Assembly: GCF_000373925.1 (NCBI RefSeq)
Contig: NZ_KB892707.1
Location: 62,001 to 126,000 of the forward strand
Direction: 5' to 3'
Source: Actinopolymorpha alba DSM 45243
Lineage (GTDB): Bacteria; Actinomycetota; Actinomycetes; Propionibacteriales; Actinopolymorphaceae
Length of the DNA: 64,000 nt
In this document: in pieces, positions 1 through 64,000 of the stretch
Layout: every line of letters starts with the position of its first letter
How positions within the stretch are numbered: the stretch's first letter is position 1
Made by a program: the position numbers and the translations under genes
The notes under the pieces: generated by a model
Seen by the model: only the letters and a program-made list of their open reading frames with translations
Told to the model about the DNA's origin: nothing
Databases searched by the model: none

Positions 1-84
1 GCGCGTCACCGCACGCCCCAGCCCCGACAACCAGCCCCTACCCCAGCGGCAGCGGTCAGCCCTCAATCCCAACCCTGCCAGCCG

Positions 85-816
85 TCACTCACCCGGTAGG
101 TCGTACCGGGGGGTGAGGTCGAGGAGGTACGACACGTCGTCGCCCGGCGGGAGTTCGCGGGGTTCCTCGCCACGAACGAAGAGCCTGGCACCGTTGCGGC
201 CGTCAAGGCGTGCTTGCCTGTCGGCGACGCGGAGCCAACTGCCCTCGCGCAGGCCGAGCACCGTCACGTCGTTGTCCTCGAGGAATTCTTGCAGGCGTTG
301 CTCGCGGCTCTCGCCCATGTGGGTGCTGCCCGGGTCGGGGTCGAGATAGTGCGGGTTGATCTGGAACGGCACGAACCCGAAGCTGTCGAACGTCGAAGGC
401 TGCACGATCGGCATGTCGTTGGTGGTCCGCACGGACGGGCTTGCCATGTTGGTGCCCGCGCTCGAGCCAATGTACCGCAGGTCGCCCGCCCGCACGCGGT
501 CGCCGATCAGCTCCAGCAGACCCGTGGCCTGAAGGGTCTTGAGGAGCCGGAACGAGTTGCCCCCTCCCACGAAGACCGCGCGTACGTCCGCGATGACCGT
601 GCGCGGGTCGGCGGCGGTGTGGACCCCGATGACCTCGATGCCACGCGGAGCAAGCGCGCCGGCCACCGTCGCGGTGTAGCCGTCATGGTCACGAAGTGCG
701 TAGGGGACGAAGGCGATCCGGTCGCACCCGGCGAGGAAGTCGCTGATCTCGTCGAGCGCGTGCTCGAGGAAACCCTGGCCGTGATTGCGGGAGTTTGACA
801 GCAGCAGCAGGTCCAT
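85..816 (-). CDS. pepE: Dipeptidase E (peptidase family S51)
   Basis: Cytoplasmic serine peptidase that cleaves N-terminal Asp-Xaa dipeptides. The protein opens with MDLLLLSNSRN, matching the usual PepE start, so I chose the ATG at 816 over one 24 bases upstream that would add MGLVRSGT. The oxyanion/phosphate-like loop VFVGGGNSF is present, the nucleophile motif is GSSAGTNMAS, and further landmarks are NDMPIV and the conserved INPHYLDP. At about 243 residues the length is normal for the family. It is divergent from the ligase gene, with about 120 bp between the two starts. No partner gene or regulatory site is obvious. Confidence 0.9.
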   Translation of the reverse strand: MDLLLLSNSRNHGQGFLEHALDEISDFLAGCDRIAFVPYALRDHDGYTATVAGALAPRGIEVIGVHTAADPRTVIADVRAVFVGGGNSFRLLKTLQATGLLELIGDRVRAGDLRYIGSSAGTNMASPSVRTTNDMPIVQPSTFDSFGFVPFQINPHYLDPDPGSTHMGESREQRLQEFLEDNDVTVLGLREGSWLRVADRQARLDGRNGARLFVRGEEPRELPPGDDVSYLLDLTPRYDLPGE

Positions 817-934
817 GGTGCCCGAACGTACAAGACCCATCGAGGCCGGCTGGTACGGACGGCCCGGGTTTCAGCCCGCTCGTCCCGGGCACGCGTCAAC
901 AAGGACCAGACGTTTCGGAGTCCCCGGATCGACC

Positions 935-2512
935 ATGACCCGCGACGACAGCAAGCTGGCGAGCTACCGGAGTCGCCGGTCCTTCGCTCAGACACCGGAG
1001 CCTCGTGGTCGCGCGGCCCGCCCGCGACGCGGAGCGAAGCGCAAGCGCCCCCGCTTCGTCGTTCAGGAACACCACGCGCGCCGCCTGCACTGGGATCTCC
1101 GGCTCGAACATGAGGGCGTTCTGGTGTCCTGGGCGCTGCCGCGCGGGTTCCCCGACGATCCGCGGGAGAAGCGGCTGGCCGTCCACACCGAGGATCATCC
1201 GATTGAGTATCTCGACTTCGAGGGCAGTATTCCGGCGGGGGAGTACGGCGCCGGAACCATGACGATCTGGGACACCGGCGAGTACGACGCGGAGAAGTTC
1301 ACCGACACAGAGGTCGTCGTACACCTTCACGGCCACCGGGTGAATGGGCGTTTCGCGCTCTTCCAGACCCGTGACAAGGACTGGCTGCTGCGTTTGGTTC
1401 CGGTCCCACGCGGGCTTCGCCCGTCTGAGCCCACCCCCGCCTCACACCGGATGGGTCCGCCCGAGCCGGGCCGTGATCAGATGCCCACGGATCTAGAGCC
1501 GATGCTGGCGACGCTCTCCAAACTGCCCGCGGATCAGGACGAATGGGGCTATGAGATCAAGTGGGACGGAGTTCGCGCCCTCGCCTATGGGCAGCCCGGA
1601 CGGCTTCGCCTCGTCAGCCGGAACCTCCTCGACATCTCGGCGCAGTATCCGGAGGTCCGTGGCCTCACCCGCACTCTGGGCGCTCGTCAGGTCATCCTTG
1701 ACGGCGAGCTCGTCGCCCTGGACGCGCGGGGCCGGCCGAGCTTCCAGGCTCTACAGCGGCGCATGCACCTGACCTCGGAGGCTGAGATCCGCCGGCGCCA
1801 GCGCGAGGTACCCGTCACGTACATCATCTTCGACCTGCTGTTCCTCGACGGCCGTCTCCTGTTCGGGATGTCGTACGAGGAACGACGCCGTGAGCTGGAG
1901 GCGCTCGGGCTGTCCGGCTCGCACTGGCACACACCCGGCTACCAGCGCGGGGACGGTGTGGCGTTCCTCCAGGCCAGCAGGGAACAGCAGCTGGAGGGGA
2001 TCGTCGCCAAGCGGCTGAACAGCGGTTATCAGCCCGGCCGGCGTTCCCGTGACTGGTTGAAGATCAAGAACGTCCAGCGGCAGGAGTTCGTCATCGGTGG
2101 CTGGATCCCGGGTGCGGGGCGCCGCTCCGGCGAACTCGGTGCCCTGCTCATGGGCTACTACGCCACCGGCAACGGCGGTGAGCTCCGACTCCGCTTCGCG
2201 GGCAAGGTCGGCACCGGCTTCGACACCGCGGAACTACGCCGGCTGAAGGAGTTGCTGGAGCCGCTCCGCATCGACGCGAGCCCGTTCTCCGGGCGCCAGC
2301 CCGAGCGGGGAGCCACCTTCGTCGAGCCGCGGCTCGTCTGCGAGGTGGCGTTCTCGGAATGGACGAAGGCGGGCACGCTACGCCATCCGTCGTACCAAGG
2401 ACTACGCGACGACAAGCAGGCCATCCAGGTGGTGAGGGAGGTGCCGGCGCCACCGCCCGATGAGACCGAGGCGCCCTCGGCCGGCTCACCGCCGGGCGTT
2501 CGGCGGTCTTAG
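935..2512 (+). CDS. LigD-like ATP-dependent DNA ligase with N-terminal 3'-phosphoesterase domain
   Basis: Seals DNA nicks and trims 3' ends, as in bacterial non-homologous end joining. Residues about 35-160 form a LigD phosphoesterase domain (FVVQEHHARRLHWDLRLE, then SIPAGEYGAG). Residues about 190-510 form the adenylation and OB-fold ligase domains, with motif I KWDG at residues 209-212 (Lys209 is the adenylated lysine), LDGELVALD, EGIVAKR and DWLKIKN. No primase-polymerase domain is present, so this is a two-domain PE-ligase of 525 residues and not full LigD. The ATG at 935 gives a protein beginning MTRDDSKLASYR; upstream in-frame codons would run into pepE. No Ku gene lies nearby. The 3' end overlaps the convergent NrtR-like gene by 27 bp. 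Confidence 0.88.
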   Translation: MTRDDSKLASYRSRRSFAQTPEPRGRAARPRRGAKRKRPRFVVQEHHARRLHWDLRLEHEGVLVSWALPRGFPDDPREKRLAVHTEDHPIEYLDFEGSIPAGEYGAGTMTIWDTGEYDAEKFTDTEVVVHLHGHRVNGRFALFQTRDKDWLLRLVPVPRGLRPSEPTPASHRMGPPEPGRDQMPTDLEPMLATLSKLPADQDEWGYEIKWDGVRALAYGQPGRLRLVSRNLLDISAQYPEVRGLTRTLGARQVILDGELVALDARGRPSFQALQRRMHLTSEAEIRRRQREVPVTYIIFDLLFLDGRLLFGMSYEERRRELEALGLSGSHWHTPGYQRGDGVAFLQASREQQLEGIVAKRLNSGYQPGRRSRDWLKIKNVQRQEFVIGGWIPGAGRRSGELGALLMGYYATGNGGELRLRFAGKVGTGFDTAELRRLKELLEPLRIDASPFSGRQPERGATFVEPRLVCEVAFSEWTKAGTLRHPSYQGLRDDKQAIQVVREVPAPPPDETEAPSAGSPPGVRRS

Positions 2513-3166
2513 CACCGCGAACGGGTCCGTGATGCGGATATCCCTGCAGGTGAAGCGAAACAATGCCGCGGGACGCCCGCCAGTCGGCCCTGGGGAGACG
2601 GTCTGTCCGGTCGGTGTGAGCTGTCCGCGCCGGGAGAGGACCCGCTGCAGGTTGGTCGCCGACACCCGGTGTCCGAGTGCCGCGGAATAGATCTCGCGCA
2701 AGGCCGAGACGGTGAACGCCGGGGGTGCCAGCGCGAACCCCAGGTTGGTGTAGGAGAGCTTGTTACGCAGCCGGTCGCGGGCGCGAAGGATGATCGCCTC
2801 GTGGTCGAACGCGGTCTCGGGGAGCGCGTCGATGGAGAACCAGCGGGTGTCCGCGGGCACCACGGGGTCGTTGTCGCTGGGCACCAGGCCGACGAACGCG
2901 GTCGCGATGACCCGCGGGCCGGGCACCCGGTCGGGCCCGCTGAAGACGGCGAGCTGCTCGACGTGGGAGAGGTGGCGTACGTCGACCTTCTCGGCCAGCT
3001 GGCGGCGTACGGACGTCTCGACGTCCTCGTCGGCGCCGAGCTGGCCGCCGGGCAGTGCCCAGTGTCCGGCCTGCGGCTCGCGGGCCCGTTGCCACAGCAG
3101 GACCTGAAGTGACCGAGACCGGACCTGGAGCACCGCCGCCAGCACCTCATGCCCCAGTCGGTTCAC
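2486..3166 (-). CDS. nrtR: NrtR-like regulator of NAD synthesis (degenerate Nudix domain plus winged helix)
   Basis: Likely ADP-ribose-sensing repressor of the adjacent nadABC operon. The first ~145 residues are Nudix-like and the last ~75 form a winged helix ([15 protein letters not shown], then [10 protein letters not shown]). The Nudix box is broken: after G41-x5-E47 the expected REUXEE reads RQLAEK at residues 55-60, so two of the metal-binding glutamates are Gln and Lys and the following Gly is Asp. Loss of catalysis is typical of NrtR proteins that only bind ligand. GTG start at 3166, 59 bp from the divergent nadA start, the arrangement known from other actinobacteria. Function as an NAD regulator is inferred from architecture and position. 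Confidence 0.82.
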
Positions 3167-3173
3167 GCGGTGA

Positions 3174-3221
3174 TAGTATCTCGGGAGTTTTCGATCCTAA
3201 GGCGAAAACCCTCCGGGAGGG
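3174..3221 (+). promoter_or_regulatory. nadABC control region: -10-like box, palindromic operator, SD hairpin
   Basis: TAGTAT at 3174-3179 looks like a -10 box and sits inside the small palindrome GATAGTATC (3172-3180). Just downstream an inverted repeat, GTTTTCG (3187-3193) and CGAAAAC (3203-3209) with 9 bases between, falls on the predicted start of transcription, where a repressor such as the adjacent NrtR-like protein would block nadA. CCCTC/GAGGG (3209-3213 and 3217-3221) can form a tight hairpin covering the ribosome-binding site. Assignment to NrtR is inference. Confidence 0.5.
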
Positions 3222-3225
3222 TCTT

Positions 3226-4242
3226 ATGACCGCTGTCACTTCAGCGGACCGCACGGCTGGCGCCTACGACGGTGTGGTGCCGGACCGTGCGTGGCAGGAA
3301 GAAGTACGCCGGCTCGCCAAGGAGCGCGACGCCGTCCTGCTCGCGCACAACTACCAGATTCCCGAGATCCAGGACATCGCCGACCACACGGGTGACTCCC
3401 TGGCGCTGAGCCGCATCGCCGCGGCCAGCGACGCCTCCACGATCGTCTTCTGCGGCGTCCACTTCATGGCCGAGACCGCGAAGATCCTGAGTCCTGACAA
3501 GACCGTGCTCATCCCCGACGCACGGGCCGGCTGCTCGCTCGCCGACTCCATCACCGCCGACCAGCTGCGGGCCTGGAAGGCCGAGCACCCGGGCGCGGTG
3601 GTTGTGTCGTACGTCAACACCACCGCCGAGGTGAAGGCCGAGACCGACATCTGCTGTACGTCGTCCAACGCGGTCGAGGTGGTGCGTTCCATTCCGGCCG
3701 ACCGCGAGGTGCTGTTCTGCCCCGACATGTTCCTGGGCGCGCACGTCAAGCGGGAGACCGGGCGTGACAACCTGCACATCTGGGCGGGGGAGTGCCACGT
3801 CCACGCCGGCATCAACGGCACCGAGCTCGCCGAGCGTGCCGCGGCCAACCCGGACGCCGAGCTGTTCATCCACCCCGAATGCGGCTGCGCGACCTCCGCG
3901 CTCTACCTGGCGGGCGAGGGCGCGGTCCCCGCTGAGCGGGTGAAGATCCTCTCGACCGGCGGCATGCTCGACGCCGCCAAGCGGACGACGTCGCGGTCGG
4001 TGCTGGTCGCGACCGAGGTGGGCATGCTGCACCAGCTCCGCAAGGCCTCGCCGGGCGTCGACTTCCGCGCCGTCAACGAGCGGGCGTCCTGCCGGTACAT
4101 GAAGATGATCACCCCGGCGGCCCTGCTGCGCAGCCTGCGTGAAGGAGCCGACGAGGTGCACGTCGACCCCGCGATCGCGGACCGGGCGCGCGGCGCCGTC
4201 CAGCGGATGGTGGAGATCGGCCAACCCGGCGGCGGCGAATGA
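3226..4242 (+). CDS. nadA: Quinolinate synthase
   Basis: 4Fe-4S enzyme that condenses iminoaspartate with dihydroxyacetone phosphate to quinolinate, the second step of de novo NAD synthesis. The three cluster cysteines can be placed as C103 (AGCSLADS), C190 (GECHVHAG) and C289 (SCRYMKMI). Substrate-site landmarks [21 protein letters not shown] and [10 protein letters not shown] are present. The 338-residue length is normal. The ATG at 3226 was chosen because GGGAGGG lies just upstream; an upstream in-frame extension would run into the divergent regulator. It overlaps nadB by ATGA, so translation is probably coupled. Its cluster could be built by the Suf system encoded at 40.6-46.6 kb. Confidence 0.97.
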
Positions 4243-5879
4243 GTAGCCCTTGGGAGGCTGCCGCGGACCTGGTGGTCGTCGGCACCGGCGTGGCCGGTCT
4301 CACCGCCGCGCTGGAAGCGTCGCGTCGTGGGCTACGGGTGCTCGTGGTCACCAAGGCCGGTGCCCGGGACGGCAACACCCGGTGGGCGCAAGGCGGGGTT
4401 GCGGTCGTGCTGCCCGGCGAGCACGACGACGGCGACTCAGTACGCCGGCACATCGACGACACCCTGGTCGCGGGTGCTGGTCTGTGCGAGGCCGACGCGG
4501 TCGCGACGGTGCTTGCCGACGGGCCCGGCGCGGTGACGGCTCTGCGGCGGGTGGGTGCCCGCTTCGACACGCTCGCCGACGGCCTGCTCGCCCGTACCCG
4601 CGAAGGCGGGCACAGCGCGTTCCGGGTCGTCCATGCGGGCGGCGACGCCACTGGAGCCGAGGTCGAACGCACCCTGCTGGCGAGCGCGCGCAACCGCGAG
4701 TTGACGGTGCTCGAACGCCAGGCGGCCGTCCGGATCCTGCGTACCCCCGAAGGTGCCGCGGCCGGACTCGTGGTCCTCGACGACGACGGCACCTTCGGAA
4801 TCCTGCGGGCACCCGCCGTCCTGCTGGCCACGGGTGGACTCGGCCACCTCTACCAGTCGACGACGAACCCCGATGTCGCGACGGGTGACGGGATCGCTCT
4901 TGCCCTGCGGGCGGGGGCGACGGTCGCCGACCTGGAGTTCGTGCAGTTCCACCCGACGGTGCTCTACACCGGTCATGATGCGACCGGACGCCGGCCGCTG
5001 GTGACCGAGGCGGTTCGCGGTGAGGGCGCGGTCCTGGTCGACGGTGCGGGTGCCCCGGTGATGGCCGGCGTTCACCCGCTGGGTGACCTGGCCCCGCGCG
5101 ACGTGGTGTCGGCGGCGATCATCCGCCGGTTGGCGGACGCGCCCGGTGGCGTGGACGATCACGTCTTCCTGGACGCGACCCACCTCGGTGGGCAGATGTT
5201 CCAGGCGCGCTTCCCGACGGTGTACGCCGCCTGCGCAGCGGCCGGCATCGACCCGGCGACGCAGCCCATCCCGGTCGCCCCGGCGGCCCATTTCGGCTGT
5301 GGCGGCGTCGTGACCACGGTCGACGGTCGTACCCGCGTACCCGGCCTTTACGCCGCCGGCGAGGTGGCCCGGACCGGCCTGCACGGCGCCAACCGGCTGG
5401 CCTCCAACAGCCTGTTGGAAGGGCTGGTCGTCGGCGCGCGGGCGGCCCGGGCCGCGTTGGCCGACCACGCGGCCGGTGTGCTCGCCGATCCGCGCCGGGC
5501 CGAGGTCGAGGACGCGGATGCCTCCTCGTCGCTGAGCGTTGCCGTTGCCGAACGCCCAACCCTGCAACGGATGATGAGCCGGTATGCCGCGATCGGGCGG
5601 GACGCCGACGGGCTCGGGGTCCTCGCCGACACCCTGGCTGAGGCCTCGACGGTTCGGCCGGTGCGTACCCGCGAGGATGTCGAGAACGCCGCACTCGACC
5701 TGACCGCGCGGGCCCTTGTCACGGCGGCGCAGGAACGCCTGGAGTCGCGCGGTTGCCACGTACGCCACGACTACCCCGTGCCCGACGACCTTCAGTGGCG
5801 GCGAAGCCTTGTTGTCGAGCTTGATGAGTCCGGACAGGTCGCGCCAGCGCGGGTGCTGGCTCTGGGAGGTGTGGCATGA
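4239..5879 (+). CDS. nadB: L-aspartate oxidase
   Basis: FAD enzyme that oxidises L-aspartate to iminoaspartate, the unstable substrate passed to NadA. The N-terminal dinucleotide-binding motif is [14 protein letters not shown]. Flavoprotein landmarks [17 protein letters not shown], the active-site stretch HFGCGGV and [13 protein letters not shown] are all present, followed by the succinate-dehydrogenase-like C-terminal helical domain. Length 546 residues, normal for the family. The start ATG overlaps the nadA stop and the end overlaps nadC, both as ATGA, so the three proteins are likely made in fixed ratio. Confidence 0.97.
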
Positions 5880-6775
5880 GCGAGCGCAGCGAACTGTTGC
5901 CCGCGGTGGCGGCTGGCCTGGAGCGGGCGGGGCTCGAGGTCGACGACGTGCTGCGAGTTGTCAAGACCGCGTTGACGGAGGACCTGCGGTACGGCCCGGA
6001 CGCCACGACAGAAGCGACCGTGCCGGCCGATGCGACCGCCGAGGCCGATCTCACCCCCCGCGCGCAAGGCGTCCTTGCGGGTGGGCTGCTGGTGGGTGTC
6101 GTTCTCGACCTGGTGGCTCCGGGTGCGGTGGAGGTGGTGTCCCGTCTGGAGGACGGGACCCGCCTGTCCGCCGGCGAGCCGGCACTCGTCCTGCGTGGAC
6201 CCGTGCGCGCGCTGCTCACCGCCGAGCGGACCGCGCTCAACCTGGTCTGCCACCTCTCCGGCGTGGCGACCGCCACCGCGGCCTGGGTGGACGCCGTGGC
6301 AGGAACGCACTGCGCGATCCGCGACACCCGCAAGACGCTGCCTGGGCTGCGGTTACTGGAGAAGTACGCCGTCCGCTGCGGTGGCGGCGTCAACCACCGG
6401 CTCGGTCTCGGCGACGCGGTGCTCATCAAGGACAACCACGTGGTCGCGGCCGGTTCGGTGTCTGCGGCACTCGCGGCGGTCCGGGCCCGGGCGCTGGAAC
6501 TCCCGTGCGAGGTGGAGGTCACGACACTGGCCGAGTTGGACGCCGTCCTGGAGGCGAAGGCCGAACTCGTGCTGCTCGACAACTTCAGCGTGGAGGAGTG
6601 CGCGGAGGCGGTCCGGCGTACCCGCGCGGCTGGGACCGGCACGTTGCTGGAGGCGTCCGGCGGGCTCTCCCTGGACGTGGCGCGGGCGTACGCCTCGACC
6701 GGTGTGGACTATCTGGCGGTGGGGGCGTTGACCCATTCGGCGCCCGCACTGGATCTCGGCCTCGACCTCCGCTGA
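5876..6775 (+). CDS. nadC: Nicotinate-nucleotide pyrophosphorylase (quinolinate phosphoribosyltransferase)
   Basis: Converts quinolinate and PRPP to nicotinate mononucleotide with loss of CO2, completing the de novo branch encoded by this operon. Diagnostic stretches are RTALNLVCHLSG, DTRKTLPGLR, EKYAVRCGGG, NHRLGLGDAVLIKDNH and the C-terminal EASGGLSLD and VGALTHSAPALD. Length 299 residues. Its first 17 bases, ATGAGCGAGCGCAGCGA, recur in reverse orientation at 17384-17400 between opcA and pgl, an example of the start-associated motif seen in some GC-rich actinobacteria. It is the last gene of nadABC; the palindrome-rich gap to 7383 follows. Confidence 0.97.
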   Translation: MSERSELLPAVAAGLERAGLEVDDVLRVVKTALTEDLRYGPDATTEATVPADATAEADLTPRAQGVLAGGLLVGVVLDLVAPGAVEVVSRLEDGTRLSAGEPALVLRGPVRALLTAERTALNLVCHLSGVATATAAWVDAVAGTHCAIRDTRKTLPGLRLLEKYAVRCGGGVNHRLGLGDAVLIKDNHVVAAGSVSAALAAVRARALELPCEVEVTTLAELDAVLEAKAELVLLDNFSVEECAEAVRRTRAAGTGTLLEASGGLSLDVARAYASTGVDYLAVGALTHSAPALDLGLDLR

Positions 6776-6852
6776 GGTGTTGGCCGCGGTCTGGCTGGAC
6801 CTGCTGAGGCTCGGCCCGCCTAGCCCCTGATCTCTCAGCATCTGATACGGCC

Positions 6853-6976
6853 AGGTGTACGACATGTGAGACAGCCGTAACCTCACGCGGCATCTCCCTA
6901 CGAGGCGTGCCGAATTCACCGTGCATGGTGAGGATTTGGCGCGTGGGGTCCCAGCTGTCTCACATTTCGTACACCT
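6853..6976. repeat. 124-bp element bounded by 23-bp inverted repeats
   Basis: The left end AGGTGTACGACATGTGAGAC (continuing AGC, 6853-6875) is repeated in inverted orientation at 6954-6976 with one mismatch, 78 bp apart. The interior contains a smaller hairpin around TTCACCGTGCATGGTGA and no coding potential. Size and terminal inverted repeats resemble a miniature inverted-repeat element or a large transcribed hairpin downstream of nadC. No target-site duplication is evident, so mobility is unproven. Confidence 0.55.
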
Positions 6977-7105
6977 AAGCCATCCGGATCCTGGGACGGC
7001 AGGCATGCTTCAAGGGAGGCTTAGTCAGATGCCCGCCCGGTCCGCCGTGTCTCGGCTTCTTCGCCGAACCCCTCCGCCAAGTCATCGCAACGTCGCGAGC
7101 GATCC

Positions 7106-7142
7106 CGCATAGTGAGCAATTCTCAAACCCGATCAAGATCAT
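7106..7142 (+). repeat. 37-nt dispersed repeat, copy 1
   Basis: Begins CGCATAGTGAGCAATTCTC and ends TCAAGATCAT. It matches 48367-48403 at 34 of 37 bases, about 41 kb away. A shorter relative (CGCATAGTGAGTGAGCGG) lies near 39560. All three sit in gaps between genes, and this copy runs directly into the 7137-7198 hairpin. Confidence 0.65.
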
Positions 7143-7198
7143 TTCGGGGAAGTGGCCCACCTTTCGCGCGAAGCGTGGGCCACTTCCCCGAAATGATC
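7137..7198. terminator. Perfect 24-bp hairpin between nadC and lysS
   Basis: The left arm GATCATTTCGGGGAAGTGGC (continuing CCAC, 7137-7160) and the right arm (7175-7198) are perfect reverse complements, separated by 14 bases that hold the palindrome TTCGCGCGAA. It lies between the converging nadC and lysS genes, so a bidirectional terminator is the simplest reading. There is no clear U-tract, and the arms are longer than terminators need, so a repeat-element origin is also possible. Confidence 0.6.
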
Positions 7199-7250
7199 AC
7201 GAACCAGTCTCCAGGCTGTCCGGTCCGTGAGACATGAGGCTGCGCCTTCA

Positions 7251-7300
7251 AGGATCATGAAGGATTTTGGTCATATAGCGACGAAAAGTCTTCCTCATCC
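7251..7300. repeat. GATCATGAAG-family palindromic repeat, degenerate copy
   Basis: GGATCATGAAGGATTTTGGT opens the element and CTTCCTCATCC closes it, giving an imperfect hairpin. It resembles the copies at 28820-28872, 39595-39647 and 39678-39724 (GATCATGAAG, then AGCCC, then CTTCATGATC). The rest of the 6776-7383 gap holds no gene that I can support. Confidence 0.45.
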
Positions 7301-7383
7301 TGGCGCTACTTCGGGCCTCACCAGGGCCTGCGGACGTCTTTGCATAGGGCGTCCTCGAGGCCGAGTGCGCCAGCGGACCGGAC

Positions 7384-8916
7384 CTACGTCGAGGCGGGTT
7401 TCAGCAGCGGAAAGATCTGGCACTCGCGGATGCTCTTGTCCATGAAGAACGCGAACACCCGCTCGCTCATCCCGAACCCGCACGCCGGCGGCATGGCGTA
7501 CTCCAGCGCCTCGACGAACTCGTCGTCGGCCATCTGCGCCTCGCTGTCGCCGGCCTCCCGCAAGGCCTGCTGCTCGGCGAACCGCTCCGCCTGGTCGACC
7601 GGATCGTTGAGCTCGGAGTAGCCGTTCCCCAACTCGCTTCCGGCGATGACGACGTGGAAGCGTTCGACGATCCCAGGCCGGTCGGCGTTCCGCTTGGCCA
7701 GCGGCGACACCTCCAGCGGCTCGTTGACCAGGAACCCCGGCCCGGTGAGCTGCCGCCGGCAGTGCTTCCACAGCGCGTCCATGGCCCGGGCGTGGTTGAG
7801 ACCGTCCTTGTCGTACGGCACCTCAAGCTCGTCGAGCTTCGCCACCAGCTCAGCGGTGCTGGCCTCGAGCACGTTGACACCCGTCAGCTCCGCGACGGTC
7901 TCGACGTAGTCGTAGCGCTGCCATTCCGCGCCGAGGTCGACGACGTACTCGCGACCGTTGCGGTGGAGGGTGAACTGCAGAGTCCCGAACGTCTCGGAAA
8001 TAGTGTGGATGAAGAGTTCCTGGACCAGCTGCATGCCCCACTCGTAGTTGGCGTACGCCCAGTAGAACTCCATCTGGTCGTAGTCGTTGAGGTGTTCGCG
8101 GCTTTGGTTCTCGTTGCGGAACTGCCGGCCGATCTCGAACACCTTCTCCAACCCGCCAACCAGCAGGCGCTTCTGCCACAGCTCGCCCATCGAGATCCGT
8201 AGGCAGACGTCGGTGCCGAGGTAGTTGTGGTGCGTCACGAAAGGACGCGCGTCGGCCCCGCCGGTGGTGTGTTCGAGCGCGGGGGTCTGCACCTCGACGA
8301 AGGCGCGGTCTTCGAGGAACCTCCGGATGGAACGCCAGAAGCGCGCCTTCTTGTAGATCATCTCCTGCACCTCCCGGTGCAGGAGGATGTCGAGGTAGCG
8401 CTTACGGAGAAGGACGTCCTCGTTGTTGAGGCCGGCGTGCTTGTCGGGAAGGGGCCGCAGCGACTTCGACAGCAGCGTCACGCGCCGCGCGTTGACCGAA
8501 CGCTCGCCGGTCCGGGTCTCCATGCGTTCACCCTCGATGGCGACGAAGTCGCCGAGGTCGAGGTTGCGGACCCAGAACTTGAAGCCCACCTCGGGCGAGG
8601 CTGATTCGGGCGCGGCTGCCTGGTCGAGTTCCTTGCGGGAAAGGACGAACTGGATGTCGCCGCTCTCGTCGTGCAGCCGACCGAAGGCGATGTTGCCCAT
8701 GACGCGGAACAGCATGATCCGGCCGGCGATCGTGACAGCCGCGCCGTCGGGCAGCTTGAGCGCGTCGGCGGCGGCCGTCTTGTCGACCGGTCCGGAGGGG
8801 TACGGCTCGATACCCGCCTCGCGCAGCTTGTGGATCTTGTCGATCCGCTGCGTCCGGATGGTCTCGAGCAAACTGGCGTCCTCTGTCGCCGCCAAGGACT
8901 CCTCTTCGGCTGCCAC
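7384..8916 (-). CDS. lysS: Lysyl-tRNA synthetase, class II, divergent type
   Basis: Charges tRNA-Lys with lysine. An N-terminal OB-fold anticodon-binding domain (about residues 60-155) is followed by the class II catalytic core (about 165-510). Motif 2 is unusual: FRNENQSREHLNDYDQMEF (residues 266-284) replaces the common FRNEG...HNPEFT form, the preceding stretch reads RISMGELWQKRLLVGG, and motif 3 reads GFGMSERVFAFF where the common form is GxGMGIDRL. The start is GTG with GGAG upstream. Length 510 is normal. The neighbours are unrelated, and the usual actinobacterial lysS is commonly found elsewhere, so this may be a second or replacing copy acquired by transfer (inference). Confidence 0.9.
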   Translation of the reverse strand: MAAEEESLAATEDASLLETIRTQRIDKIHKLREAGIEPYPSGPVDKTAAADALKLPDGAAVTIAGRIMLFRVMGNIAFGRLHDESGDIQFVLSRKELDQAAAPESASPEVGFKFWVRNLDLGDFVAIEGERMETRTGERSVNARRVTLLSKSLRPLPDKHAGLNNEDVLLRKRYLDILLHREVQEMIYKKARFWRSIRRFLEDRAFVEVQTPALEHTTGGADARPFVTHHNYLGTDVCLRISMGELWQKRLLVGGLEKVFEIGRQFRNENQSREHLNDYDQMEFYWAYANYEWGMQLVQELFIHTISETFGTLQFTLHRNGREYVVDLGAEWQRYDYVETVAELTGVNVLEASTAELVAKLDELEVPYDKDGLNHARAMDALWKHCRRQLTGPGFLVNEPLEVSPLAKRNADRPGIVERFHVVIAGSELGNGYSELNDPVDQAERFAEQQALREAGDSEAQMADDEFVEALEYAMPPACGFGMSERVFAFFMDKSIRECQIFPLLKPAST

Positions 8917-9089
8917 GCTGTGTGCTCCGTACTCCTCGGGTCGCCGCGACCGTCGCGCGGCGGGCAGGACAATCCAACCCCCGGATGGTATCCGCCCGCG
9001 GGTGGTCGCCTGGTCGCACGGGGTTCCAGGAGAGGAGCCGTGCGTGAAAGGAGCTGTGCGTCAGAGGAGCCGAGGGCGCCGGTGCCGGC

Positions 9090-10223
9090 TCAGGAGCGTG
9101 CAAGGTCGATCGCCGCGTCCCGGAGTCGCTCAGCCGATCCGGGCGCGAAGGCCGAGGACATGCCGTAGTAGCGGTGGGCGTCCTCCACTTCATACCCACC
9201 GAAGGCGTACTCCTCCCGGGTCGGGAAGTAGCCAGGACAGCCGTCGGCGTACCCGATCACCACCGTCGGCCCCGGCAGCGCCGAGCGGATCGCCAGCGCG
9301 GTCGCCGCGAACGGCTCGCCGGGCAGGGCCACCAGGCGGACACCGACCCAGTCGAGGACCGAGACCCGGCCGACCCACGGTGTGCCGTCGGCGAGCGCGA
9401 GCGCTACCTGGCGTTGACGGACGCCCGTCGGCCCGGTGGTCGGGACGGGCCGGGTTTCGAGCGCCGCCTGGGCGATCGCCGTGCCGATCCGCTCGCAGGC
9501 CGGAAAGGTCCGGTTGGTGCTGGCGCCGAGGGTCATCGAGGCGCTCGCGGAATGCCCCGTGTTGGCGTCGCCACAGCAGCCGGTGAGAAAGATCGCGACC
9601 GCATCCGGGTGCGTGCGTTCGAGTTCCCGGCGTACGACGCCCGGATAGTCGGCGGTCCACAGCGTGTTGTCGGCGCCGAGCACCACGGGATGGCAGGCGT
9701 ACGACGTGACGATCGCAATCGTGCGACCGGTTTCATCCCGGAACGTCAGGACCGGCAGCCTCGGGTCGGTGGGTCCGTCGGGGCGGCGCCGATTGCGGGC
9801 GACGCCGGGGTCGCGGCCGATCCCGAATGACACCGTCGCCGGCCGGGCGTGGGCGTACGCCTGGCGAGCGGCGTGAACGCAGGCTTGCTCCAGGCTCCGG
9901 AGGTACGCCGGATCGACCGGACCGCCCAGCCGGCCGGGCACAACCGCGGGGCCGCCGTGGGTGTGGGTGGCGGCCACGACCACACCGTCCACCTGGGGTT
10001 CGCTGGCGAGGACGGCCCGCCGGATCCGTTCGCAGCTGTCCTCGTGGAGCCCGCAGGTGTCAGCCGTGACCACGATCGCGTCGCCGACGCGGAGCGCGCG
10101 TGCGCTGAGCCGGTCATGGGTGCCGGTGGCGGGCGAGGTGCGGGCGGCGAAGCCGGACATCGCGAGTCCTGCCGGCGGGGTGATGTCGACGACGGCCGCG
10201 CCGACGGGCGCCGAATCGGTCAT
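9090..10223 (-). CDS. Neutral/alkaline ceramidase-like hydrolase
   Basis: Predicted hydrolase with the neutral ceramidase N-terminal fold. It starts with AAVVDITPPAGLAMSGF and carries candidate metal-binding motifs ATHTHGGPAV and YACHPVVLG, then LTGCCGDANTG and ALPGEPFAATAL, all typical of this family. It is 377 residues with no signal peptide, so the substrate is probably an intracellular amide and not extracellular ceramide. Its ATG overlaps the nagA stop (ATGA), making it the last gene of the amino-sugar operon, which suggests a role in deacylating N-acyl sugars or a related amide. That role is inference; the family name is all the sequence supports. Confidence 0.75.
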   Translation of the reverse strand: MTDSAPVGAAVVDITPPAGLAMSGFAARTSPATGTHDRLSARALRVGDAIVVTADTCGLHEDSCERIRRAVLASEPQVDGVVVAATHTHGGPAVVPGRLGGPVDPAYLRSLEQACVHAARQAYAHARPATVSFGIGRDPGVARNRRRPDGPTDPRLPVLTFRDETGRTIAIVTSYACHPVVLGADNTLWTADYPGVVRRELERTHPDAVAIFLTGCCGDANTGHSASASMTLGASTNRTFPACERIGTAIAQAALETRPVPTTGPTGVRQRQVALALADGTPWVGRVSVLDWVGVRLVALPGEPFAATALAIRSALPGPTVVIGYADGCPGYFPTREEYAFGGYEVEDAHRYYGMSSAFAPGSAERLRDAAIDLARS

Positions 10224-11425
10224 CCGACCACCCGCGTTCCGGCCACCACCACCTGCTCGATCGTCAAGGTGGGCTTGCCGGGTGACCAGCGGAACCGCAC
10301 GAGGTCGGCGGTCGCGCCGACCCTGAGCTCACCGCGCCCGCCACAGAACCTCCCGGGCGAGCCGCTCGCCAGCGCCACCGCTTCGGCGAGCGAGAACGGC
10401 CCGAGGTTGGCGACGTGCGCGACCCCGTCGCTGATCGGTCGGGCCGCGCCCGCGAGAAACGGCGTGCCCCGGTGGGAGAGTCTGCCGTCCTCGGAGAGTT
10501 CGACCTCTCCACCCACCGGCGTTTGGTAGATCCCGGGCGGTGACCCCGCGAGGGCGGTGGCGTCGGAGACGAGGAACGACCGGTTGAGCCCTTTGGCGCG
10601 CAGCATCGCTACGAGGGTGTCGGCTGGCAGGTGGTGGCCGTCAGCGATGAAGCCGGCGGACAGCCGGTCCTGCGCTAGCTGCGCCCAGATGTAGTGGGGA
10701 TGGCGCGGCAGGACGGCGTGAGCACCGTTTCCCAGATGCGTGCTGAGACTGGCGCCCGCTTCGGCGGCGGTTCTGATCTGATCAGGCGTGGCGTGCGTGT
10801 GGCCGACGGCAACCCGAACGCCGTGGGAGACCAGCGCCGCGATGTACGGCGTGCTGTCGGGGAAGTGGGGTGACATCGTCACCAGGCCGACCAGCCCGGC
10901 ACTGGATTCCTGCCAGCGAAGGAACTCCGCGACGTCCGGGGCACGCAGGTGTTCGGGCGGGTGCACACCACGCGGACCGTCCTCGGCTGACAGATGTGGG
11001 CCTTCCACATGTACGTAGGGGATCGCGTGGCGGACCAGCGGATCCGCGGCGCGAGCCCGTGCGATCCGGCGCAGGCAGGCCACGATGTGCGCCTCCGGCG
11101 CGGTGATCACCGTGGGAACGACGGTCGTGACGCCGACGCTCCACAGCGCCCGGACCAGCTTCGTGATGGTGTCGGTGTCGGCTTCGCTGTCTGAGGCGTT
11201 GACGTCGAAGCCGGCGAATCCGTTGACCTGCAGGTCGATCAGGCCGGGGGCAAGCCAGGTGTCAAGATCGCCTTGCGGTGTGGATGGATCCGGGTCGCCG
11301 TGCGGTGCGGGTTCAGCCAGGCGTACCTCGGCGATCAGCCCATCGCGTACGCGTACGACGAGCCGCTCGCCGGTCGCTGGGTCCTTTCCGGAGACGTCGA
11401 ACGCGCCAGATTCAGTCGAGCTCAC
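10220..11425 (-). CDS. nagA: N-acetylglucosamine-6-phosphate deacetylase
   Basis: Amidohydrolase that removes acetate from GlcNAc-6-phosphate to give glucosamine-6-phosphate for NagB. Metal and active-site landmarks are APGLIDLQVNGFAGFDVN, HVEGPHLS, VGHTHA, HLGNGAHAV, IADGHHL and VSDATALAG. The TIM-barrel enzyme is 401 residues. The GTG start at 11425 overlaps nagB by 14 bp; the end overlaps the ceramidase-like gene by ATGA. With nagB and the epimerase it would feed N-acetylated amino sugars into fructose-6-phosphate. No GlcNAc kinase is encoded here, so phosphorylation must rely on a gene elsewhere. Confidence 0.92.
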   Translation of the reverse strand: MSSTESGAFDVSGKDPATGERLVVRVRDGLIAEVRLAEPAPHGDPDPSTPQGDLDTWLAPGLIDLQVNGFAGFDVNASDSEADTDTITKLVRALWSVGVTTVVPTVITAPEAHIVACLRRIARARAADPLVRHAIPYVHVEGPHLSAEDGPRGVHPPEHLRAPDVAEFLRWQESSAGLVGLVTMSPHFPDSTPYIAALVSHGVRVAVGHTHATPDQIRTAAEAGASLSTHLGNGAHAVLPRHPHYIWAQLAQDRLSAGFIADGHHLPADTLVAMLRAKGLNRSFLVSDATALAGSPPGIYQTPVGGEVELSEDGRLSHRGTPFLAGAARPISDGVAHVANLGPFSLAEAVALASGSPGRFCGGRGELRVGATADLVRFRWSPGKPTLTIEQVVVAGTRVVG

Positions 11426-12161
11426 TGGCCGAATCCTGGTCGAGGTAGATGGTGCGGGCGGGGTGGGTACGCAGTGCCGTTGCCGGGCACGCTTCGGAGA
11501 TCTCGTCCCGTAGGGCCCGCCGCACAGCCGGCGCCTTCGCGCGGCCCGGCACCATGCAGAACAACCGGCCCGCGTCCAGCAAGCGAGGAACCGTCAGCGT
11601 CAGTGCCGTCGGCGGGACGTCGTCGAATGTCGCGAAGCAGCCGTCGTCAACCTGCTGTTGGCGGCAGGTGTCGTCGAGCTCGACGACCTTGACCGCCAGC
11701 GGGTCTTCGAAGTCGGCCACCGGCGGATCGTTGAACGCTATGTGACCGTTGACTCCGATGCCCATGCAAACAACGTCGATCGGTGCTTCGGCGAGTAGGG
11801 CGGCGTACTCAGCCGCCCGCGCCTCGGCGTCGCCGTCGGTCCGCATCAGGTGGACATCCTTCAGCGGCACCTGGTCGAAGAAGGCGGTGCGGAGCCAGGT
11901 CGAGAATCTCTGTGGCGCGCCCTCGGGGAGCCCGAGGTAGTCGTCCATGTGGAACGCCGTGACCCTCGTCCAGTCGATGTCCGGCTCTCCCGCCAACGCC
12001 GCAAGGGTTTCCTGCTGACTCGGCGCCGCCGCGAACACCACGCGCGCCGTACCCCCATGGCTCAGGCGCTCCCGGACCTCGGCGGCGATGTCAGCCGCCG
12101 CGGCGATGCCGAGGCTCGCGCGGTCGGGGAAGATACGAACGGTCGGATCGGGCACTGTCAC
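11412..12161 (-). CDS. nagB: Glucosamine-6-phosphate deaminase
   Basis: Isomerises and deaminates glucosamine-6-phosphate to fructose-6-phosphate and ammonia. Family motifs are FHMDDYLGLPEGAPQ, containing the catalytic Asp, and MGIGVNGHIAFNDPP. I start it at the GTG at 12161, which overlaps the stop of the epimerase gene as GTGA and has AAAGGAA upstream; this gives 249 residues, the usual size. A longer reading to 12356 would add a tail antisense-like in composition and inside the upstream gene. The C-terminus (LDQDSASELD) overlaps nagA. Confidence 0.93.
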   Translation of the reverse strand: MTVPDPTVRIFPDRASLGIAAAADIAAEVRERLSHGGTARVVFAAAPSQQETLAALAGEPDIDWTRVTAFHMDDYLGLPEGAPQRFSTWLRTAFFDQVPLKDVHLMRTDGDAEARAAEYAALLAEAPIDVVCMGIGVNGHIAFNDPPVADFEDPLAVKVVELDDTCRQQQVDDGCFATFDDVPPTALTLTVPRLLDAGRLFCMVPGRAKAPAVRRALRDEISEACPATALRTHPARTIYLDQDSASELD

Positions 12162-13519
12162 AGGGCATTCCTTTCGGCGACGTCGAGTTCGACCAGCAGG
12201 AGCAGGGAACGCGCGATGTGGAACGGATCCTTCACCGGAAGGGCGACCGTCTGGTCCAGCGGCGAACCATCCCGCTGGCGGATCTGGATCCACTCCCGCC
12301 CCGGCCCGGCCGGGAAGGTCTCGAAGGTGTAGGCGGACAGGCGGTCGTACCACCATGCCAGCTCAGCCGCGGCGGGATTACCGGTGGCGGGTTTGCCGGT
12401 GGCGGGGTTGCCGGTGGCGGGACTTTCTGTGCCGGCGTTCCGGCGGGACAGCAGCGCCGTCGTGTACATCGCTTCGGCGTGCGGCCACCACAGCTTGGTG
12501 TCCCAGGTGTCGCGGACCAGGCGTTCGTAGGCGTCGTCGAGGAGTCGCCCGGTCGGCTGTCCACCCGCCAGGTCGACGTACCTGAACAACCCGCCGTACT
12601 CGTCGTCCCAGCCGATCTCGAGTGCGCGCAGGGCGGCCTGAGGAAGCCAACTGGCCGGCACATCGACCGCGCCGCCGTTCTGAGTCGCCCCGTGGAGCGC
12701 GCCGTGGAGCGCCCGGTCGACGCCGGGCACCACGTCGGCGGCATGGACGAGAAACCACAGGCATTCCAGTGCGTGTCCGGGGGTACGGTGGCGGGCCAGG
12801 AGCGTGTCGTCCAGGCCGTCAACGCGGGGTTGCAGCTCCACCAGGTCGCTGCCGGTACGGAAAGCGTCGGAGATCGCTCTGGCGGCCCGGACCGCGATGT
12901 CGGCGCTACGCGCACTGCCGGTCGCACGGTGCACCTCGGCGGCCGTACCCACCAGGATCATCGGCAGCGCGAAGGCGGCGAAGCTGGCGTGCACGGGATA
13001 GGGATCCGTCCGCACCTGACCCGCCTGGATGCGTACGTCGGCCGAGTCGAGCAGCGCGTCAGCAAGGGCGCCGCTGTCGGCATCATTGTCGACCCTGGCC
13101 AGCGCGGCTAGCCCGAGTGCGACGAAGCAGTCGGCGAACACGCTGGTGTGCAAGCCGGATCCGGGCGTCGGCGGGAACGGACTGCCGCGCTGGTCGGTGA
13201 CGTACGCCGTCGTCAGATCGGGAAGCACCGCGTGCTGGCGGACGAACGCGGCGGCGCCGCGCGCCAACTGGAGCAGGCGATCAGCGTCAAGGTCACCTTG
13301 CGCTGGGAGGGCGCCGGTGCCGACCGCCTCCGCGAGCCGGGCCGTCAACCAGATCCAGCGTCCCTGCGACCAGGTGTACTTGTCGGTCGAAATGAGGTGG
13401 GCGCCGCGGTTGTCCCAACAGGTGAAGACGCCGCCATGCTCGAGGTCGGGACCATGACGCAGCCACCAGGAGAGAACGTCGTCGACCAGATGCGACCGCA
13501 GGTCCATATCCTCAGCCAT
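12158..13519 (-). CDS. AGE-family (N-acylglucosamine 2-epimerase-like) sugar isomerase
   Basis: An (alpha/alpha)6-barrel protein of 453 residues related to N-acylglucosamine 2-epimerases. Landmarks include GGVFTCWDNRG, DKYTWSQGRWIWL, RTPGHALECLWF and DTKLWWPHAEAM, the last holding the usual catalytic-site His. In this operon it could interconvert ManNAc and GlcNAc, or a related aldose-ketose pair, before NagA/NagB. An insertion of about 20 residues (PATGN/PATGK repeats) lies near residue 375 and corresponds to a 15-bp tandem repeat. The ATG at 13519 overlaps the symporter stop; an alternative Met lies four codons downstream. Confidence 0.82.
   Translation of the reverse strand: MAEDMDLRSHLVDDVLSWWLRHGPDLEHGGVFTCWDNRGAHLISTDKYTWSQGRWIWLTARLAEAVGTGALPAQGDLDADRLLQLARGAAAFVRQHAVLPDLTTAYVTDQRGSPFPPTPGSGLHTSVFADCFVALGLAALARVDNDADSGALADALLDSADVRIQAGQVRTDPYPVHASFAAFALPMILVGTAAEVHRATGSARSADIAVRAARAISDAFRTGSDLVELQPRVDGLDDTLLARHRTPGHALECLWFLVHAADVVPGVDRALHGALHGATQNGGAVDVPASWLPQAALRALEIGWDDEYGGLFRYVDLAGGQPTGRLLDDAYERLVRDTWDTKLWWPHAEAMYTTALLSRRNAGTESPATGNPATGKPATGNPAAAELAWWYDRLSAYTFETFPAGPGREWIQIRQRDGSPLDQTVALPVKDPFHIARSLLLLVELDVAERNAL
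12376..12420. repeat. 15-bp tandem repeat (3 units) inside the epimerase gene
   Basis: Three consecutive 15-bp units, each ending CCGGTGGCGG (12376-12390, 12391-12405, 12406-12420). They keep the frame and encode a Pro-Ala-Thr-Gly-Asn/Lys repeat. A unit gain or loss would preserve the reading frame. Confidence 0.8.
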
Positions 13520-15050
13520 GGCGGGCCGCCTCCGTCCGGGTTCCGGTGTCGTCTGGCCCGACGTCGGTGGCGAGCTCCGCCACCAGAGCGTCGGAGTCCT
13601 GGTTGCGCCACGGACGGACGAACCCGGTGAGGACGAAGACCAGCAACGCGCACGCCACCGGCCCCGCGACCGTGAACGTCGGTCCCAGATTGCCACCGAG
13701 CCTGGCGATCGCGTCGGCGAACGCGTACTTCACGAGGACGAACACCACCAGACCCGTTGCCCACGAGGCGATCGCGGCGCTCGGCCCGCACCGCCGGAAC
13801 GCGGGCAACATCCCAAGCAGCATGGGAATCGCGATCGGCCCGACCAGTGCGCCAAACCACAAGATGATGAGGCCGAGCACGCCACCGAAGGAGTCCGCGG
13901 CGAGCGCGATGCCCATGGAGAGGGCGATGAAACAGAACACACTGAACCGCCCGGCGGCGAGTTCGGCGCGGCCGGTCATCTGCCGGGCGCCCTTCCAGAT
14001 CGCCGGGAGGATGTCGCGGAGCACCACGGCCGAGATCGCGTTCGCGTCAGAGGAGGTCATGGCCATTGTGTGCGCGAACATCCCGGCGAGGACCAGACCC
14101 ACCAGACCTTCGGGCAGAAGCTGCAACGTGACCAGGGCGTACGACTGCGAGGGATCGGCCAGGTCCGGCAGCAGCAACGGCGCCGCCCACATCGGAAAGA
14201 ACAACACCAGCGGCCAGATGAGATAGAGCCCGGCCGACAGGAGTGCGGCCCGGCGCGCCGACCGCGCGTCGGGTGCGGCGATGAACCGCTGCGCGAGGTT
14301 CCAGGTGCCGCCGTTGTACGAAAGTGTCGCGATCAACATGTACGCCAGGACGAACGCGACCGTGTAGTCGCCGTTGAACGCACGGGAATGGTCCGCGGGT
14401 AGCTGGTCCCAGATTCCCCAGACGGCGGGTATTCCACCGAGCTTCGCGAGTACGGCAACGAACAGCGTCGCCCCGGCGACCAGCTGGATCAGGAACTGCC
14501 CGAAGTCGGTGAGAGCATCCGCCCACAGGCCGCCGATCGTCGAGTAGATCAGCGTGACTCCGCCCGTCAGGAGAATGCCCCAGATCAGCGGCACTCCGGC
14601 GAAGATGTCGAGCAGGATTGCGGTCGCGGCCCACTTCGCGCCGACGTCGAAGACCTTGAGTGCGGTGCCGCTCCACGCAAGGAGCTGTTGCGTCGGCACG
14701 TTGTAGCGAGTCGAGAGGTACTCTAGTGGCGAGATGATCCCGAACCGTTGACGTAGCCGGGGCCAGCGGGGTGCGAACACCGCGGCACCCACGAGCATCG
14801 CGACGGTGATGGCCACCGCCCACCACACGTAGAGCGTGAAGCCGAACTCGTAGGCGACCGCGGCGTACCCCACGAAGACGGCCGCGCTGTAGCCCGACAT
14901 GTGGTGCGAGATTCCAGACAGCCACCAGGGCAGCCGTCCACCGGCGACGAAGAAGTCGCGCGCGTCGCGGATCCGTGCCTTGGCCCAGACTCCGATGCCG
15001 ACCATGACAACGAAGTAGGCCGCGAGTACGAGCCAGCCGAATGTGCCCAT
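13512..15050 (-). CDS. Sodium:solute symporter (SSS family)
   Basis: Integral membrane Na+-coupled importer of 512 residues with roughly 13 predicted hydrophobic helices. Family features include ARDFFVAGGRLPWWLSG, GYSAAVFVGY, PLEYLSTRYN, GGLWADALTDFGQF and MTSSDANAISAVVLRDI. I start it at the ATG at 15050, which has GGGAGGGCAG immediately upstream and gives a normal N-terminus (MGTFGWLVLAAYF); the longer reading adds 27 residues that fall across the LacI-type operator. As first gene of the epimerase-nagB-nagA operon it probably imports the amino sugar, possibly a sialic-acid-type or N-acetylhexosamine substrate (inference). Confidence 0.9.
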   Translation of the reverse strand: MGTFGWLVLAAYFVVMVGIGVWAKARIRDARDFFVAGGRLPWWLSGISHHMSGYSAAVFVGYAAVAYEFGFTLYVWWAVAITVAMLVGAAVFAPRWPRLRQRFGIISPLEYLSTRYNVPTQQLLAWSGTALKVFDVGAKWAATAILLDIFAGVPLIWGILLTGGVTLIYSTIGGLWADALTDFGQFLIQLVAGATLFVAVLAKLGGIPAVWGIWDQLPADHSRAFNGDYTVAFVLAYMLIATLSYNGGTWNLAQRFIAAPDARSARRAALLSAGLYLIWPLVLFFPMWAAPLLLPDLADPSQSYALVTLQLLPEGLVGLVLAGMFAHTMAMTSSDANAISAVVLRDILPAIWKGARQMTGRAELAAGRFSVFCFIALSMGIALAADSFGGVLGLIILWFGALVGPIAIPMLLGMLPAFRRCGPSAAIASWATGLVVFVLVKYAFADAIARLGGNLGPTFTVAGPVACALLVFVLTGFVRPWRNQDSDALVAELATDVGPDDTGTRTEAARHG

Positions 15051-15078
15051 CTGCCCTCCCAGAGGCCCGAGTCTTGTG

Positions 15079-15092
15079 TGCAACCGCTTGCA
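15079..15092. promoter_or_regulatory. LacI-type operator upstream of the symporter gene
   Basis: TGCAACCGCTTGCA is the near-palindromic centre typical of LacI/GalR operators (CG-centred, with CAA..TTG-like arms). It lies 29 bp upstream of the symporter start codon, so the divergent LacI-type protein at 15506 could repress this operon. Confidence 0.65.
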
Positions 15093-15291
15093 GGTCAACC
15101 GTTGGGTGGTCGCGGTTCCCGATCTGGTCATGACCTTGGCGCCGAGTGGCGGGTGGGCGGGTTTCGGGGCCTTGTCGTTCTGGTTAAACCTGGCGATGGG
15201 GCGTTCGGGGAGGGGTGGAGTCGCCAGCCTCGGGACGTCGCGAGCCGCGTCCGTTGCCGGGTCAGCAGTGGAGAGCTCCTGGTCCGTGCAC

Positions 15292-15303
15292 GCAACCGGT
15301 TGC
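15292..15303. promoter_or_regulatory. Second LacI-type operator, perfect palindrome
   Basis: GCAACCGGTTGC is a perfect 12-bp palindrome, flanked as TGCAC-GCAACCGGTTGC-AGG. Together with 15079-15092 it gives two operators 213 bp apart in the divergent region, a spacing compatible with DNA looping or with separate control of the two promoters. Confidence 0.65.
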
Positions 15304-15355
15304 AGGCCCTGGCCTGAGAATCGTCCAGCTCACCGTGAGGCACCGCTGTGTGAGG

Positions 15356-15451
15356 CCCCAAATGATCACGTATACGTGGTCAATGCATGCCTTGCATGGC
15401 ACCGACACCATGGGAAGCAGGCAATGACCACGTATACGTGATCATTTGGGG
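15356..15451. repeat. Palindrome-ended intergenic element, copy 1
   Basis: A 27-bp perfect inverted repeat (15356-15382 and 15425-15451) whose outer part reads CCCCAAATGATCAC followed by GTATACGTGGTCA. The core CACGTATACGTG is itself palindromic. About 49 bp of the right half (GGCACCGACACCATG through ATCATT) matches the copy at 33779-33864 with two mismatches. It lies between the LacI-type operators and the regulator gene, about 55 bp before that start. Confidence 0.75.
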
Positions 15452-15505
15452 GCTCAACCACGAGACCGGACGGGTCGGCGCGTGAGCGCGATCTAAGCTG
15501 CGTGT

Positions 15506-16588
15506 ATGCCAGAGACCGAGGCGCCGCGCGGCACACCCACCATTCGCGAGGTCGCCGACGCCGCTGGCGTGTCCCGGGCCACGGTGTCGAGGGCGTTCAG
15601 CCGACCCGAACTCCTGAAGCCGTCGACGGTCGAGCACGTGCAGGCGATTGCCGGACGCCTCGGCTACACCCCGAACGTCGCCGCGAGGGCCCTGTCCACC
15701 GGACGTTACGCGACCCTTGCCCTCGTCGTACCCGACATCGCCAACCCGTTCTTTCCGCCCCTGGTCCGCGGTGCGCAGCAGGCCGCCGACCAGGCTGGGT
15801 ACTGCGTTTTCCTCGGTGACTCCGACGAAAGTCCCGCACGCGAGGACGTCCTGCTGGGAAGGTTCGCCGGCCAGGTCGAGGGCATCGTCTCGGCGTCCTC
15901 CCGGCTGGCGGCCCAGGTCGTACGCCGGCACGCCGACCGCCGCCCCGTGGTGCTCGTGAACCGCGACATCAAAGGGATTCCGAGGGTGCTCATCGACACC
16001 GCGAGCGGGATCACGGCCGCCGTCGCTCATCTCGCCGAGCTGGGCCACCGCCGGATCGCCTACGTGAGCGGCCCGCAGACCTCCTGGTCCAACCAACAAC
16101 GCCGCCGCGCGATTCAGCGGGCCAGTTCGGCCAGCGGGCTCGAGTTGGTCACCGTCGCGGCCCGCCGGCCGACATACGACAGCGGCGTCGCCCGCGTGCT
16201 CGACCTGCTGGCGAGCGGTGTCACGGGCGTGGTGGCGTTCGACGACGTGGTGGCGCAGGGCATCCTGGCCGGTCTCGCGACCGCCGGTGTCAGCGTCCCC
16301 GATCAGCTCAGTGTCATCGGATGTGACGACGTGGTCGCCGCGACCACCTCGCCGCCGCTCACCACCGTCTCAGCGCGTACGGACGAGGCCGGAAGGTTCG
16401 CCGTCGAACTTCTCCTGCGGGTGCTCGGGAGTTCGGACGTACGCGACGCCCGCTACGTCCTCGACACCCGGCTCATCGTCCGCGCGACCACCGGGCCGGC
16501 AGCCAAGATTGCTTCACGATCAGCGAACAGAACCACCTCAGGGGGAGGCCGGGCGATGCAGGCCGGCCGGAAGATCTTTGGCAGCTGA
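15506..16588 (+). CDS. LacI/GalR-family transcriptional regulator
   Basis: DNA-binding repressor of 360 residues. The N-terminal HTH reads TIREVADAAGVSRATVSRAFS, followed by the hinge helix (TPNVAARALSTGR) and a periplasmic-binding-protein-like sugar domain (LALVVPDIANPFFPPLVRG, LAELGHRRIAYVSGP, VIGCDDV). It is divergent from the symporter-nag operon, and two matching operators lie in the gap, so it probably controls amino-sugar uptake with a sugar or sugar phosphate as inducer. Its last 51 bp overlap the convergent pgl gene, and the C-terminal tail (about 30 residues) is likely dispensable. Confidence 0.9.
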   Translation: MPETEAPRGTPTIREVADAAGVSRATVSRAFSRPELLKPSTVEHVQAIAGRLGYTPNVAARALSTGRYATLALVVPDIANPFFPPLVRGAQQAADQAGYCVFLGDSDESPAREDVLLGRFAGQVEGIVSASSRLAAQVVRRHADRRPVVLVNRDIKGIPRVLIDTASGITAAVAHLAELGHRRIAYVSGPQTSWSNQQRRRAIQRASSASGLELVTVAARRPTYDSGVARVLDLLASGVTGVVAFDDVVAQGILAGLATAGVSVPDQLSVIGCDDVVAATTSPPLTTVSARTDEAGRFAVELLLRVLGSSDVRDARYVLDTRLIVRATTGPAAKIASRSANRTTSGGGRAMQAGRKIFGS

Positions 16589-17320
16589 CCGGTCGAGCAG
16601 CCACAGCGTCCGCTGTTGCCCGTGCGCACCGGTCGCCGGGATCTGGACGGGCCCCGCGCCGGACAGCGCCAACCGGACCGCCCGGGCCTTCTCCTCGCCG
16701 GCAACCAGGAACCACACCTCGCGCGCGGCGTTGATCGCGGGGAACGTCAGACTGGTCCGAATCGGCGGCGGCTTCGGCGATCCGTGTACGCCGACCACCG
16801 TGCGCTCTTCTTCGTACACGGCCGGATGCTCGGGGAAGAGCGATGCGACGTGGCCGTCCGGACCGACACCGAGCATGAGGATGTCGAACGCCGGAACCGG
16901 CCCGTGGTCCTCGGGACGAACGGCCTTGGCGAGTTCCGCTGCGTAGCGTTCGGCGGCTGCCTCGACGTTGTCGCCGTCCGGACCATCGCTGGCGGCCATC
17001 GGGTGCATGCGCGCGGGGTCGGTGGGTACGTGGTCGAGAAGTGCTGCCCGCGCACCGGTTTCGTTGCGTTCCGGGTCACCGGCTGGGAGGAACCGCTCGT
17101 CACCCCACCAGACGTCAAGGTGCCGCCAGTCGATCGCGTCCCGGGCGGGGGACTCCGCGAGCGCGGCGAGTACTCCGGTCCCCACCCCGCCTCCAGTGAG
17201 GACGACCGAGGCGCTGCCTCGGCTCGCCTGGACGTCGACCAGACGGGTCACCAGGCGGGCCGCGACGGCCTGGGCCAGCAGGTCCTTGTTGGCGTGAACA
17301 ACGATTTCGGGCGCGCTCAT
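16538..17320 (-). CDS. pgl: 6-phosphogluconolactonase
   Basis: Hydrolyses 6-phosphogluconolactone to 6-phosphogluconate, the second oxidative pentose-phosphate step, immediately after Zwf. Family landmarks are VVLTGGGVGTGVL, DVWWGDERFLPAGDPERN, ILMLGVGPDGHVASLFP and FLVAGEEKARAV. The ATG at 17320 (MSAPEIVVHANK) gives 260 residues, as expected. It is the last gene of the tkt-tal-pgi-zwf-opcA-pgl operon. Unlike the other junctions from tal onward, it does not overlap its predecessor: a duplicated junction and a small ORF separate it from opcA. Confidence 0.94.
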   Translation of the reverse strand: MSAPEIVVHANKDLLAQAVAARLVTRLVDVQASRGSASVVLTGGGVGTGVLAALAESPARDAIDWRHLDVWWGDERFLPAGDPERNETGARAALLDHVPTDPARMHPMAASDGPDGDNVEAAAERYAAELAKAVRPEDHGPVPAFDILMLGVGPDGHVASLFPEHPAVYEEERTVVGVHGSPKPPPIRTSLTFPAINAAREVWFLVAGEEKARAVRLALSGAGPVQIPATGAHGQQRTLWLLDRSAAKDLPAGLHRPASP

Positions 17321-17422
17321 GCCCGTCCTCGCTTCGCTGCGGTCGCGCATGAGGCACTAATGGCGCTGTGTTGACTGATTCGCTCGCTGCGCTCGCTCAT
17401 GCCCGTCCTCGCTTCGCTGCGG
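17314..17422. repeat. 29-bp direct repeat at the opcA/pgl junction
   Basis: The same 29 bases, beginning CGCTCATGCCCGTCCTCGCT on the plus strand, occur at 17314-17342 and 17394-17422, 80 bp apart. One copy holds the pgl start, the other the opcA stop. This is best explained by a local duplication of an ancestral ATGA-overlapping junction. Confidence 0.85.
17317..17400 (-). CDS. 27-residue ORF coupled between opcA and pgl
   Basis: A short frame starting ATGAGCGAGCGCAGCGA at 17400, whose ATG overlaps the opcA stop (ATGA) and whose own TGA overlaps the pgl ATG (ATGA). Its last seven residues, AAKRGRA, repeat the exact C-terminus of OpcA. A 29-bp direct repeat (17314-17342 and 17394-17422) shows why: the opcA/pgl junction has been duplicated, leaving this spacer frame. 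It could let ribosomes travel from opcA to pgl by successive coupling. Whether the peptide has a function of its own is unknown. Confidence 0.4.
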   Translation of the reverse strand: MSERSERISQHSAISASCATAAKRGRA

Positions 17423-18530
17423 GCTTGCGGGCGCTGGATCGGCCAGCCGACCCGGCCGCGGCCTTGGTGGCTTTGCCTGAGCTCTTGACGCTCGATCTCC
17501 CGCCCGGCTCCGCGGTCGACTTCGTGGTGGAACCGCCGGTCGAGCTCGCGGCCGCCTTGGCGGTCGTGGTCTCGGCGGAAGTACTACGCGTGGGCGTCCG
17601 GGCCCGGCGTTGCCCGGACTCCCGCTCCAGCTTGCGAAGGAGTTCCTCCACCGTCTGCGCGTAGACGTCGTCCGGGTCGAGCCGGCGTAGCTCCTCAGCC
17701 AGGAGTTCGGAGGTGTCGCGGCGTTTCAGCGCGACGTTCCGCTCGGGTTGGCCGGGGATGGAGTACCTCGCGAGCAGGCCGTCGGGGCGGGTGATCGCGA
17801 TGTCGCCCGATTCGGTGTGCAGCCTGGTCGCGGTGATGCCGGGGCCCTTGCTGGCCTTGACCGTGGCGGGGATGCGCAGCTTTCGGGACAGCCAGGCGGC
17901 GATCAGGTCGGCGCTGGCGTTCGCGCGTTCGGCTTCGACTGTCGCACTCTGCACGGGTACGGGGTACTGATCGAGCGCGGCGGCCAGCAGGGCCCGCCAC
18001 GGAGTGGTCCGGGTCCAGGACAGGTCGGTGTCACCTGGGGCGTACCGGTGGCAGTGCGACTGCAGGGCAGTGAGGGGGCGCCGGTCGGACGCCGCGTCGG
18101 TGACCCGGCGCTGCGAGAGCTGTCCGAGCGGGTCCGCGGAGGGTTCGTCGGGTGCCTTGCCGGGCCACCAGGCCACGACCGGCGACTCGGGCAGCAGCAA
18201 CGGCATCACGACCGACTCGGCGTGCTTGGAGAGTTCGCCGTACAACCGCAGGAGGACGCTCTCACCGCCACCGCCCTCGCCGCCGACACGGACTTCCGCG
18301 TCGAGTCTCGGGGCGCCCCGACCCGCTCGGGGAATCACGCCGAGGATGCGGGACGGATGCTCCTTCGCCGCCTGCATGGCGGCCTTGAGCGCGTCGTAGT
18401 GGGTGCTTTCGTCGGCGACGACGATGAGGGTGAGCACCATGCCCATGGCCGGGCTGCCCGCGCTGCGGCGCGCCCTGACCAGTGCGGCCGCGATCTCACT
18501 CGCGGTCGTGTCAGACAGGTCGATGATCAC
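17397..18530 (-). CDS. opcA: Glucose-6-phosphate dehydrogenase assembly protein OpcA
   Basis: Activates or assembles Zwf in actinobacteria and cyanobacteria. The protein (377 residues) starts MIIDLSDTTASEIAAALVRAR. The family's central region is recognisable (LLLPESPVVAWWPG, DTDLSWTRTTPWRALLAAALDQ), and an Ala/Ser/Lys-rich tail of about 70 residues (repeated T-K-S-T-A/S-G-K-A type composition) ends AAKRGRA. The start overlaps zwf by ATGA, fitting a stoichiometric partner. The basic low-complexity tail is probably disordered. Confidence 0.93.
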   Translation of the reverse strand: MIIDLSDTTASEIAAALVRARRSAGSPAMGMVLTLIVVADESTHYDALKAAMQAAKEHPSRILGVIPRAGRGAPRLDAEVRVGGEGGGGESVLLRLYGELSKHAESVVMPLLLPESPVVAWWPGKAPDEPSADPLGQLSQRRVTDAASDRRPLTALQSHCHRYAPGDTDLSWTRTTPWRALLAAALDQYPVPVQSATVEAERANASADLIAAWLSRKLRIPATVKASKGPGITATRLHTESGDIAITRPDGLLARYSIPGQPERNVALKRRDTSELLAEELRRLDPDDVYAQTVEELLRKLERESGQRRARTPTRSTSAETTTAKAAASSTGGSTTKSTAEPGGRSSVKSSGKATKAAAGSAGRSSARKPAAKRGRA

Positions 18531-20158
18531 GGACGCCTCCAGGTCCGGCCGTCCCGGGCGAGCATCTCGTTGGCCGAGGCTGGCCCCCAGGTGCCGGCGG
18601 GGTACTGATCGGGCTTGTCATGCTCGGCCCAGTAGTTGACGATCGGGTCGAGGATCTGCCAGGACAGCTCGACCTCCTCATGCCGCGGAAACAGCGGCGG
18701 CTCGCCGAGCAGCACGTCGAGGATCAGGCGTTCGTACGCCTCCGGCGACGATTCGGTGAAGGCCCCGCCGTAGGCGAAGTCCATCGTCACGTCGCGGATC
18801 TCCATCTGGCTGCCCGGCACCTTCGAACCAAACCGCAGGGTGATGCCCTCGTCGGGCTGGATGCGCATCACCAGGGTGTTGTGGCCGAGTTCCTCGGTGG
18901 CCGTCTCGGCGAACGGCAGGTGCGGCGCCCGCTTGAAAACCACGCCCACCTCGGTGACCCGCCGGGCCAGCCGCTTGCCGGTACGCAGGTAGAACGGCAC
19001 GCCGGCCCAGCGCCGGGTGTCGATCTCGAGCTTGATCGCGGCGTACGTCTCGGTGCGCGAGTCGGCGGGGATGCCTTCCTCCCCGAGGTAGCCGGGGACC
19101 TTCACGCCGCCGGCCCAGCCCTCGGCGTACTGTCCCCGCGCCGTGTGCAGGTCGAGCCGGCGGGGGAGTTGCACCGCGGCGAGGACCTTCTGCTTCTCGA
19201 TCCGCAGGCTCTTGGCGTCGAAGCTCACCGGCTCCTCCATGGCGTTGAGCGCGAGGAGCTGGAGCAGGTGGTTCTGGATCACGTCGCGGGCCGCGCCGAT
19301 GCCGTCGTAGTAGCCCGCGCGCCCTTCGATGCCGATGTCCTCGGCCATCGTGATCTGCACGTGGTCGACGTAGTTGGCGTTCCACACGGGTTCGTACAAC
19401 TGGTTGGCGAACCGCAGCGCCAGGATGTTCTGGACGGTCTCCTTGCCGAGGTAGTGGTCGATGCGGAAGACCGCCTCGGGCGGGAAGACCTCCGACACGA
19501 TGCGGTTGAGCTCGCGCGCGCTCTGGAGGTCGTGGCCGAACGGCTTCTCGACCACGACCCGGCGCCAGTGTCGCGGACTCTGGTCGGCCAGCCCGTGCTC
19601 CTTGAGCTGGCGGATCGTCACGGGGAACATCCGCGGCGGCACCGAGAGGTAGAACGCGTGGTTGCCGTTCGTGCCGCGTTCGCGGTCGAGGTCCTCGATC
19701 GTGGCGCGGAGACGTTCGAACGACGCATCGTCGCCGAGCTCCCCGGGCACGAACCGGCAGCCTTCCTTGAGCTGCTTCCAGACCTCCTCCCGGAACGGCG
19801 TCCGCGCGTGCTCCTTCACCGCGTCGTGGACGATCTGCTCGAAGTCTTGGTTCGCCCAGTCCCGCCGGGCGAAACCCACCAGCGCGAAGCCGGGTGGGAG
19901 CAGGCCGCGGTTGGCGAGGTCGTAGACCGCTGGGAGAAGCTTCTTGCGGGCCAGGTCGCCGGTGACGCCGAAGATGATGAGGCCGCACGGACCGGCGATG
20001 CGGGGCAGCCGGCGGTCCTGAGGATCGCGGAGGGAGTTGCTGTCAGGAGCGGGTACGCCGGCTACCGCGACCGAGCCGTAGGGGCGCCCGTGTGTCGGCG
20101 CGAGGCCCGCGTCATCCGCGTCTCTCTGACGCGTGTCGGGACTTGCTGTGTCGGTCAT
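18527..20158 (-). CDS. zwf: Glucose-6-phosphate 1-dehydrogenase
   Basis: Oxidises glucose-6-phosphate to 6-phosphogluconolactone with reduction of NADP+, the entry to the oxidative pentose phosphate pathway. The nucleotide-binding motif is FGVTGDLARKKLLPA, the substrate/catalytic motif RIDHYLGKE is intact, and PFYLRTGKRL is present. The N-terminal ~55 residues ([18 protein letters not shown]...) are a poorly conserved extension, so a start further inside is possible; the chosen ATG overlaps the pgi stop as ATGA. Length 543 residues. Confidence 0.95.
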   Translation of the reverse strand: MTDTASPDTRQRDADDAGLAPTHGRPYGSVAVAGVPAPDSNSLRDPQDRRLPRIAGPCGLIIFGVTGDLARKKLLPAVYDLANRGLLPPGFALVGFARRDWANQDFEQIVHDAVKEHARTPFREEVWKQLKEGCRFVPGELGDDASFERLRATIEDLDRERGTNGNHAFYLSVPPRMFPVTIRQLKEHGLADQSPRHWRRVVVEKPFGHDLQSARELNRIVSEVFPPEAVFRIDHYLGKETVQNILALRFANQLYEPVWNANYVDHVQITMAEDIGIEGRAGYYDGIGAARDVIQNHLLQLLALNAMEEPVSFDAKSLRIEKQKVLAAVQLPRRLDLHTARGQYAEGWAGGVKVPGYLGEEGIPADSRTETYAAIKLEIDTRRWAGVPFYLRTGKRLARRVTEVGVVFKRAPHLPFAETATEELGHNTLVMRIQPDEGITLRFGSKVPGSQMEIRDVTMDFAYGGAFTESSPEAYERLILDVLLGEPPLFPRHEEVELSWQILDPIVNYWAEHDKPDQYPAGTWGPASANEMLARDGRTWRRP

Positions 20159-21771
20159 GAGTTCGCCTTTCCGGCTGACTCGAGAAGCTGGCGTATCCCG
20201 GCTGGCCGGTCGGTGAGGTGCAGCCGGACTACTGGCCTGCCGGTTTTGACGAGGACCCGCGCGTCGCCCGCGGCCTGGGCGCGCTGGAGTTGGCCGAAGG
20301 TGTACGGCCGGTCGGGGACCGCGAGGTCCTCACGTACGTCCCCGGTGATCTGGACGAACGCACCGTCCCGGTGCCCGCCCTTGTGGTACTGCCCCGTCGA
20401 GTGGAGGAACCGCGGTCCCCAGCCGAAGGTCGTCTGGACGCCGCTGCCGGCGGCCACCAGGTCGCGGAGCTTCGCCACGTCGGCGTCGGCATCGCGGTCG
20501 AGGTACGCCTGCACCGCGAGGTAGCCGGTCGGCCGGACCAGCTGCCGCAGCGACCCGAAGAGGTGGTCGAGCGAGCGCGCACCGCCCAGCGTGTCGGGCT
20601 CGGCGTACACCTCCACGGCGCCCTCAGCCCACGCACGCGGCAGGCCGTCACCGGTGCCGGGGGAGTCCAGCAGCGACCGCGCCTGGCGCTTGGCCTCCTC
20701 GACGTCGGGCTGGTCGAAGGGGTTGATCCCGATCACCCGGCCGGCGACCGCGACCGCCGTCTCCCACAGGAAGAACATCGCGCCGAGTGGGCCGTCGGTG
20801 ATGATCTGGCCCTCGACCGGGTGCTCGGGGGTTCCGATCGCGACCGGGGTGGCATCAGGACCAGCGGTCGCCCAGCCCGGCGTCTGCGCGGTGGATCTCC
20901 CGACGTCGACCGGCAGCAGGCCGAGCCCGCGCTTCCCGGTGGACTCGGCGATCAATTGCTCCGCCCACGCCGCGAAGCCCCTGATCGACGTCGCGCCCTC
21001 GGCGAGGACGACCTTCTCGCGACCGAGCTGATGCGCGGCACCGAGCGCGGCGCCCAACGCCAGAGCGGGGTTGCTGGGAGACGACGCGGCCAGGTCGGCG
21101 GCGACCGCCTCGGCCTCGTCAAGAAGGTCGGCGGTGTCGACGCCAGCGAGTCCCGCCGGCACCAGCCCGAACGCCGTCAACGCGCTGTAGCGACCGCCGA
21201 CGTCCGGGTCGGCGTGGAACACCTTGCGGTATCCCTCGCTCTCCGCGATCTTGGCGAGGGGTGAGCCCGGATCGGTGACGACGACCATCCGGCTCGGTCC
21301 GTCGATGCCCGCCTCGGCGAACGCCTGGAGGTAGGCGCGCCGCTGGCTGTCGGTCTCGACGGTCGTGCCGGACTTGCTGGAGACGACCAGGACGGTGCGT
21401 TCGAGCCGGTCGGCGAGCGCCCGCCGGACCACGCCCGGGTCAGTCGAGTCGAGCACGGTCAGCTCCACACGCGCCGTGGCCGCGATGACCTCAGGAGCAA
21501 GCGACGACCCGCCCATGCCGGCGAGGACCACGTGGTCGAGACCCTCCTGGCGGAAGTCTGCGCGTAGCGCGTCGATCTCCGCCAGGAGCGGCCGCGAGGT
21601 CTGGGGCAGGTCGACCCAGCCGAGCCGGACCGCCGCCTCAGACTCCGCGTCCGGGCCCCAGAGCGACGTGTCCTTGCGGGCCAGGGCCGGCGCCACGTCG
21701 TCCTTGACCAACTGGTCGAGGACCGCTCCGCCGTCCGGCTGGTCGACCTCGACGCGGAGGTCTCCCGTCAC
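20155..21771 (-). CDS. pgi: Glucose-6-phosphate isomerase
   Basis: Interconverts glucose-6-phosphate and fructose-6-phosphate, linking glycolysis with the adjacent pentose-phosphate enzymes. Two SIS domains can be traced: [15 protein letters not shown] and [12 protein letters not shown] in the first, and [19 protein letters not shown] with [14 protein letters not shown] in the second. At 538 residues it is of the actinobacterial type often annotated next to tal. Its start overlaps tal and its end overlaps zwf, both by four bases. Confidence 0.93.
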
Positions 21772-22910
21772 TGGCGTGCTCCCTCCAGAGCGTTGCCCAC
21801 GGTGTCCAGGACTTCCTTCCAGCTGGCCGCGAACTTCTCCACGCCCTCGTCCTCGAGCACCCGCACCACGTCGTCGTAGCTGATGCCGAGCGCGTCCAGG
21901 TCGTTGATCACCTCACGCGCCTCGGCGTACCGTCCCCGGACGGTGTCCCCGTGGACCTCGCCGTGGTCGTCGAACGCGTTGATCGTCGCCTCGGGCATGG
22001 TGTTGACGACGCCGGCCGTCACCAGCTCGGTGACGTAGATGGTGTCGGGAAGGCTCGGGTCCTTGGTCGAGGTGGATGCCCACAGCGGCCGCTGCGGCTT
22101 GGCCCCGGCGGCCTCGAGGGCCTGCCAGCGGTCTCCAGCACCGCCGCCTTCCTGGGGACGACCCCAGACCCCGAAAACTTCTTCGTACGCCTCGAACGCC
22201 AACCGCGCGTTGGCGATCGCCGCCTTGCCGCGCAGTCCCTTCCCCTGGTCGGAGCCGAGCTTGTCGAGGCGCTTGTCGACCTCGGTGTCGACCCGGCTGA
22301 CGAAGAACGACGCCACACTCCCGATCGTCGCGAGGTCGTGGCCGTTGGCCTTCGCCTGCTCCAGGCCGGTGAGGAAGGCGTCCATGACCTCGCGGTAACG
22401 CTGGATCGCGAAGATCAGGGTGACGTTGACGCTGATGCCCTCGGCGAGGGCGGCCGTGATCGCGGGCAGGCCCTCGCGGGTCGCCGGGATCTTGATGAAG
22501 AGGTTCGGCCGGTCGACGAGCCACCACAGAGCGCGGGCCTCGGCGATCGTCCGCTCGGTGTCGCGGGCCAGCCGGGGGTCGACCTCGATCGAGACCCGAC
22601 CGTCCACGCCGCCGCTCGCGTCGTACGCCGGCCGGAGCACGTCGCATGCCCAGCGGATGTCGTACGTCGTGAGCGCCCGGACAGCCTCCTCGACGTCGAC
22701 GCCTCGGATCGCGAGGTCCCGTGTCTGCTCGGCGTACTCATCGGCGTCGGCGAGCGCCTTGGAGAAGATCGTGGGATTGCTGGTCACGCCGACGACGTGC
22801 TTGTCGTGGACGAGTTCGGCGAGGTTGCCCGAGCTCAGCCGCTGGCGGGAAACGTCGTCGATCCAGATGGCGACGCCCGCCTCGGCGAGAGCCTGGAGTC
22901 GGTCGGTCAT
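21768..22910 (-). CDS. tal: Transaldolase
   Basis: Transfers dihydroxyacetone units between sugar phosphates in the non-oxidative pentose phosphate pathway. The Schiff-base lysine lies in [16 protein letters not shown]. Other landmarks are [14 protein letters not shown] near the start, [23 protein letters not shown]-like ([14 protein letters not shown]) and [16 protein letters not shown]. The ATG at 22910 ([12 protein letters not shown]) gives 380 residues; a longer reading adds 14 unconserved residues. There is a 42-bp gap to tkt, and the 3' end overlaps pgi. Confidence 0.95.
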
Positions 22911-22952
22911 GTCGTCTCCTTCAACGTCGAGGTAGGAGTGGCGACGCAGCAC

Positions 22953-25073
22953 CTAGCCGCGGGCGGCCGCGATGCTCTCCCTCGCGGCCTCCGCCACCGC
23001 GTCCTCCGTTATTCCGAACTCCCGGAAGATGGTCTTGTAATCCGCCGACGCGCCGAAATGTTCGAGCGAGATGGTGCGACCTGCGTCACCCACGAAGCGG
23101 TGCCACGGCTGCGCGACGCCCGCCTCGACACTGACCCGGGCCCGGACCGTCGGCGGCAGCACCGTGTCGCGGTAGGCCTGGTCCTCCGCGTCGAACCACT
23201 CCACGCAGGGCATCGAGACCACGCGGGCGCCGATGCCTTCCTCCGCGAGCTTCGCGCGGGCGGCGACGGCGAGCTGCACCTCCGAACCGGTTGCGATGAG
23301 GATCACGTCCGGCAGCTGGCCGCCGGGTGCGTCGACCAGGGTGTAGCCACCCCGACCCACCTCGTCGGCCGAGGCGAACCCACTGCCTTCGGAACGATCG
23401 AACGTCGGGAGGTTCTGGCGGGTGAGGGCCAACGCCTTCGGGCCGTTCGCGCGTTCGAGGGTGTACCGCCAGGCGGCGGCCGCCTCGTTGGCGTCGGCCG
23501 GGCGGACGACGTCCAGGCCAGGGATCGCCCGGAGTGCCGCGAGGTGCTCGACCGGCTGGTGGGTCGGGCCGTCCTCGCCGAGACCGATGGAGTCGTGGGT
23601 CCAGACGTAGGTCACCGGCAGCTTCATGAGGGCGGCGAGCCGGACGGCCGGGCGCATGTAGTCGCTGAACACGAGGAACGTGCCGCCGTAGGGGCGGGTG
23701 CCGTCGTGCAGGGCGATGCCATTGAGGATCGCGCCCATGCCGTGCTCACGGATGCCGAAGTGCAGGACCCGGCCGTACAAGTCGCCGCTGAACTCCTTGG
23801 TGGCGTACTCCGGCGGGATGAAGGACGGCTGGCCATCAGGCGTGGTGTTGTTGGACTCAGCGAGGTCGGCTGAGCCTCCCCACAGCTCCGGCAGCACTGG
23901 CGCCAGCGCACTGATCACCGCGCCGGAGGCCTTGCGGGTGGCGACGTCCTTGCCCGCGGAGAAGGAGGGGATCGCGGTCTCCCAGCCGTCGGGCAGCCGC
24001 CGGACCCGCATCCGGTCGAACAACTCGGCCCGCTCGGGGCTGGCGGCGCGCCAGTCCTGGTAGGCCGCCTCCCACTCCTCGTGCACCTTCGCCCCGCGTT
24101 CGCGCAGCTCCCGCACGTGGGAGAGGACGTCGTCGGCGACGTCGAACGCCTTGTCAGGATCGAAGCCGAGGACCCGCTTGGTGGCAGCCACCTCCTCTGC
24201 GCCGAGCGCCGAGCCGTGTGCCTTGCCGGTGTTCTGAGCGTTGGGGGCTGGCCAGGCGATGATCGTCTTGAGGACGATGAGCGACGGGCGGTCAGTCTCG
24301 GCGATCGCGCGCTGGTAGGCCTGCCACAGGGCCTCGACGTCCTCGACGTACTTGTCAGAACGCCGCCACTCCACCGTCTGCACGTGCCAGCCGTACGCCT
24401 CGTAGCGGGCGCCGACGTTCTCGGAGAGGGAGATGTTGGTGTCGTCCTCGATCGAGATCTGGTTGGCGTCGTACAACATGATCAGGTTGCCGAGCTTCTG
24501 GTGCCCGGCAAGCGCGCTGGCCTCGTGGCTGATGCCCTCTTCGATGTCGCCGTCGCTGGCGACGACGTAGATGTGGTGGTCAAACGGGCTGGTGCCGGGC
24601 GCGGCGTCGGGGTCGAACAACCCGCGTTCGCGGCGGGCGGCCATCGCCATGCCGACCGCGTTGCCGATGCCCTGGCCGAGCGGGCCGGTGGTGGTCTCGA
24701 CGCCCGGGGTGTGGCCGTGCTCGGGGTGGCCCGGCGTGCGGCTGCCCCACTGGCGGAAGTGCTGGAGGTCCTCGAGATCGAGCAGGCCGGCGTAGAACAG
24801 CTGGATGTAGAGCGTCAGGCTCGAGTGCCCACAGGACAGGACGAACCGGTCGCGGCCGGCCCAGTCCGGGTCAGCCGGGTCATAGCGCATGAGGCGTTGG
24901 TAGAGCAGGTACGCCGCCGGCGCCAGACTCATCGCGGTGCCGGGATGGCCGTTCCCGGTGTTCTCCACCGCGTCCATGGCAAGCACTCGGATGGTGTCCA
25001 CTGCCCGCTTGTCGAGGTCGTTCCACTGGAGGGGGAGAGACACGTCGTTCATGCTCTCGCTACTCTCGCTCAT
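22953..25073 (-). CDS. tkt: Transketolase
   Basis: Thiamine-diphosphate enzyme that moves two-carbon units between sugar phosphates. Landmarks are [29 protein letters not shown], the ThDP-binding [49 protein letters not shown] and ALTRQNLP. I use the ATG at 25073 ([17 protein letters not shown]); another Met seven codons in and an upstream TTG are alternatives. First gene of the pentose-phosphate operon, divergent from ctaB with about 225 bp between, as in many actinobacteria. Confidence 0.95.
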
Positions 25074-25299
25074 GCGTTCGATCGGCTCCTGTCGCAAGAG
25101 ATGAGGTCGGCACCGCTTTGGAGCCTACTCAGCTTCCGTGGTGGCCGGTCAGTGACGCCCCTCCTCGGCGAGTCCGGCGCGAGTCCAGCCGGCGACTCCT
25201 TCGGCCCCGCCGCCCGTCTCGGTGGTCGTGACCACCTAGACTGGCGGCCGTTCCTCTTGGCCGGACCGTCCGGCTGACGCTCTGGCTTTCGAGGTTTTC

Positions 25300-26253
25300 G
25301 TGGCGGCTGTCGACTCCGGGCCCTCCGTGGGCGAGACGGGTGTCGGTGCTCCTTCCAGTCAGTCGAGTTGGCGTGACGTGGTGGCGGCCTATGTCGCACT
25401 CACCAAACCCCGGATCATCGAACTCCTGCTGGTCACGACTGTTCCAGTGATGTTCCTCGCCAAGGGGGGCGTGCCTTCCCTCGGCCTGGTGCTCGCGACG
25501 GTGGTCGGTGGGATCCTCGCTGCCGGCAGCGCCAACACCCTCAACTGCGTTCTCGACCGCGACATCGACGAGGTGATGCGGCGCACCCGCCGCCGGCCGT
25601 TGCCACGGCACTCGGTGGGCCCAGGTAGCGCGCTCGTCTTCGGACTCGTCCTCGGCCTGGTCGCCACGCTGTGGCTCGGGTTGCTCGTCAACTGGCTGTC
25701 GGCGCTCCTCGCGCTCGCCGCCAACGCGTTCTACATCTTCGTCTACACGCTGGTCCTCAAGCGGCGTACGTCCCAGAACATCGTGTGGGGCGGTATCGCC
25801 GGATGCTTCCCGGTCGTGATCGGGTGGACCGCGGTGCGGGACTCCCTCGACTGGGCGCCGTTCGCGCTGGTGCTGGTGGTCTTCTTCTGGACGCCGCCGC
25901 ACACCTGGACGCTGGCGATGCGCTACCGCGACGACTACGCCGCGGCCGGGGTTCCGATGCTTCCGGTGGTCGCGACCGAGCGTGCGGTGGCCTGGCAGGT
26001 GGTCGCCTACTCCGCCGCCACCGTCGTCGCGTCGCTGGCGCTGTGGCCGATGGCCGGCACCGGGTGGCTCTACCCAGTGGCCGCCGCCGCGCTGGGCGCC
26101 GTCGTGATGGTGGAGGCGTTCGCTCTCGTCCGCCGGGTCGCCCGGGGCAAGATCGGGCTCGACCTACGGCCGATGCGCTTCTTCCACTGGTCCAACCTCT
26201 ACCTCGCGCTCCTCTTCGTCGCGGTCGCGCTCGACCCGCTGCTGCTCCGCTGA
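25300..26253 (+). CDS. ctaB: Protoheme IX farnesyltransferase (heme O synthase)
   Basis: Polytopic UbiA-family prenyltransferase that adds a farnesyl group to heme B, giving heme O for terminal oxidases. The first aspartate-rich motif is [23 protein letters not shown] (Asn-x-x-x-Asp-x-x-x-Asp type), and the second region reads [26 protein letters not shown]. About nine hydrophobic segments are visible over 317 residues. GTG start with GAGG eight bases upstream. Heme A synthase CtaA, the next enzyme, is encoded at 33956-34903. Confidence 0.95.
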
Positions 26254-26398
26254 CCGTGTCGTCGTGGGTGGGCCGTTGTCGGTCTGGTCAGTGGACAGGT
26301 GGTTCAGACTGCGGTGCCAGATCAGTACGCTGGCGCGTGTGTAGCTCGTCGCGCAGAGCGTGCGACGACGTCTGGCCTTCTCGGAGGTTTCGCCGCAG

Positions 26399-27136
26399 AT
26401 GACGGGTTCTGAGCAGCTCGACTGGCTTCCGATCCACCTCGACTGGCCGAACTGCCTCAACGCCCGTGACGTCGGCGGCATGCCGACGGCGGACGGCGGC
26501 ACGATCCGAACGGGCGCGCTGGTCAGAACCGACCACCACGGCAAACTCAACGCTGACGGGATCGCGGCACTCGAGGCGTACGGCGTGAGCCGGATCATCG
26601 ACCTGCGCCGGGAGCGGGAGTGCGAGCGGAAGCCGAGCCCGTTCGCCTCCACGGACCACTACCAGAACATCCCGGTCCAGAACCCCGCCGATTCCGACAA
26701 CGAGACGCTCACGCTCGCCGAGATCTACATGACGATGCTGGACACGCGGCCGAAGCTGTTCGCCTCCGCCGTGGCCGCGATCGCCGACGCCCCCGCTGGT
26801 GCCGTTGTGGTGCACTGCGCCGGTGGCAAGGACCGCACCGGCATGGTCGTCGCGATGGCGCTCTACCTCGCGGGCGTCTCGCCGGCGATGATCGCGTACG
26901 ACTACTCCCTCACGGAGCAGCGGCTGGTGGACGAGAGCGCCGAGTACCTGCTCGGCGTCACCGACCCCGAGCAGCGCGAGATCGTCCGTCGCCTGCAGCC
27001 CACACCCGCGACCAACATGCTGGCCACCCTCGATCACCTGCAGAACCGCCACGGCGGCGTGAGTGCCTACCTTCAGGCGGGCGGACTCGCGCAGGAGCAG
27101 GTTGACGCGCTGCGGGAGCGGCTCCGCGACTCCTGA
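26399..27136 (+). CDS. Tyrosine/serine protein phosphatase-like protein
   Basis: Cysteine-dependent phosphatase of the Y_phosphatase3 (MptpB/LipA-like) type. The signature loop is HCAGGKDRTG, giving the C-x5-R catalytic motif, and the N-terminus carries NARDVGGMPTADGGTIRTGALVRTDHHGKL, which is characteristic of this group. The ATG at 26399 follows GGAGG with 11-base spacing and gives 245 residues; a GTG 39 bases upstream is less likely. Substrates could be phosphoproteins or phosphoinositide-like compounds. No kinase gene is adjacent. A small hairpin, CGTCGC...GCGACG, lies just before the ribosome-binding site. Confidence 0.85.
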   Translation: MTGSEQLDWLPIHLDWPNCLNARDVGGMPTADGGTIRTGALVRTDHHGKLNADGIAALEAYGVSRIIDLRRERECERKPSPFASTDHYQNIPVQNPADSDNETLTLAEIYMTMLDTRPKLFASAVAAIADAPAGAVVVHCAGGKDRTGMVVAMALYLAGVSPAMIAYDYSLTEQRLVDESAEYLLGVTDPEQREIVRRLQPTPATNMLATLDHLQNRHGGVSAYLQAGGLAQEQVDALRERLRDS

Positions 27137-27186
27137 AGTGTGTGCGCCGGGTCCACCCAATCAGGGAACCCACCAGATCAGCTCAC

Positions 27187-28236
27187 TCAGGCTGCGGCGC
27201 GGTCGTCGAGTGGGCGGCGGCGCAGTGCGGTGTCGGTCAGCGAGCGCGGGGGAAAGAGCGCGTTGGGGTTGTATCGGTTGGTCCCGGGCGGCACGATTTC
27301 GTCGATCCGGTCGAGGGTCGCATTGTCCAGGGTGAGCGCGGCGCCCTTGAGTAGATCCTCCAGTTGTTGCATGGTCCGCGGTCCGATGATCGCCGAGGTG
27401 ACGGCGGGGTGGGCCACGGTGAAGGCTACGGCCAGCTGTGGGAGGGTGCAGCCGATGCTTGTCGCGAGTTCGACAAGCTGTTCGACGATGTCGAGCTTGG
27501 CGGCATTTTCAGCGACCGTGGGATCGAATTGCGCCGGCCGAAGTGCGGCACGGCCGGTTGACAGGTCGATGGGCTGGTCCTTGCGGTACCTGCCGGTGAG
27601 GAACCCGAAGGCGAGTGGGCTCCAGACCAGTACCCCCATTCCGTAGCGCTGGCAGACGGGCAGGAGCGAGGACTCGATCCCGCGGGCCAGAATCGAGTAG
27701 GGCGGCTGCTCGGTGCGGAAGCGTCCGAGGCCGCGACGCTCGGAGACGTTGTGTGCCTCGACGATCTCCTCAGCCGGGAACGTTGAGCAACCGAAGGCGC
27801 GGATCTTTCCCTGGTGCACGAGGTCGCTGAGCACCGAGAGCGTCTCCTCGATGTCGGTAGAGTGGTCGGGGCGGTGGACCTGGTAGAGGTCGATCCAGTC
27901 GGTGTTCAGGCGCTTGAGGCTGCCCTCGACCGCCTTGAGGATCCAACGCCGTGAGTTGCCACTGCGGTTGCGGCCCTCGCCCATTTGGAAGTGCGCTTTG
28001 GTGGCGAGGACGACGTCGTTACGGCGCCCCCGCAGCGCCTTTCCCACGATTTCCTCGGACTCACCCTGTCCATACATGTCGGCGGTGTCGACGAAGTTGA
28101 TCCCCTGGTCGAGCGCGGCGTGGATGATGCGGGCACAGTCGTCGTGGTCGGAGTTGCAGCCAGCCTGGAACATCATGGTCCCGAGGCAATGGACACTGAC
28201 CTCGATACCGGTTCCGCCGAGGGTGCGATAGCGCAT
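27187..28236 (-). CDS. Aldo/keto reductase under MerR control
   Basis: NADPH-dependent TIM-barrel oxidoreductase of 349 residues. The catalytic tetrad can be placed in FVDTADMYGQGESEE (Asp and Tyr), LATKAHF (Lys) and LYQVHRPD (His). The C-terminal cofactor site reads AIIGPRTMQQLEDLL. It resembles the YhdN/GSP69-type general-stress reductases. It is divergent from a MerR regulator gene, and its promoter has the stretched 19-bp spacer with an operator inside, so induction by reactive aldehydes or redox stress is likely (inference). Confidence 0.9.
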   Translation of the reverse strand: MRYRTLGGTGIEVSVHCLGTMMFQAGCNSDHDDCARIIHAALDQGINFVDTADMYGQGESEEIVGKALRGRRNDVVLATKAHFQMGEGRNRSGNSRRWILKAVEGSLKRLNTDWIDLYQVHRPDHSTDIEETLSVLSDLVHQGKIRAFGCSTFPAEEIVEAHNVSERRGLGRFRTEQPPYSILARGIESSLLPVCQRYGMGVLVWSPLAFGFLTGRYRKDQPIDLSTGRAALRPAQFDPTVAENAAKLDIVEQLVELATSIGCTLPQLAVAFTVAHPAVTSAIIGPRTMQQLEDLLKGAALTLDNATLDRIDEIVPPGTNRYNPNALFPPRSLTDTALRRRPLDDRAAA

Positions 28237-28298
28237 GGTGATACTCCCTTATTGATTCAACCGATCACACAAAGCGACAGAAGCGTCGATCGCACGGG

Positions 28299-28330
28299 GA
28301 CTCTAGGATCTAGAGTCGGCTCTAGGTCAA
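28299..28330 (-). promoter_or_regulatory. MerR-type promoter with 19-bp spacer
   Basis: Read on the minus strand: -35 TTGACC (28325-28330), then a 19-bp spacer holding CTAGAGCCGACTCTAG, then -10 TAGAGT (28300-28305). A 19-bp spacer carrying a palindrome is the hallmark of MerR-activated promoters. An overlapping repeat GACTCTAG-GAT-CTAGAGTC spans 28299-28317. The reductase start codon lies about 60 bp downstream. Confidence 0.75.
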
Positions 28331-28348
28331 CCCGCTACCCTGCACGCC

Positions 28349-28810
28349 ATGGCTGAGGTCACAACAAGTCTGAGCATCGGACAGGTCGCCGAACGCACCG
28401 GCTTGAGCGTTCACGCCCTGCGCTTCTACGAGCACGAGGGCCTCTTCGTCAACCCCGTGCAACGCGGATCTGGCGGGCGGCGCATCTACAGCCAGGATGA
28501 CGTGGACTGGCTCACCGTCTGCATCATTCTCCGAGCCTCAGGCATGCCCCTGCCCGCGCTCCGCCGATACGCCGACCTCGTCAGAAAGGGAGCCGGAAAC
28601 GAGGAAGAACGGCTCACGGTCCTGCGCGAGCACCAAGCGCACGTCACCACCCAGATCGGCAGGCTCACCGAATGCCTGGATCTGATCACGTTCAAGGTCG
28701 GCGTGTATGAGGACCTCCTCGATCAGGGCGGCGCCGCTGACCACCAATGTCACGCTTCATCCCCTTCGACAGACGAAGAACAACCACCAATATCATCTGC
28801 CAGTTCATAG
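28349..28810 (+). CDS. MerR-family transcriptional regulator
   Basis: Winged-helix activator of 153 residues. The N-terminal MerR HTH reads SIGQVAERTGLSVHALRFYEHEGL, followed by a second helical pair (RRIYSQDDVDWLTVCIILRASGMPL) and a dimerisation coiled coil (EERLTVLREHQAHVTTQIGRLTECLDL). The C-terminal tail of about 25 residues is Ser/Pro-rich and carries one Cys-His pair (HQCH) but no clear metal-binding loop. It probably twists the divergent promoter at 28299-28330 to activate the aldo/keto reductase and perhaps itself. Effector unknown. Confidence 0.88.
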   Translation: MAEVTTSLSIGQVAERTGLSVHALRFYEHEGLFVNPVQRGSGGRRIYSQDDVDWLTVCIILRASGMPLPALRRYADLVRKGAGNEEERLTVLREHQAHVTTQIGRLTECLDLITFKVGVYEDLLDQGGAADHQCHASSPSTDEEQPPISSASS

Positions 28811-28819
28811 AGATGATTC

Positions 28820-28872
28820 GTGATCATGAAGGTCTTCGGGACGTAGAGCCCTTTCTGGCTTCATGTTTCACC
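28820..28872. repeat. GATCATGAAG-family palindromic repeat
   Basis: GTGATCATGAAGG opens and CTTCATG-TTTCACC closes a ~53-bp imperfect hairpin with AGCCC in the centre. It is close kin to 39595-39647 and 39678-39724. It lies between the convergent merR-type gene and the second aldo/keto reductase and may serve as a terminator. Confidence 0.6.
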
Positions 28873-28924
28873 GAACCCGGCTAGGCGGTGATCCTGAGCC
28901 GTCGCCTACGCACGCCTCGCCTTC

Positions 28925-29974
28925 TTACGCCGAGAGTGCGGCCTCGATCTCCGCGAGCTGCTCGCTGGTCAGCGTGACGCGACCGGCCGCGGCGTTCGAC
29001 TCCAGTTGCGCGACGGTGGAGCTGCTTGGGATCTGCGGTCCCATGCCGGGCAGCGTGAGGAGGTACGCCAGTGCGAGTTGGCTCACCTCGATCTCCCACG
29101 CCTCGGCCAGCTTCACCAACCGGCGTACCACCGCGAGCTTCTCGGGCGTCGCTGCCGCGGCCAGCCGGCCCTCGTCGTGGAGGCGGTCACCCGCGCCCGC
29201 CTTCGCCGGGTCGAGGTACCTCGTGGTCAGCAGTCCACCAGCGAGCGGGCTGTAGGGGACGTAGGCGACCCCCTGCGCCGCGCAGAGCTCCAGGGCGCCC
29301 ACGAACCGTTCCGGCTCGCGGTTCACCGGGTCGAACTGGTTTTGTACGGCGACCGGACGGCAGCGCCGCGACAATGTCTCCTGGACCTTCAGGTAATCCG
29401 CGAGCTGGTCCCGCGTGAAGTTGGAGACGGCGAAGTAGCGGACGACGCCCTGGCGTACCAGATCTTCGATCGTCTCCAGGCTCTCCTCGATCGGCACGCC
29501 CGGGTCGAAGCGGTGGAAGTACAGCACGTCCACGTAGTCGAGCTGCAGACGGGCGAGCGAGGCACGCAACGCGTCCACGATGTTGGTCCGCGACAGCCCG
29601 GAGTGGTTGGGCGTCGCGCCGTCCATGCCACCGTGCAGCTTCGTCGCCAACACGATGTTGCGGCGCTGCTCCGGGTTGGCCCGCAGCCACCGCCCGATCA
29701 GGCGTTCGGAGTTACCGGAGCCGGCGTTGTAGCGGTTGGCGGTGTCCCAGAACGTCACGCCGAGCTCGATCGCCCGGTCGAAGATCGCGAACGCCGTCCG
29801 CTCGTCGACTCGGGCGCCGTCGCCGGTGTGCGGGTATCCGAACTTCCAGGTGCCCAGGCCGATCGCCGAAGCCTGCAGCCCCGACGCGCCGACGCGGCGG
29901 TACGGCATGCCGTTGAACTCCTCGGCCATGAACGGAACGTCGTACAGGTCCGGGCGTGGGGTCAGGTAGTCCAT
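28925..29974 (-). CDS. Aldo/keto reductase
   Basis: Second NAD(P)H-dependent aldo/keto reductase, 349 residues. The tetrad positions are in TFWDTANRYNAGSGNSE (Asp, Tyr), VLATKLHGG (Lys) and LYFHRFDPG (His). The protein begins MDYLTPRPDLYDVPFMAEEFNGMPYRRVG. The ATG at 29974 is preceded by GAGAGGAC; a longer reading adds 29 unconserved residues. The closest feel is to the YghZ/galactose-dehydrogenase-like AKRs, but the substrate cannot be told. It shares little sequence with the MerR-linked reductase at 27187 beyond family motifs. Confidence 0.88.
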   Translation of the reverse strand: MDYLTPRPDLYDVPFMAEEFNGMPYRRVGASGLQASAIGLGTWKFGYPHTGDGARVDERTAFAIFDRAIELGVTFWDTANRYNAGSGNSERLIGRWLRANPEQRRNIVLATKLHGGMDGATPNHSGLSRTNIVDALRASLARLQLDYVDVLYFHRFDPGVPIEESLETIEDLVRQGVVRYFAVSNFTRDQLADYLKVQETLSRRCRPVAVQNQFDPVNREPERFVGALELCAAQGVAYVPYSPLAGGLLTTRYLDPAKAGAGDRLHDEGRLAAAATPEKLAVVRRLVKLAEAWEIEVSQLALAYLLTLPGMGPQIPSSSTVAQLESNAAAGRVTLTSEQLAEIEAALSA

Positions 29975-30095
29975 GCCGTCCTCTCGTCTCGGGTTGGGCG
30001 CACGGGGCAGGTGGGCCAGCGCCGGGATGGGTTCCTCGATGCTCGATCCTTCCCGAGTCACGCGATCAGGGGAAGGCGCTTTCCGGTCTTGGTTC

Positions 30096-31595
30096 TCAGC
30101 TCCGCGTGCGCGCTTCCTCCGCGGGGCGGCGGGTGCACGGATGCTGGCAGGCCTGCCGGACTCCTGGCAACGGATTCGTCGTGACCGCCACGCCTCGGCG
30201 TACCGTCAGCAGCGCGATCACCCCACCAAGTCCGCACAGGCCCGCCGCGATCAGCATCGCCCGGCTGAATCCCGGCCCCAACGGCCCGCCGTGGGTGCTG
30301 ATGCCGGCCAGCGGCGGGAGCACGGCGACGGCGAGCAGCGACGCCGTACGCGCGACCGCGTTGTTGACGCCCGAAGCCGTGCCGACCTGGTGCTCGGGTA
30401 CGGACGCGAGCACGGTCGACGTGAGGGGTGCCACGGTGATCGTCAGTCCCAGACCGAAGATCGCGACCGCCGGCAGGATCACGGTCCAGTACGACGCACC
30501 CGGCACGATCCGCGACATCAGCGCGAGCCCGACCCCCGCCACCAGCGGCCCCAGCGTCATCGGCGCGCGCGGGCCGACCCGTTGGGCGAACGCGCCCATC
30601 CGTGACGACAGCAGCAACATCAGCACGGTGATCGGCAGCGTCGCGACACCCGCCACCAGGGCGGAGTAGCCAAGCGACTGTTGCAGTTGCAGGGCGACGA
30701 GGAAGAGCGCGCCGCCGAGCGACGCGTACACCGTGAACGTCGTGAGGTTCGCGCCGGTGAACTGGCGCGAACGGAAGACGTCGAGCGGCAGTAGCGGGGC
30801 CCGGCTGCGCGCCTCGATCACGGGGAACGCCACCAGCCCGAGGACACCGACAGCGATCGCGACGATGGTACGGGTGGTCCATCCGGTCGAGGGGAACTCG
30901 ATCATCGTGTACGTCAGCCCGGTGAGGCCGAGGGTGATCGCGGCGGCTCCAGCCAGGTCGAGCCGCGCCGGCGCGCTCGGGTCCCGGCTCTCGGGCACGT
31001 GTCGCAGGGTGACCCACAGGGCGGCCGCCGTGAGCGGCAGGTTGAGGAAGAACACCCACCGCCAGGACGCCGCGACCACCAGCCAGCCACCCACGAACGG
31101 CCCGATCGCCGAGGCGACGCCGGTGAGTCCCGCCCACAGCCCCACGGCCCGGCCCCGGTCGTCGGAACGCAGCGACGCGTCGATCAACGCCAGGCTGCCG
31201 GGTACCAACAGCGCACCACCGACGCCTTGGACCAGGCGGGCGACGATGAGCGCCGGACCGGTGGGGGCGAGCCCGCAGGCCAACGAGGCCAGCGTGAACG
31301 CGACGAGCCCGATCGAGAAGACCAGCCGCCGGCCGTACCGATCGCCGAGGACGCCGCCCAACAACAGCAGCGCACTCAACGACAGCAGGTAGCCGTCGAG
31401 GACCCACTGCTGCACGACCAGTCCGCCGCCGAGGTCGCGGCCGATCGCTGGCAAGGCGATGTTGACAACCGAGCCGTCCAGGAGCGCCACCCCGGAGCCG
31501 AGAACGGCGGCGAGGACGATGCGGCGGCCGCGGGCGGAGGCCAGTTCGATGGACTGCCTCGCCTCTGGTGGCCTCGCAGGCGACGGCACGCTCAT
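30096..31595 (-). CDS. MFS drug exporter, DHA2 (EmrB/QacA) family
   Basis: Proton-driven exporter of 499 residues with about 14 hydrophobic segments. Motif C-like and family stretches include LLDGSVVNIALPAIGRDL, GVLGDRYGRRLVFSIGL, RLVQGVGGALLVPGSLALI and GPFVGGWLVVAASWRWVFFLNLP. The C-terminal ~30 residues are hydrophilic and Arg-rich. No regulator is adjacent. It is transcribed away from the DEAD-box helicase, with a 317-bp gap between the two starts. Substrate unknown. Confidence 0.9.
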   Translation of the reverse strand: MSVPSPARPPEARQSIELASARGRRIVLAAVLGSGVALLDGSVVNIALPAIGRDLGGGLVVQQWVLDGYLLSLSALLLLGGVLGDRYGRRLVFSIGLVAFTLASLACGLAPTGPALIVARLVQGVGGALLVPGSLALIDASLRSDDRGRAVGLWAGLTGVASAIGPFVGGWLVVAASWRWVFFLNLPLTAAALWVTLRHVPESRDPSAPARLDLAGAAAITLGLTGLTYTMIEFPSTGWTTRTIVAIAVGVLGLVAFPVIEARSRAPLLPLDVFRSRQFTGANLTTFTVYASLGGALFLVALQLQQSLGYSALVAGVATLPITVLMLLLSSRMGAFAQRVGPRAPMTLGPLVAGVGLALMSRIVPGASYWTVILPAVAIFGLGLTITVAPLTSTVLASVPEHQVGTASGVNNAVARTASLLAVAVLPPLAGISTHGGPLGPGFSRAMLIAAGLCGLGGVIALLTVRRGVAVTTNPLPGVRQACQHPCTRRPAEEARTRS

Positions 31596-31912
31596 GACCA
31601 GGACCCTTCCGTTTGTCGCCGCAGTCCCTCCATGGTGTACCCACAGGTGCGGGTGGTCCCTCCCGGGCGATGCCCGGGTGGGGCCGGAACCACACAGCCC
31701 GGTACACTCTCCACGCGACGGCGTCCGCCGTCTCTCGTGCGGGCGAGCCGCCCGCGTGGTCGCCTCCGAGTGTTCCGTTCCCGTCCGCGGGCATGCGCGG
31801 AGTGGTTCCCTGTGTGAAGGGCCAGTCCAGCGCGAGCGTCTAGCCCGTTGTCGTCGTGCGTGCCACCGACCGGAAGTTGCGGCCGCTGTTCACGACGGAG
31901 CACTAGTTCTTT
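31596..31912. other. 317-bp divergent regulatory gap
   Basis: Between the MFS exporter and the helicase, with no convincing gene. It holds a compact hairpin CCCGGGC-GAT-GCCCGGG (31662-31678). The last ~80 bases before the helicase start could be a long untranslated leader, as is common for cold-inducible DEAD-box helicase genes. No clear promoter consensus could be assigned. Confidence 0.4.
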
Positions 31913-33715
31913 ATGCCCCAATCGTCCTCATCGGATTCCTACCGCGCCGCCAACACCAGCTCGTTCCAGGGGCGCGACGGCAGTTCCCACCGCACCAACT
32001 CCCGGCGCTCTGACTTCCGCCGCACCGAAACCCGCCGCACCAACCCGCGTCGCGGCGACGGTGGGTACACCGGTTCACGCAACGGCGAGTCCCGCGTCAC
32101 CGAGTTCCGCGGCCGCGAGTCCCGGAACGGCGAGTCCCGCAACGGCCAGTACCGGGACCGTGAATTCCGGAACGGCGAGTCGCGGGACCGTGAGTTCCGC
32201 AGTACGGACTCCCGGCGTACCGAGTCGCGGCGCGGCCAGTCGCGCCGTTCTGATCAGTTCCGCGGCCGTCCGCGGGAGCGTGGCGGCGCTCAGCAGCGGG
32301 AGCGGGCCATCGACCCCGCCAGCGTCCTCGAACGCGAACTCGAGGCTGCCCTCGACGCCGCCGCCGCGGTCGAGCCGGCCGACCTCCCGACCCAGTTCGC
32401 CGAAACCGGATTGCCCGCTCGCCTGGTGGAAGCCCTCGCCCGGCGCGGGATCGAGCAGCCCTTCCCGATCCAGGCGCGGACCCTGCCGGACGCGCTGGCC
32501 GGCCGGGATGTCCTCGGACGCGCGCAGACCGGCTCGGGCAAGACGCTGGGGTTCGGCCTGCCGATGCTCGCCCGCCTCGGTGGGGATTCCCGCGAGCCCG
32601 GCAAACCTCGTGGCCTTGTGCTGGTGCCCACCCGCGAACTCGCGCAACAGGTCGCGGACGCGCTGACACCGCTCGGGCGGCGGCTCGGCCTCGAACTCAC
32701 CACGGTGTACGGCGGTGCGTCGATGCGGCGCCAGGTGATGGCGCTGCGTGCGGGGGTCGACATCGTGGTCGCGACGCCGGGGCGCCTGATCGACCTCACC
32801 GAGCAGGGGGAGTGCGACCTGTCCGAGGTGAGCATCAGCGTCCTGGACGAAGCCGACTACATGGCCGACCTCGGGTTCCTGCCGGCGGTGACCCGGCTCC
32901 TCGACATGACGCCGACCGGTGGGCAGCGGCTGCTGTTCTCGGCCACCCTGGACCGGGGTGTGAGCCGGTTGGTGGATCGCTACCTGACGGATCCGGCGTT
33001 CCACGCCGTCGCCCCGGCGGCCGCGCCGGTCGAGTCGGTCGAACACCGCGTCTTCACCCTGAGCCCCGATGACAAGGTGGCGGTCGCAGCGGAGATCGCC
33101 TCGCGGCCCGGCCGCACCCTCTTCTTCGTACGCACCAAGCACGGCGCCGACCGGCTGGTCAAGCAACTCCACCAGGAAGGTATCGAGTCGGCCGCCATCC
33201 ACGGCAACCTCAAGCAGGGCGCCCGCCGTAAGGCGCTGGCTGGGTTCGCCTCCGGTGCGCCCAGGGTGCTCATCGCCACCGATGTCGCGGCACGCGGTAT
33301 CCACGTCGATGACGTCGACCTCGTGGTGCACTACGACCCGTCGGCTGATCACAAGGACTACCTCCACCGGTCGGGCCGGACGGCGCGGGCCGGCGCCAGC
33401 GGCACCGTGATCTCGTTGATCTTCCCCGACCAGTCCCGCGACGTGGCCAAGCTGCACAAGCTGGCGAAGGTCAGCGCGACCGTCGTCGAGGTGGCGCCGG
33501 GGCACGAGGCCGTCCGCGACGTGGCGGCCTCCGGCACGCCGATCGTCGTACGCCGTCCAGAGCCTCTGGAGGCCCGGCGCCAGAACGCGCGGCCCCGGCA
33601 GCGCGGCCAGCGCGCCGATCGCTTCGAGGGTGCCAAGCGTTCGTGGCGGCCCAAGCGCCCGAAGGGTGACCGCAGGCCGCGGCAGGAGGACGGCGCGCGT
33701 CGCCGGGCGTCCTAA
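31913..33715 (+). CDS. DEAD-box RNA helicase with repetitive Arg-rich N-terminus
   Basis: RhlE/CsdA-type ATP-dependent RNA helicase. The helicase core spans residues about 155-510: Q motif FPIQ, motif I AQTGSGKT (204-211), PTRELA, TPGR, DEAD (312-315), SAT (343-345), ATDVAARG and HRSGRTARAG. The first ~130 residues are low-complexity, built of short units such as NGESR, DREFR and RRTESR, and the last ~50 are Arg/Lys-rich (RPRQRGQRAD, RPKRPKGDRRPRQ). Both tails probably bind RNA and may promote phase separation. Roles in ribosome assembly or RNA decay, especially in the cold, are typical. ATG start; total 600 residues. Confidence 0.93.
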   Translation: MPQSSSSDSYRAANTSSFQGRDGSSHRTNSRRSDFRRTETRRTNPRRGDGGYTGSRNGESRVTEFRGRESRNGESRNGQYRDREFRNGESRDREFRSTDSRRTESRRGQSRRSDQFRGRPRERGGAQQRERAIDPASVLERELEAALDAAAAVEPADLPTQFAETGLPARLVEALARRGIEQPFPIQARTLPDALAGRDVLGRAQTGSGKTLGFGLPMLARLGGDSREPGKPRGLVLVPTRELAQQVADALTPLGRRLGLELTTVYGGASMRRQVMALRAGVDIVVATPGRLIDLTEQGECDLSEVSISVLDEADYMADLGFLPAVTRLLDMTPTGGQRLLFSATLDRGVSRLVDRYLTDPAFHAVAPAAAPVESVEHRVFTLSPDDKVAVAAEIASRPGRTLFFVRTKHGADRLVKQLHQEGIESAAIHGNLKQGARRKALAGFASGAPRVLIATDVAARGIHVDDVDLVVHYDPSADHKDYLHRSGRTARAGASGTVISLIFPDQSRDVAKLHKLAKVSATVVEVAPGHEAVRDVAASGTPIVVRRPEPLEARRQNARPRQRGQRADRFEGAKRSWRPKRPKGDRRPRQEDGARRRAS

Positions 33716-33778
33716 CGATTCTGGTCGGTTCCCGCTCCGTTCAAGCTGCCGCGATCTGCCGGCGCGAGGGCCGTTCCA

Positions 33779-33864
33779 AATGATCACGTATACGTGGCGC
33801 GTACCTGCTTCACCTGGCATCGACACCATGTGAAGCAGGCAATGACCACGTATACGTGATCATT
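33779..33864. repeat. Palindrome-ended intergenic element, copy 2
   Basis: Inverted repeats AATGATCACGTATACGTGG (33779-33797) and its complement (33846-33864) enclose an inner hairpin CCTGCTTCAC/GTGAAGCAGG (33804-33813 and 33830-33839). The right half is nearly identical to the copy at 15356-15451. It lies between the convergent helicase and ctaA genes. The surrounding 33716-33955 gap has no gene. Confidence 0.75.
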
Positions 33865-33955
33865 CAGGCCGCTGAGAGGCCCGCGTGACCGCCTACACGT
33901 CAGTCCGCGCCCAAAGCGCGGTAATCAGGCGTGGATGGTGATTCGCCGGGCGGGG

Positions 33956-34903
33956 TCAGCCCTTGGATCCGGCGCCGACCGGTGCGAACTCGGTAGGCCC
34001 TGCCGGCGCGGGAGCGTCCACGTTGACACGTTCTCGCGTACCCAACATCGTCCAAATCGCCGCGGCCACAGTGAGGGCCGCGCCGAGCAGGTGGGCGCCG
34101 ACGATGACCGCCGGCAGTCCGGTGAAGTACTGCGTGAAGCCGACCACTCCCTGAGCGAGCTCGGCGATCAGGAGCCAGGTGGCGGCCCGCTGGGCGCGCG
34201 CCGGAGCGCCCGTCGCGCGGAGGGCGACCAGGGTCCCGATCGTCAGACCGACGAGGAGGAACACCAGGTCCGCGTGCAGCTGGCTCATCATCTCGGGATC
34301 GAGGCCGTTACGGGGCGCTCGCGCGTCGCCGGCGTGCGGGCCGCTTCCCGTCACGATGGTCCCGACGTACATCACAACGAAGGTGACCACGAACGTCGCG
34401 ATGGCCAACCGGCGTACCGGCACCGGCACCGTCGGGCGCACCGGCCCTTCCGGCTCGCCCACCCGCCGCACGAGAACGACCGCGACCGTGATGAGGGCCG
34501 GCGACACCAGGAAGTGCGCCGAGACCACCCAGGGGTTGAGGTCGGTCAGGACGGTCATACCGCCCATCACGGCCTGGAACGGAATGCCCAGCAGCAGCAC
34601 CGTCGACAGGCGGATCAGGTCACGCCGGCGCGGTCGCATCCGCAGCGCGGCGAGCCAGGCCAGGCCGACAACGATGGCGACCACGAAGGTCAGCAGGCGG
34701 TTGCCGAACTCGATCAACCCGTGGATCCCGAGCTCGGGGTGCGAGACGAACGACTCGCTGCTGCACTGCGGCCAACTCGGGCAGCCGAGCCCTGATCCGG
34801 TGAGCCGGACCGCGCCGCCGGTGACGACGATGAGGATGTTGGCGACCAGGGACGCGAGCGCGAGCCCCCGCATCTGCGGGACGGTCGGGCGGGGAAGAGG
34901 CAC
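33956..34903 (-). CDS. ctaA: Heme A synthase (COX15/CtaA family)
   Basis: Membrane enzyme that oxidises the C8 methyl of heme O to the formyl group of heme A for aa3-type cytochrome oxidase. About eight transmembrane helices are visible in 315 residues. Family features are VVTGGAVRLTGSGLGCPSWPQC with a cysteine pair in the first loop, then HGLIEFGNRLLTF, and the second-half histidines in SAHFLVSPALI, QLHADLVFLL and GAHLLGAALT. GTG start at 34903. It lies downstream of the ABC transporter genes on the same strand and works after CtaB (25300-26253). Confidence 0.94.
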   Translation of the reverse strand: MPLPRPTVPQMRGLALASLVANILIVVTGGAVRLTGSGLGCPSWPQCSSESFVSHPELGIHGLIEFGNRLLTFVVAIVVGLAWLAALRMRPRRRDLIRLSTVLLLGIPFQAVMGGMTVLTDLNPWVVSAHFLVSPALITVAVVLVRRVGEPEGPVRPTVPVPVRRLAIATFVVTFVVMYVGTIVTGSGPHAGDARAPRNGLDPEMMSQLHADLVFLLVGLTIGTLVALRATGAPARAQRAATWLLIAELAQGVVGFTQYFTGLPAVIVGAHLLGAALTVAAAIWTMLGTRERVNVDAPAPAGPTEFAPVGAGSKG

Positions 34904-34959
34904 GGGCCAAGCCTAAGAGCGCCCGAGGGCGAACCACCCGGCGGGCACCCGCCAGGCCC

Positions 34960-35748
34960 TTACTCCCAGCGGAACGTACGGGCGGTCGCGACCGCGGCGA
35001 GGACCGCCCACGCCGCCAGGATGCCGAGCGCGATCCCGATGCCGCCCCAGGCGAGTCCTGCCTCCACGCCCAATGCGTGCCGCAGTCCTTCCGCGAGCGC
35101 GCCCGACGGCAACAGCGCGACCACCGGCTGGATGGGGGCGGGGTAGGCCTCGACGGGTACCAACGTCGCGCCGCCCGCGACCAGCAGGAGGTAGACGAGG
35201 TTGGCGGCGGCGAGGGTGGCCTCGGCGCGCAGCGTGCCGGCCATCAGGAGGCCGAGGGCGCCGAACGCCGAGGTGCCCGCGACGATCATGAGGACCGCGG
35301 CGGCGATGCCGGTCGCGTCGACGGCGGGCCGCCAACCCAGCAGCCAGGCAACGGGCACGATGAGCAGCAGCTGGAGCGCCTGGACCAGCAGCACCGCCAG
35401 CACCTTCCCCGCCAGCAGACCCGTCCGGGGAAGTGGCGACGCACCGAGGCGTTTGAGGACGCCGTACCGCCGTTCGAACGCGGTCGCGATGGCCAGGCTG
35501 GTGAACGCGGTCGACATGACCGCCAGCGCGATGACACCAGGTGCGAGTACGTCAATCCGGGGTTGCGCGCCGAGCGACAGGCCCGGCGCGAGAGCGCCCG
35601 CCACGAGCAGCAGGATCGGTACGACCAGGGCCAGGACCAGCTGCTCGCCGTTCCGGAGCAGCAGCCTGGCCTCCATCAGCCCCTGGGCGAGCACCATCCG
35701 GGGAAGCGGTGCGGCGCCTGGTCGCGGCGCGAAGGTTCCAGTGGTCAC
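34960..35748 (-). CDS. ABC-2 type transporter permease
   Basis: Integral membrane subunit, 262 residues with six predicted helices, of an exporter paired with the ATPase encoded just upstream. The ABC-2 landmark FERRYGVLKRLGASPLPR is present. The start is GTG at 35748, overlapping the ATPase stop as GTGA. In actinobacteria this ATPase-permease pair commonly sits between ctaA and the suf operon. Substrate is unknown: daunorubicin-type drug exporters and heme-related roles have both been suggested for such pairs. 56 bp separate it from ctaA. Confidence 0.88.
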   Translation of the reverse strand: MTTGTFAPRPGAAPLPRMVLAQGLMEARLLLRNGEQLVLALVVPILLLVAGALAPGLSLGAQPRIDVLAPGVIALAVMSTAFTSLAIATAFERRYGVLKRLGASPLPRTGLLAGKVLAVLLVQALQLLLIVPVAWLLGWRPAVDATGIAAAVLMIVAGTSAFGALGLLMAGTLRAEATLAAANLVYLLLVAGGATLVPVEAYPAPIQPVVALLPSGALAEGLRHALGVEAGLAWGGIGIALGILAAWAVLAAVATARTFRWE

Positions 35749-36680
35749 GGCTGCAACTTCCGTCCGGTGAGCTCGAGGAAGACGTCCTCCAGGTTGTGGC
35801 GCTCGACCGCGAGATCGTCGGGGAGTACGCCGTTGGACGCACACCAGGCGGTCACCGTGGCGAGCAGGTGCGGGTCGATCGTGCCGAGGACCAGATAGCT
35901 GCCTGGCGCGGGTTCCCGGACCCGGCTGCCCTCGGGCAGGGCGGCGACCAGTGACCGCACGTCGAGCCCGGCGGGTCCGCGGAACCTCAGGCTGTTCGCC
36001 GCGCCGCGGGAGGTGAGCTCGGCGGGGGAGCCGGACGCGATCACCCGACCACCGTCGATGACGTGCACCTGGTCGGCGAGGCGTTCGGCCTCCTCCATGT
36101 AGTGCGTCGTCAGTACGACGGAGACGCCGTCGCGGCGAAGGTCCTCGATCAGCTCCCAGGTCGCGCGCCGGGCCAGCGGGTCGAGACCGGCCGTCGGCTC
36201 GTCGAGGAAGGCCAGCTCGGGCCGTCCGACGATGGCCATCGCGAGGGAGAGGCGCTGCTTCTGGCCGCCGGAGAGCCGGCGGTACGGCGTACGCCCGCAC
36301 GAGCCGAGGTCGAGCCGCTGGACGAGCATGTCCACGTCGAGGGGGTTCGCGTGGAGTCGGGCGACATGGTGGAGCATCTCGGTCGCGCGGACACCCGACC
36401 AGGCGCCGCCTTCCTGGAGCATGACGCCGAGCCGGGGCAGCAGCGCGCGCCGGTCGGCGACCGGATCGAGTCCGAGCACGCGTACCCGCCCACCCTGCGG
36501 CCGGCGGTAGCCCTCGCAGGTCTCGATCGTGGTGGTCTTGCCCGCGCCGTTGGGTCCGAGGATCGCGGTGACGGTGGCGCGTACGACGGTCAGGCTGAGG
36601 CCGTCCACCGCGGTCACCGCGGCGCGACCCCGGCCGTATCGCACGACGAGGCTCTCGACCTCGACGACCAGCTCGCCCAC
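35745..36680 (-). CDS. ABC transporter ATP-binding protein
   Basis: Cytoplasmic ATPase of 311 residues driving the ABC-2 permease. Walker A is GPNGAGKTTT, the signature LSGGQKQRLSLAMA, Walker B ELAFLDEPTAGLDP, and the switch histidine lies in VLTTHYMEEAERLADQ. The C-terminal ~85 residues form the DrrA-like extension. GTG start. It is followed by the permease through a four-base overlap. The gap to the xylanase gene upstream is only 49 bp, so the promoter may lie within that gap or transcription may read through. Confidence 0.92.
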   Translation of the reverse strand: MGELVVEVESLVVRYGRGRAAVTAVDGLSLTVVRATVTAILGPNGAGKTTTIETCEGYRRPQGGRVRVLGLDPVADRRALLPRLGVMLQEGGAWSGVRATEMLHHVARLHANPLDVDMLVQRLDLGSCGRTPYRRLSGGQKQRLSLAMAIVGRPELAFLDEPTAGLDPLARRATWELIEDLRRDGVSVVLTTHYMEEAERLADQVHVIDGGRVIASGSPAELTSRGAANSLRFRGPAGLDVRSLVAALPEGSRVREPAPGSYLVLGTIDPHLLATVTAWCASNGVLPDDLAVERHNLEDVFLELTGRKLQP

Positions 36681-36729
36681 GTCTGGAGTCTAAGGAGGCT
36701 TCCTGTGCGCGCCTGGGTGGGCCATGGAC

Positions 36730-38766
36730 TCAGGTCCGCCGGCGGCGCAGAAAGGTGCTGGCGCCCAGGGCCCCGAGGACCCCGAGCAGCAGCAGGGCGA
36801 AGGACAGCAACACGGCGCGGGACGACGTCCCGGATCCGCCTGGTGCCGCGGTGTCCTGGTCTGGCGCGGTGGGGGCCTGGACCTTGACGACGAACGCCGC
36901 GGACGCACCCGATCCGCTCGGCATGGACACGCGTTGCCGGGTCACGGAGTCACCGACCCGCACACTGACGTCGTACGCGCCGAGAAACCCACGGGCGGCG
37001 TACTCGCCGTGGCTGTCCGTCCGTCCGGCGACGTCGGTCCACCACTGCCGGTAGATGAGGTCGCGCCACACCTCCGCGTTCGGCTTCGGCGACCAGTCGG
37101 CGCGGTACATCGCGGCGGTCGGGCTCCAGTGGAGGGGCTCCCAGAAGCCCCAGGTGGTGATGCTCGCGACCGACTGGTGGCTGAACGACAGCGTGAGGAA
37201 GTCCCGGGTGTAGTCGGCCTGGAGCCGCTCGTCGGTCGTGGTGACGTCGAACTCCGTGATCTCGATGGGGACGCCGAGGCTCGCGTACCTGTCCAGGATG
37301 GGCAGCAGGTCGGCCGGCGGTGTCAGCTGCGGCGCGGCGAAGTGTGCCTGGAACCCCACGCCGTGGACGGGGACGCGCCGCTCGCGCAGTGACCTGACCA
37401 GGTTGTAGAGGTGATCCTGGTGGCGGCGGTTCCAGCCCTGGTCGTCGAGGATGTCGTAGTCGTTGACGATGAGGCGTGCCCGCGGATCGGCCCGGTGCGC
37501 GAGTTCGAACCACCGCGCGAGTTCCCCCGGGCCGAGCGCGTCCTGGAGTACGTGCATCGCGTACGGCTCGTTGACCACGTCCCAGACGTCGAGTTGGCCG
37601 CGCAGGGCGCTGACCTCCTCGGTGATGTGCTGGTCGACCCGCACCCGCAGCGCGGCGGGCCGGTCCCGCAGGCGCTGGAGGTCCGATGGCAGCCGGGACC
37701 AGCCCTGCCAGATGAGCGTGTGACCCGCCGTGCGCATGCCGTTGTCGCGCATCCAGCGCAGGGCGGGCAGCGTGACGAGCTCGCGATGCTGGGGGTTCTC
37801 CCAGGCCGCCCACTTCAGGTCGTTGCCGAGGATGCCCTGGTTGAAGTTGGCCTTCAGGGTGTTCTGGTACGTGGGGTTCGTCCCGAGCTGGGTCGCGTCG
37901 ACCGCTGTGCCGAACGGGAACGCGTGCTCGCGCATCCGGACCCTGACGCTGGCGTTGGGTACCGGCCGGCCCTTCGTGTCGAGCACGCTCACGTGGAGGT
38001 CGCCCTTGCGGTAGGCGTCGATGCGGGCGTTCGCCGCGGCCCGCCACGGGGCGTCCGCTTGGCGGCCGGCGTACGTCACCGGGGGAATGCCTGGCGGGGT
38101 GCCGGGTCCGTGATCCCGCAGCGAGAAACCAGCGACCTGCAGGACCTGCGGACCGAACCCCAGCCAGAACTCCGCCTGCGCCTGCCCCGCCGGAGAGTCG
38201 GCATCGACCCGGAACGGAAACTCGTACTTCCGCCACTCCCGGCCGAACTCCAACGCCACCGACAGCGACTGCCGGTTGTCTCCGCCGGCTCGTCCCACGT
38301 TGAGCCGGGCGTGCGCCGTGGCCGGCCGGATCGCGCGGCCCCAGAAGGTCAGGACCATCGCGTGGCCCGCCCGGAGTGGGGTGACGGTTGGTGCGGTCAG
38401 GCGGTACTCGCGTTCACCGTCCGCGTAGGGACTCCTCGAACGCTGGTCGACCTCGATGTGGAGCGTCTCTCTGATGCCCGGCTGGTCCAGACCCGCGTGC
38501 CGGTTGAGCGGGACGATCCGCGCGCGGGGTCGGTCGGAACGCGCGGACGCGGCGAAGGCGCGGAGCGGATCCTTGCCGAGGACGTCGACAGGCGGGCGCG
38601 GGGCTGCCTGGGACGCGGGGGCTGCTTGGGCTCGGGTGGGTCCGCTGGCGGCCTCCGACCGCGGGGCCCCGACGAGCGTGAGGATTCCGAGGAGCAGGAC
38701 GGCCGTGGCGGTGAGGACTCCGTGCCGCGGGTGCCGGCTACCCCGTCTCCGCGTACTCGTCGGCAC
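36730..38766 (-). CDS. GH10 endo-1,4-beta-xylanase-like protein, exported and membrane-anchored
   Basis: A 678-residue surface glycoside hydrolase. Residues about 1-40 are a signal peptide (TAVLLLGILTLVGAPRSEAA). A carbohydrate-binding-like beta domain spans about 85-220 (AMVLTFWGRAIRP), and the GH10 barrel about 280-575. The acid/base is E400 in VVNEP and the nucleophile E505 in ITEFD; HTLIWQGWSRLP and NDYD fit the substrate cleft. A short beta region follows (~585-630), then a hydrophobic helix (about 650-671) ending in RRRRT, so it likely stays in the membrane. There is no LPxTG. GTG start behind GAGGGGG. It sits between the ABC exporter and the suf-linked NUDIX gene, not in a sugar-use cluster. 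Confidence 0.88.
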   Translation of the reverse strand: MPTSTRRRGSRHPRHGVLTATAVLLLGILTLVGAPRSEAASGPTRAQAAPASQAAPRPPVDVLGKDPLRAFAASARSDRPRARIVPLNRHAGLDQPGIRETLHIEVDQRSRSPYADGEREYRLTAPTVTPLRAGHAMVLTFWGRAIRPATAHARLNVGRAGGDNRQSLSVALEFGREWRKYEFPFRVDADSPAGQAQAEFWLGFGPQVLQVAGFSLRDHGPGTPPGIPPVTYAGRQADAPWRAAANARIDAYRKGDLHVSVLDTKGRPVPNASVRVRMREHAFPFGTAVDATQLGTNPTYQNTLKANFNQGILGNDLKWAAWENPQHRELVTLPALRWMRDNGMRTAGHTLIWQGWSRLPSDLQRLRDRPAALRVRVDQHITEEVSALRGQLDVWDVVNEPYAMHVLQDALGPGELARWFELAHRADPRARLIVNDYDILDDQGWNRRHQDHLYNLVRSLRERRVPVHGVGFQAHFAAPQLTPPADLLPILDRYASLGVPIEITEFDVTTTDERLQADYTRDFLTLSFSHQSVASITTWGFWEPLHWSPTAAMYRADWSPKPNAEVWRDLIYRQWWTDVAGRTDSHGEYAARGFLGAYDVSVRVGDSVTRQRVSMPSGSGASAAFVVKVQAPTAPDQDTAAPGGSGTSSRAVLLSFALLLLGVLGALGASTFLRRRRT

Positions 38767-38928
38767 TCACGCCCCCTCGACCTCGATGTCCAACCCAGGC
38801 TGGCAGTGTGGTTACGGCCCCACCGGCTTCGCCCGTTGGGCCCCATCCCCGAGGCCCCGTTCGGGTGAACGATTGTGGCCCCCGCGGCTGCCGGAGGTGC
38901 AGGGGCCCGTCGGGAGACTGGCGGGAGA

Positions 38929-39414
38929 TCAGAGCGTGATCGGGGAGTGCAGGTCGCCGTTCAGGACATCGGTGAACAACTCGGGCAGCCCGGGCGGCCG
39001 GAACGTCTCCCTGTGGGCAGCCGTCATCTCGGCGAGCGACCACCAGCGGTGCTCGCGGAAGACCAGCCGCTCGGCGGGCTCGACATGATCGAAGTTCGCG
39101 GACGCGTTCGACACCCGGCCGAGGAAGCCGTGCTCGATGACCCGGACCTGCTCCCCTGACCAGAGGACCTCCCGCTCCAGCTTCCACAGACAGGGGCCGA
39201 ACTCCAGGTCGCCGATGCCGGTCTCCTCGAAGACCTCACGCCGTACCGCTTCTTCGTACGACTCGCCCCACTCGACGCCACCGCCGACGGTGACCCAGAA
39301 CTCCGGCGGAACAGGCGAACCGGGTACGACGATCGCGTCGTCGCGAACCTTGATCATCAGGGCTCGGTCCTGCTCGTCGAGGAGGAGGACCCGGGCGCTC
39401 CCTCTGGTACGCAT
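38929..39414 (-). CDS. NUDIX hydrolase
   Basis: Small (161 residues) pyrophosphohydrolase acting on nucleoside diphosphate derivatives. The Nudix box is intact, GGVEWGESYEEAVRREVFEE followed by TGI, with all metal-binding glutamates. The start ATG at 39414 (MRTRGSARVLLLDEQ) fits the fold; longer readings run into the repeat region upstream. The protein ends HRETFRPPGLPELFTDVL..., typical of a subgroup of unknown substrate. Divergent from sufR with a 416-bp gap. This contrasts with the degenerate Nudix domain of the regulator at 2486-3166. Confidence 0.88.
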   Translation of the reverse strand: MRTRGSARVLLLDEQDRALMIKVRDDAIVVPGSPVPPEFWVTVGGGVEWGESYEEAVRREVFEETGIGDLEFGPCLWKLEREVLWSGEQVRVIEHGFLGRVSNASANFDHVEPAERLVFREHRWWSLAEMTAAHRETFRPPGLPELFTDVLNGDLHSPITL

Positions 39415-39582
39415 CGCCGGGAGTCTCCCATTCCCACCCGATCCATTTGCCCTCGACCCGCGACCACGTTGGCGAGTTTCGTCGCGGAGGCACGGAGCTC
39501 GTCGACGATTCAAGATCATTGGTCGAGGCGCGCCTCGAGAAGGCCTCCCGGCGCCGGATCGCATAGTGAGTGAGCGGTTCCC
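39415..39582. other. Start of the 416-bp NUDIX-sufR gap
   Basis: No gene supported. It contains CGCATAGTGAGTGAGCGG near 39560, a shortened relative of the 37-nt repeat found at 7106 and 48367, followed directly by the palindromic cluster at 39583-39738. The NUDIX gene promoter should lie here but shows no clear consensus. Confidence 0.4.
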
Positions 39583-39738
39583 GTGATCATGATCGTGATC
39601 ATGAAGGAATTTGGTACGGATAGCCCCTTTCGGCTTCATGATCACCGACGTTTGATCGGATCTGGGCTCTTGCTGAAGATCATGAAGCAAAAACGGTCAG
39701 ACAGCCCCGTTCGTCTTCATGATCACGATCATGATCAC
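39583..39738. repeat. Composite palindromic repeat cluster upstream of sufR
   Basis: Bounded by 24-bp perfect inverted repeats (39583-39606 and 39715-39738; GTGATCATGATCGTGATC... type). Inside are two tandem copies of the GATCATGAAG element: 39595-39647 and 39678-39724, each with a central AGCCC and closing CTTCATGATC. It lies about 90 bp before the sufR start, so it may separate the promoters of the NUDIX gene and the suf operon. Confidence 0.75.
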
Positions 39739-39830
39739 CGACCCCGGTATCCCGACCGGGTGTGGGGGGAGATGCGCGGGTTAGGGTGGCCTGACTGGCC
39801 AGTTCGCGGGATTAACGGCACACTGAGGTT

Positions 39831-40625
39831 GTGAAAAACGCGGGACACCTTCCCCCGGCGCCCATTGCGCCTGCGGCGGCGGAGGTGACGCGTATCCACG
39901 AGTCGACCCGCGACCGGGTCGCCAAGCTCATCCTCGAGTGCGGTCCCCAGACCGCTGCCGCGCTGGCCGAGCGGCTCGACGTGACTCCCGCGGCGATTCG
40001 CCGGCACCTCGACGCGATGGTCGCCGAGGGCGTGGTCGAGGGTCGTGAGCAGCGGCTGCGCGGCCCGCGGGGGCGGGGTCGGCCGGCGAAGGTGTTCGCG
40101 CTGACCGACGCGGGTCGGAGCGCGTTCTACCAGGCGTACGACGATCTCGCGGTGAGTGCCCTGCGTTATATCCGGGAGACCGGTGGGGAGGACGCGGTCG
40201 GAGCGTTCGCGCGCCGGCTCGTCAGCCGGCTCGAGGAGCGTTACCGCGCGGTGGCGGCGTCGTTCCCCGCGGGCGCGGGAACAAGCGCACTCGCCGAGGC
40301 GCTGACCGAGGATGGCTACGCTGCGTCCGTTGAGCCGTCCAGGCTCGGCGAGCAGTTGTGCCAGCACCATTGCCCGGTGGCACATGTCGCCGAGCAGTTC
40401 CCACAGTTGTGTGAGGCGGAAACGGAAGTGTTCTCCCGACTCCTCGGGCGACACGTCCAACGGCTCGCCACGATCGCGCACGGCGACGGGGTCTGCACGA
40501 CCCATGTCCCCGGCCCCGAGGCGGCGGCCACCCGGCCCGACCCCTCAGAGGCCTCGACCGTCACGACATCGACATCAACCGATACCACGACCCGGGCAGA
40601 CCGGACTGCGAGGACTTCTTCATGA
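39831..40625 (+). CDS. sufR: SufR-type Fe-S-sensing repressor of the suf operon
   Basis: Winged-helix regulator of 264 residues. The HTH lies at about 39-63 ([22 protein letters not shown]) and a glycine/arginine wing at 76-86 ([12 protein letters not shown]). Four C-terminal cysteines, C177, C181, C194 and C222, can bind a 4Fe-4S cluster, in line with repression when clusters are plentiful. A Thr/Ser/Asp-rich tail of about 35 residues follows. GTG start at 39831; its end overlaps sufB by ATGA, so the regulator is the first gene of the operon it controls. I could not pick out its operator with confidence. Confidence 0.92.
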
Positions 40626-42034
40626 CCACGACTGCGCACCCTGAGCTCGAGGGACTCGGCCGCTATAAGTACGGCTGGGCTGACTCCGACGTCGCCGGAG
40701 CCACGGCGAAGCGTGGCCTCTCCGAGGCTGTCGTCCGCGAGATCTCCGCGCTGAAGGGCGAGCCCGAGTGGATGCTCGACATGCGCCTGCGGGGTCTGAA
40801 GTTCTTCTACCGCAAGCCGATGCCGACGTGGGGCGCCGACCTGTCGACGATCGACTTCGACAACATCAAGTACTTCGTCCGCTCCACCGAGAAGCAGGCG
40901 ACCAGCTGGGACGACCTGCCCGAGGACATCAAGAACACCTACGACAAGCTCGGCATCCCCGAGGCGGAGAAGCAGCGGCTGATCGCCGGTGTCGCCGCGC
41001 AGTACGAATCCGAGGTCGTCTACCACAAGATTCGTGAGGACCTCGAGCAGCAGGGCGTGATCTTCCTCGACACCGACACGGGTCTGAAGGAACACCCCGA
41101 GCTGTTCAAGGAGTACTTCGGCACGGTGATCCCGGCCGGCGACAACAAGTTCGCCTCGCTCAACACGGCGGTCTGGAGCGGCGGCTCCTTCATCTACGTG
41201 CCGAAGGGCGTGCAGGTCGAGATCCCGCTCCAGGCGTACTTCCGGATCAACACCGAGAACATGGGGCAGTTCGAGCGGACGCTGATCATCGTCGACGAGG
41301 GTGCGTACGTGCACTACGTCGAGGGCTGCACCGCGCCGATCTACTCCACCGACTCGCTGCACTCGGCGGTCGTGGAGATCATCGTGAAGAAGAACGCCCG
41401 CTGCCGCTACACCACGATCCAGAACTGGTCCAACAACGTCTACAACCTCGTCACCAAGCGGGCCACCGCGGCCGAGGGCGCGACGATGGAATGGGTCGAC
41501 GGCAACATCGGGTCCAAGATCACGATGAAGTACCCCGCGATCTACCTCATGGGCGAGCACGCCAAGGGCGAGACGCTCTCGATCGCGTTCGCGGGTGAGG
41601 GCCAGCACCAGGACGCGGGCGCCAAGATGGTGCACTGCGCGCCGCGCACGTCGTCCTCGATCATCTCCAAGTCGGTCGCGCGTGGCGGCGGTCGCACGTC
41701 CTACCGCGGTCTCGTCGAGGTCCAGGACGGTGCCGACCACTCCAAGAGCACGGTGAAGTGCGACGCGCTGCTCATCGACACGGTGAGCCGGTCTGACACC
41801 TACCCCTACGTCGACGTTCGCGAGGACGACGTGGAGATGGCGCACGAGGCCACGGTGTCGAAGGTCACCGACGACCAGCTGTTCTACCTCATGAGCCGCG
41901 GGCTCAACGAGGACGAGGCGATGGCGATGATCGTCCGCGGGTTCGTGGAGCCGATCGCCCGCGAGCTCCCGATGGAGTACGCGCTCGAGATGAACCGCCT
42001 GATCGAGCTGCAGATGGAGGGGGCCGTCGGCTGA
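40622..42034 (+). CDS. sufB: Fe-S cluster assembly scaffold SufB
   Basis: Core scaffold subunit of the SufBCD complex on which Fe-S clusters are built. 470 residues; landmarks [68 protein letters not shown] and the C-terminal [20 protein letters not shown], which pairs with SufD. The beta-helix core and the conserved cysteines are intact. The start ATG overlaps the sufR stop. Strongly conserved throughout. Confidence 0.97.
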
Positions 42035-42118
42035 GCCCGCTACCGCGTCCCGCGAGCTCGCGGTGATGCGGTGCCGACGATCCATTCGTACGACGAGAAG
42101 GTGAGAGCGACACCCGAT

Positions 42119-43375
42119 ATGCCCGAACACCAGTCCAGCCCTGCCAGCGTCGCCGCCAGGTCGCACTCCCACGGTGCGGGAGCGGAGTCGAAGCCGGCTT
42201 CGCACCTGCACCCGCAGGGTTCGTTCGACCTTGCCGACCACCCGGTGCCGACCGGCCATGAGGAGGTGTGGCGGTTCACGCCTCTGAAGCGGCTGCGTGG
42301 GCTCACCGACGGCTCGGCGACCAACGGCGGCAAGGTCGTCCTCGACGTCAACGCGGCCCCCGAGGTGCGCGTCGAGACCGTCAGTCGTGACGACGCGCGG
42401 CTGGGTGACGTCTACCTTCCGGGCGACCGGGTGAGTGCCCAGGCGTGGAACTCCTTCACCGAGGCGACCGTGGTCACCGTTCCGGCCGAGGTGCGACCCA
42501 GCAAGCCGACGGTCGTCACGGTCCGGGGCGAGGCCGCCGACGGCGTGAGCTACGGGCACACGTTCGTCGACGTTGAGCCGTACGCCGAGGCGGTCGTGGT
42601 GCTCGACCACGTGGGCTCGGCGACGTTCGCCGACAACATCGAGTTCCGGGTCGGTGAGGGCGCGAAGCTCACCATCGTGTCCATGCAGGACTGGGCCGAC
42701 GATGCCGTCCACGCGGGCCACCAGGCCCTGCGGGTCGGCCGGGACGCGCACGTGAAGCACGTCAACGTCACGTTCGGCGGTGACCTGGTGCGGATCTACA
42801 CCCACCTGGAGTACGCCGGACCCGGCGGTGAGGTCGAGCTGCTCGGGCTGTATTTCGCCGACGCGGACCAGCACCTGGAGCACCGGCTCTTCGTCGACCA
42901 CAACCACCCACACACCAAGAGCAACGTCGAGTACAAGGGCGCGCTCCAGGGCAAGGGTGCCAACACGGTCTGGATCGGCGACGTCCTGATCCGCAAGGCC
43001 GCCGAGGGCATCCAGACCTACGAGCACAACCGCAACCTCATGTTGACGGACGGCTGCCGGGCCCACTCGGTGCCGAACCTCGAGATCGAGACCGGCGAGA
43101 TCGAGGGCGCGGGCCACGCGAGCGCGACCGGCCGGTTCGACGACGAGCAGCTGTTCTACCTGCAGTCGCGGGGCGTCCCGGTCGAGGAGGCGCGGCGCCT
43201 GGTCGTGCATGGATTCTTCGCCGACCTCGTCCGCCACATCGGCGTTCCGGAGCTGCAGGACCGGCTCATGCGGCACGTCGAGGAGGAGCTCGAGCGCAAC
43301 GTCGGGCTGCCGCCGGCTTCGTCCGGCGTGGGCGCGGCGACTGGCGTCGGAGCCTCGGAGGAGGTGGGGGCTTGA
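42119..43375 (+). CDS. sufD: Fe-S cluster assembly protein SufD
   Basis: Partner of SufB in the SufBC2D scaffold. The beta-helix region carries LGLYFADADQHLEHRLFVDHNHPHTKSNVEYKG and the C-terminal DDEQLFYLQSRGVPVEEARRLVVHGFFADLV, both diagnostic. The ATG at 42119 (MPEHQSSPASV) gives 418 residues; a GTG 48 bases upstream would add 16 unconserved residues. An 84-bp gap separates it from sufB, and it overlaps the Rieske gene by four bases. The last ~15 residues are Ala/Gly-rich. Confidence 0.95.
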   Translation: MPEHQSSPASVAARSHSHGAGAESKPASHLHPQGSFDLADHPVPTGHEEVWRFTPLKRLRGLTDGSATNGGKVVLDVNAAPEVRVETVSRDDARLGDVYLPGDRVSAQAWNSFTEATVVTVPAEVRPSKPTVVTVRGEAADGVSYGHTFVDVEPYAEAVVVLDHVGSATFADNIEFRVGEGAKLTIVSMQDWADDAVHAGHQALRVGRDAHVKHVNVTFGGDLVRIYTHLEYAGPGGEVELLGLYFADADQHLEHRLFVDHNHPHTKSNVEYKGALQGKGANTVWIGDVLIRKAAEGIQTYEHNRNLMLTDGCRAHSVPNLEIETGEIEGAGHASATGRFDDEQLFYLQSRGVPVEEARRLVVHGFFADLVRHIGVPELQDRLMRHVEEELERNVGLPPASSGVGAATGVGASEEVGA

Positions 43376-43713
43376 CCGATTTCAAGCTGGCCTGCCAGCT
43401 CGCCGACGTGCCCGAGGTCGGTGCTGTGGGCGTGGTCGTCGACGGAGTGCCCGTCGCCGTCGTCCGCAGCGACGACGAGGTGCACGCGATCCACGACGTC
43501 TGCTCGCACGCCGAGGTCGCCCTGTCCGAAGGCGAGGTCGACGACGGCGAGATCGAGTGCTGGCTGCACGGCTCGCGGTTCGACCTGGCGAGCGGGCGCC
43601 CGACCGGCCTGCCGGCGACCGAGCCGGTGCCCGTCTATCCCGTGAAGATCGACGGTGACGCCGTCCTTGTCGACGTACACCACCCACTCAACAACGTACG
43701 CAGCTACGACTGA
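43372..43713 (+). CDS. Rieske-type 2Fe-2S ferredoxin (NirD-like)
   Basis: A 113-residue Rieske protein. The cluster ligands are C44 and H46 (VCSH) and C63 and H66 (CWLH), followed by GSRFDLASGRPTGLPATEPVPVYPV. It probably supplies electrons during cluster assembly or serves as a shuttle; in actinobacteria this gene is commonly placed between sufD and sufC. The start is TTG at 43372, overlapping the sufD stop (TTGA), which argues for co-translation. No oxygenase partner is encoded nearby. Confidence 0.92.
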   Translation: MTDFKLACQLADVPEVGAVGVVVDGVPVAVVRSDDEVHAIHDVCSHAEVALSEGEVDDGEIECWLHGSRFDLASGRPTGLPATEPVPVYPVKIDGDAVLVDVHHPLNNVRSYD

Positions 43714-43765
43714 ACACCAAGTGGTCCGGGGCCGAACCCGGATCCGAGAAGGAGAGCCTGAACCC

Positions 43766-45801
<2,036 letters not shown>

Positions 45802-45817
45802 AGCGGGCGGAGTTGGG

Positions 45818-46294
45818 ATGCAGGTCGAGGCGTTGTACCAGGACATCATCCTGGACCACTACAAGAACCCGCACGGCAAAGGCCTGCGGGAGCCTTTCGA
45901 CGCTGAGGTCTACCACGTCAACCCGACCTGCGGTGACGAGGTGACGCTGCGGGTACGCATCGCCGGCGACGGCGACGACGCGCGGGTCGAGGACGTGTCG
46001 TACGACAGCATGGGGTGTTCGATCAGCCAGGCGGCTGCCTCGGTGATGCATGACCTCGTGCTGGGCAAGGGCGTCAAGGACGCGATGCACCTGCACGACG
46101 AGTTCCTCGCGCTCATGCAGTCGAAGGGGCAGATGGAGCCGGACGAGGACGTCCTCGAGGACGGCATCGCGTTCGCTGGAGTGTCGAAGTATCCCGCGCG
46201 GATCAAGTGCGCGCTGCTCGCGTGGATGGCCTGGAAGGACGCGACCCTGCAGGCATTGGAAACCGAGCAGGCGACCGAGGAGGAAAGCCGCTGA
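45818..46294 (+). CDS. sufU: Zinc-dependent sulfurtransferase SufU
   Basis: Accepts sulfur from SufS through zinc-ligand exchange. The Zn ligands C38 and D40 (PTCGDE), C67 (MGCSIS) and C131 (RIKCALLAW) are all present. The protein begins MQVEALYQDIILDHYKNPHGKG. 158 residues, with the insertion that separates SufU from IscU (around residues 85-115). The start ATG lies just downstream of sufS, and the stop overlaps the sufT ATG as TGATG. Confidence 0.95.
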   Translation: MQVEALYQDIILDHYKNPHGKGLREPFDAEVYHVNPTCGDEVTLRVRIAGDGDDARVEDVSYDSMGCSISQAAASVMHDLVLGKGVKDAMHLHDEFLALMQSKGQMEPDEDVLEDGIAFAGVSKYPARIKCALLAWMAWKDATLQALETEQATEEESR

Positions 46295-46617
46295 TGACCG
46301 AGACCGTCAAGACGTCTGAGGACGACGTACTCGAGGCGATGAAAGACGTGGTTGATCCTGAACTAGGGATCAACGTCGTCGACCTCGGCCTCGTCTATGG
46401 TGTCGCGCTCGACGAGGGCAACGTCGCCACGATCGACATGACGCTCACCTCCGCGGCGTGCCCGCTCACCGACGTGATCGAGGACCAGACCCAGGTCGCG
46501 CTCGACGGCATCGTCGAGGCCTTCCGGATCAACTGGGTCTGGATGCCGCCATGGGGACCCGACAAGATCACGGATGACGGTCGCGAGCAGCTGCGTGCCC
46601 TCGGCTTCAACGTCTGA
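46294..46617 (+). CDS. sufT: Fe-S assembly factor of the MIP18/DUF59 family (SufT)
   Basis: A 107-residue single-domain protein of the MIP18 family, which helps load Fe-S clusters onto target enzymes. Landmarks: MKDVVDPELGINVVDLGLVYGV, the conserved cysteine in LTSAACPLTDVI, and the closing WVWMPPWGPDKITDDGREQLRALGF. The ATG at 46294 overlaps the sufU stop. It ends the suf operon proper, although the VLRF1 gene overlaps its last 44 bp in another frame. Confidence 0.93.
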   Translation: MTETVKTSEDDVLEAMKDVVDPELGINVVDLGLVYGVALDEGNVATIDMTLTSAACPLTDVIEDQTQVALDGIVEAFRINWVWMPPWGPDKITDDGREQLRALGFNV

Positions 46618-47278
46618 CGCCTCGCCCGCGTCCAAGCAGCTCACCCTCGCACCGGAACGCCTGGAACGCTGGCTGAACACCTTTCTCCAGCGGCACGGCG
46701 GCCCGGCCGCGGCGGATGATGCCGGCGGGTACGTCGCTGGGGCGGACGTTGTCACCGTCACGGCCGGCGACGGATCCCGTGCGGACTTCGAGGTGCCGTT
46801 TCCGCCGTTGACTGTCAATCCGGCCTTGCCGTACGGCGGGCTGCTCGCCCATGCGACCCGGGATCGGTGCGTCGGCGTGGTGCTGGTCCGGCTCGGTGGC
46901 TATGCCGCGGGGGTCTTCGAGGGGCGCCGGTTGGTCGCGTCGAAGGTCGGGTCGCGGTTGGTGCAGGGGCGATCTGCCGCCGGTGGTTGGTCGCAGCAAC
47001 GCTTCGCCCGGCGGCGCGAGAAGCAGGCGCGGGAGGCATTCGGGGCCGCCGCGGAGGTGGTGGCGAGGATCCTGCTGCCGCGGGCACCGTCGCTGGACGC
47101 GGTGGTGTTGGGCGGTGACCGGCGGGGGGTGACGCGGGTGATGGAGGACGCGCGGTTCGCGGCCCTACGTTCGCTCGTCTCCGGCCCGCACCTCACGGTG
47201 CCCGATCCGCGGCTCGCGGTGTTGGAACGCACGCCGGAGCAGTTCCGGGCGGTGCGGGTGCGCCTCGCCGAGACCTGA
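46574..47278 (+). CDS. Actinobacterial VLRF1-type release-factor homologue (peptidyl-tRNA hydrolase)
   Basis: Member of the eRF1-related VLRF1 superfamily, which includes Vms1. These proteins release stalled nascent chains from tRNA on ribosomes. The core motif KVGSRLVQGRSAAGGWSQQR followed by FARRREK (about residues 124-150) holds the conserved Gly-rich loop and the Gln residues that replace GGQ of classical release factors. 234 residues. The ATG at 46574 overlaps sufT; a GTG at 46595 is an alternative. The link to the suf operon may be only positional. Identification rests on the motif, so biochemical activity is inferred from the family. Confidence 0.8.
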   Translation: MTVASSCVPSASTSDASPASKQLTLAPERLERWLNTFLQRHGGPAAADDAGGYVAGADVVTVTAGDGSRADFEVPFPPLTVNPALPYGGLLAHATRDRCVGVVLVRLGGYAAGVFEGRRLVASKVGSRLVQGRSAAGGWSQQRFARRREKQAREAFGAAAEVVARILLPRAPSLDAVVLGGDRRGVTRVMEDARFAALRSLVSGPHLTVPDPRLAVLERTPEQFRAVRVRLAET

Positions 47279-47333
47279 GTCACGCCTCGTATTGGGATGC
47301 GGTCCGCGGCGGGTTCGTCGTACGTTATGCGGC

Positions 47334-47588
47334 GTGGCGGATCAGTCGGAGTTCCAGGGCGGCATTGCGGGCATCACGCTGGACTGCCGGCGGGCGGCAC
47401 CACTCGCGAGATTCTGGGCGGCCGCGCTGGGGTGGAAGGTCCGGCCGTGCGACCAGGCGCCTTTCGAAGAGCTGCTTTCGCTGGGTGCCAGCGTGGTTTC
47501 CCGACAGGATCGCTGGGTTGTTCTCGCCGATCCCGAAGGTAACGAATTCTGCGTCATGAACCCGCCGGTTGAATTGGCCGACGGCTAG
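47334..47588 (+). CDS. Short VOC (glyoxalase-like) protein
   Basis: A small (84-residue) protein with the ends of a glyoxalase-like VOC domain: ITLDCRRAAPLARFWAAALGWKV at the N-terminus and WVVLADPEGNEFCVMNPP at the C-terminus. Typical family members are near 115-120 residues; the central beta strands between GWKV and FEELLSLGA appear to be missing, so this is either an internally deleted paralogue or an unusually compact one. GTG start at 47334. A possible -10, TACGTT, ends about 10 bases upstream, which would give a leaderless or near-leaderless transcript. Confidence 0.65.
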   Translation: MADQSEFQGGIAGITLDCRRAAPLARFWAAALGWKVRPCDQAPFEELLSLGASVVSRQDRWVVLADPEGNEFCVMNPPVELADG

Positions 47589-47684
47589 CCGAAGATCGGC
47601 TCGCAAATAGCTCACTCTGCGCTTCCGTTCGTACGCGATTTCGCGGATCGGAACACGCATCCGGCCGTGAATCGTTGACTTCTC

Positions 47685-48314
47685 ATGATTCTGGACACGC
47701 GCCTTGCCCCCCGAGGGTTCGTGGATCTTCGACATCATCAGGTGAGCGGCCTGAACTATCCGTCGACCGCGCTCGTGCTCGTCGCGGGGATCCCAGGCGC
47801 GGGCAAGACCACTCTCCTCCGGCGGATGTTTGACGGTCGAGCCGGTGCGGCTCTGCCCACGCGTCACGGTGACGTCCGGATCGTCGACTCAGAGCAGACC
47901 CGCGAGCAGTGGCGGCCAGCGCTCGGCTGGTTGCCGTACTCCTGGTGGCGGCCAGCCATGCACGCCGCTCACCATCAGCGGGTCCGCGCCGCGATCCGGG
48001 CGGGCGGGCCGCTCGTCGTCCACGACTGCGGGACGCGCCCGTTCGTGCGCCGGACGATCGGTGCCCTGGCGGCGGCGCACAACCTCGATCTCCATCTGCT
48101 GCTGGTCGACGCGTCGCCCGCCGAGGCACTCATCGGGCAGGGCACGCGCGGCAGGCAGGTGCGGCTGGAACAGTTCGAGACGCACTGCCGCCGCTGGGAG
48201 GAACTCCTCGCGGCGGTCAAGGACAGCCCAGAACGCATGGTGCCGGGCGCGGTCTCGGCGGTGGTCATCAACCGGCAGGCGGCGAACCACCTGCGGACAC
48301 TGCGGTTCGGGTAG
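47685..48314 (+). CDS. P-loop ATP-binding protein (AAA_33/zeta-like kinase fold)
   Basis: A 209-residue P-loop NTPase with Walker A GIPGAGKTT at about residues 35-43. The downstream pattern (VHDCGTRPFVRRTIGALAAA, then LLLVDASPAEALIGQGTRGR) fits small-molecule kinases of the AAA_33 group. The substrate is unknown. The start could be the ATG at 47685 or the GTG at 47742, since the first 19 residues are not clearly conserved. No antitoxin-like gene is adjacent, so a toxin role is not supported. Convergent with tctA across a hairpin. Confidence 0.7.
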   Translation: MILDTRLAPRGFVDLRHHQVSGLNYPSTALVLVAGIPGAGKTTLLRRMFDGRAGAALPTRHGDVRIVDSEQTREQWRPALGWLPYSWWRPAMHAAHHQRVRAAIRAGGPLVVHDCGTRPFVRRTIGALAAAHNLDLHLLLVDASPAEALIGQGTRGRQVRLEQFETHCRRWEELLAAVKDSPERMVPGAVSAVVINRQAANHLRTLRFG

Positions 48315-48362
48315 CGCCTTCCGAAGCTGACCTCCGCCGAGTGACGGCGAGCTCGGTGAGAG

Positions 48363-48437
48363 GTCTCGCATAGTGAGCAACTCTCGAACCCGCTCAAGAT
48401 CATGTGGTCCGACTCGTTCTGGCTCACTATGCGAGAC
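48363..48437. terminator. Hairpin between convergent genes, holding repeat copy 2
   Basis: Perfect 16-bp arms GTCTCGCATAGTGAGC (48363-48378) and the complement at 48422-48437 flank a 43-base loop. The left arm and loop contain the 37-nt repeat (48367-48403) shared with 7106-7142. Its place between two gene ends suggests a bidirectional terminator, though no U-tract is present. Confidence 0.6.
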
Positions 48438-48473
48438 GGCGTCGCCTCGCATCGCGTACAGCCGGCTCGGGCG

Positions 48474-50021
48474 TCACCGGCGGGCGACGGGCTCGGCTGA
48501 ATCGTGGTCGGTGCTGACCCGCCGGCGGCGGAGCGCGGATAGCAACAACGGCAGCAGGACCAGTGCCGCCATCAGTGCGAGCAGGACGACCGACGCGCCA
48601 CGTTCGAAGAAGATCGCCGGGCTGCCGTGCGAAATGATCAGGGTCTGCCGCAGCGTCTGCTCGGCAACCGGGCCGAGCACGACCGCGATGACGAGGGCCG
48701 CCGGCGACATGCCGTACCTTCGCATGAAGAACCCAAGAATCCCGCAACCCAACATCACCGCCACCTCGACCATCGAGCCGTTCACGGTGTAGGTGCCGAA
48801 GGCGCACAACACGATGATGATCGGGGCGAGGATATGAAAGGGTACCCGCGCGATGCTGGCGAACAACGGAATGCAGAAGACGTTGACCAGCAGCAGCATC
48901 GCGTTCCCGAGATACATACTGGCGATGAGGCCCCAGGCGAATTCTGGGTTCTGTTCCATGAGCAAGGGTCCCGGCTGCAGGCCCCACATCAGAAAGCCAC
49001 CGAGGAGAATGGCGGTCGACGCCGATCCTGGAATTCCGAGGGTCAGCAGCGGCACCATGGCACCGGCGGAGGCGCCGTTGTTGGCGGCCTCGGGGCCGAC
49101 CAGCCCGGCCATCGCGCCTTTACCGAACTTCTGGGGAGTTTTCGAAACCGCCTTCTCCACGCTGTACGACATCAGCGACGCCACGGTGGCTCCGGCGCCG
49201 GGTGCGGTGCCGACCAGGAACCCCAGCAGTGAGCCGCGCAGCATCGGCCCACGGGATTCGCGCAGGTCTTTCCGAGTGGGCCAGAAACCCCGCTCGCGCG
49301 CCTTCACCGCGAAGTAGCCGAGCTTTTCGAGGTGTCCGCCGCGATAAACCGAATACAGCACCTCGCCGACACCGAACAATCCGATCGCGACCGGAATGAA
49401 GTCGATCCCGTTGATGAGTTCAGGTGACCCGAAGGTGTACCGCTGCGCCCCACCTCCCACGTCAACGCCGACGGTGGCGATGGCAAAGCCGATCAGGGCG
49501 GACAGAGCGCCGAGCAGGCGGTTGCGCCCGATCACGACGATGAGGGTGAGGAGCCCCGCGACCACCAGGAGAAAGAGTTCCGGTGGCCCGAAGCTCGTGG
49601 CGACCGCCGCCATCGCCGGTGCGGCGAGGGTGATCAGGATCGTGCCGATCGTGCCCGCCACGAACGACGCCACCGCCGCCATCACCAGTGCGGGACCGGC
49701 GCGGCCCTGCCGGGCAAGGGGAAACCCGTCAAAGGTGCTCGCCACCGTCGCGGACTCGCCGGGGGTGTTGATGAGGACCGACGTGATCGTCCCGCCGTAC
49801 ATCGCGCCGTAGTAGATCGCGGCCAGCATCACGATCGCGCCGGTGGGGTCAAGGTCGAAGGTGAGGGGGAGGAGGATGGCGATCCCGGCGGAGGGCCCGA
49901 GCCCCGGCATGACACCGATCACCATGCCGACAAGAACGCCGAGCGCGAGCAGGAGCAGGTTTTCGGGGCTCAACACCGTCGCGATACCGGTGCCGAGATG
50001 GTTGAGGATGTCCACGTACAC
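48474..50021 (-). CDS. tctA: Tripartite tricarboxylate transporter, large membrane subunit TctA
   Basis: Twelve-helix membrane subunit (515 residues) of a TTT-family carboxylate importer. Diagnostic stretches are GVMPGLGPSAGIAILLPLTF, YYGAMYGGTITSVLINTPGE, GTAPGAGATVASLMSYSVEK and LTLGIPGSASTAILLGGFLMWG. It carries the substrate in with cations after delivery by TctC. GTG start at 50021. Last gene of the operon CoA-transferase, crotonase, tctC, tctB, tctA. The C-terminal tail is short and basic. Confidence 0.95.
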   Translation of the reverse strand: MYVDILNHLGTGIATVLSPENLLLLALGVLVGMVIGVMPGLGPSAGIAILLPLTFDLDPTGAIVMLAAIYYGAMYGGTITSVLINTPGESATVASTFDGFPLARQGRAGPALVMAAVASFVAGTIGTILITLAAPAMAAVATSFGPPELFLLVVAGLLTLIVVIGRNRLLGALSALIGFAIATVGVDVGGGAQRYTFGSPELINGIDFIPVAIGLFGVGEVLYSVYRGGHLEKLGYFAVKARERGFWPTRKDLRESRGPMLRGSLLGFLVGTAPGAGATVASLMSYSVEKAVSKTPQKFGKGAMAGLVGPEAANNGASAGAMVPLLTLGIPGSASTAILLGGFLMWGLQPGPLLMEQNPEFAWGLIASMYLGNAMLLLVNVFCIPLFASIARVPFHILAPIIIVLCAFGTYTVNGSMVEVAVMLGCGILGFFMRRYGMSPAALVIAVVLGPVAEQTLRQTLIISHGSPAIFFERGASVVLLALMAALVLLPLLLSALRRRRVSTDHDSAEPVARR

Positions 50022-50048
50022 CCTTCCGTTCTCGGTCGGGATCTGGCC

Positions 50049-50501
50049 TCACAACAACCCGGTTGGAAGCTTGGCATTCAGGAGAAGGTCGAACAACGCG
50101 TAGAGCGCGAGGGGTATGCCGATTCCGAGCGCGATATTCGGCACCACGGAACGCCGGTTGAATAACGTCAACGTGCCAACCAGAAAGGCGCTCGCCGCCA
50201 CCAGTGCACCGAGAGTCGTAAGGAGAACGAAGAAGCCCACGAGGCCCACCGCCACGAGGGCGAACGCCTTCGGGTGGCGTACCGAATCGGCTCCTTCCGT
50301 GGACCCGGACCCACCCCGCACCAGGGCGACCAGGCAGACCACGAAGGCCACAACGCCGATGATTCGCGGAAAGAAACCCGGCCCGATTCCACCTGACGGC
50401 GTACGCCAGGCCATCCCGAAAGCGAGTCCGGTGTAGAGCGCCAACACGAGGGCGACGACCCCGAAGAAGAGCGGGCGGCTGCGTCGCCGTACCTCGCTCA
50501 T
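50049..50501 (-). CDS. tctB: Tripartite tricarboxylate transporter, small membrane subunit TctB
   Basis: A 150-residue, four-helix membrane protein of the TctB/DUF1468 family. It starts MSEVRRRSRPLFFGVVALVLA and has the typical GIGPGFFPRIIGVVAFVV stretch and a C-terminal ALYALFDLLLNAKLP. The ATG at 50501 overlaps the tctC stop as ATGA. It assembles with TctA. 27 bp separate it from tctA. Confidence 0.93.
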   Translation of the reverse strand: MSEVRRRSRPLFFGVVALVLALYTGLAFGMAWRTPSGGIGPGFFPRIIGVVAFVVCLVALVRGGSGSTEGADSVRHPKAFALVAVGLVGFFVLLTTLGALVAASAFLVGTLTLFNRRSVVPNIALGIGIPLALYALFDLLLNAKLPTGLL

Positions 50502-51490
50502 ATCGCGCCCCGCTCTTTGAGGATGCGCTCGAACTCCTCGCTGGTCTCGTCGAGGAACGTCGTGAAGTCGTCCCCCCACCGCAGATCCTCAACCAGGTCG
50601 TTGGCCACGAGATAGTCCTGCCACCGCTTGGTCTGGACGACCTTGCGCATGGTCTTGATCCACCAGTCCCGCACCTCGCGGGACACACCGGGCGGCAGGA
50701 TGAGGCCGCGCGGCATCGTGGGGAGATCGGTGTAACCCAGGGACTCACCTGTCGGAACGTCGGGCAGCTTCGACAGCGACTCCCGACCCGTGAACAGCAA
50801 CGGCACCATGTCGCCGGACTCGACCTGCCCCATCACCTCGCCAGGGTTGGAGACCAGCGCCTCCAGGGCGCCCGAGGTCAGGGCGGTCAGGAGTTGACCC
50901 TCCTCGTCGAAGGGCACGTAGTCAGTCTTGTAGCCGGCTTTGGTGGACAACAGGTCGTGGAGGATGAAGTCGACGTTGACGGTGCCGATACCGCCGACCG
51001 CCACGGTGCCCTTCTTCTTCGCGTGGGCGACCCATTCCTGCCAGCTGGCGATGCCGGACTTCTTGGTGACGACGAACAACGCGGCGTCAGCGGCGAACAA
51101 CCCGACCGTCGTGAAGTCCTTGTACGTCCATCCCGTGTCGGATTCCAACGGCGTGGTGATGAACGACCCCGACGTGGTGGAGATGACGTACGGATCGCCC
51201 TTCTTCTTGAAGAGGTAACCCCAGCCGGTCGCACCGCTGCCGCCCTCGCGGTTTTGCACCGCGATGTTCTTGGGGTAAAGCTTTTCCTTCTCGAGGATGT
51301 CGACGATGGTGCGCGCCATGATGTCGTTGCCACCACCTGGACCGAACGCCACGGTCCAGTCCAGGTTTTCCGAGGGATACTCGGATGCGTCCTGACCGGA
51401 GTCGCCGCCGTCGTTTTGTCCACACGCGGTGACGGACGCGAGAACCGCTGCTGTCAGTGCGATGAACCGTCTCCTCGGATGCACCTGCAT
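50498..51490 (-). CDS. tctC: Tripartite tricarboxylate transporter, solute-binding lipoprotein TctC (Bug family)
   Basis: Extracytoplasmic receptor of 330 residues, exported and lipid-anchored through the cysteine in LASVTACGQ (residue 23). The Bug fold shows as WTVAFGPGGGNDIMAR, NREGGSGATGWGYL, VAVGGIGTVNVDFILHDLL and PTMPRGLILPPGVS. Bug proteins mostly bind carboxylates or dicarboxylates. A strong ribosome-binding site (GAAGGAGG) precedes the ATG. A 117-bp gap to the crotonase gene might hold an internal promoter, but the orientation and context point to one operon. Confidence 0.95.
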   Translation of the reverse strand: MQVHPRRRFIALTAAVLASVTACGQNDGGDSGQDASEYPSENLDWTVAFGPGGGNDIMARTIVDILEKEKLYPKNIAVQNREGGSGATGWGYLFKKKGDPYVISTTSGSFITTPLESDTGWTYKDFTTVGLFAADAALFVVTKKSGIASWQEWVAHAKKKGTVAVGGIGTVNVDFILHDLLSTKAGYKTDYVPFDEEGQLLTALTSGALEALVSNPGEVMGQVESGDMVPLLFTGRESLSKLPDVPTGESLGYTDLPTMPRGLILPPGVSREVRDWWIKTMRKVVQTKRWQDYLVANDLVEDLRWGDDFTTFLDETSEEFERILKERGAI

Positions 51491-51607
51491 CTTCGCCTCC
51501 TTCTTCCGGCCCCGTCACCGGAATCTGGCTGACAGTGTCTCCGATCCCTCGAAGCCATTGGCAAGCTGTCGGCCAAGCCGCTGGCTCCGCGCCCAGGGCG
51601 GTGCCGG

Positions 51608-52384
51608 CTACCCGAAGCGAGGTGGGCGTTTCTCGAGGAACGCGCGGACTCCTTCGGCGTAGTCGGAGGTGTCGAAGGAGGAGTTTCGCAGGCCCGTCGT
51701 GACCGCGTCCTCGGCGGACTGCCCGGCCATGATCCGGTTGACGATGGTCTTGGCGGCCCGAACGCTGAACTGCGCCCGGGTCGTGAGGAGGTGCGCGAAG
51801 TCGTAGGTGAGCTTCTCGAGTTCGTCGACGGTGGTGGTTTCGTCAACCAGGCCGAGGCGGAGCGCGTCGTCGGCGGCCAGCTGCTGCCCCGACATGAGGA
51901 TCCATTTCGCGCGCGAGGGCCCCACGAGATCGACCAGCCGCTTGGTGGACTCCAGGCTGTAGACGAGCCCGAGCTTGGCGGGTGTGATCGCCATCCGGGT
52001 GCGTTCGTCGCCGAACCGCAGGTCCGCCGCGAGAGCCAGCCCGCACCCGCCGCCGATGCAGTAGCCGTGAATCATCGCGATCGTGGGTTTGCTGAGTCCT
52101 TCGAGGGCGCGTTCGGCCGCGGCGACCCGGTCGTTGTAGGCACGCGCGCTGGTGGCGTTGCCGCGTACCTCCTCGAACTCACGGATGTCGGCACCAGACG
52201 CGAACGCCTTGTCACCGGCGCCCCTGAGTACGACCGCCTTCACCGCGTCGTCGGCCTCGAGGTCCGCGAGCAGTGCGGGCAGCGCGGTGTACATGCCGAG
52301 CGTGATGGCGTTGTGGGTCGCCGGACGGTTGAGAACGACGGTCGCGACGGAGCCGTCGCGGTCAACAAGGAGATCGTCGGTCAC
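51608..52384 (-). CDS. Crotonase-fold enzyme, probable acyl-CoA decarboxylase-like
   Basis: 258-residue crotonase superfamily member. The oxyanion-hole stretches KAFASGADIREF and HGYCIGGGCGLALAADLRF are intact. Both glutamates needed for hydration are missing: position 115 is Gly where hydratases have Glu (GGGCE), and the later QPE reads TPA. In their place T134 and Y142, in ITPAKLGLVYS, match the spacing of the Thr/Tyr pair of methylmalonyl-CoA decarboxylase (ScpB); the His of that enzyme is not conserved. So it should not be called a hydratase; decarboxylation of a malonyl-type CoA ester is my inference. GTG start overlapping the CoA-transferase stop. Confidence 0.85.
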   Translation of the reverse strand: MTDDLLVDRDGSVATVVLNRPATHNAITLGMYTALPALLADLEADDAVKAVVLRGAGDKAFASGADIREFEEVRGNATSARAYNDRVAAAERALEGLSKPTIAMIHGYCIGGGCGLALAADLRFGDERTRMAITPAKLGLVYSLESTKRLVDLVGPSRAKWILMSGQQLAADDALRLGLVDETTTVDELEKLTYDFAHLLTTRAQFSVRAAKTIVNRIMAGQSAEDAVTTGLRNSSFDTSDYAEGVRAFLEKRPPRFG

Positions 52385-53631
52385 GCTTCCACACCTGCCT
52401 TGTCGGGCTGGACCTGCCGGCTGGGTTGGAGTTCGGGGTGGGCGTCGAAGGCGATGCTGTCGGCGAACATCGCCTCGATCTCGTCGTTGGACAGGCCGGC
52501 TTCGGAGAGCACCTGCGCGGTGTGCTGACCGAGCCAGGGCGCCGGTCCGCGGACCTGGACGTCGAACTGGCTGAACTTCGTGGGCGGGGCGATGGTGTGC
52601 ATGGGACCGATGATGGGGTGTTCGACGTCCACCACCATGCCGCGGGCGCGCACGTGGGGATCCTGCAGGGCCTGGTCGTAGGTGAGGACCGGCCCGCCGG
52701 GCACACCGGCGCGGTCGAGCGCGGCGATCCACTCCTGCGTGGGACGCGTCATGGTGAGGGCCTCGATCTCGCGCTCGAGTTCGTCGATGTGGTCCATCCG
52801 GTCAGGCAGCGTACGGAAGCGTGGATCGGTCAGCCATTCCGGGCGGTCCAGCACTCCCGTGACAAGGCGTTCCCACAGCCGGTCGTTGTTGGCGCCGATC
52901 GTGACGTAGCCGTCTGAGGTGCGGTACGCCTGGTACGGCGTCGAACGCCGGTGCCGGGTGCCGGTCGGCTCCGGGATCTCCCCGCTGCCGAAATAGGCGC
53001 CGGACTCCCAGACGGTCCAGGCCAGACCGGCGTCCACCAGCGAGATGTCGATGTACTGTCCTTCGCCCGTACGGCGGCGAACGAGTTCGGCGGCCAGGAT
53101 GGAATACGCGGCGGTGGTCCCGGCGGCGATGTCGTTGATGGCGATCCCCACCTTGGCGGGCCGCCCGTCAGGATGGCCGGTCATACGGAGAAAGCCGACG
53201 GCGCCCTGCGCCATGATGTCGAACCCCGGCCGGTCGCGATAAGGACCGGTCTGGCCGAACCCACTGATCGAGCAGTAGAGAATGTCGGGCCGCCGCACGC
53301 GCAGGCTGTCGTAGTCGATACCCAACCGCTTGACCACACCTGGCCGGAAGTTCTCGATGACGAGATCGGCGTTCTCGGCCAGGCGGAGAAATGCCTCCTT
53401 GCCGCGATGGGATTTCAGGTCGAGTGACACGCTGCGCTTGCTGCGGTTGGGCATCGCGAACGGATAGCTCTCGCCGTTGACCTGCGGAGCGAGCCGGCGG
53501 GAGTCGTCGCCGGTGATCGGCTGCTCGACCTTGATGACGTCGGCGCCGAGTTCGGCGAGCACCATCGTGCAGTAGGGGCCGGAAAGGAATCGCGTCAGAT
53601 CGAGGACCCGGAAATCGTCGAGGGGCAACAT
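52381..53631 (-). CDS. CaiB/BaiF family (class III) CoA-transferase
   Basis: Moves CoA between acyl groups through an aspartyl intermediate. The catalytic Asp is D200 in DISLVDAGLAW. Family landmarks are DLTRFLSGPYCTMVLAELGADVIKVE, NRSKRSVSLDLKS, VIENFRPGVVKRLGIDY and FGQTGPYRDRPGFDIMAQG. The ATG at 53631 gives 416 residues. First gene of the operon that continues with the crotonase and tctCBA, suggesting it activates the imported carboxylate. Divergent from the IclR regulator across an 83-bp gap. Confidence 0.92.
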   Translation of the reverse strand: MLPLDDFRVLDLTRFLSGPYCTMVLAELGADVIKVEQPITGDDSRRLAPQVNGESYPFAMPNRSKRSVSLDLKSHRGKEAFLRLAENADLVIENFRPGVVKRLGIDYDSLRVRRPDILYCSISGFGQTGPYRDRPGFDIMAQGAVGFLRMTGHPDGRPAKVGIAINDIAAGTTAAYSILAAELVRRRTGEGQYIDISLVDAGLAWTVWESGAYFGSGEIPEPTGTRHRRSTPYQAYRTSDGYVTIGANNDRLWERLVTGVLDRPEWLTDPRFRTLPDRMDHIDELEREIEALTMTRPTQEWIAALDRAGVPGGPVLTYDQALQDPHVRARGMVVDVEHPIIGPMHTIAPPTKFSQFDVQVRGPAPWLGQHTAQVLSEAGLSNDEIEAMFADSIAFDAHPELQPSRQVQPDKAGVEA

Positions 53632-53678
53632 CGCCGGCCTTCCCGCTGCGAGCGCAATTACCACGAAGTGGGATAACA

Positions 53679-53693
53679 TCCTGTAATTCAGGA
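53679..53693. promoter_or_regulatory. Candidate IclR operator
   Basis: TCCTG-TAATT-CAGGA is an inverted repeat in the 83-bp gap between the CoA-transferase gene and the IclR gene. Size and AT-rich centre suit an IclR-family site controlling both divergent promoters. Assignment is by position only. Confidence 0.55.
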
Positions 53694-53714
53694 AACACTA
53701 GGCAGGGAGACCGG

Positions 53715-54608
53715 GTGAGGTCAACGCATCGCCAGATTCCGAATGCGGCCGGTGGTGTTCAGGAGACGGCTGCCAGTGGCGAAACCGCCGAGCTTCCGGG
53801 GCGTCGGCGTGGGGTGCAGTCCATTGACCGTGCGGTCACGATCCTGCGGTGTTTCGATTCCCGACGGCCAGAGCTCGGCATCAGTGACATCGCGCGGATG
53901 ACCGGCCTGTCGACGAGCACCACGCACCGGTTGCTGGCCGCCCTGCAGGACAACGGTTTGGTACGCCAGACCCGCGACCGCCGGTACGCCCTCGGCCCGC
54001 TGCTCGTGCAGCTGGCCCGCAGCGGCGCCGTACCCACCACCGTCCGCGAGGCGGCGCTCCCCGCCATGCATCGCCTTCGCGATGACGTGGACGAGACCAT
54101 CGGTCTGCACGTGCTGCTGCCGACCCGCGAGCGAGCGGTCATCGACCAGGTCGAGAGCCGGCAGCCGCTACGTCGCACCTACACCGAGTTCGGCGCGCCG
54201 ATCCCGTTGCCGTTGGGCGCTCCGGGTAAGGCCCTACTGGCGTACCTTCCCCACGACATGCAGGAGACGGTCCTCGCCCAGCCGATTCCGGCGGCCACCC
54301 CCAGCACGCCCACCGACCCGGCGTCGCTGCGGGCGCAGCTGGTCGAGATCCGCCGGCACAACATCGCGATGTCGTACTCCGAACGCACCTCGGGAATCCA
54401 CACCATCGCCTCGGTGATCTTCGACGGCGCTGACCTTCCGGTCGCGTCCATCAGTATTTCCGCGCCCGCCGTCCGGATGTCCGACGAACGCATGCGGGAG
54501 CTCGGCCCGCGGGTCGCGACGGCTGCCTGGTCGATCTCGGAGGCGCTCGGTGCGACCCGCGACGGTGTGTTCGCCCAGATCACCGTCGCGGGTCTGCCGT
54601 CTGAGTAG
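53715..54608 (+). CDS. IclR-family transcriptional regulator
   Basis: 297-residue regulator. The N-terminal winged helix (about residues 35-100) carries the HTH LGISDIARMTGLSTSTTHRLLAAL, and the C-terminal IclR effector domain includes LPLGAPGKALLAYLP and AMSYSERTSGIHTIASVIFDG. The ~35-residue N-terminal lead is unconserved, so a later start is possible; the GTG at 53715 follows GGCAGGGAGA. It probably senses a small acid or its CoA-pathway intermediate and controls the divergent CoA-transferase-crotonase-tctCBA operon. Control of the downstream esterase is possible too. Confidence 0.9.
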   Translation: MRSTHRQIPNAAGGVQETAASGETAELPGRRRGVQSIDRAVTILRCFDSRRPELGISDIARMTGLSTSTTHRLLAALQDNGLVRQTRDRRYALGPLLVQLARSGAVPTTVREAALPAMHRLRDDVDETIGLHVLLPTRERAVIDQVESRQPLRRTYTEFGAPIPLPLGAPGKALLAYLPHDMQETVLAQPIPAATPSTPTDPASLRAQLVEIRRHNIAMSYSERTSGIHTIASVIFDGADLPVASISISAPAVRMSDERMRELGPRVATAAWSISEALGATRDGVFAQITVAGLPSE

Positions 54609-54991
54609 CAGTAGCGTCAGACTCCGGTGGCCACACGCGGATCGCCGCAGGCTTGTGGGGTCCGCTCCGCGGGCGGCTCTCGTGCGGGTCGATGACTGAC
54701 CGCCGACGGCCTCGCGTGACCGTCTTGGACCACGGCCGGCCAAGCCGCCGCCGGTGCCCGTGGTGCTGACCACAGAAGCGTAGACCGGTCTCGACGCCGG
54801 GCGCGTCCGCCGATCGGCGATACCACCCGCTACTTCCGTAGAGGTACGCCGGCACGCACCTGCATCCCACGGTGTAGCGGAAACAGCCTTCTCCCGCGCG
54901 ATGCCCGTACGCCGCCTTCGCGGACACCATCGAGGGGTCAGTGCGTACCCGAGCGCCCGAAGCGCCATGCGTACCCGAAGGAGTGGCAACC
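54609..54991. other. Gap between iclR-type gene and small ORF
   Basis: 383 bp with no gene I can support. Short frames exist on the minus strand but have no recognisable domain and look like composition artefacts. GCGTACCCGA occurs twice within 30 bases just before the small ORF, and a promoter for the small ORF and esterase must lie here. Confidence 0.35.
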
Positions 54992-55207
54992 GTGATCTTC
55001 GTCGAGCTGATGTCCGAGGAGGGCGCCGCCGAGGTCGTGATCGAGTCCGGCCGAAACCTCACCGACCCAACTGCGGAGGCCGCGGAGCTCCAAGCGATAG
55101 GAGAGGTAATGACGAGACCGCTGTCACATTCGAAGGTCCGGGCGCTGGGCCCGGTCCTGCCTTCCACTGGTGGATCGATCGGACTGACTAGGAGTGACCA
55201 GGAATGA
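54992..55207 (+). CDS. Small ORF (71 aa) coupled to the carboxylesterase gene
   Basis: A short frame whose GTG start follows AAGGAG with an ideal 8-base spacing and whose TGA overlaps the esterase ATG (ATGA). The peptide begins MIFVELMSEEGAAEVVIESG and is acidic and soluble, with no signal peptide and no family I recognise. The good ribosome-binding site plus the exact stop-start overlap suggest that it is translated, either as a real small protein or as a leader that couples ribosomes into the esterase gene. Without homologues the call stays tentative. Confidence 0.45.
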   Translation: MIFVELMSEEGAAEVVIESGRNLTDPTAEAAELQAIGEVMTRPLSHSKVRALGPVLPSTGGSIGLTRSDQE

Positions 55208-56841
55208 CACCAATGCAGCGTCGTACCTTCCTGCTCTCGTCGTTGGCAGCCGGATTCGGCACCGTCGCCGGTGGTGGCCTTCCGGGCCTCGGCCCGGTCG
55301 CGTCCGCCGCCGGGCCGGTCAAGGCGAGGCCCGTGGACAGCGCGCCAGAGGTTCGGGTGGGGAGTGGCCGGCTGCGGGGTCGGATGGATCGGGGTGTGGC
55401 AGCGTTCCTCGGGATCCCGTACGCCGCCCCGCCTCTCGGGGCGTGCCGCATGCGGCCTCCAAAGCCGCCCGTGCGGTGGGAGGGCGTGCGCAGTGCTACC
55501 GAGTACGGGCCGACCTGCCCGAAATACATCCCCGATTCGGAGGACCCGGTGCTCTTCCCGGAGGTCGTGATCCCCGGCGATGAGTGCCTCAACCTCAACG
55601 TGTGGACCCCCGATCCCCGGGGATCCGGGTTGCCGGTAATGGTCTGGATTCACGGCGGCGAGTTCAGGAAGGGGTCCGGATCCGCCCCGCCTTACCGGGG
55701 GACCTCCTTCGCCCGCGATGGGATCGTGTGCGTCACAATCAACTACCGGCTCGGTGCGGAGGGCTTTCTCTACCTCGATGACGGCACCGCCAACCTGGGG
55801 TTGCTGGACCAGATCGCGGCGCTCGAGTGGGTCCAGGACAACATCGCCGCGTTCGGTGGCGATCCCGGGAAGGTGACCGTCGCCGGCCAGTCCGCCGGCG
55901 CCATGAGCATTACGACCCTCATGGCCATGCCCCGCGCACGGGGCCTGTTCCGCCGGGCAATCACCCAAAGCGGGGCGGCCGCCCAGACCCTCACGACCCA
56001 GGCCGCCGCAGACGTCACCTCGAGGCTGGCTGGGAGGCTCGGAGTTGCCCCGACCCGTAGCGCCTTCAGCGAGGTATCAGTCGGACGGCTCGCGCGGGAG
56101 GTGTCCGCCCTCGTCGATGAGGCCCAGAGCGGCTCCGATCCCTCCAAGTGGGGGGAAAGCCTCCCCTTCGCCCCAGTCGTTGACGGCGACACCCTCCCCG
56201 ACCACCCGCTCGACGCGTTGAGAGGGGGCGCCAGCAGCGACGTGCGGCTCCTGGCCGGGTGGAACCGGGACGACATCCGGATCGGCCTGGTCCCCAACGG
56301 CATGATCGACAGGCTCGACAGGCTCGACGAGACCGCCCTCGCCGCACTCGTGGGCGCCCTCGGCGCACCCGAGGGGACGGTCGAGCTCTACCGGGCAGCC
56401 CGGCCGGGAGCACCCAACGGGGACCTGGTCGCTGCCATGACCACCGACTGCTTCATTCGGATCCCGGCGATCCGGGTCGCCGAGGCACGCCTGGAGGCCC
56501 GCAGGCCCAACGGCAGACCCATCGGCAGGCCCAATACCTGGATGTACCGCTTCGACCACGAGTCGCCGAGCTTCGACGGCCGCCTCGGCGCCGCCCACGC
56601 GGTGGAGATCCCGTACGTGTTCGACCTCCTCGACGAGAAATCCGTGCGTGACCTCATCGGCGACCAACCACCACAGGTCGTCGCCAATACTGCCCACTGC
56701 GCCTGGGTCCGCTTCGTTGCCAACGGCGACCCGGGCTGGACCCGATACAACCTGGCCAACCGGCGCACCGCGCTGATCAACGAGCGAATCACCGTCGTCA
56801 ACGACCCAGACAGTGCCGAGCGCCAGGTGTGGGCCCGCTGA
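55204..56841 (+). CDS. Tat-exported type B carboxylesterase
   Basis: 545-residue alpha/beta-hydrolase of the cholinesterase-like family, exported by the Tat path: residues 1-37 hold QRRTFLLSS followed by a hydrophobic stretch ending ASAAG. The nucleophile is S230 in GQSAGAMS, the oxyanion-hole loop is HGGEF (150-154), and the His lies in AAHAVEIPYVF. Where the family usually has Glu in a NRDE-type motif this protein reads NRDDIR, so the acid of the triad may be Asp. ATG start coupled to the small ORF upstream. It might release the acid imported by TctABC from an ester outside the cell (speculative). Ends at a strong terminator. Confidence 0.9.
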   Translation: MTPMQRRTFLLSSLAAGFGTVAGGGLPGLGPVASAAGPVKARPVDSAPEVRVGSGRLRGRMDRGVAAFLGIPYAAPPLGACRMRPPKPPVRWEGVRSATEYGPTCPKYIPDSEDPVLFPEVVIPGDECLNLNVWTPDPRGSGLPVMVWIHGGEFRKGSGSAPPYRGTSFARDGIVCVTINYRLGAEGFLYLDDGTANLGLLDQIAALEWVQDNIAAFGGDPGKVTVAGQSAGAMSITTLMAMPRARGLFRRAITQSGAAAQTLTTQAAADVTSRLAGRLGVAPTRSAFSEVSVGRLAREVSALVDEAQSGSDPSKWGESLPFAPVVDGDTLPDHPLDALRGGASSDVRLLAGWNRDDIRIGLVPNGMIDRLDRLDETALAALVGALGAPEGTVELYRAARPGAPNGDLVAAMTTDCFIRIPAIRVAEARLEARRPNGRPIGRPNTWMYRFDHESPSFDGRLGAAHAVEIPYVFDLLDEKSVRDLIGDQPPQVVANTAHCAWVRFVANGDPGWTRYNLANRRTALINERITVVNDPDSAERQVWAR

Positions 56842-56901
56842 CGCTGATCGGGAGACGTCACTCGGTGTCAGCTGCGTGGTTCGACGAACGCCGCGAGGTC
56901 T

Positions 56902-56943
56902 GCGGCACGCCTGGATTTTCCAAGTGGAGTCCAGGCGTGCCGC
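56902..56943. terminator. Bidirectional terminator hairpin
   Basis: Perfect 14-bp arms GCGGCACGCCTGGA (56902-56915) and its complement (56930-56943) around a 14-base loop starting TTTTCC. It sits between the esterase end and the stop codon of the convergent MMPL gene (56946), so it can terminate both. Confidence 0.75.
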
Positions 56944-56945
56944 CT

Positions 56946-59207
56946 TTACCGGCGTTGTCGGCCATCCGCGAGACGTTCTGGAGGTATCGCTGATACCGAT
57001 CCGGCGCCCTGCGTCGCACTCCCGCCGGCGACATGCTGGACGGGCGGCTCTTCAGCGAGCCCGATCCGGGTGTGGAGCCGGCGGAGTGGTCCGGGCGCCC
57101 ACCAGTTCGCCCGGCCGGCCAGGCGCATGAACGCCGGCACGAGCACGCCCCGGATCAGGGTGGCGTCCACGATCACCGCGAGCGCCATCCCGATACCGAG
57201 CTGCTGCAGGAAGACCACCCGGCCAGTGGCGTACGCGGCGAACGACACGGCGAGGATGGCCGCCGCCGCGGTGACCAGCGGCGCGCTCCGGGCGATGCCG
57301 AGCGGCACGGACCCGACCGCGTCACCGGTGCGGTCGTACTCCTCCTTGATCCGGGACAGCAGGAAGACCTCATAGTCCATGGACAGGCCGTAGGCGATAC
57401 AGAACATCAGGATCGGAATGCTCGGCTCGATGGAGCCGGTCGGCGTGAAGCCGAGGAGGCCGGCGAGATTGCCCTCCTGGAAGACGAAGACGAGGGCACC
57501 GAACATCACCGACAGGCTCAGGCCGTTGAGCACCGACGCCTTCAGAGGCGCGACCACGCTTCCGGTCATGAGGTAGAGCACGACGAACGTCACCACCACG
57601 ATCAGCCCGCCGATGAGGGGAAGCCGGCTGGTCACACCGTCGCGGTAGTCGGTGAGCTCGGCGGGGTAGCCGCCGACCAGCACCTCGAACGGCGCCGGCA
57701 CCGCCCGCACGTCGCGGACCAGTCCGGTCGCGTCGGCCTCGAGGCGTTCCGAGGACGGTACGACAGACAGCCAGGTGGCGGCGCCCTCGCCGGTGAATCT
57801 CGCGCCGTCTGGCCCCTCCACCCGCTGCCCACCCACGTAGGAGCCGGCGGCGGAGTCCACCCGCACCACACCGCGCAGGCGCGAGAGGTCCGCGGCGTAC
57901 GTGCCGGCAGCGGTGGCGTCCCCGTCCGGTGCGACCACCTGGATCGCGTCAGCCTCCTCTTGCGTGAAGCCGGCCCTGACCTGGTCGTACATCTGACGCG
58001 CCGGCGCCGAGCTCGGCAGGACCCGGTCGTCGGGCAGCCCGAAACGCACGTCGAGAAACGGCGAACCAAGCAGCAGCAGGACCGCGAGCGCCGCACCCCC
58101 GAGCAGGACCGGCCGGCGCATCACCTGGGTGGCCGTACGAAACCAGAAGCTCGCGGTCTCGTCCCGCGTCTGGACCCGTCCGCGACCAGCTACCGCACGT
58201 GGCGCGACCCGGTGGCCGAGCAGCGTCAGAGCCGCCGGCAGGATGACTGTCGCGCCGATCACCGCGGCGATGACGACGGCGATCCCGGCGTACGCGAACG
58301 AACTCAGGAACGGGAACGGGAAGGCGAACAGCACCGCGAGCGAGGCCGCCACCGTGCCACCGCTGAAGAGGACGGTACGCCCGGCGCTGCGGATGGTCCG
58401 GCGTACCGCGTCGGGCACAGCGGCGCCGGCGTGCAGCTCCTCCCGGAACCTGAAGGTGACGAAGAGTCCGTAGTCGACGCCGAGTCCGATGCCCATGACG
58501 AGGGCGATGTTGGACGCGAACGTCGACACGTCGGCGAAGCCGAGGACGCCGCGCAGGATGGCCAGCGAACCCACCACGGCGAAGAGACCGATGCCGACCG
58601 TGACCAGGGCAGCGGCCAGTCGCCGGTAGACCCACCACAGCAGGAGGAGTACGGCCGGAATGACGATGAGCTCGGCCCGGAGGAAGTCGGCGCGGGCTTG
58701 TTCCATGACCTGCCGGAACACCTCGTCGCCGCCACCGACCTCGACCTTGATGGTGGCGTCCTCGCGGGTGAACTCGGGGGCCAGGGCAGGGAGGACGGCG
58801 CGGCGTACCTCGTTGGCGTCGCCCGGCACCCACGCGAGCACCATCGCCTGGCGGGCGTTCTCGCCGCGGAGGGTGTCGGCGTGGCCGCGCGACCAGTACG
58901 ACCAGGCGTCACGAACGCCCGGATAGGCGGCGAGCTCGCGGGTCAGCGCCTGGCCCGCGGCCGCGACGTAGGGACTGTCAACCGTGCCTTGCCGGGCGGT
59001 CACGAGCAGGGCGACGTTCGGGCTGCCGGTGTCGAACTCGCGGGCGAGGACGTCGCGGGCGCGCATCGACTCCGAGCCGGGCGCCTCGAAACGGTTGAGG
59101 GAGAGCAGGTTGATGGTGCCCGCGCCGACGGCACCGGCCAGGACGGTGACGAGGAGGCTCGCCACGACGATCCAGGCTGGCCTGCGGGTGACGAGTCTTC
59201 CGAGCAT
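56946..59207 (-). CDS. MMPL/RND-family membrane transporter
   Basis: Twelve-helix exporter of 753 residues in two repeated halves. Signature stretches are GIGLGVDYGLFVTFRFREEL in the first half and FCIAYGLSMDYEVFLLSRIKEEYD in the second, each with the proton-relay Asp-Tyr pair. Large extracytoplasmic loops follow helices 1 and 7. The ATG at 59207 has AGGAGAC upstream; a longer reading would cross the operators. MMPL proteins export lipids, siderophores or drugs; the substrate here is unknown. Regulated most likely by the divergent TetR-type gene. Confidence 0.92.
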   Translation of the reverse strand: MLGRLVTRRPAWIVVASLLVTVLAGAVGAGTINLLSLNRFEAPGSESMRARDVLAREFDTGSPNVALLVTARQGTVDSPYVAAAGQALTRELAAYPGVRDAWSYWSRGHADTLRGENARQAMVLAWVPGDANEVRRAVLPALAPEFTREDATIKVEVGGGDEVFRQVMEQARADFLRAELIVIPAVLLLLWWVYRRLAAALVTVGIGLFAVVGSLAILRGVLGFADVSTFASNIALVMGIGLGVDYGLFVTFRFREELHAGAAVPDAVRRTIRSAGRTVLFSGGTVAASLAVLFAFPFPFLSSFAYAGIAVVIAAVIGATVILPAALTLLGHRVAPRAVAGRGRVQTRDETASFWFRTATQVMRRPVLLGGAALAVLLLLGSPFLDVRFGLPDDRVLPSSAPARQMYDQVRAGFTQEEADAIQVVAPDGDATAAGTYAADLSRLRGVVRVDSAAGSYVGGQRVEGPDGARFTGEGAATWLSVVPSSERLEADATGLVRDVRAVPAPFEVLVGGYPAELTDYRDGVTSRLPLIGGLIVVVTFVVLYLMTGSVVAPLKASVLNGLSLSVMFGALVFVFQEGNLAGLLGFTPTGSIEPSIPILMFCIAYGLSMDYEVFLLSRIKEEYDRTGDAVGSVPLGIARSAPLVTAAAAILAVSFAAYATGRVVFLQQLGIGMALAVIVDATLIRGVLVPAFMRLAGRANWWAPGPLRRLHTRIGLAEEPPVQHVAGGSATQGAGSVSAIPPERLADGRQRR

Positions 59208-59237
59208 GCTGTCTCCTGCTAGATTTTTGCGAGCAAA

Positions 59238-59281
59238 GAGTCGCGTTTCGACTCGCGGCCAGAATACGAGTGATTGCTCGC
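59238..59281. promoter_or_regulatory. Candidate TetR operators between the MMPL and TetR genes
   Basis: GAGTCG-CGTTT-CGACTC (59238-59254) is a clean inverted repeat. A weaker one, CGAG-TGATTG-CTCG, follows at 59267-59280. GCGAGCAA at 59229-59236 is also mirrored at 59274-59281. These lie in the 154-bp divergent gap, in the right place for a TetR dimer to block both promoters. Confidence 0.55.
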
Positions 59282-59361
59282 ATTCGGCAAGCGTTCGTCG
59301 AACCACGCGTATTGGCGGTTGGCGGCTGTAGGGGCTGGCGCACGTCTGGAGGTGGAGAGCG

Positions 59362-60003
59362 TTGGATGCGGTGAAGGGCGACCAACGTGGTGAGGAAGGG
59401 CCCCGGCCACGGCGCCGGCAGGCGCGCGGCGAGCGGCGGATGGTCGAGATCCTCGACGCCTCGGCCGGTGTCTTCGCCAGGGTCGGCTACGAGCACGCCA
59501 CCACCAACGCGATCGCCGCGGCGGCGGGCATCTCGCCCGGCTCGCTGTATCAGTTCTTTCCCAACAAGGAGGCGATCGCGCAGGCCCTCGCCGATCGCTT
59601 CGCCGTCCAGATGCGCGCCGCCCACGAAGACGCGTTCGACTCGATCGACTTCGCGTCCCTCACCTTCCACGAACTCCTCGACCAGGTGGTCGACCCGATC
59701 GTGGCGTTCAATCTGGCCAACCCTGGTTTCAAGGCGATCTTCGCCCGCCCCGACATGCCGGCCGGTCTCGCGAGCGCGGCCCAGCCGATCCAGGCGGCGC
59801 TGCTCGGCCGGGTCGAGGCGCTGATCGCGTCTCGGGCGCCGGGGTTGCCGCCCGACGAGCGCGCCCGGACCGCGCGGGTCAGCGTCCAGATCTTCCAGGC
59901 GATGGTGCCGATGGTGGTCGCGGTCGACGAGGACGAGCGACCGAAGGTGATCGGGGAACTCAAGAAGGTGCTGAGCGGCTACCTCGCCCCGATCATCGGC
60001 TAG
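59362..60003 (+). CDS. TetR-family transcriptional regulator
   Basis: 213-residue repressor. The N-terminal HTH reads ATTNAIAAAAGISPGSLYQFFPNKEAIAQAL, and the C-terminal domain forms a ligand pocket (DPIVAFNLANPGFKAIFARPDMP). The start is TTG at 59362 behind GGAGGTGGAGAG; the Arg-rich stretch PRPRRRQARGERR before the HTH is unconserved. It is divergent from the MMPL exporter, so it probably derepresses the exporter when its ligand binds. Convergent with the MFS gene, with 46 bp between the stops. Confidence 0.9.
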   Translation: MDAVKGDQRGEEGPRPRRRQARGERRMVEILDASAGVFARVGYEHATTNAIAAAAGISPGSLYQFFPNKEAIAQALADRFAVQMRAAHEDAFDSIDFASLTFHELLDQVVDPIVAFNLANPGFKAIFARPDMPAGLASAAQPIQAALLGRVEALIASRAPGLPPDERARTARVSVQIFQAMVPMVVAVDEDERPKVIGELKKVLSGYLAPIIG

Positions 60004-60049
60004 AGGCCTTTCCCCGGCGTGTCTGCTCCAGCAGCGATCCGATCAACAG

Positions 60050-61531
60050 TTAGCGACCTCTCGGCGCTGTGTCTGCTGATCTGGGGAGCCAGCGAAGAGC
60101 GACGATGCCGAGCGCCAGGTGAAGGAGGCTGGCCACGGCGGCGGCCACGTGCAGGCCGGTGACGAAGGCTGCCCTCGCATCTTCGACGACGGGGGCCGCT
60201 AGTTCTGGGAGCTGGAGCGTCTCGTCGAGGGTGGGTGCGAGCTCGGGGCCCTGGAGTCGGAAGATCAATGCGGCGAGTGAGCCGAGCAGTGCGATGCCGA
60301 GGGCGTTGCCGATCTCGTTGCTGGTCTCGGCGATCGCCCCTGCTGAGCCGGCTCGTGCGGCCGGAACGGCGCCGACGGCGGTGTCGGCGACGACGGCGAA
60401 GGAGATGCCGTAGCCGATGCCTGCGATGGTCGTGGAGGCGATGTACCAACCGATCCCGCCGGCGATCGTGGTCGGGAGAAGGAAGAGCAGTCCGGTCGCG
60501 ATGGAGAAATGGCAGACGATCAGTGCGGCTCGCTTGCCGATGCGATCGACCACAACCGGCGTCACGATGCACGTGGTGGTGAGCGCCACGGCCCCAGGTA
60601 ACGCAAGGAGCGCGGCCCGCAGGATTGGGAGGTCGAGGACGGACTGGAGGTAGATGCCTGCCAGGTAGGCCGCCGCGGACCACGCGGCCAATGGCAGCAG
60701 ACCGGTGATGACCGCGACTGTGAAGACGCGGTCGCGGAAGAGCGAGAAGTCCATCAGCGGATGCTCCAGCGCCCGCTGTCGCCGAGCGAACCACACGAGC
60801 AGCGCTGCACCTGCCAGCCATGCAAGCACGGGAATTACCGAGAGACCTTCGGCCGCAGCGTGCTTGAGGCCGAAGACAGTGAGCAGAAGGCCGACCGCGG
60901 AGGTCACAACACTGACGACGTCGACCCGGCCCGGTCGAGTCGCGCGTACTTCGCCGAGTAGTGCCGGTGCGAAGATCAGGAACAGAGCGATGACGGGAAG
61001 GTTGACCAAGAAGACCGATCCCCACCAGAACCGTTCGAGCAGCATGCCACCAACGACCGGGCCGATCGCGAACCCGGCGGCGAATGCCGCGGCGAAGATA
61101 CCGATGGCCTGCGCCCGTCGCCGCGGGTCTGAGAACAGCTCGCTCAGCACCGCCAGGGCCGACGGCAGCAGCGTCGCCCCGGCGATCCCCATGAGTGCAC
61201 GGGCGGCGAGGAGAAGCTCCGGACTGGGGGCGAATGCTGCTGCTGCGGACCCGATGCCGAAGATCGTCGCGCCAAGCATGAGTAGCTTCAGCCGGCCGTA
61301 CCGGTCGCCGATGTTGCCGAATGCGATGAGCAGGGAGCCGACGGCGAAGCCGTAGATGTCCAGGATCCACAGCGCCTGGTCTGCGGTTGGCGTGAGGGCT
61401 TGGCTGATTCGGGGCATTGCCAGGAACAGGATCGACCCGTCCAGAGACACCAGCAGTACGGGCCCAAGGACCACCAGGAGTCCGAGCCAGGCACGTAGAC
61501 CGGGTGAGTTCTTCGCGTGCTGTTGAGACAT
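60050..61531 (-). CDS. MFS drug exporter, DHA2 family
   Basis: 493-residue exporter with about 14 hydrophobic segments. Landmarks are LVSLDGSILFLAMPRISQAL, GNIGDRYGRLKLLMLGA, ARALMGIAGATLLPSALAVL and AIGPVVGGMLLERFWWGSVFLVNLP. The ATG at 61531 (MSQQHAKNS) is preferred; the longer reading covers the divergent regulator's promoter. It resembles SmvA/QacA-type transporters for methyl viologen or quaternary ammonium compounds. Divergent from an XRE/MmyB-like regulator, its likely controller. Confidence 0.9.
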   Translation of the reverse strand: MSQQHAKNSPGLRAWLGLLVVLGPVLLVSLDGSILFLAMPRISQALTPTADQALWILDIYGFAVGSLLIAFGNIGDRYGRLKLLMLGATIFGIGSAAAAFAPSPELLLAARALMGIAGATLLPSALAVLSELFSDPRRRAQAIGIFAAAFAAGFAIGPVVGGMLLERFWWGSVFLVNLPVIALFLIFAPALLGEVRATRPGRVDVVSVVTSAVGLLLTVFGLKHAAAEGLSVIPVLAWLAGAALLVWFARRQRALEHPLMDFSLFRDRVFTVAVITGLLPLAAWSAAAYLAGIYLQSVLDLPILRAALLALPGAVALTTTCIVTPVVVDRIGKRAALIVCHFSIATGLLFLLPTTIAGGIGWYIASTTIAGIGYGISFAVVADTAVGAVPAARAGSAGAIAETSNEIGNALGIALLGSLAALIFRLQGPELAPTLDETLQLPELAAPVVEDARAAFVTGLHVAAAVASLLHLALGIVALRWLPRSADTAPRGR

Positions 61532-61577
61532 GCCGTCCACGTTCCGGCGCGTCCCGTTCAGCAGCCATCCCTCTGCT

Positions 61578-61591
61578 CTGGGTATACCCAG
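61578..61591. promoter_or_regulatory. Perfect 14-bp palindrome in the MFS/XRE divergent gap
   Basis: CTGGGTATACCCAG lies roughly midway between the two start codons (61531 and 61635). Its TATACC centre could double as part of a -10 box. A likely operator for the adjacent XRE-type regulator. Confidence 0.6.
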
Positions 61592-61634
61592 CAGGTGCAC
61601 CCACGCGCATGCCGGGCGGCTTACGCTCGATGTC

Positions 61635-62504
61635 GTGGAGAGCCTTGGAGCGTTCTTGAAGAGCCGTCGTGATCGGATCACGCCAGCCGAGATCGGGCTA
61701 CGCACCTACGGGACCGCTCGAAGGGTGCCGGGCTTGCGACGGGAAGAGCTCGCCCAGCTCGCAGGAGTGAGCGCGGGCTACTACACGCGCCTGGAGCAGG
61801 GACAGGCAGACACCGCCTCCGAGCAGGTTCTCAACGCCCTCGCAAGGGTGCTGCAACTCGATGAGATCGAGACCTCACACCTGCACAACCTCGCGCGACA
61901 GCCCTGCAACCCCGGACTATCCGAGCCACCCCAGGAGGCACCGCATCCACGCGTCCTCGCACTCCTGGAGTCCCTTGACGACGCAACACCGGCGATCGTC
62001 TTGGGCCGCCGAGGAGATGTGCTCGCATGGAACCGCACCGGCCACGCACTCATCGCCGAGCACCTTGCCTTCGACGCGCCACAGGAGTCAGCACGCCGTC
62101 CTTCCATCCCACGGATGTTCTTCGTCGACCCGCTCACCCGCGACCTACACCGCAACTGGGACGAACTCGCCCGCGTCCACGTCGCCTACCTCCGACTCAC
62201 CGCCGGCCGATTCCCCACCGACGCACGGCTGGCCGAACTGATCGGGGAGCTCACGATGCGAAGCGACGAGTTCGCGACCATGTGGGCAACGGGCGAAGTC
62301 GCTGATTGCACTGTCGGAGATATGCACCTGGAGCATCCCACTGTTGGTGCGGCGAGCGTCGCGTACCAGGTCTGGCTTCAGCCCGACAGCCCCGACCACC
62401 GGCTCGAGATCTACACCCCCAACGACACGAGCTCTGCAGACGCATTGCGAGTCCTGACTCATCAGGACTCAATGCCAGACTCCACCGCCATCCGACAACA
62501 CTGA
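61635..62504 (+). CDS. XRE-family regulator with MmyB-like ligand domain
   Basis: 289-residue regulator. The N-terminal helix-turn-helix_31 region reads LGAFLKSRRDRITP then VPGLRREELAQLAGVSAGYYTRLEQGQ, followed by an MmyB-like PAS-type domain (DDATPAIVLGRRGDVLAWNRTGHALI) that in relatives binds fatty acids. I use the GTG at 61635, since the ~35 residues upstream are unconserved. It probably represses the divergent MFS exporter through the 14-bp palindrome. This regulator class next to an exporter or oxidoreductase is frequent in actinobacteria. Confidence 0.88.
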   Translation: MESLGAFLKSRRDRITPAEIGLRTYGTARRVPGLRREELAQLAGVSAGYYTRLEQGQADTASEQVLNALARVLQLDEIETSHLHNLARQPCNPGLSEPPQEAPHPRVLALLESLDDATPAIVLGRRGDVLAWNRTGHALIAEHLAFDAPQESARRPSIPRMFFVDPLTRDLHRNWDELARVHVAYLRLTAGRFPTDARLAELIGELTMRSDEFATMWATGEVADCTVGDMHLEHPTVGAASVAYQVWLQPDSPDHRLEIYTPNDTSSADALRVLTHQDSMPDSTAIRQH

Positions 62505-62567
62505 GCCCCGGCGGCGCGTGAGATGCCTCCCGGTCCGGCGTCACGAATGTCCTGCCCCGCAACAGTT

Positions 62568-62623
62568 AGAGGCTCCGGCAACAGGGAAGTCGCGGGCTGC
62601 GCGGCCCTATTGCCGGAGCCTCT
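62568..62623. terminator. Bidirectional terminator hairpin
   Basis: Perfect 14-bp arms AGAGGCTCCGGCAA (62568-62581) and TTGCCGGAGCCTCT (62610-62623) with a 28-base loop. The right arm touches the ecfT stop codon, and the XRE-type gene ends 64 bp to the left, so it serves both convergent units. Confidence 0.75.
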
Positions 62624-63246
62624 CAGTCGTCGAGGCCACGGGCGGTGAGCGCTTCGCCGACCGCATCAGCCTTCTTCAGCAGGCGGATGACGAGGGGTAC
62701 GACGAGCGCGGTTGGGCTGCGTTCGAGACCGCGGGCGCGCTGGGCTTCCCGGGTCTCCGCGTACGTCTGCGCGACCATGGGCACGCAGCGGACGGTGAGC
62801 GCCAGCACCAACGCCACTCGCGTGGGGCTCACACCGATGCGGGCGAAGGGACGCAGCACTGATTCGAAGCTGTCCAGCATCGCCGACACCCGGGTCGTGA
62901 GCGTCACCAGCGCGGCCAGCGTCACGAGCAGGATCAGCTGGCCCACCACGATGGTCCCGCGTTCCCAACCCGCCGTCACCCACTGGAACGCCAGGAGCGG
63001 ACCCGCGAACCACAGCACCGGTCGCACCTGCCTGAGCACCACCCGCCACGGAATGCCTGCCGCCGCCGTGACGACCATCGTGACCGCCGCCGCGATGCCG
63101 ACGGCGGGTACGGCGGAGATGCGGAGCATGACGACGGCCGCGACCGCGAGACCGGCCAGCTTCGCCCCGGCCGGTGCCCGATGCAGGAACGACCCGCCCG
63201 GCTGATAGAGCCCGAGCCCGAGCGACTGCCCGACCGAGGAGTTCAT
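62623..63246 (-). CDS. ECF transporter transmembrane protein (EcfT/BioN-like)
   Basis: Scaffold membrane subunit of an energy-coupling-factor vitamin importer, 207 residues with four to five helices. The cytoplasmic coupling motifs are ETREAQRARGLER, the first Ala-Arg-Gly type signature, and VGEALTARGLDD at the C-terminus, the second. It starts MNSSVGQSLGLGLYQPG and overlaps the ATPase gene by four bases. The length and the pairing with a single ATPase fit the BioMNY type (biotin uptake), but substrate assignment needs the S component, which lies largely outside the window. Confidence 0.88.
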   Translation of the reverse strand: MNSSVGQSLGLGLYQPGGSFLHRAPAGAKLAGLAVAAVVMLRISAVPAVGIAAAVTMVVTAAAGIPWRVVLRQVRPVLWFAGPLLAFQWVTAGWERGTIVVGQLILLVTLAALVTLTTRVSAMLDSFESVLRPFARIGVSPTRVALVLALTVRCVPMVAQTYAETREAQRARGLERSPTALVVPLVIRLLKKADAVGEALTARGLDD

Positions 63247-63917
63247 GCGAGCAGCTTCCGGTACGCCGCGACCGCGCCGGCCGGGTCCGCGTCGGCCGCG
63301 AGCCGCCCTTCGTGGATCACCAGGACGCGTTCGAATCCGGCCAGCAGATCGAGGTGGTGCGTCACGAGAACGACCTGCTGGGGGAGTTCGGCCAGCAGGC
63401 CGGTGACCATGGCGGCGTTGCGGAGGTCGAGCAGGGTCGTCGGCTCGTCGCACACCAGGATGCTCGGCTCGGTGGCCAGCACACCGGCAATAGCGAGCAG
63501 CTGCTTCTCCCCACCGGAGAGCAGATGGGCGGGGTGGTCGGCGTACTCCGCGAGGCCGTACCGCCGGAGCGCATCCTCCACGCGCCGCGCCACCTCGACC
63601 CGGGAGAGGCCTAGGCGACGCAGCCCGAACGCGACGTCCTCCGCGACCGTCGGCATCACGATCTGCGCGTCCGGATCGGTGAAGACGAACCCCACCTGCC
63701 GGCGTACCTCCCGCCCATCCGTCCGGGTGTTGAACCCGCCGACCTCGACCACCCCTTCGCTGGGGATGACCAGGCCGTTGAGCAGCCGGGCGAACGTCGA
63801 CTTGCCCGAGCCGTTCGCACCGATCACCCCGACCCGGCGTTCGGTGAGGTCGACGTCGATCCCGCACAGCACGTCCCGCGTGGCGTACCGATGGCTCACG
63901 CCGCGAAGCCGGATCAT
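63243..63917 (-). CDS. ECF transporter ATP-binding protein (EcfA/BioM-like)
   Basis: ABC ATPase of 224 residues energising the ECF importer. Walker A GANGSGKST, Q-loop region VFTDPDAQIVMPTVAEDVAFG, signature LLSGGEKQLLAIAGVLA, Walker B ILVCDEPTTLLD and the switch His in LVTHHLDLL. A single small ATPase gene (no EcfA2) between an upstream reading frame and ecfT is the bioY-bioM-bioN layout. Its ATG overlaps the upstream stop as ATGA. Confidence 0.92.
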   Translation of the reverse strand: MIRLRGVSHRYATRDVLCGIDVDLTERRVGVIGANGSGKSTFARLLNGLVIPSEGVVEVGGFNTRTDGREVRRQVGFVFTDPDAQIVMPTVAEDVAFGLRRLGLSRVEVARRVEDALRRYGLAEYADHPAHLLSGGEKQLLAIAGVLATEPSILVCDEPTTLLDLRNAAMVTGLLAELPQQVVLVTHHLDLLAGFERVLVIHEGRLAADADPAGAVAAYRKLLA

Positions 63918-64000
63918 CGGGCGCCCACCGGTGCGGCGCCTGTGACGCGTTCGCCCAGGACGGGTTCGCCCGGGACGCGTTCGACCAGGACGGCGATCCC
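63914..64000 (-). CDS. C-terminal end of an upstream coupled gene, probably the ECF S component (partial)
   Basis: An open frame enters from the window edge and stops at 63914-63916, its TGA overlapping the ATPase start (ATGA). The 28 visible residues include the repeated pattern VERVPGEPVLGERVTG, a hydrophilic tail with no domain information. By the usual gene order this would be the end of bioY or another S component, but the sequence in the window cannot show it. Confidence 0.4.
   Translation of the reverse strand, partial: GIAVLVERVPGEPVLGERVTGAAPVGAR

Follow-up and report, generated by a model that had tools for sequence, protein, structure and literature searches.

A high-copy REPIN-like palindromic repeat in the genome of Actinopolymorpha alba

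Described palindromic repeats and the element in the window

ERIC and other MITE-like palindromes of bacteria are imperfect, intergenic and about 100 bp long, and no mover is known for them; ERIC is not known to include end hairpins of 24 bp. The element described here resembles these repeats in being an intergenic imperfect palindrome of about 100 bp for which a mover has not been found.

REPINs, as presented in the part of PMC3116915 drawn on here, are REP doublets that form hairpins. The present element shares with that description a pair of short palindromic units that are inverted and highly conserved, a spacer of lower conservation in which length and hairpin-forming capacity matter, the existence of singlets as remnants, an extragenic location, a high copy number and the occurrence of several groups per genome. 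It differs from it in that no RAYT flanked by units was found and in having a unit that is an almost perfect palindrome; moreover, the doublets are called randomly distributed in extragenic space in that part of PMC3116915, whereas our element shows a strong bias towards gene 3' ends. The GTAG- and CGTC-tagged REPs treated in PMC3733652 are likewise high-copy short palindromic repeats, often found as dimers, some of them heterodimers, and the CGTC class is described there, in the portion used, as having no dedicated transposase, and none was found here either. In the same portion, GTAG REPs are named for Proteobacteria, Cyanobacteria, Chloroflexi and the PVC group, and CGTC REPs for Proteobacteria, Chlorobi, Bacteroidetes, Spirochaetes and Thermotogae; the word "Actinobacteria" has no occurrence in its main text. 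Unlike those REPs, the element carries neither tetranucleotide at the foot of its hairpins, either at the 92 outer ends of 46 pairs or at the 46 ends of 23 lone units, the inner unit edges being judged by eye. Because neither such a tag nor a RAYT flanked by units was found, the element is called here REPIN-like and not a REPIN. In the open-access library searched, no work was found that joins REPIN, RAYT and Actinobacteria, and no title or abstract opening among those listed describes such a family.

The window, a stretch of 64,000 nucleotides from Actinopolymorpha alba DSM 45243, contains two copies, located at 15356-15451 and 33779-33864, exactly where a previous sequence-only reading had placed a palindromic element; the core, CACGTATACGTG, is present in perfect form at 15367, 15429, 33785 and 33847. 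The element proper has 86 bp in both cases (15361-15446 and 33779-33864), copy 1 being stretched to its wider limits by five complementary bases per side. This palindrome is made up of two inverted 24-bp hairpin units (AATGAYCACGTATACGTGRTCATT), whose starts lie 62 bp apart, flanking a 38-bp hairpin spacer. In copy 1, the left unit (15361-15384, plus strand) has one mismatch to the consensus and the right unit (15423-15446, minus strand) none, the spacer (15385-15422) is an imperfect inverted repeat, and the terminal trinucleotide CCA (15358-15360), a subfamily tag, is partnered by TGG at the opposite end (15447-15449). In copy 2, the left unit (33779-33802, plus strand) has four mismatches, all of them at its inner edge, which is of the CGCGT type, and is followed by the spacer hairpin (33803-33840) and by a right unit without mismatches (33841-33864, minus strand); its ends are mixed, with CCA on the left (33776-33778) and CAG on the right. 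The right halves of both copies had been described as near-identical over about 49 bp; the near-identity holds, the measured length being 47 bp with 2 differences.

The RNA fold of copy 1 (15355-15452) reaches -69.4 kcal/mol (z -12.5) and that of copy 2 (33773-33870) -53.6 kcal/mol (z -9.0), and Rfam gives no match at gathering thresholds within the 64-kb window. Taken alone, the core is not striking in the window, where its four matches at up to 2 mismatches are to be compared with 1.48 expected, 7 of 100 shuffles reaching four, a marginal result; all four are exact and are paired 62 bp apart. Our ORF caller agrees with the settings that had been proposed: copy 1 occupies the gap upstream of a LacI-type gene, between divergent genes (a coding stretch ending at 15050 on the minus strand and the LacI-type gene starting at 15506 on the plus strand), and copy 2 lies between convergent genes ending at 33715 (plus) and 33956 (minus). 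The gap before the LacI-type gene also contains two GCAACCG.TTGCAG palindromes, at about 15080-15095 and 15290-15305, which we take to resemble LacI/GalR operators.

Copy number, conservation and location in the genome

When the genome carrying the window (G000; 7.98 Mb, 95.86% complete) is searched with the 17-mer ATGATCACGTATACGTG, allowing up to 2 mismatches, 207 matches are found on the forward strand and 205 on the reverse; the reversed control has none on either. Since the near-palindromic unit mostly counts once per strand, the total is taken as about 200. With a spaced pattern that allows up to 3 mismatches in the two cores together, 75 pairs at exactly 62 bp are obtained, and none with its control. 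The repeat family is real and high-copy; a whole-genome search for the core, as had been suggested in the sequence-only reading, thus excludes the possibility considered there that only the two window copies exist.

For a closer analysis, 60 stretches of this genome and the window were taken together (1.25 Mb), most of the stretches being centred on perfect matches, the first places among the matches listed, so that the sample leans to intact copies. It contains 128 units at up to 5 mismatches in 24 (reversed control, 0), which are distributed over 80 loci, 48 of them pairs and 32 singles. The spacing of the pairs is 62 bp in 46 of the 48, with one case of 27 bp and another of 70 bp; together with the folds of the window copies, this corresponds to the REPIN arrangement of two inverted units in one hairpin at a set spacing. 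Eight stretches picked without regard to copies (L104-L106 and L165-L169; 160 kb) contain five loci, that is, one per 32 kb, and extrapolation from these five indicates that the genome may have some 250 loci if diverged copies are included.

Conservation was analysed in 44 oriented copies of the main type, obtained from 47 after leaving out two of a variant type, F3, and one with an N. The outer 19+19 nt show on average 0.59 differences from the consensus, versus 6.5 for the inner 38 nt, so that, as in REPINs, the units are more conserved than the spacer and are accompanied by singlets. In the F3 copies, the spacer has a different sequence with its length unchanged. A profile of the spacer only, trained on copies identified by way of their units, was also used for searching and gave a list of 64 places, 45 of them known and 19 additional; 11 of these 19 score above 20 bits, each with at least one intact or nearly intact unit (8 bp further on in L073), and the remaining eight, below 13 bits, are other repeats, an F3 copy or chance matches.

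The arms of the spacer pair less than could be expected. In copies of this genome, 549 of 836 positions are paired, versus 603 for randomly dealt arms and 581 once the copies have been oriented, which counts against selection for a perfect hairpin within this genome. Selection against perfect palindromes was considered as the reason and set aside, the weak pairing being partly explained by an asymmetric consensus present in two orientations. For the residual deficit (549 versus 581), which none of 2000 shuffles matched, mis-oriented copies are a possible cause.

The single units are informative about their own origin. The combination T6/A19 appears in 12 of the 32 singles versus 1 of 92 paired units, and, after removing nine singles that keep the spacer on one side, in 10 of 23 (p 1.5e-7); a tenth spacer-keeping single, L089, sits among these 23 in all the lone-unit counts. 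Two of the spacer-keeping "singles" (L105, 7144; L080, 4436) are in fact pairs whose second unit has diverged. The T6/A19 hybrid is the product expected of a 62-bp deletion between paired units, and many singles would therefore derive from pairs through this loss.

With our own ORF caller (coding fraction 0.85), none of the 80 loci is genic; 34 are located between convergent genes, 40 between tandem genes and 6, including copy 1 of the window, between divergent genes, whereas 14.0, 42.3 and 23.7, respectively, are expected from the intergenic bases (p 9e-10; p 9e-8 if the number of gaps is used). In the tandem gaps, 34 of 40 elements are nearer the upstream stop codon, at a median of 41 bp from the stop, and in a few cases element and predicted stop codon overlap (distances -5 and -1). 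By fold and position, the element thus provides what an intrinsic terminator has, a stable hairpin shortly after stop codons. The extreme conservation of a dyad-symmetric 24-mer and a spacing fixed at 62 bp, or about six turns of the helix, might also suggest that the units are operators or nucleoid sites, bound by a protein specific for their sequence and palindromic by chance. Taking into account that copies are rare between divergent genes (6/80) and are placed after stop codons, and that what is shared are whole 86-bp elements, with related spacers and with terminal tags, more than operators would require, this reading is very improbable.

Ends of the element and the search for a mover

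Around the 46 pairs, direct repeats of 2-9 bp show no excess, so no target duplication is detected; at the 32 singles, the only excess is at length 4 (3/32), all three being the self-complementary CCGG. By contrast, the base triplets immediately flanking the element on its two sides complement each other in 20 of 46 pairs, compared with a mean of 5.3 after shuffling; for lone units, the corresponding figures are 13 of 23 and 3.4. Three trinucleotides, CCA, CTG and CGG, account for 85 of the 156 ends, and, in copies with both ends among them, 25 of 28 carry the same type on both sides (15/17 pairs and 10/11 lone units). When the spacer and five bases on each side are compared among the 15 tagged pairs, 8.7 differences in 48 are found within a type versus 12.1 between types, a separation not attained in 5000 permutations. 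The terminal trinucleotides track subfamilies and are therefore most likely inherited parts of the element. The complementary flanks had led us to consider insertion into the loops of existing terminators, which was discarded in view of this association of the outer three bases with subfamilies.

Longer complementary arms are present at loci L064 and L083. In the latter (10262-10311), the left unit is found inside a perfect 13-bp outer stem (CCGTGAGGCCGGT), which resembles the base of the terminator located at the orthologous place in the congener genome G003 (CGCGAGGCCGGT) and also the element's own spacer.

A classical MITE, that is, a DDE-type insertion sequence that has lost internal DNA and is mobilised, through its terminal inverted repeats, by the transposase of the parent element, would share several of these features. 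The long terminal inverted repeats, the short non-coding body, the high copy number and the patchy distribution fit it, and other MITE-like repeats of the same genome contain the unit. However, the lack of target duplication at the pairs, with only the three CCGG cases at the singles, does not, and no longer element with these ends, as an autonomous partner would be, was seen in the stretches examined, about 1.4 of 8 Mb of this genome. In addition, the spacer stays at 38 bp despite changes in sequence, both in the F3 copies and in five of six pairs of a related genome described below (G007), something that a deletion derivative need not do. A MITE origin is thus unlikely.

Several longer repeats were observed in this genome. 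One of them, F1 (L054, 6541-6682; L105, 8874-8970; L092, 1027-1203), ends with TTCAAAACTCC...GGAGTTTTGAA and has a unit or a pair in its middle; another, F2 (L086, 9798-10111; L079, 16744-17013; L048, 12245-12352), has ends like GGCGTGTCC.GTAGATC / GATCTACGGGACACGCC and includes one unit together with half of the 86-bp element. The MITE-like F4 (L091, 9029-9186), with ends GTCTCACATTGTGTACACC, contains an inner 38-bp hairpin that resembles the F3 spacer, and a 67-bp stretch of the window (6885-6951) matches it weakly, at 73%. A further dispersed repeat occupies 17311-17424 of the window, between pgl- and opcA-like genes, with more than 10 copies among the genome matches listed, at 86-95% identity and often in tandem at about 80 bp.

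The sequence-only reading had also pointed to a matching transposase as something to look for, and none was found with PF01797 in the A. alba genome or in a motif scan of 22 loci of G007, where no HUH-type frame was seen. PF01797 has nine matches at eight places. A comparison of five of these proteins with NCBIfam identifies three as IS200 transposases and gives no family for the other two; the three intact proteins of the IS200 class carry Y...Q, and no Y...NP protein was seen among these places, the motif being resolved in three of the eight. Units on both sides of the gene within 1.5 kb were found at 0 of the 8 places (two of them cut by contig ends), so that a cognate RAYT (Y1 HUH, Y...NP) flanked by units, as in REPINs, was not encountered in this genome; at one place (L040), a single unit lies about 1 kb downstream, possibly by chance. 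A RAYT may have been missed, because the genome is 95.86% complete and the PF01797 search covered it and not G007. The IS200 transposases themselves were rejected as movers, the hairpins near three of them being unlike the unit.

Hairpin units, a fixed spacer length and no target duplication would point most likely to an enzyme acting on single strands, as has been proposed for REPINs. We favour, with a probability of about 0.6, a high-copy, non-coding and non-autonomous REPIN-like element which would be copied in trans by an enzyme recognising the hairpin units, would survive mainly at gene 3' ends, where its hairpin should be harmless, and would act as a bidirectional terminator at some sites. 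The element is probably mobile. This agrees with the earlier reading of a non-autonomous mobile or REP-like element with no coding capacity, now supported by the high copy number, the intergenic position of all 80 loci analysed, the subfamilies, the coexistence of singlets and doublets and the absence from orthologous places of five congeners. Since REPINs are known together with RAYTs, a high-copy family of the same shape for which no RAYT was found raises the question of which enzyme copies it.

Relatives, sister family and native terminators

The 17-mer, at up to 1 mismatch, appears in none of 96 relatives, and its exact form has six scattered single matches in the genome collection, no more than expected by chance. 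Collections of phages and plasmids contain no match to copy 1 (98 bases), nor do viral contigs contain one to the 17-mer.

A covariance model built from 16 copies, with which the 150 best candidates per genome were scored, gives 47 matches at E <=0.001 and 104 at E <=0.05 (both strands counted) in G007, a genome of another genus of the same family, and none at E <=0.001 among the best 150 candidates of each of G001-G006, which include five congeners. G007 contains a diverged sister family whose unit is AATGAYCATGTTTACATGRTCATT. Its 22 loci (21 places) include six with two units, five of them at 62 bp and one at 63; at others, a single good unit is accompanied by a spacer whose second half has diverged. 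In ten consecutive 20-kb stretches of this genome, six units are present at up to 5 mismatches, and what lies between close copies are genes, as judged from the first residues of their translations. With a sister family in each of two genera and no copies found in the five congeners examined, a natural comparison is available.

In 21 aligned elements from both genera, 85.8% of cells are paired versus 81.8% after shuffling, 64 cells have changes on both sides versus 33.4, and the covariation score is 0.214 versus 0.145, values reached in none of 500 shuffles; pairs changed on both sides (15 versus 14.0) and further pair types (36 versus 35.5) are not above shuffling. If only the two unit hairpins are considered, the number of paired cells, that of cells changed on both sides and the score again exceed all shuffles, and pairs changed on both sides (3 versus 1.6) and further types (11 versus 12.4) are not clearly above them. 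The pair at position 9 is C-G in A. alba and mostly U-A in G007. Covariation across genera supports the hairpin without proving it, because the sequences are related and the structure was taken from them.

Orthologous places with both flanks were found in the congeners for copy 2 and for L091 (14888), L063 (6563), L059 (three), L050, L060, L064 and L083. Only one flank was matched for L091 (1411 and 7371), L063 (13016) and L067; for copy 1, no more than two of the five congeners have a match to the left flank, a different gene separating the flanks. Two scans of 35 congener loci each revealed no unit at up to 6 mismatches. The search for empty sites contemplated in the earlier reading is thus answered in part: the compared places have no unit, and base-exact empty sites are not definable because the intergenic DNA of the congeners is too diverged.

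At the site of copy 2, a hairpin of 17-20 bp is present in every one of the five congeners; in A. alba there is no hairpin of at least 8 bp besides the element. The hairpin of G003 at this site, which likewise begins with TGATCAT, was considered as a rival repeat family and discarded, as it occurs once (two arms) in that genome. At the sucD site (L083), four of five congeners have stems of 16-19 bp, and the fifth, without a perfect 7-bp stem, has a visibly similar imperfect one. The other orthologous sites (L050, L060, L064, L063, L091 and L059) have no stem above 8 bp in the gaps scanned, which were shorter than 900 bases. Within A. alba, other stems of at least 10 bp are present in 2 of 31 convergent gaps with the element versus 27 of 133 without it (p 0.11), and in 3 of 41 versus 29 of 629 tandem gaps, gaps above 600 bp being left out and those bearing the element being longer; the presence of the element is therefore not accompanied by significantly fewer other stems in convergent gaps, nor by fewer in tandem gaps.

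A role in termination is plausible and partly supported by these comparisons. It would be backed at two sites, copy 2 and sucD, because congeners have terminators at the same place, and most of the other sites checked have no strong congener terminator, leaving it unsupported there. The same two sites, the 3'-end location and the strong folds would also be explained by bidirectional terminators made by the host, maintained by selection, homogenised by gene conversion and never mobile. Yet structure would suffice for such terminators, and the 19-bp ends are nearly invariant in the 44 aligned copies; no copies were found in the five congeners, whose terminators at both sites differ in sequence, that of G003 occurring once in its genome, and 6 of 80 copies lie between divergent genes. 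This explanation is improbable, more so than a MITE origin, although less than the binding-site reading. Returning to the REPIN-like element, the 3'-end bias raises the question of whether a selfish repeat can replace terminators. It is tentatively conceivable, if doubtful, that this is a mobile bidirectional terminator, a REPIN-like lineage observed to date in two genera of one family, which would have been spread by a hairpin-recognising enzyme and would have replaced unrelated native terminators at some convergent gene pairs.

In L091 (1401-7410), a 6-kb stretch of the A. alba genome has a pair (1411) at one border and a single unit (7371) at the other, and the genes that flank this stretch adjoin each other in all five congeners.
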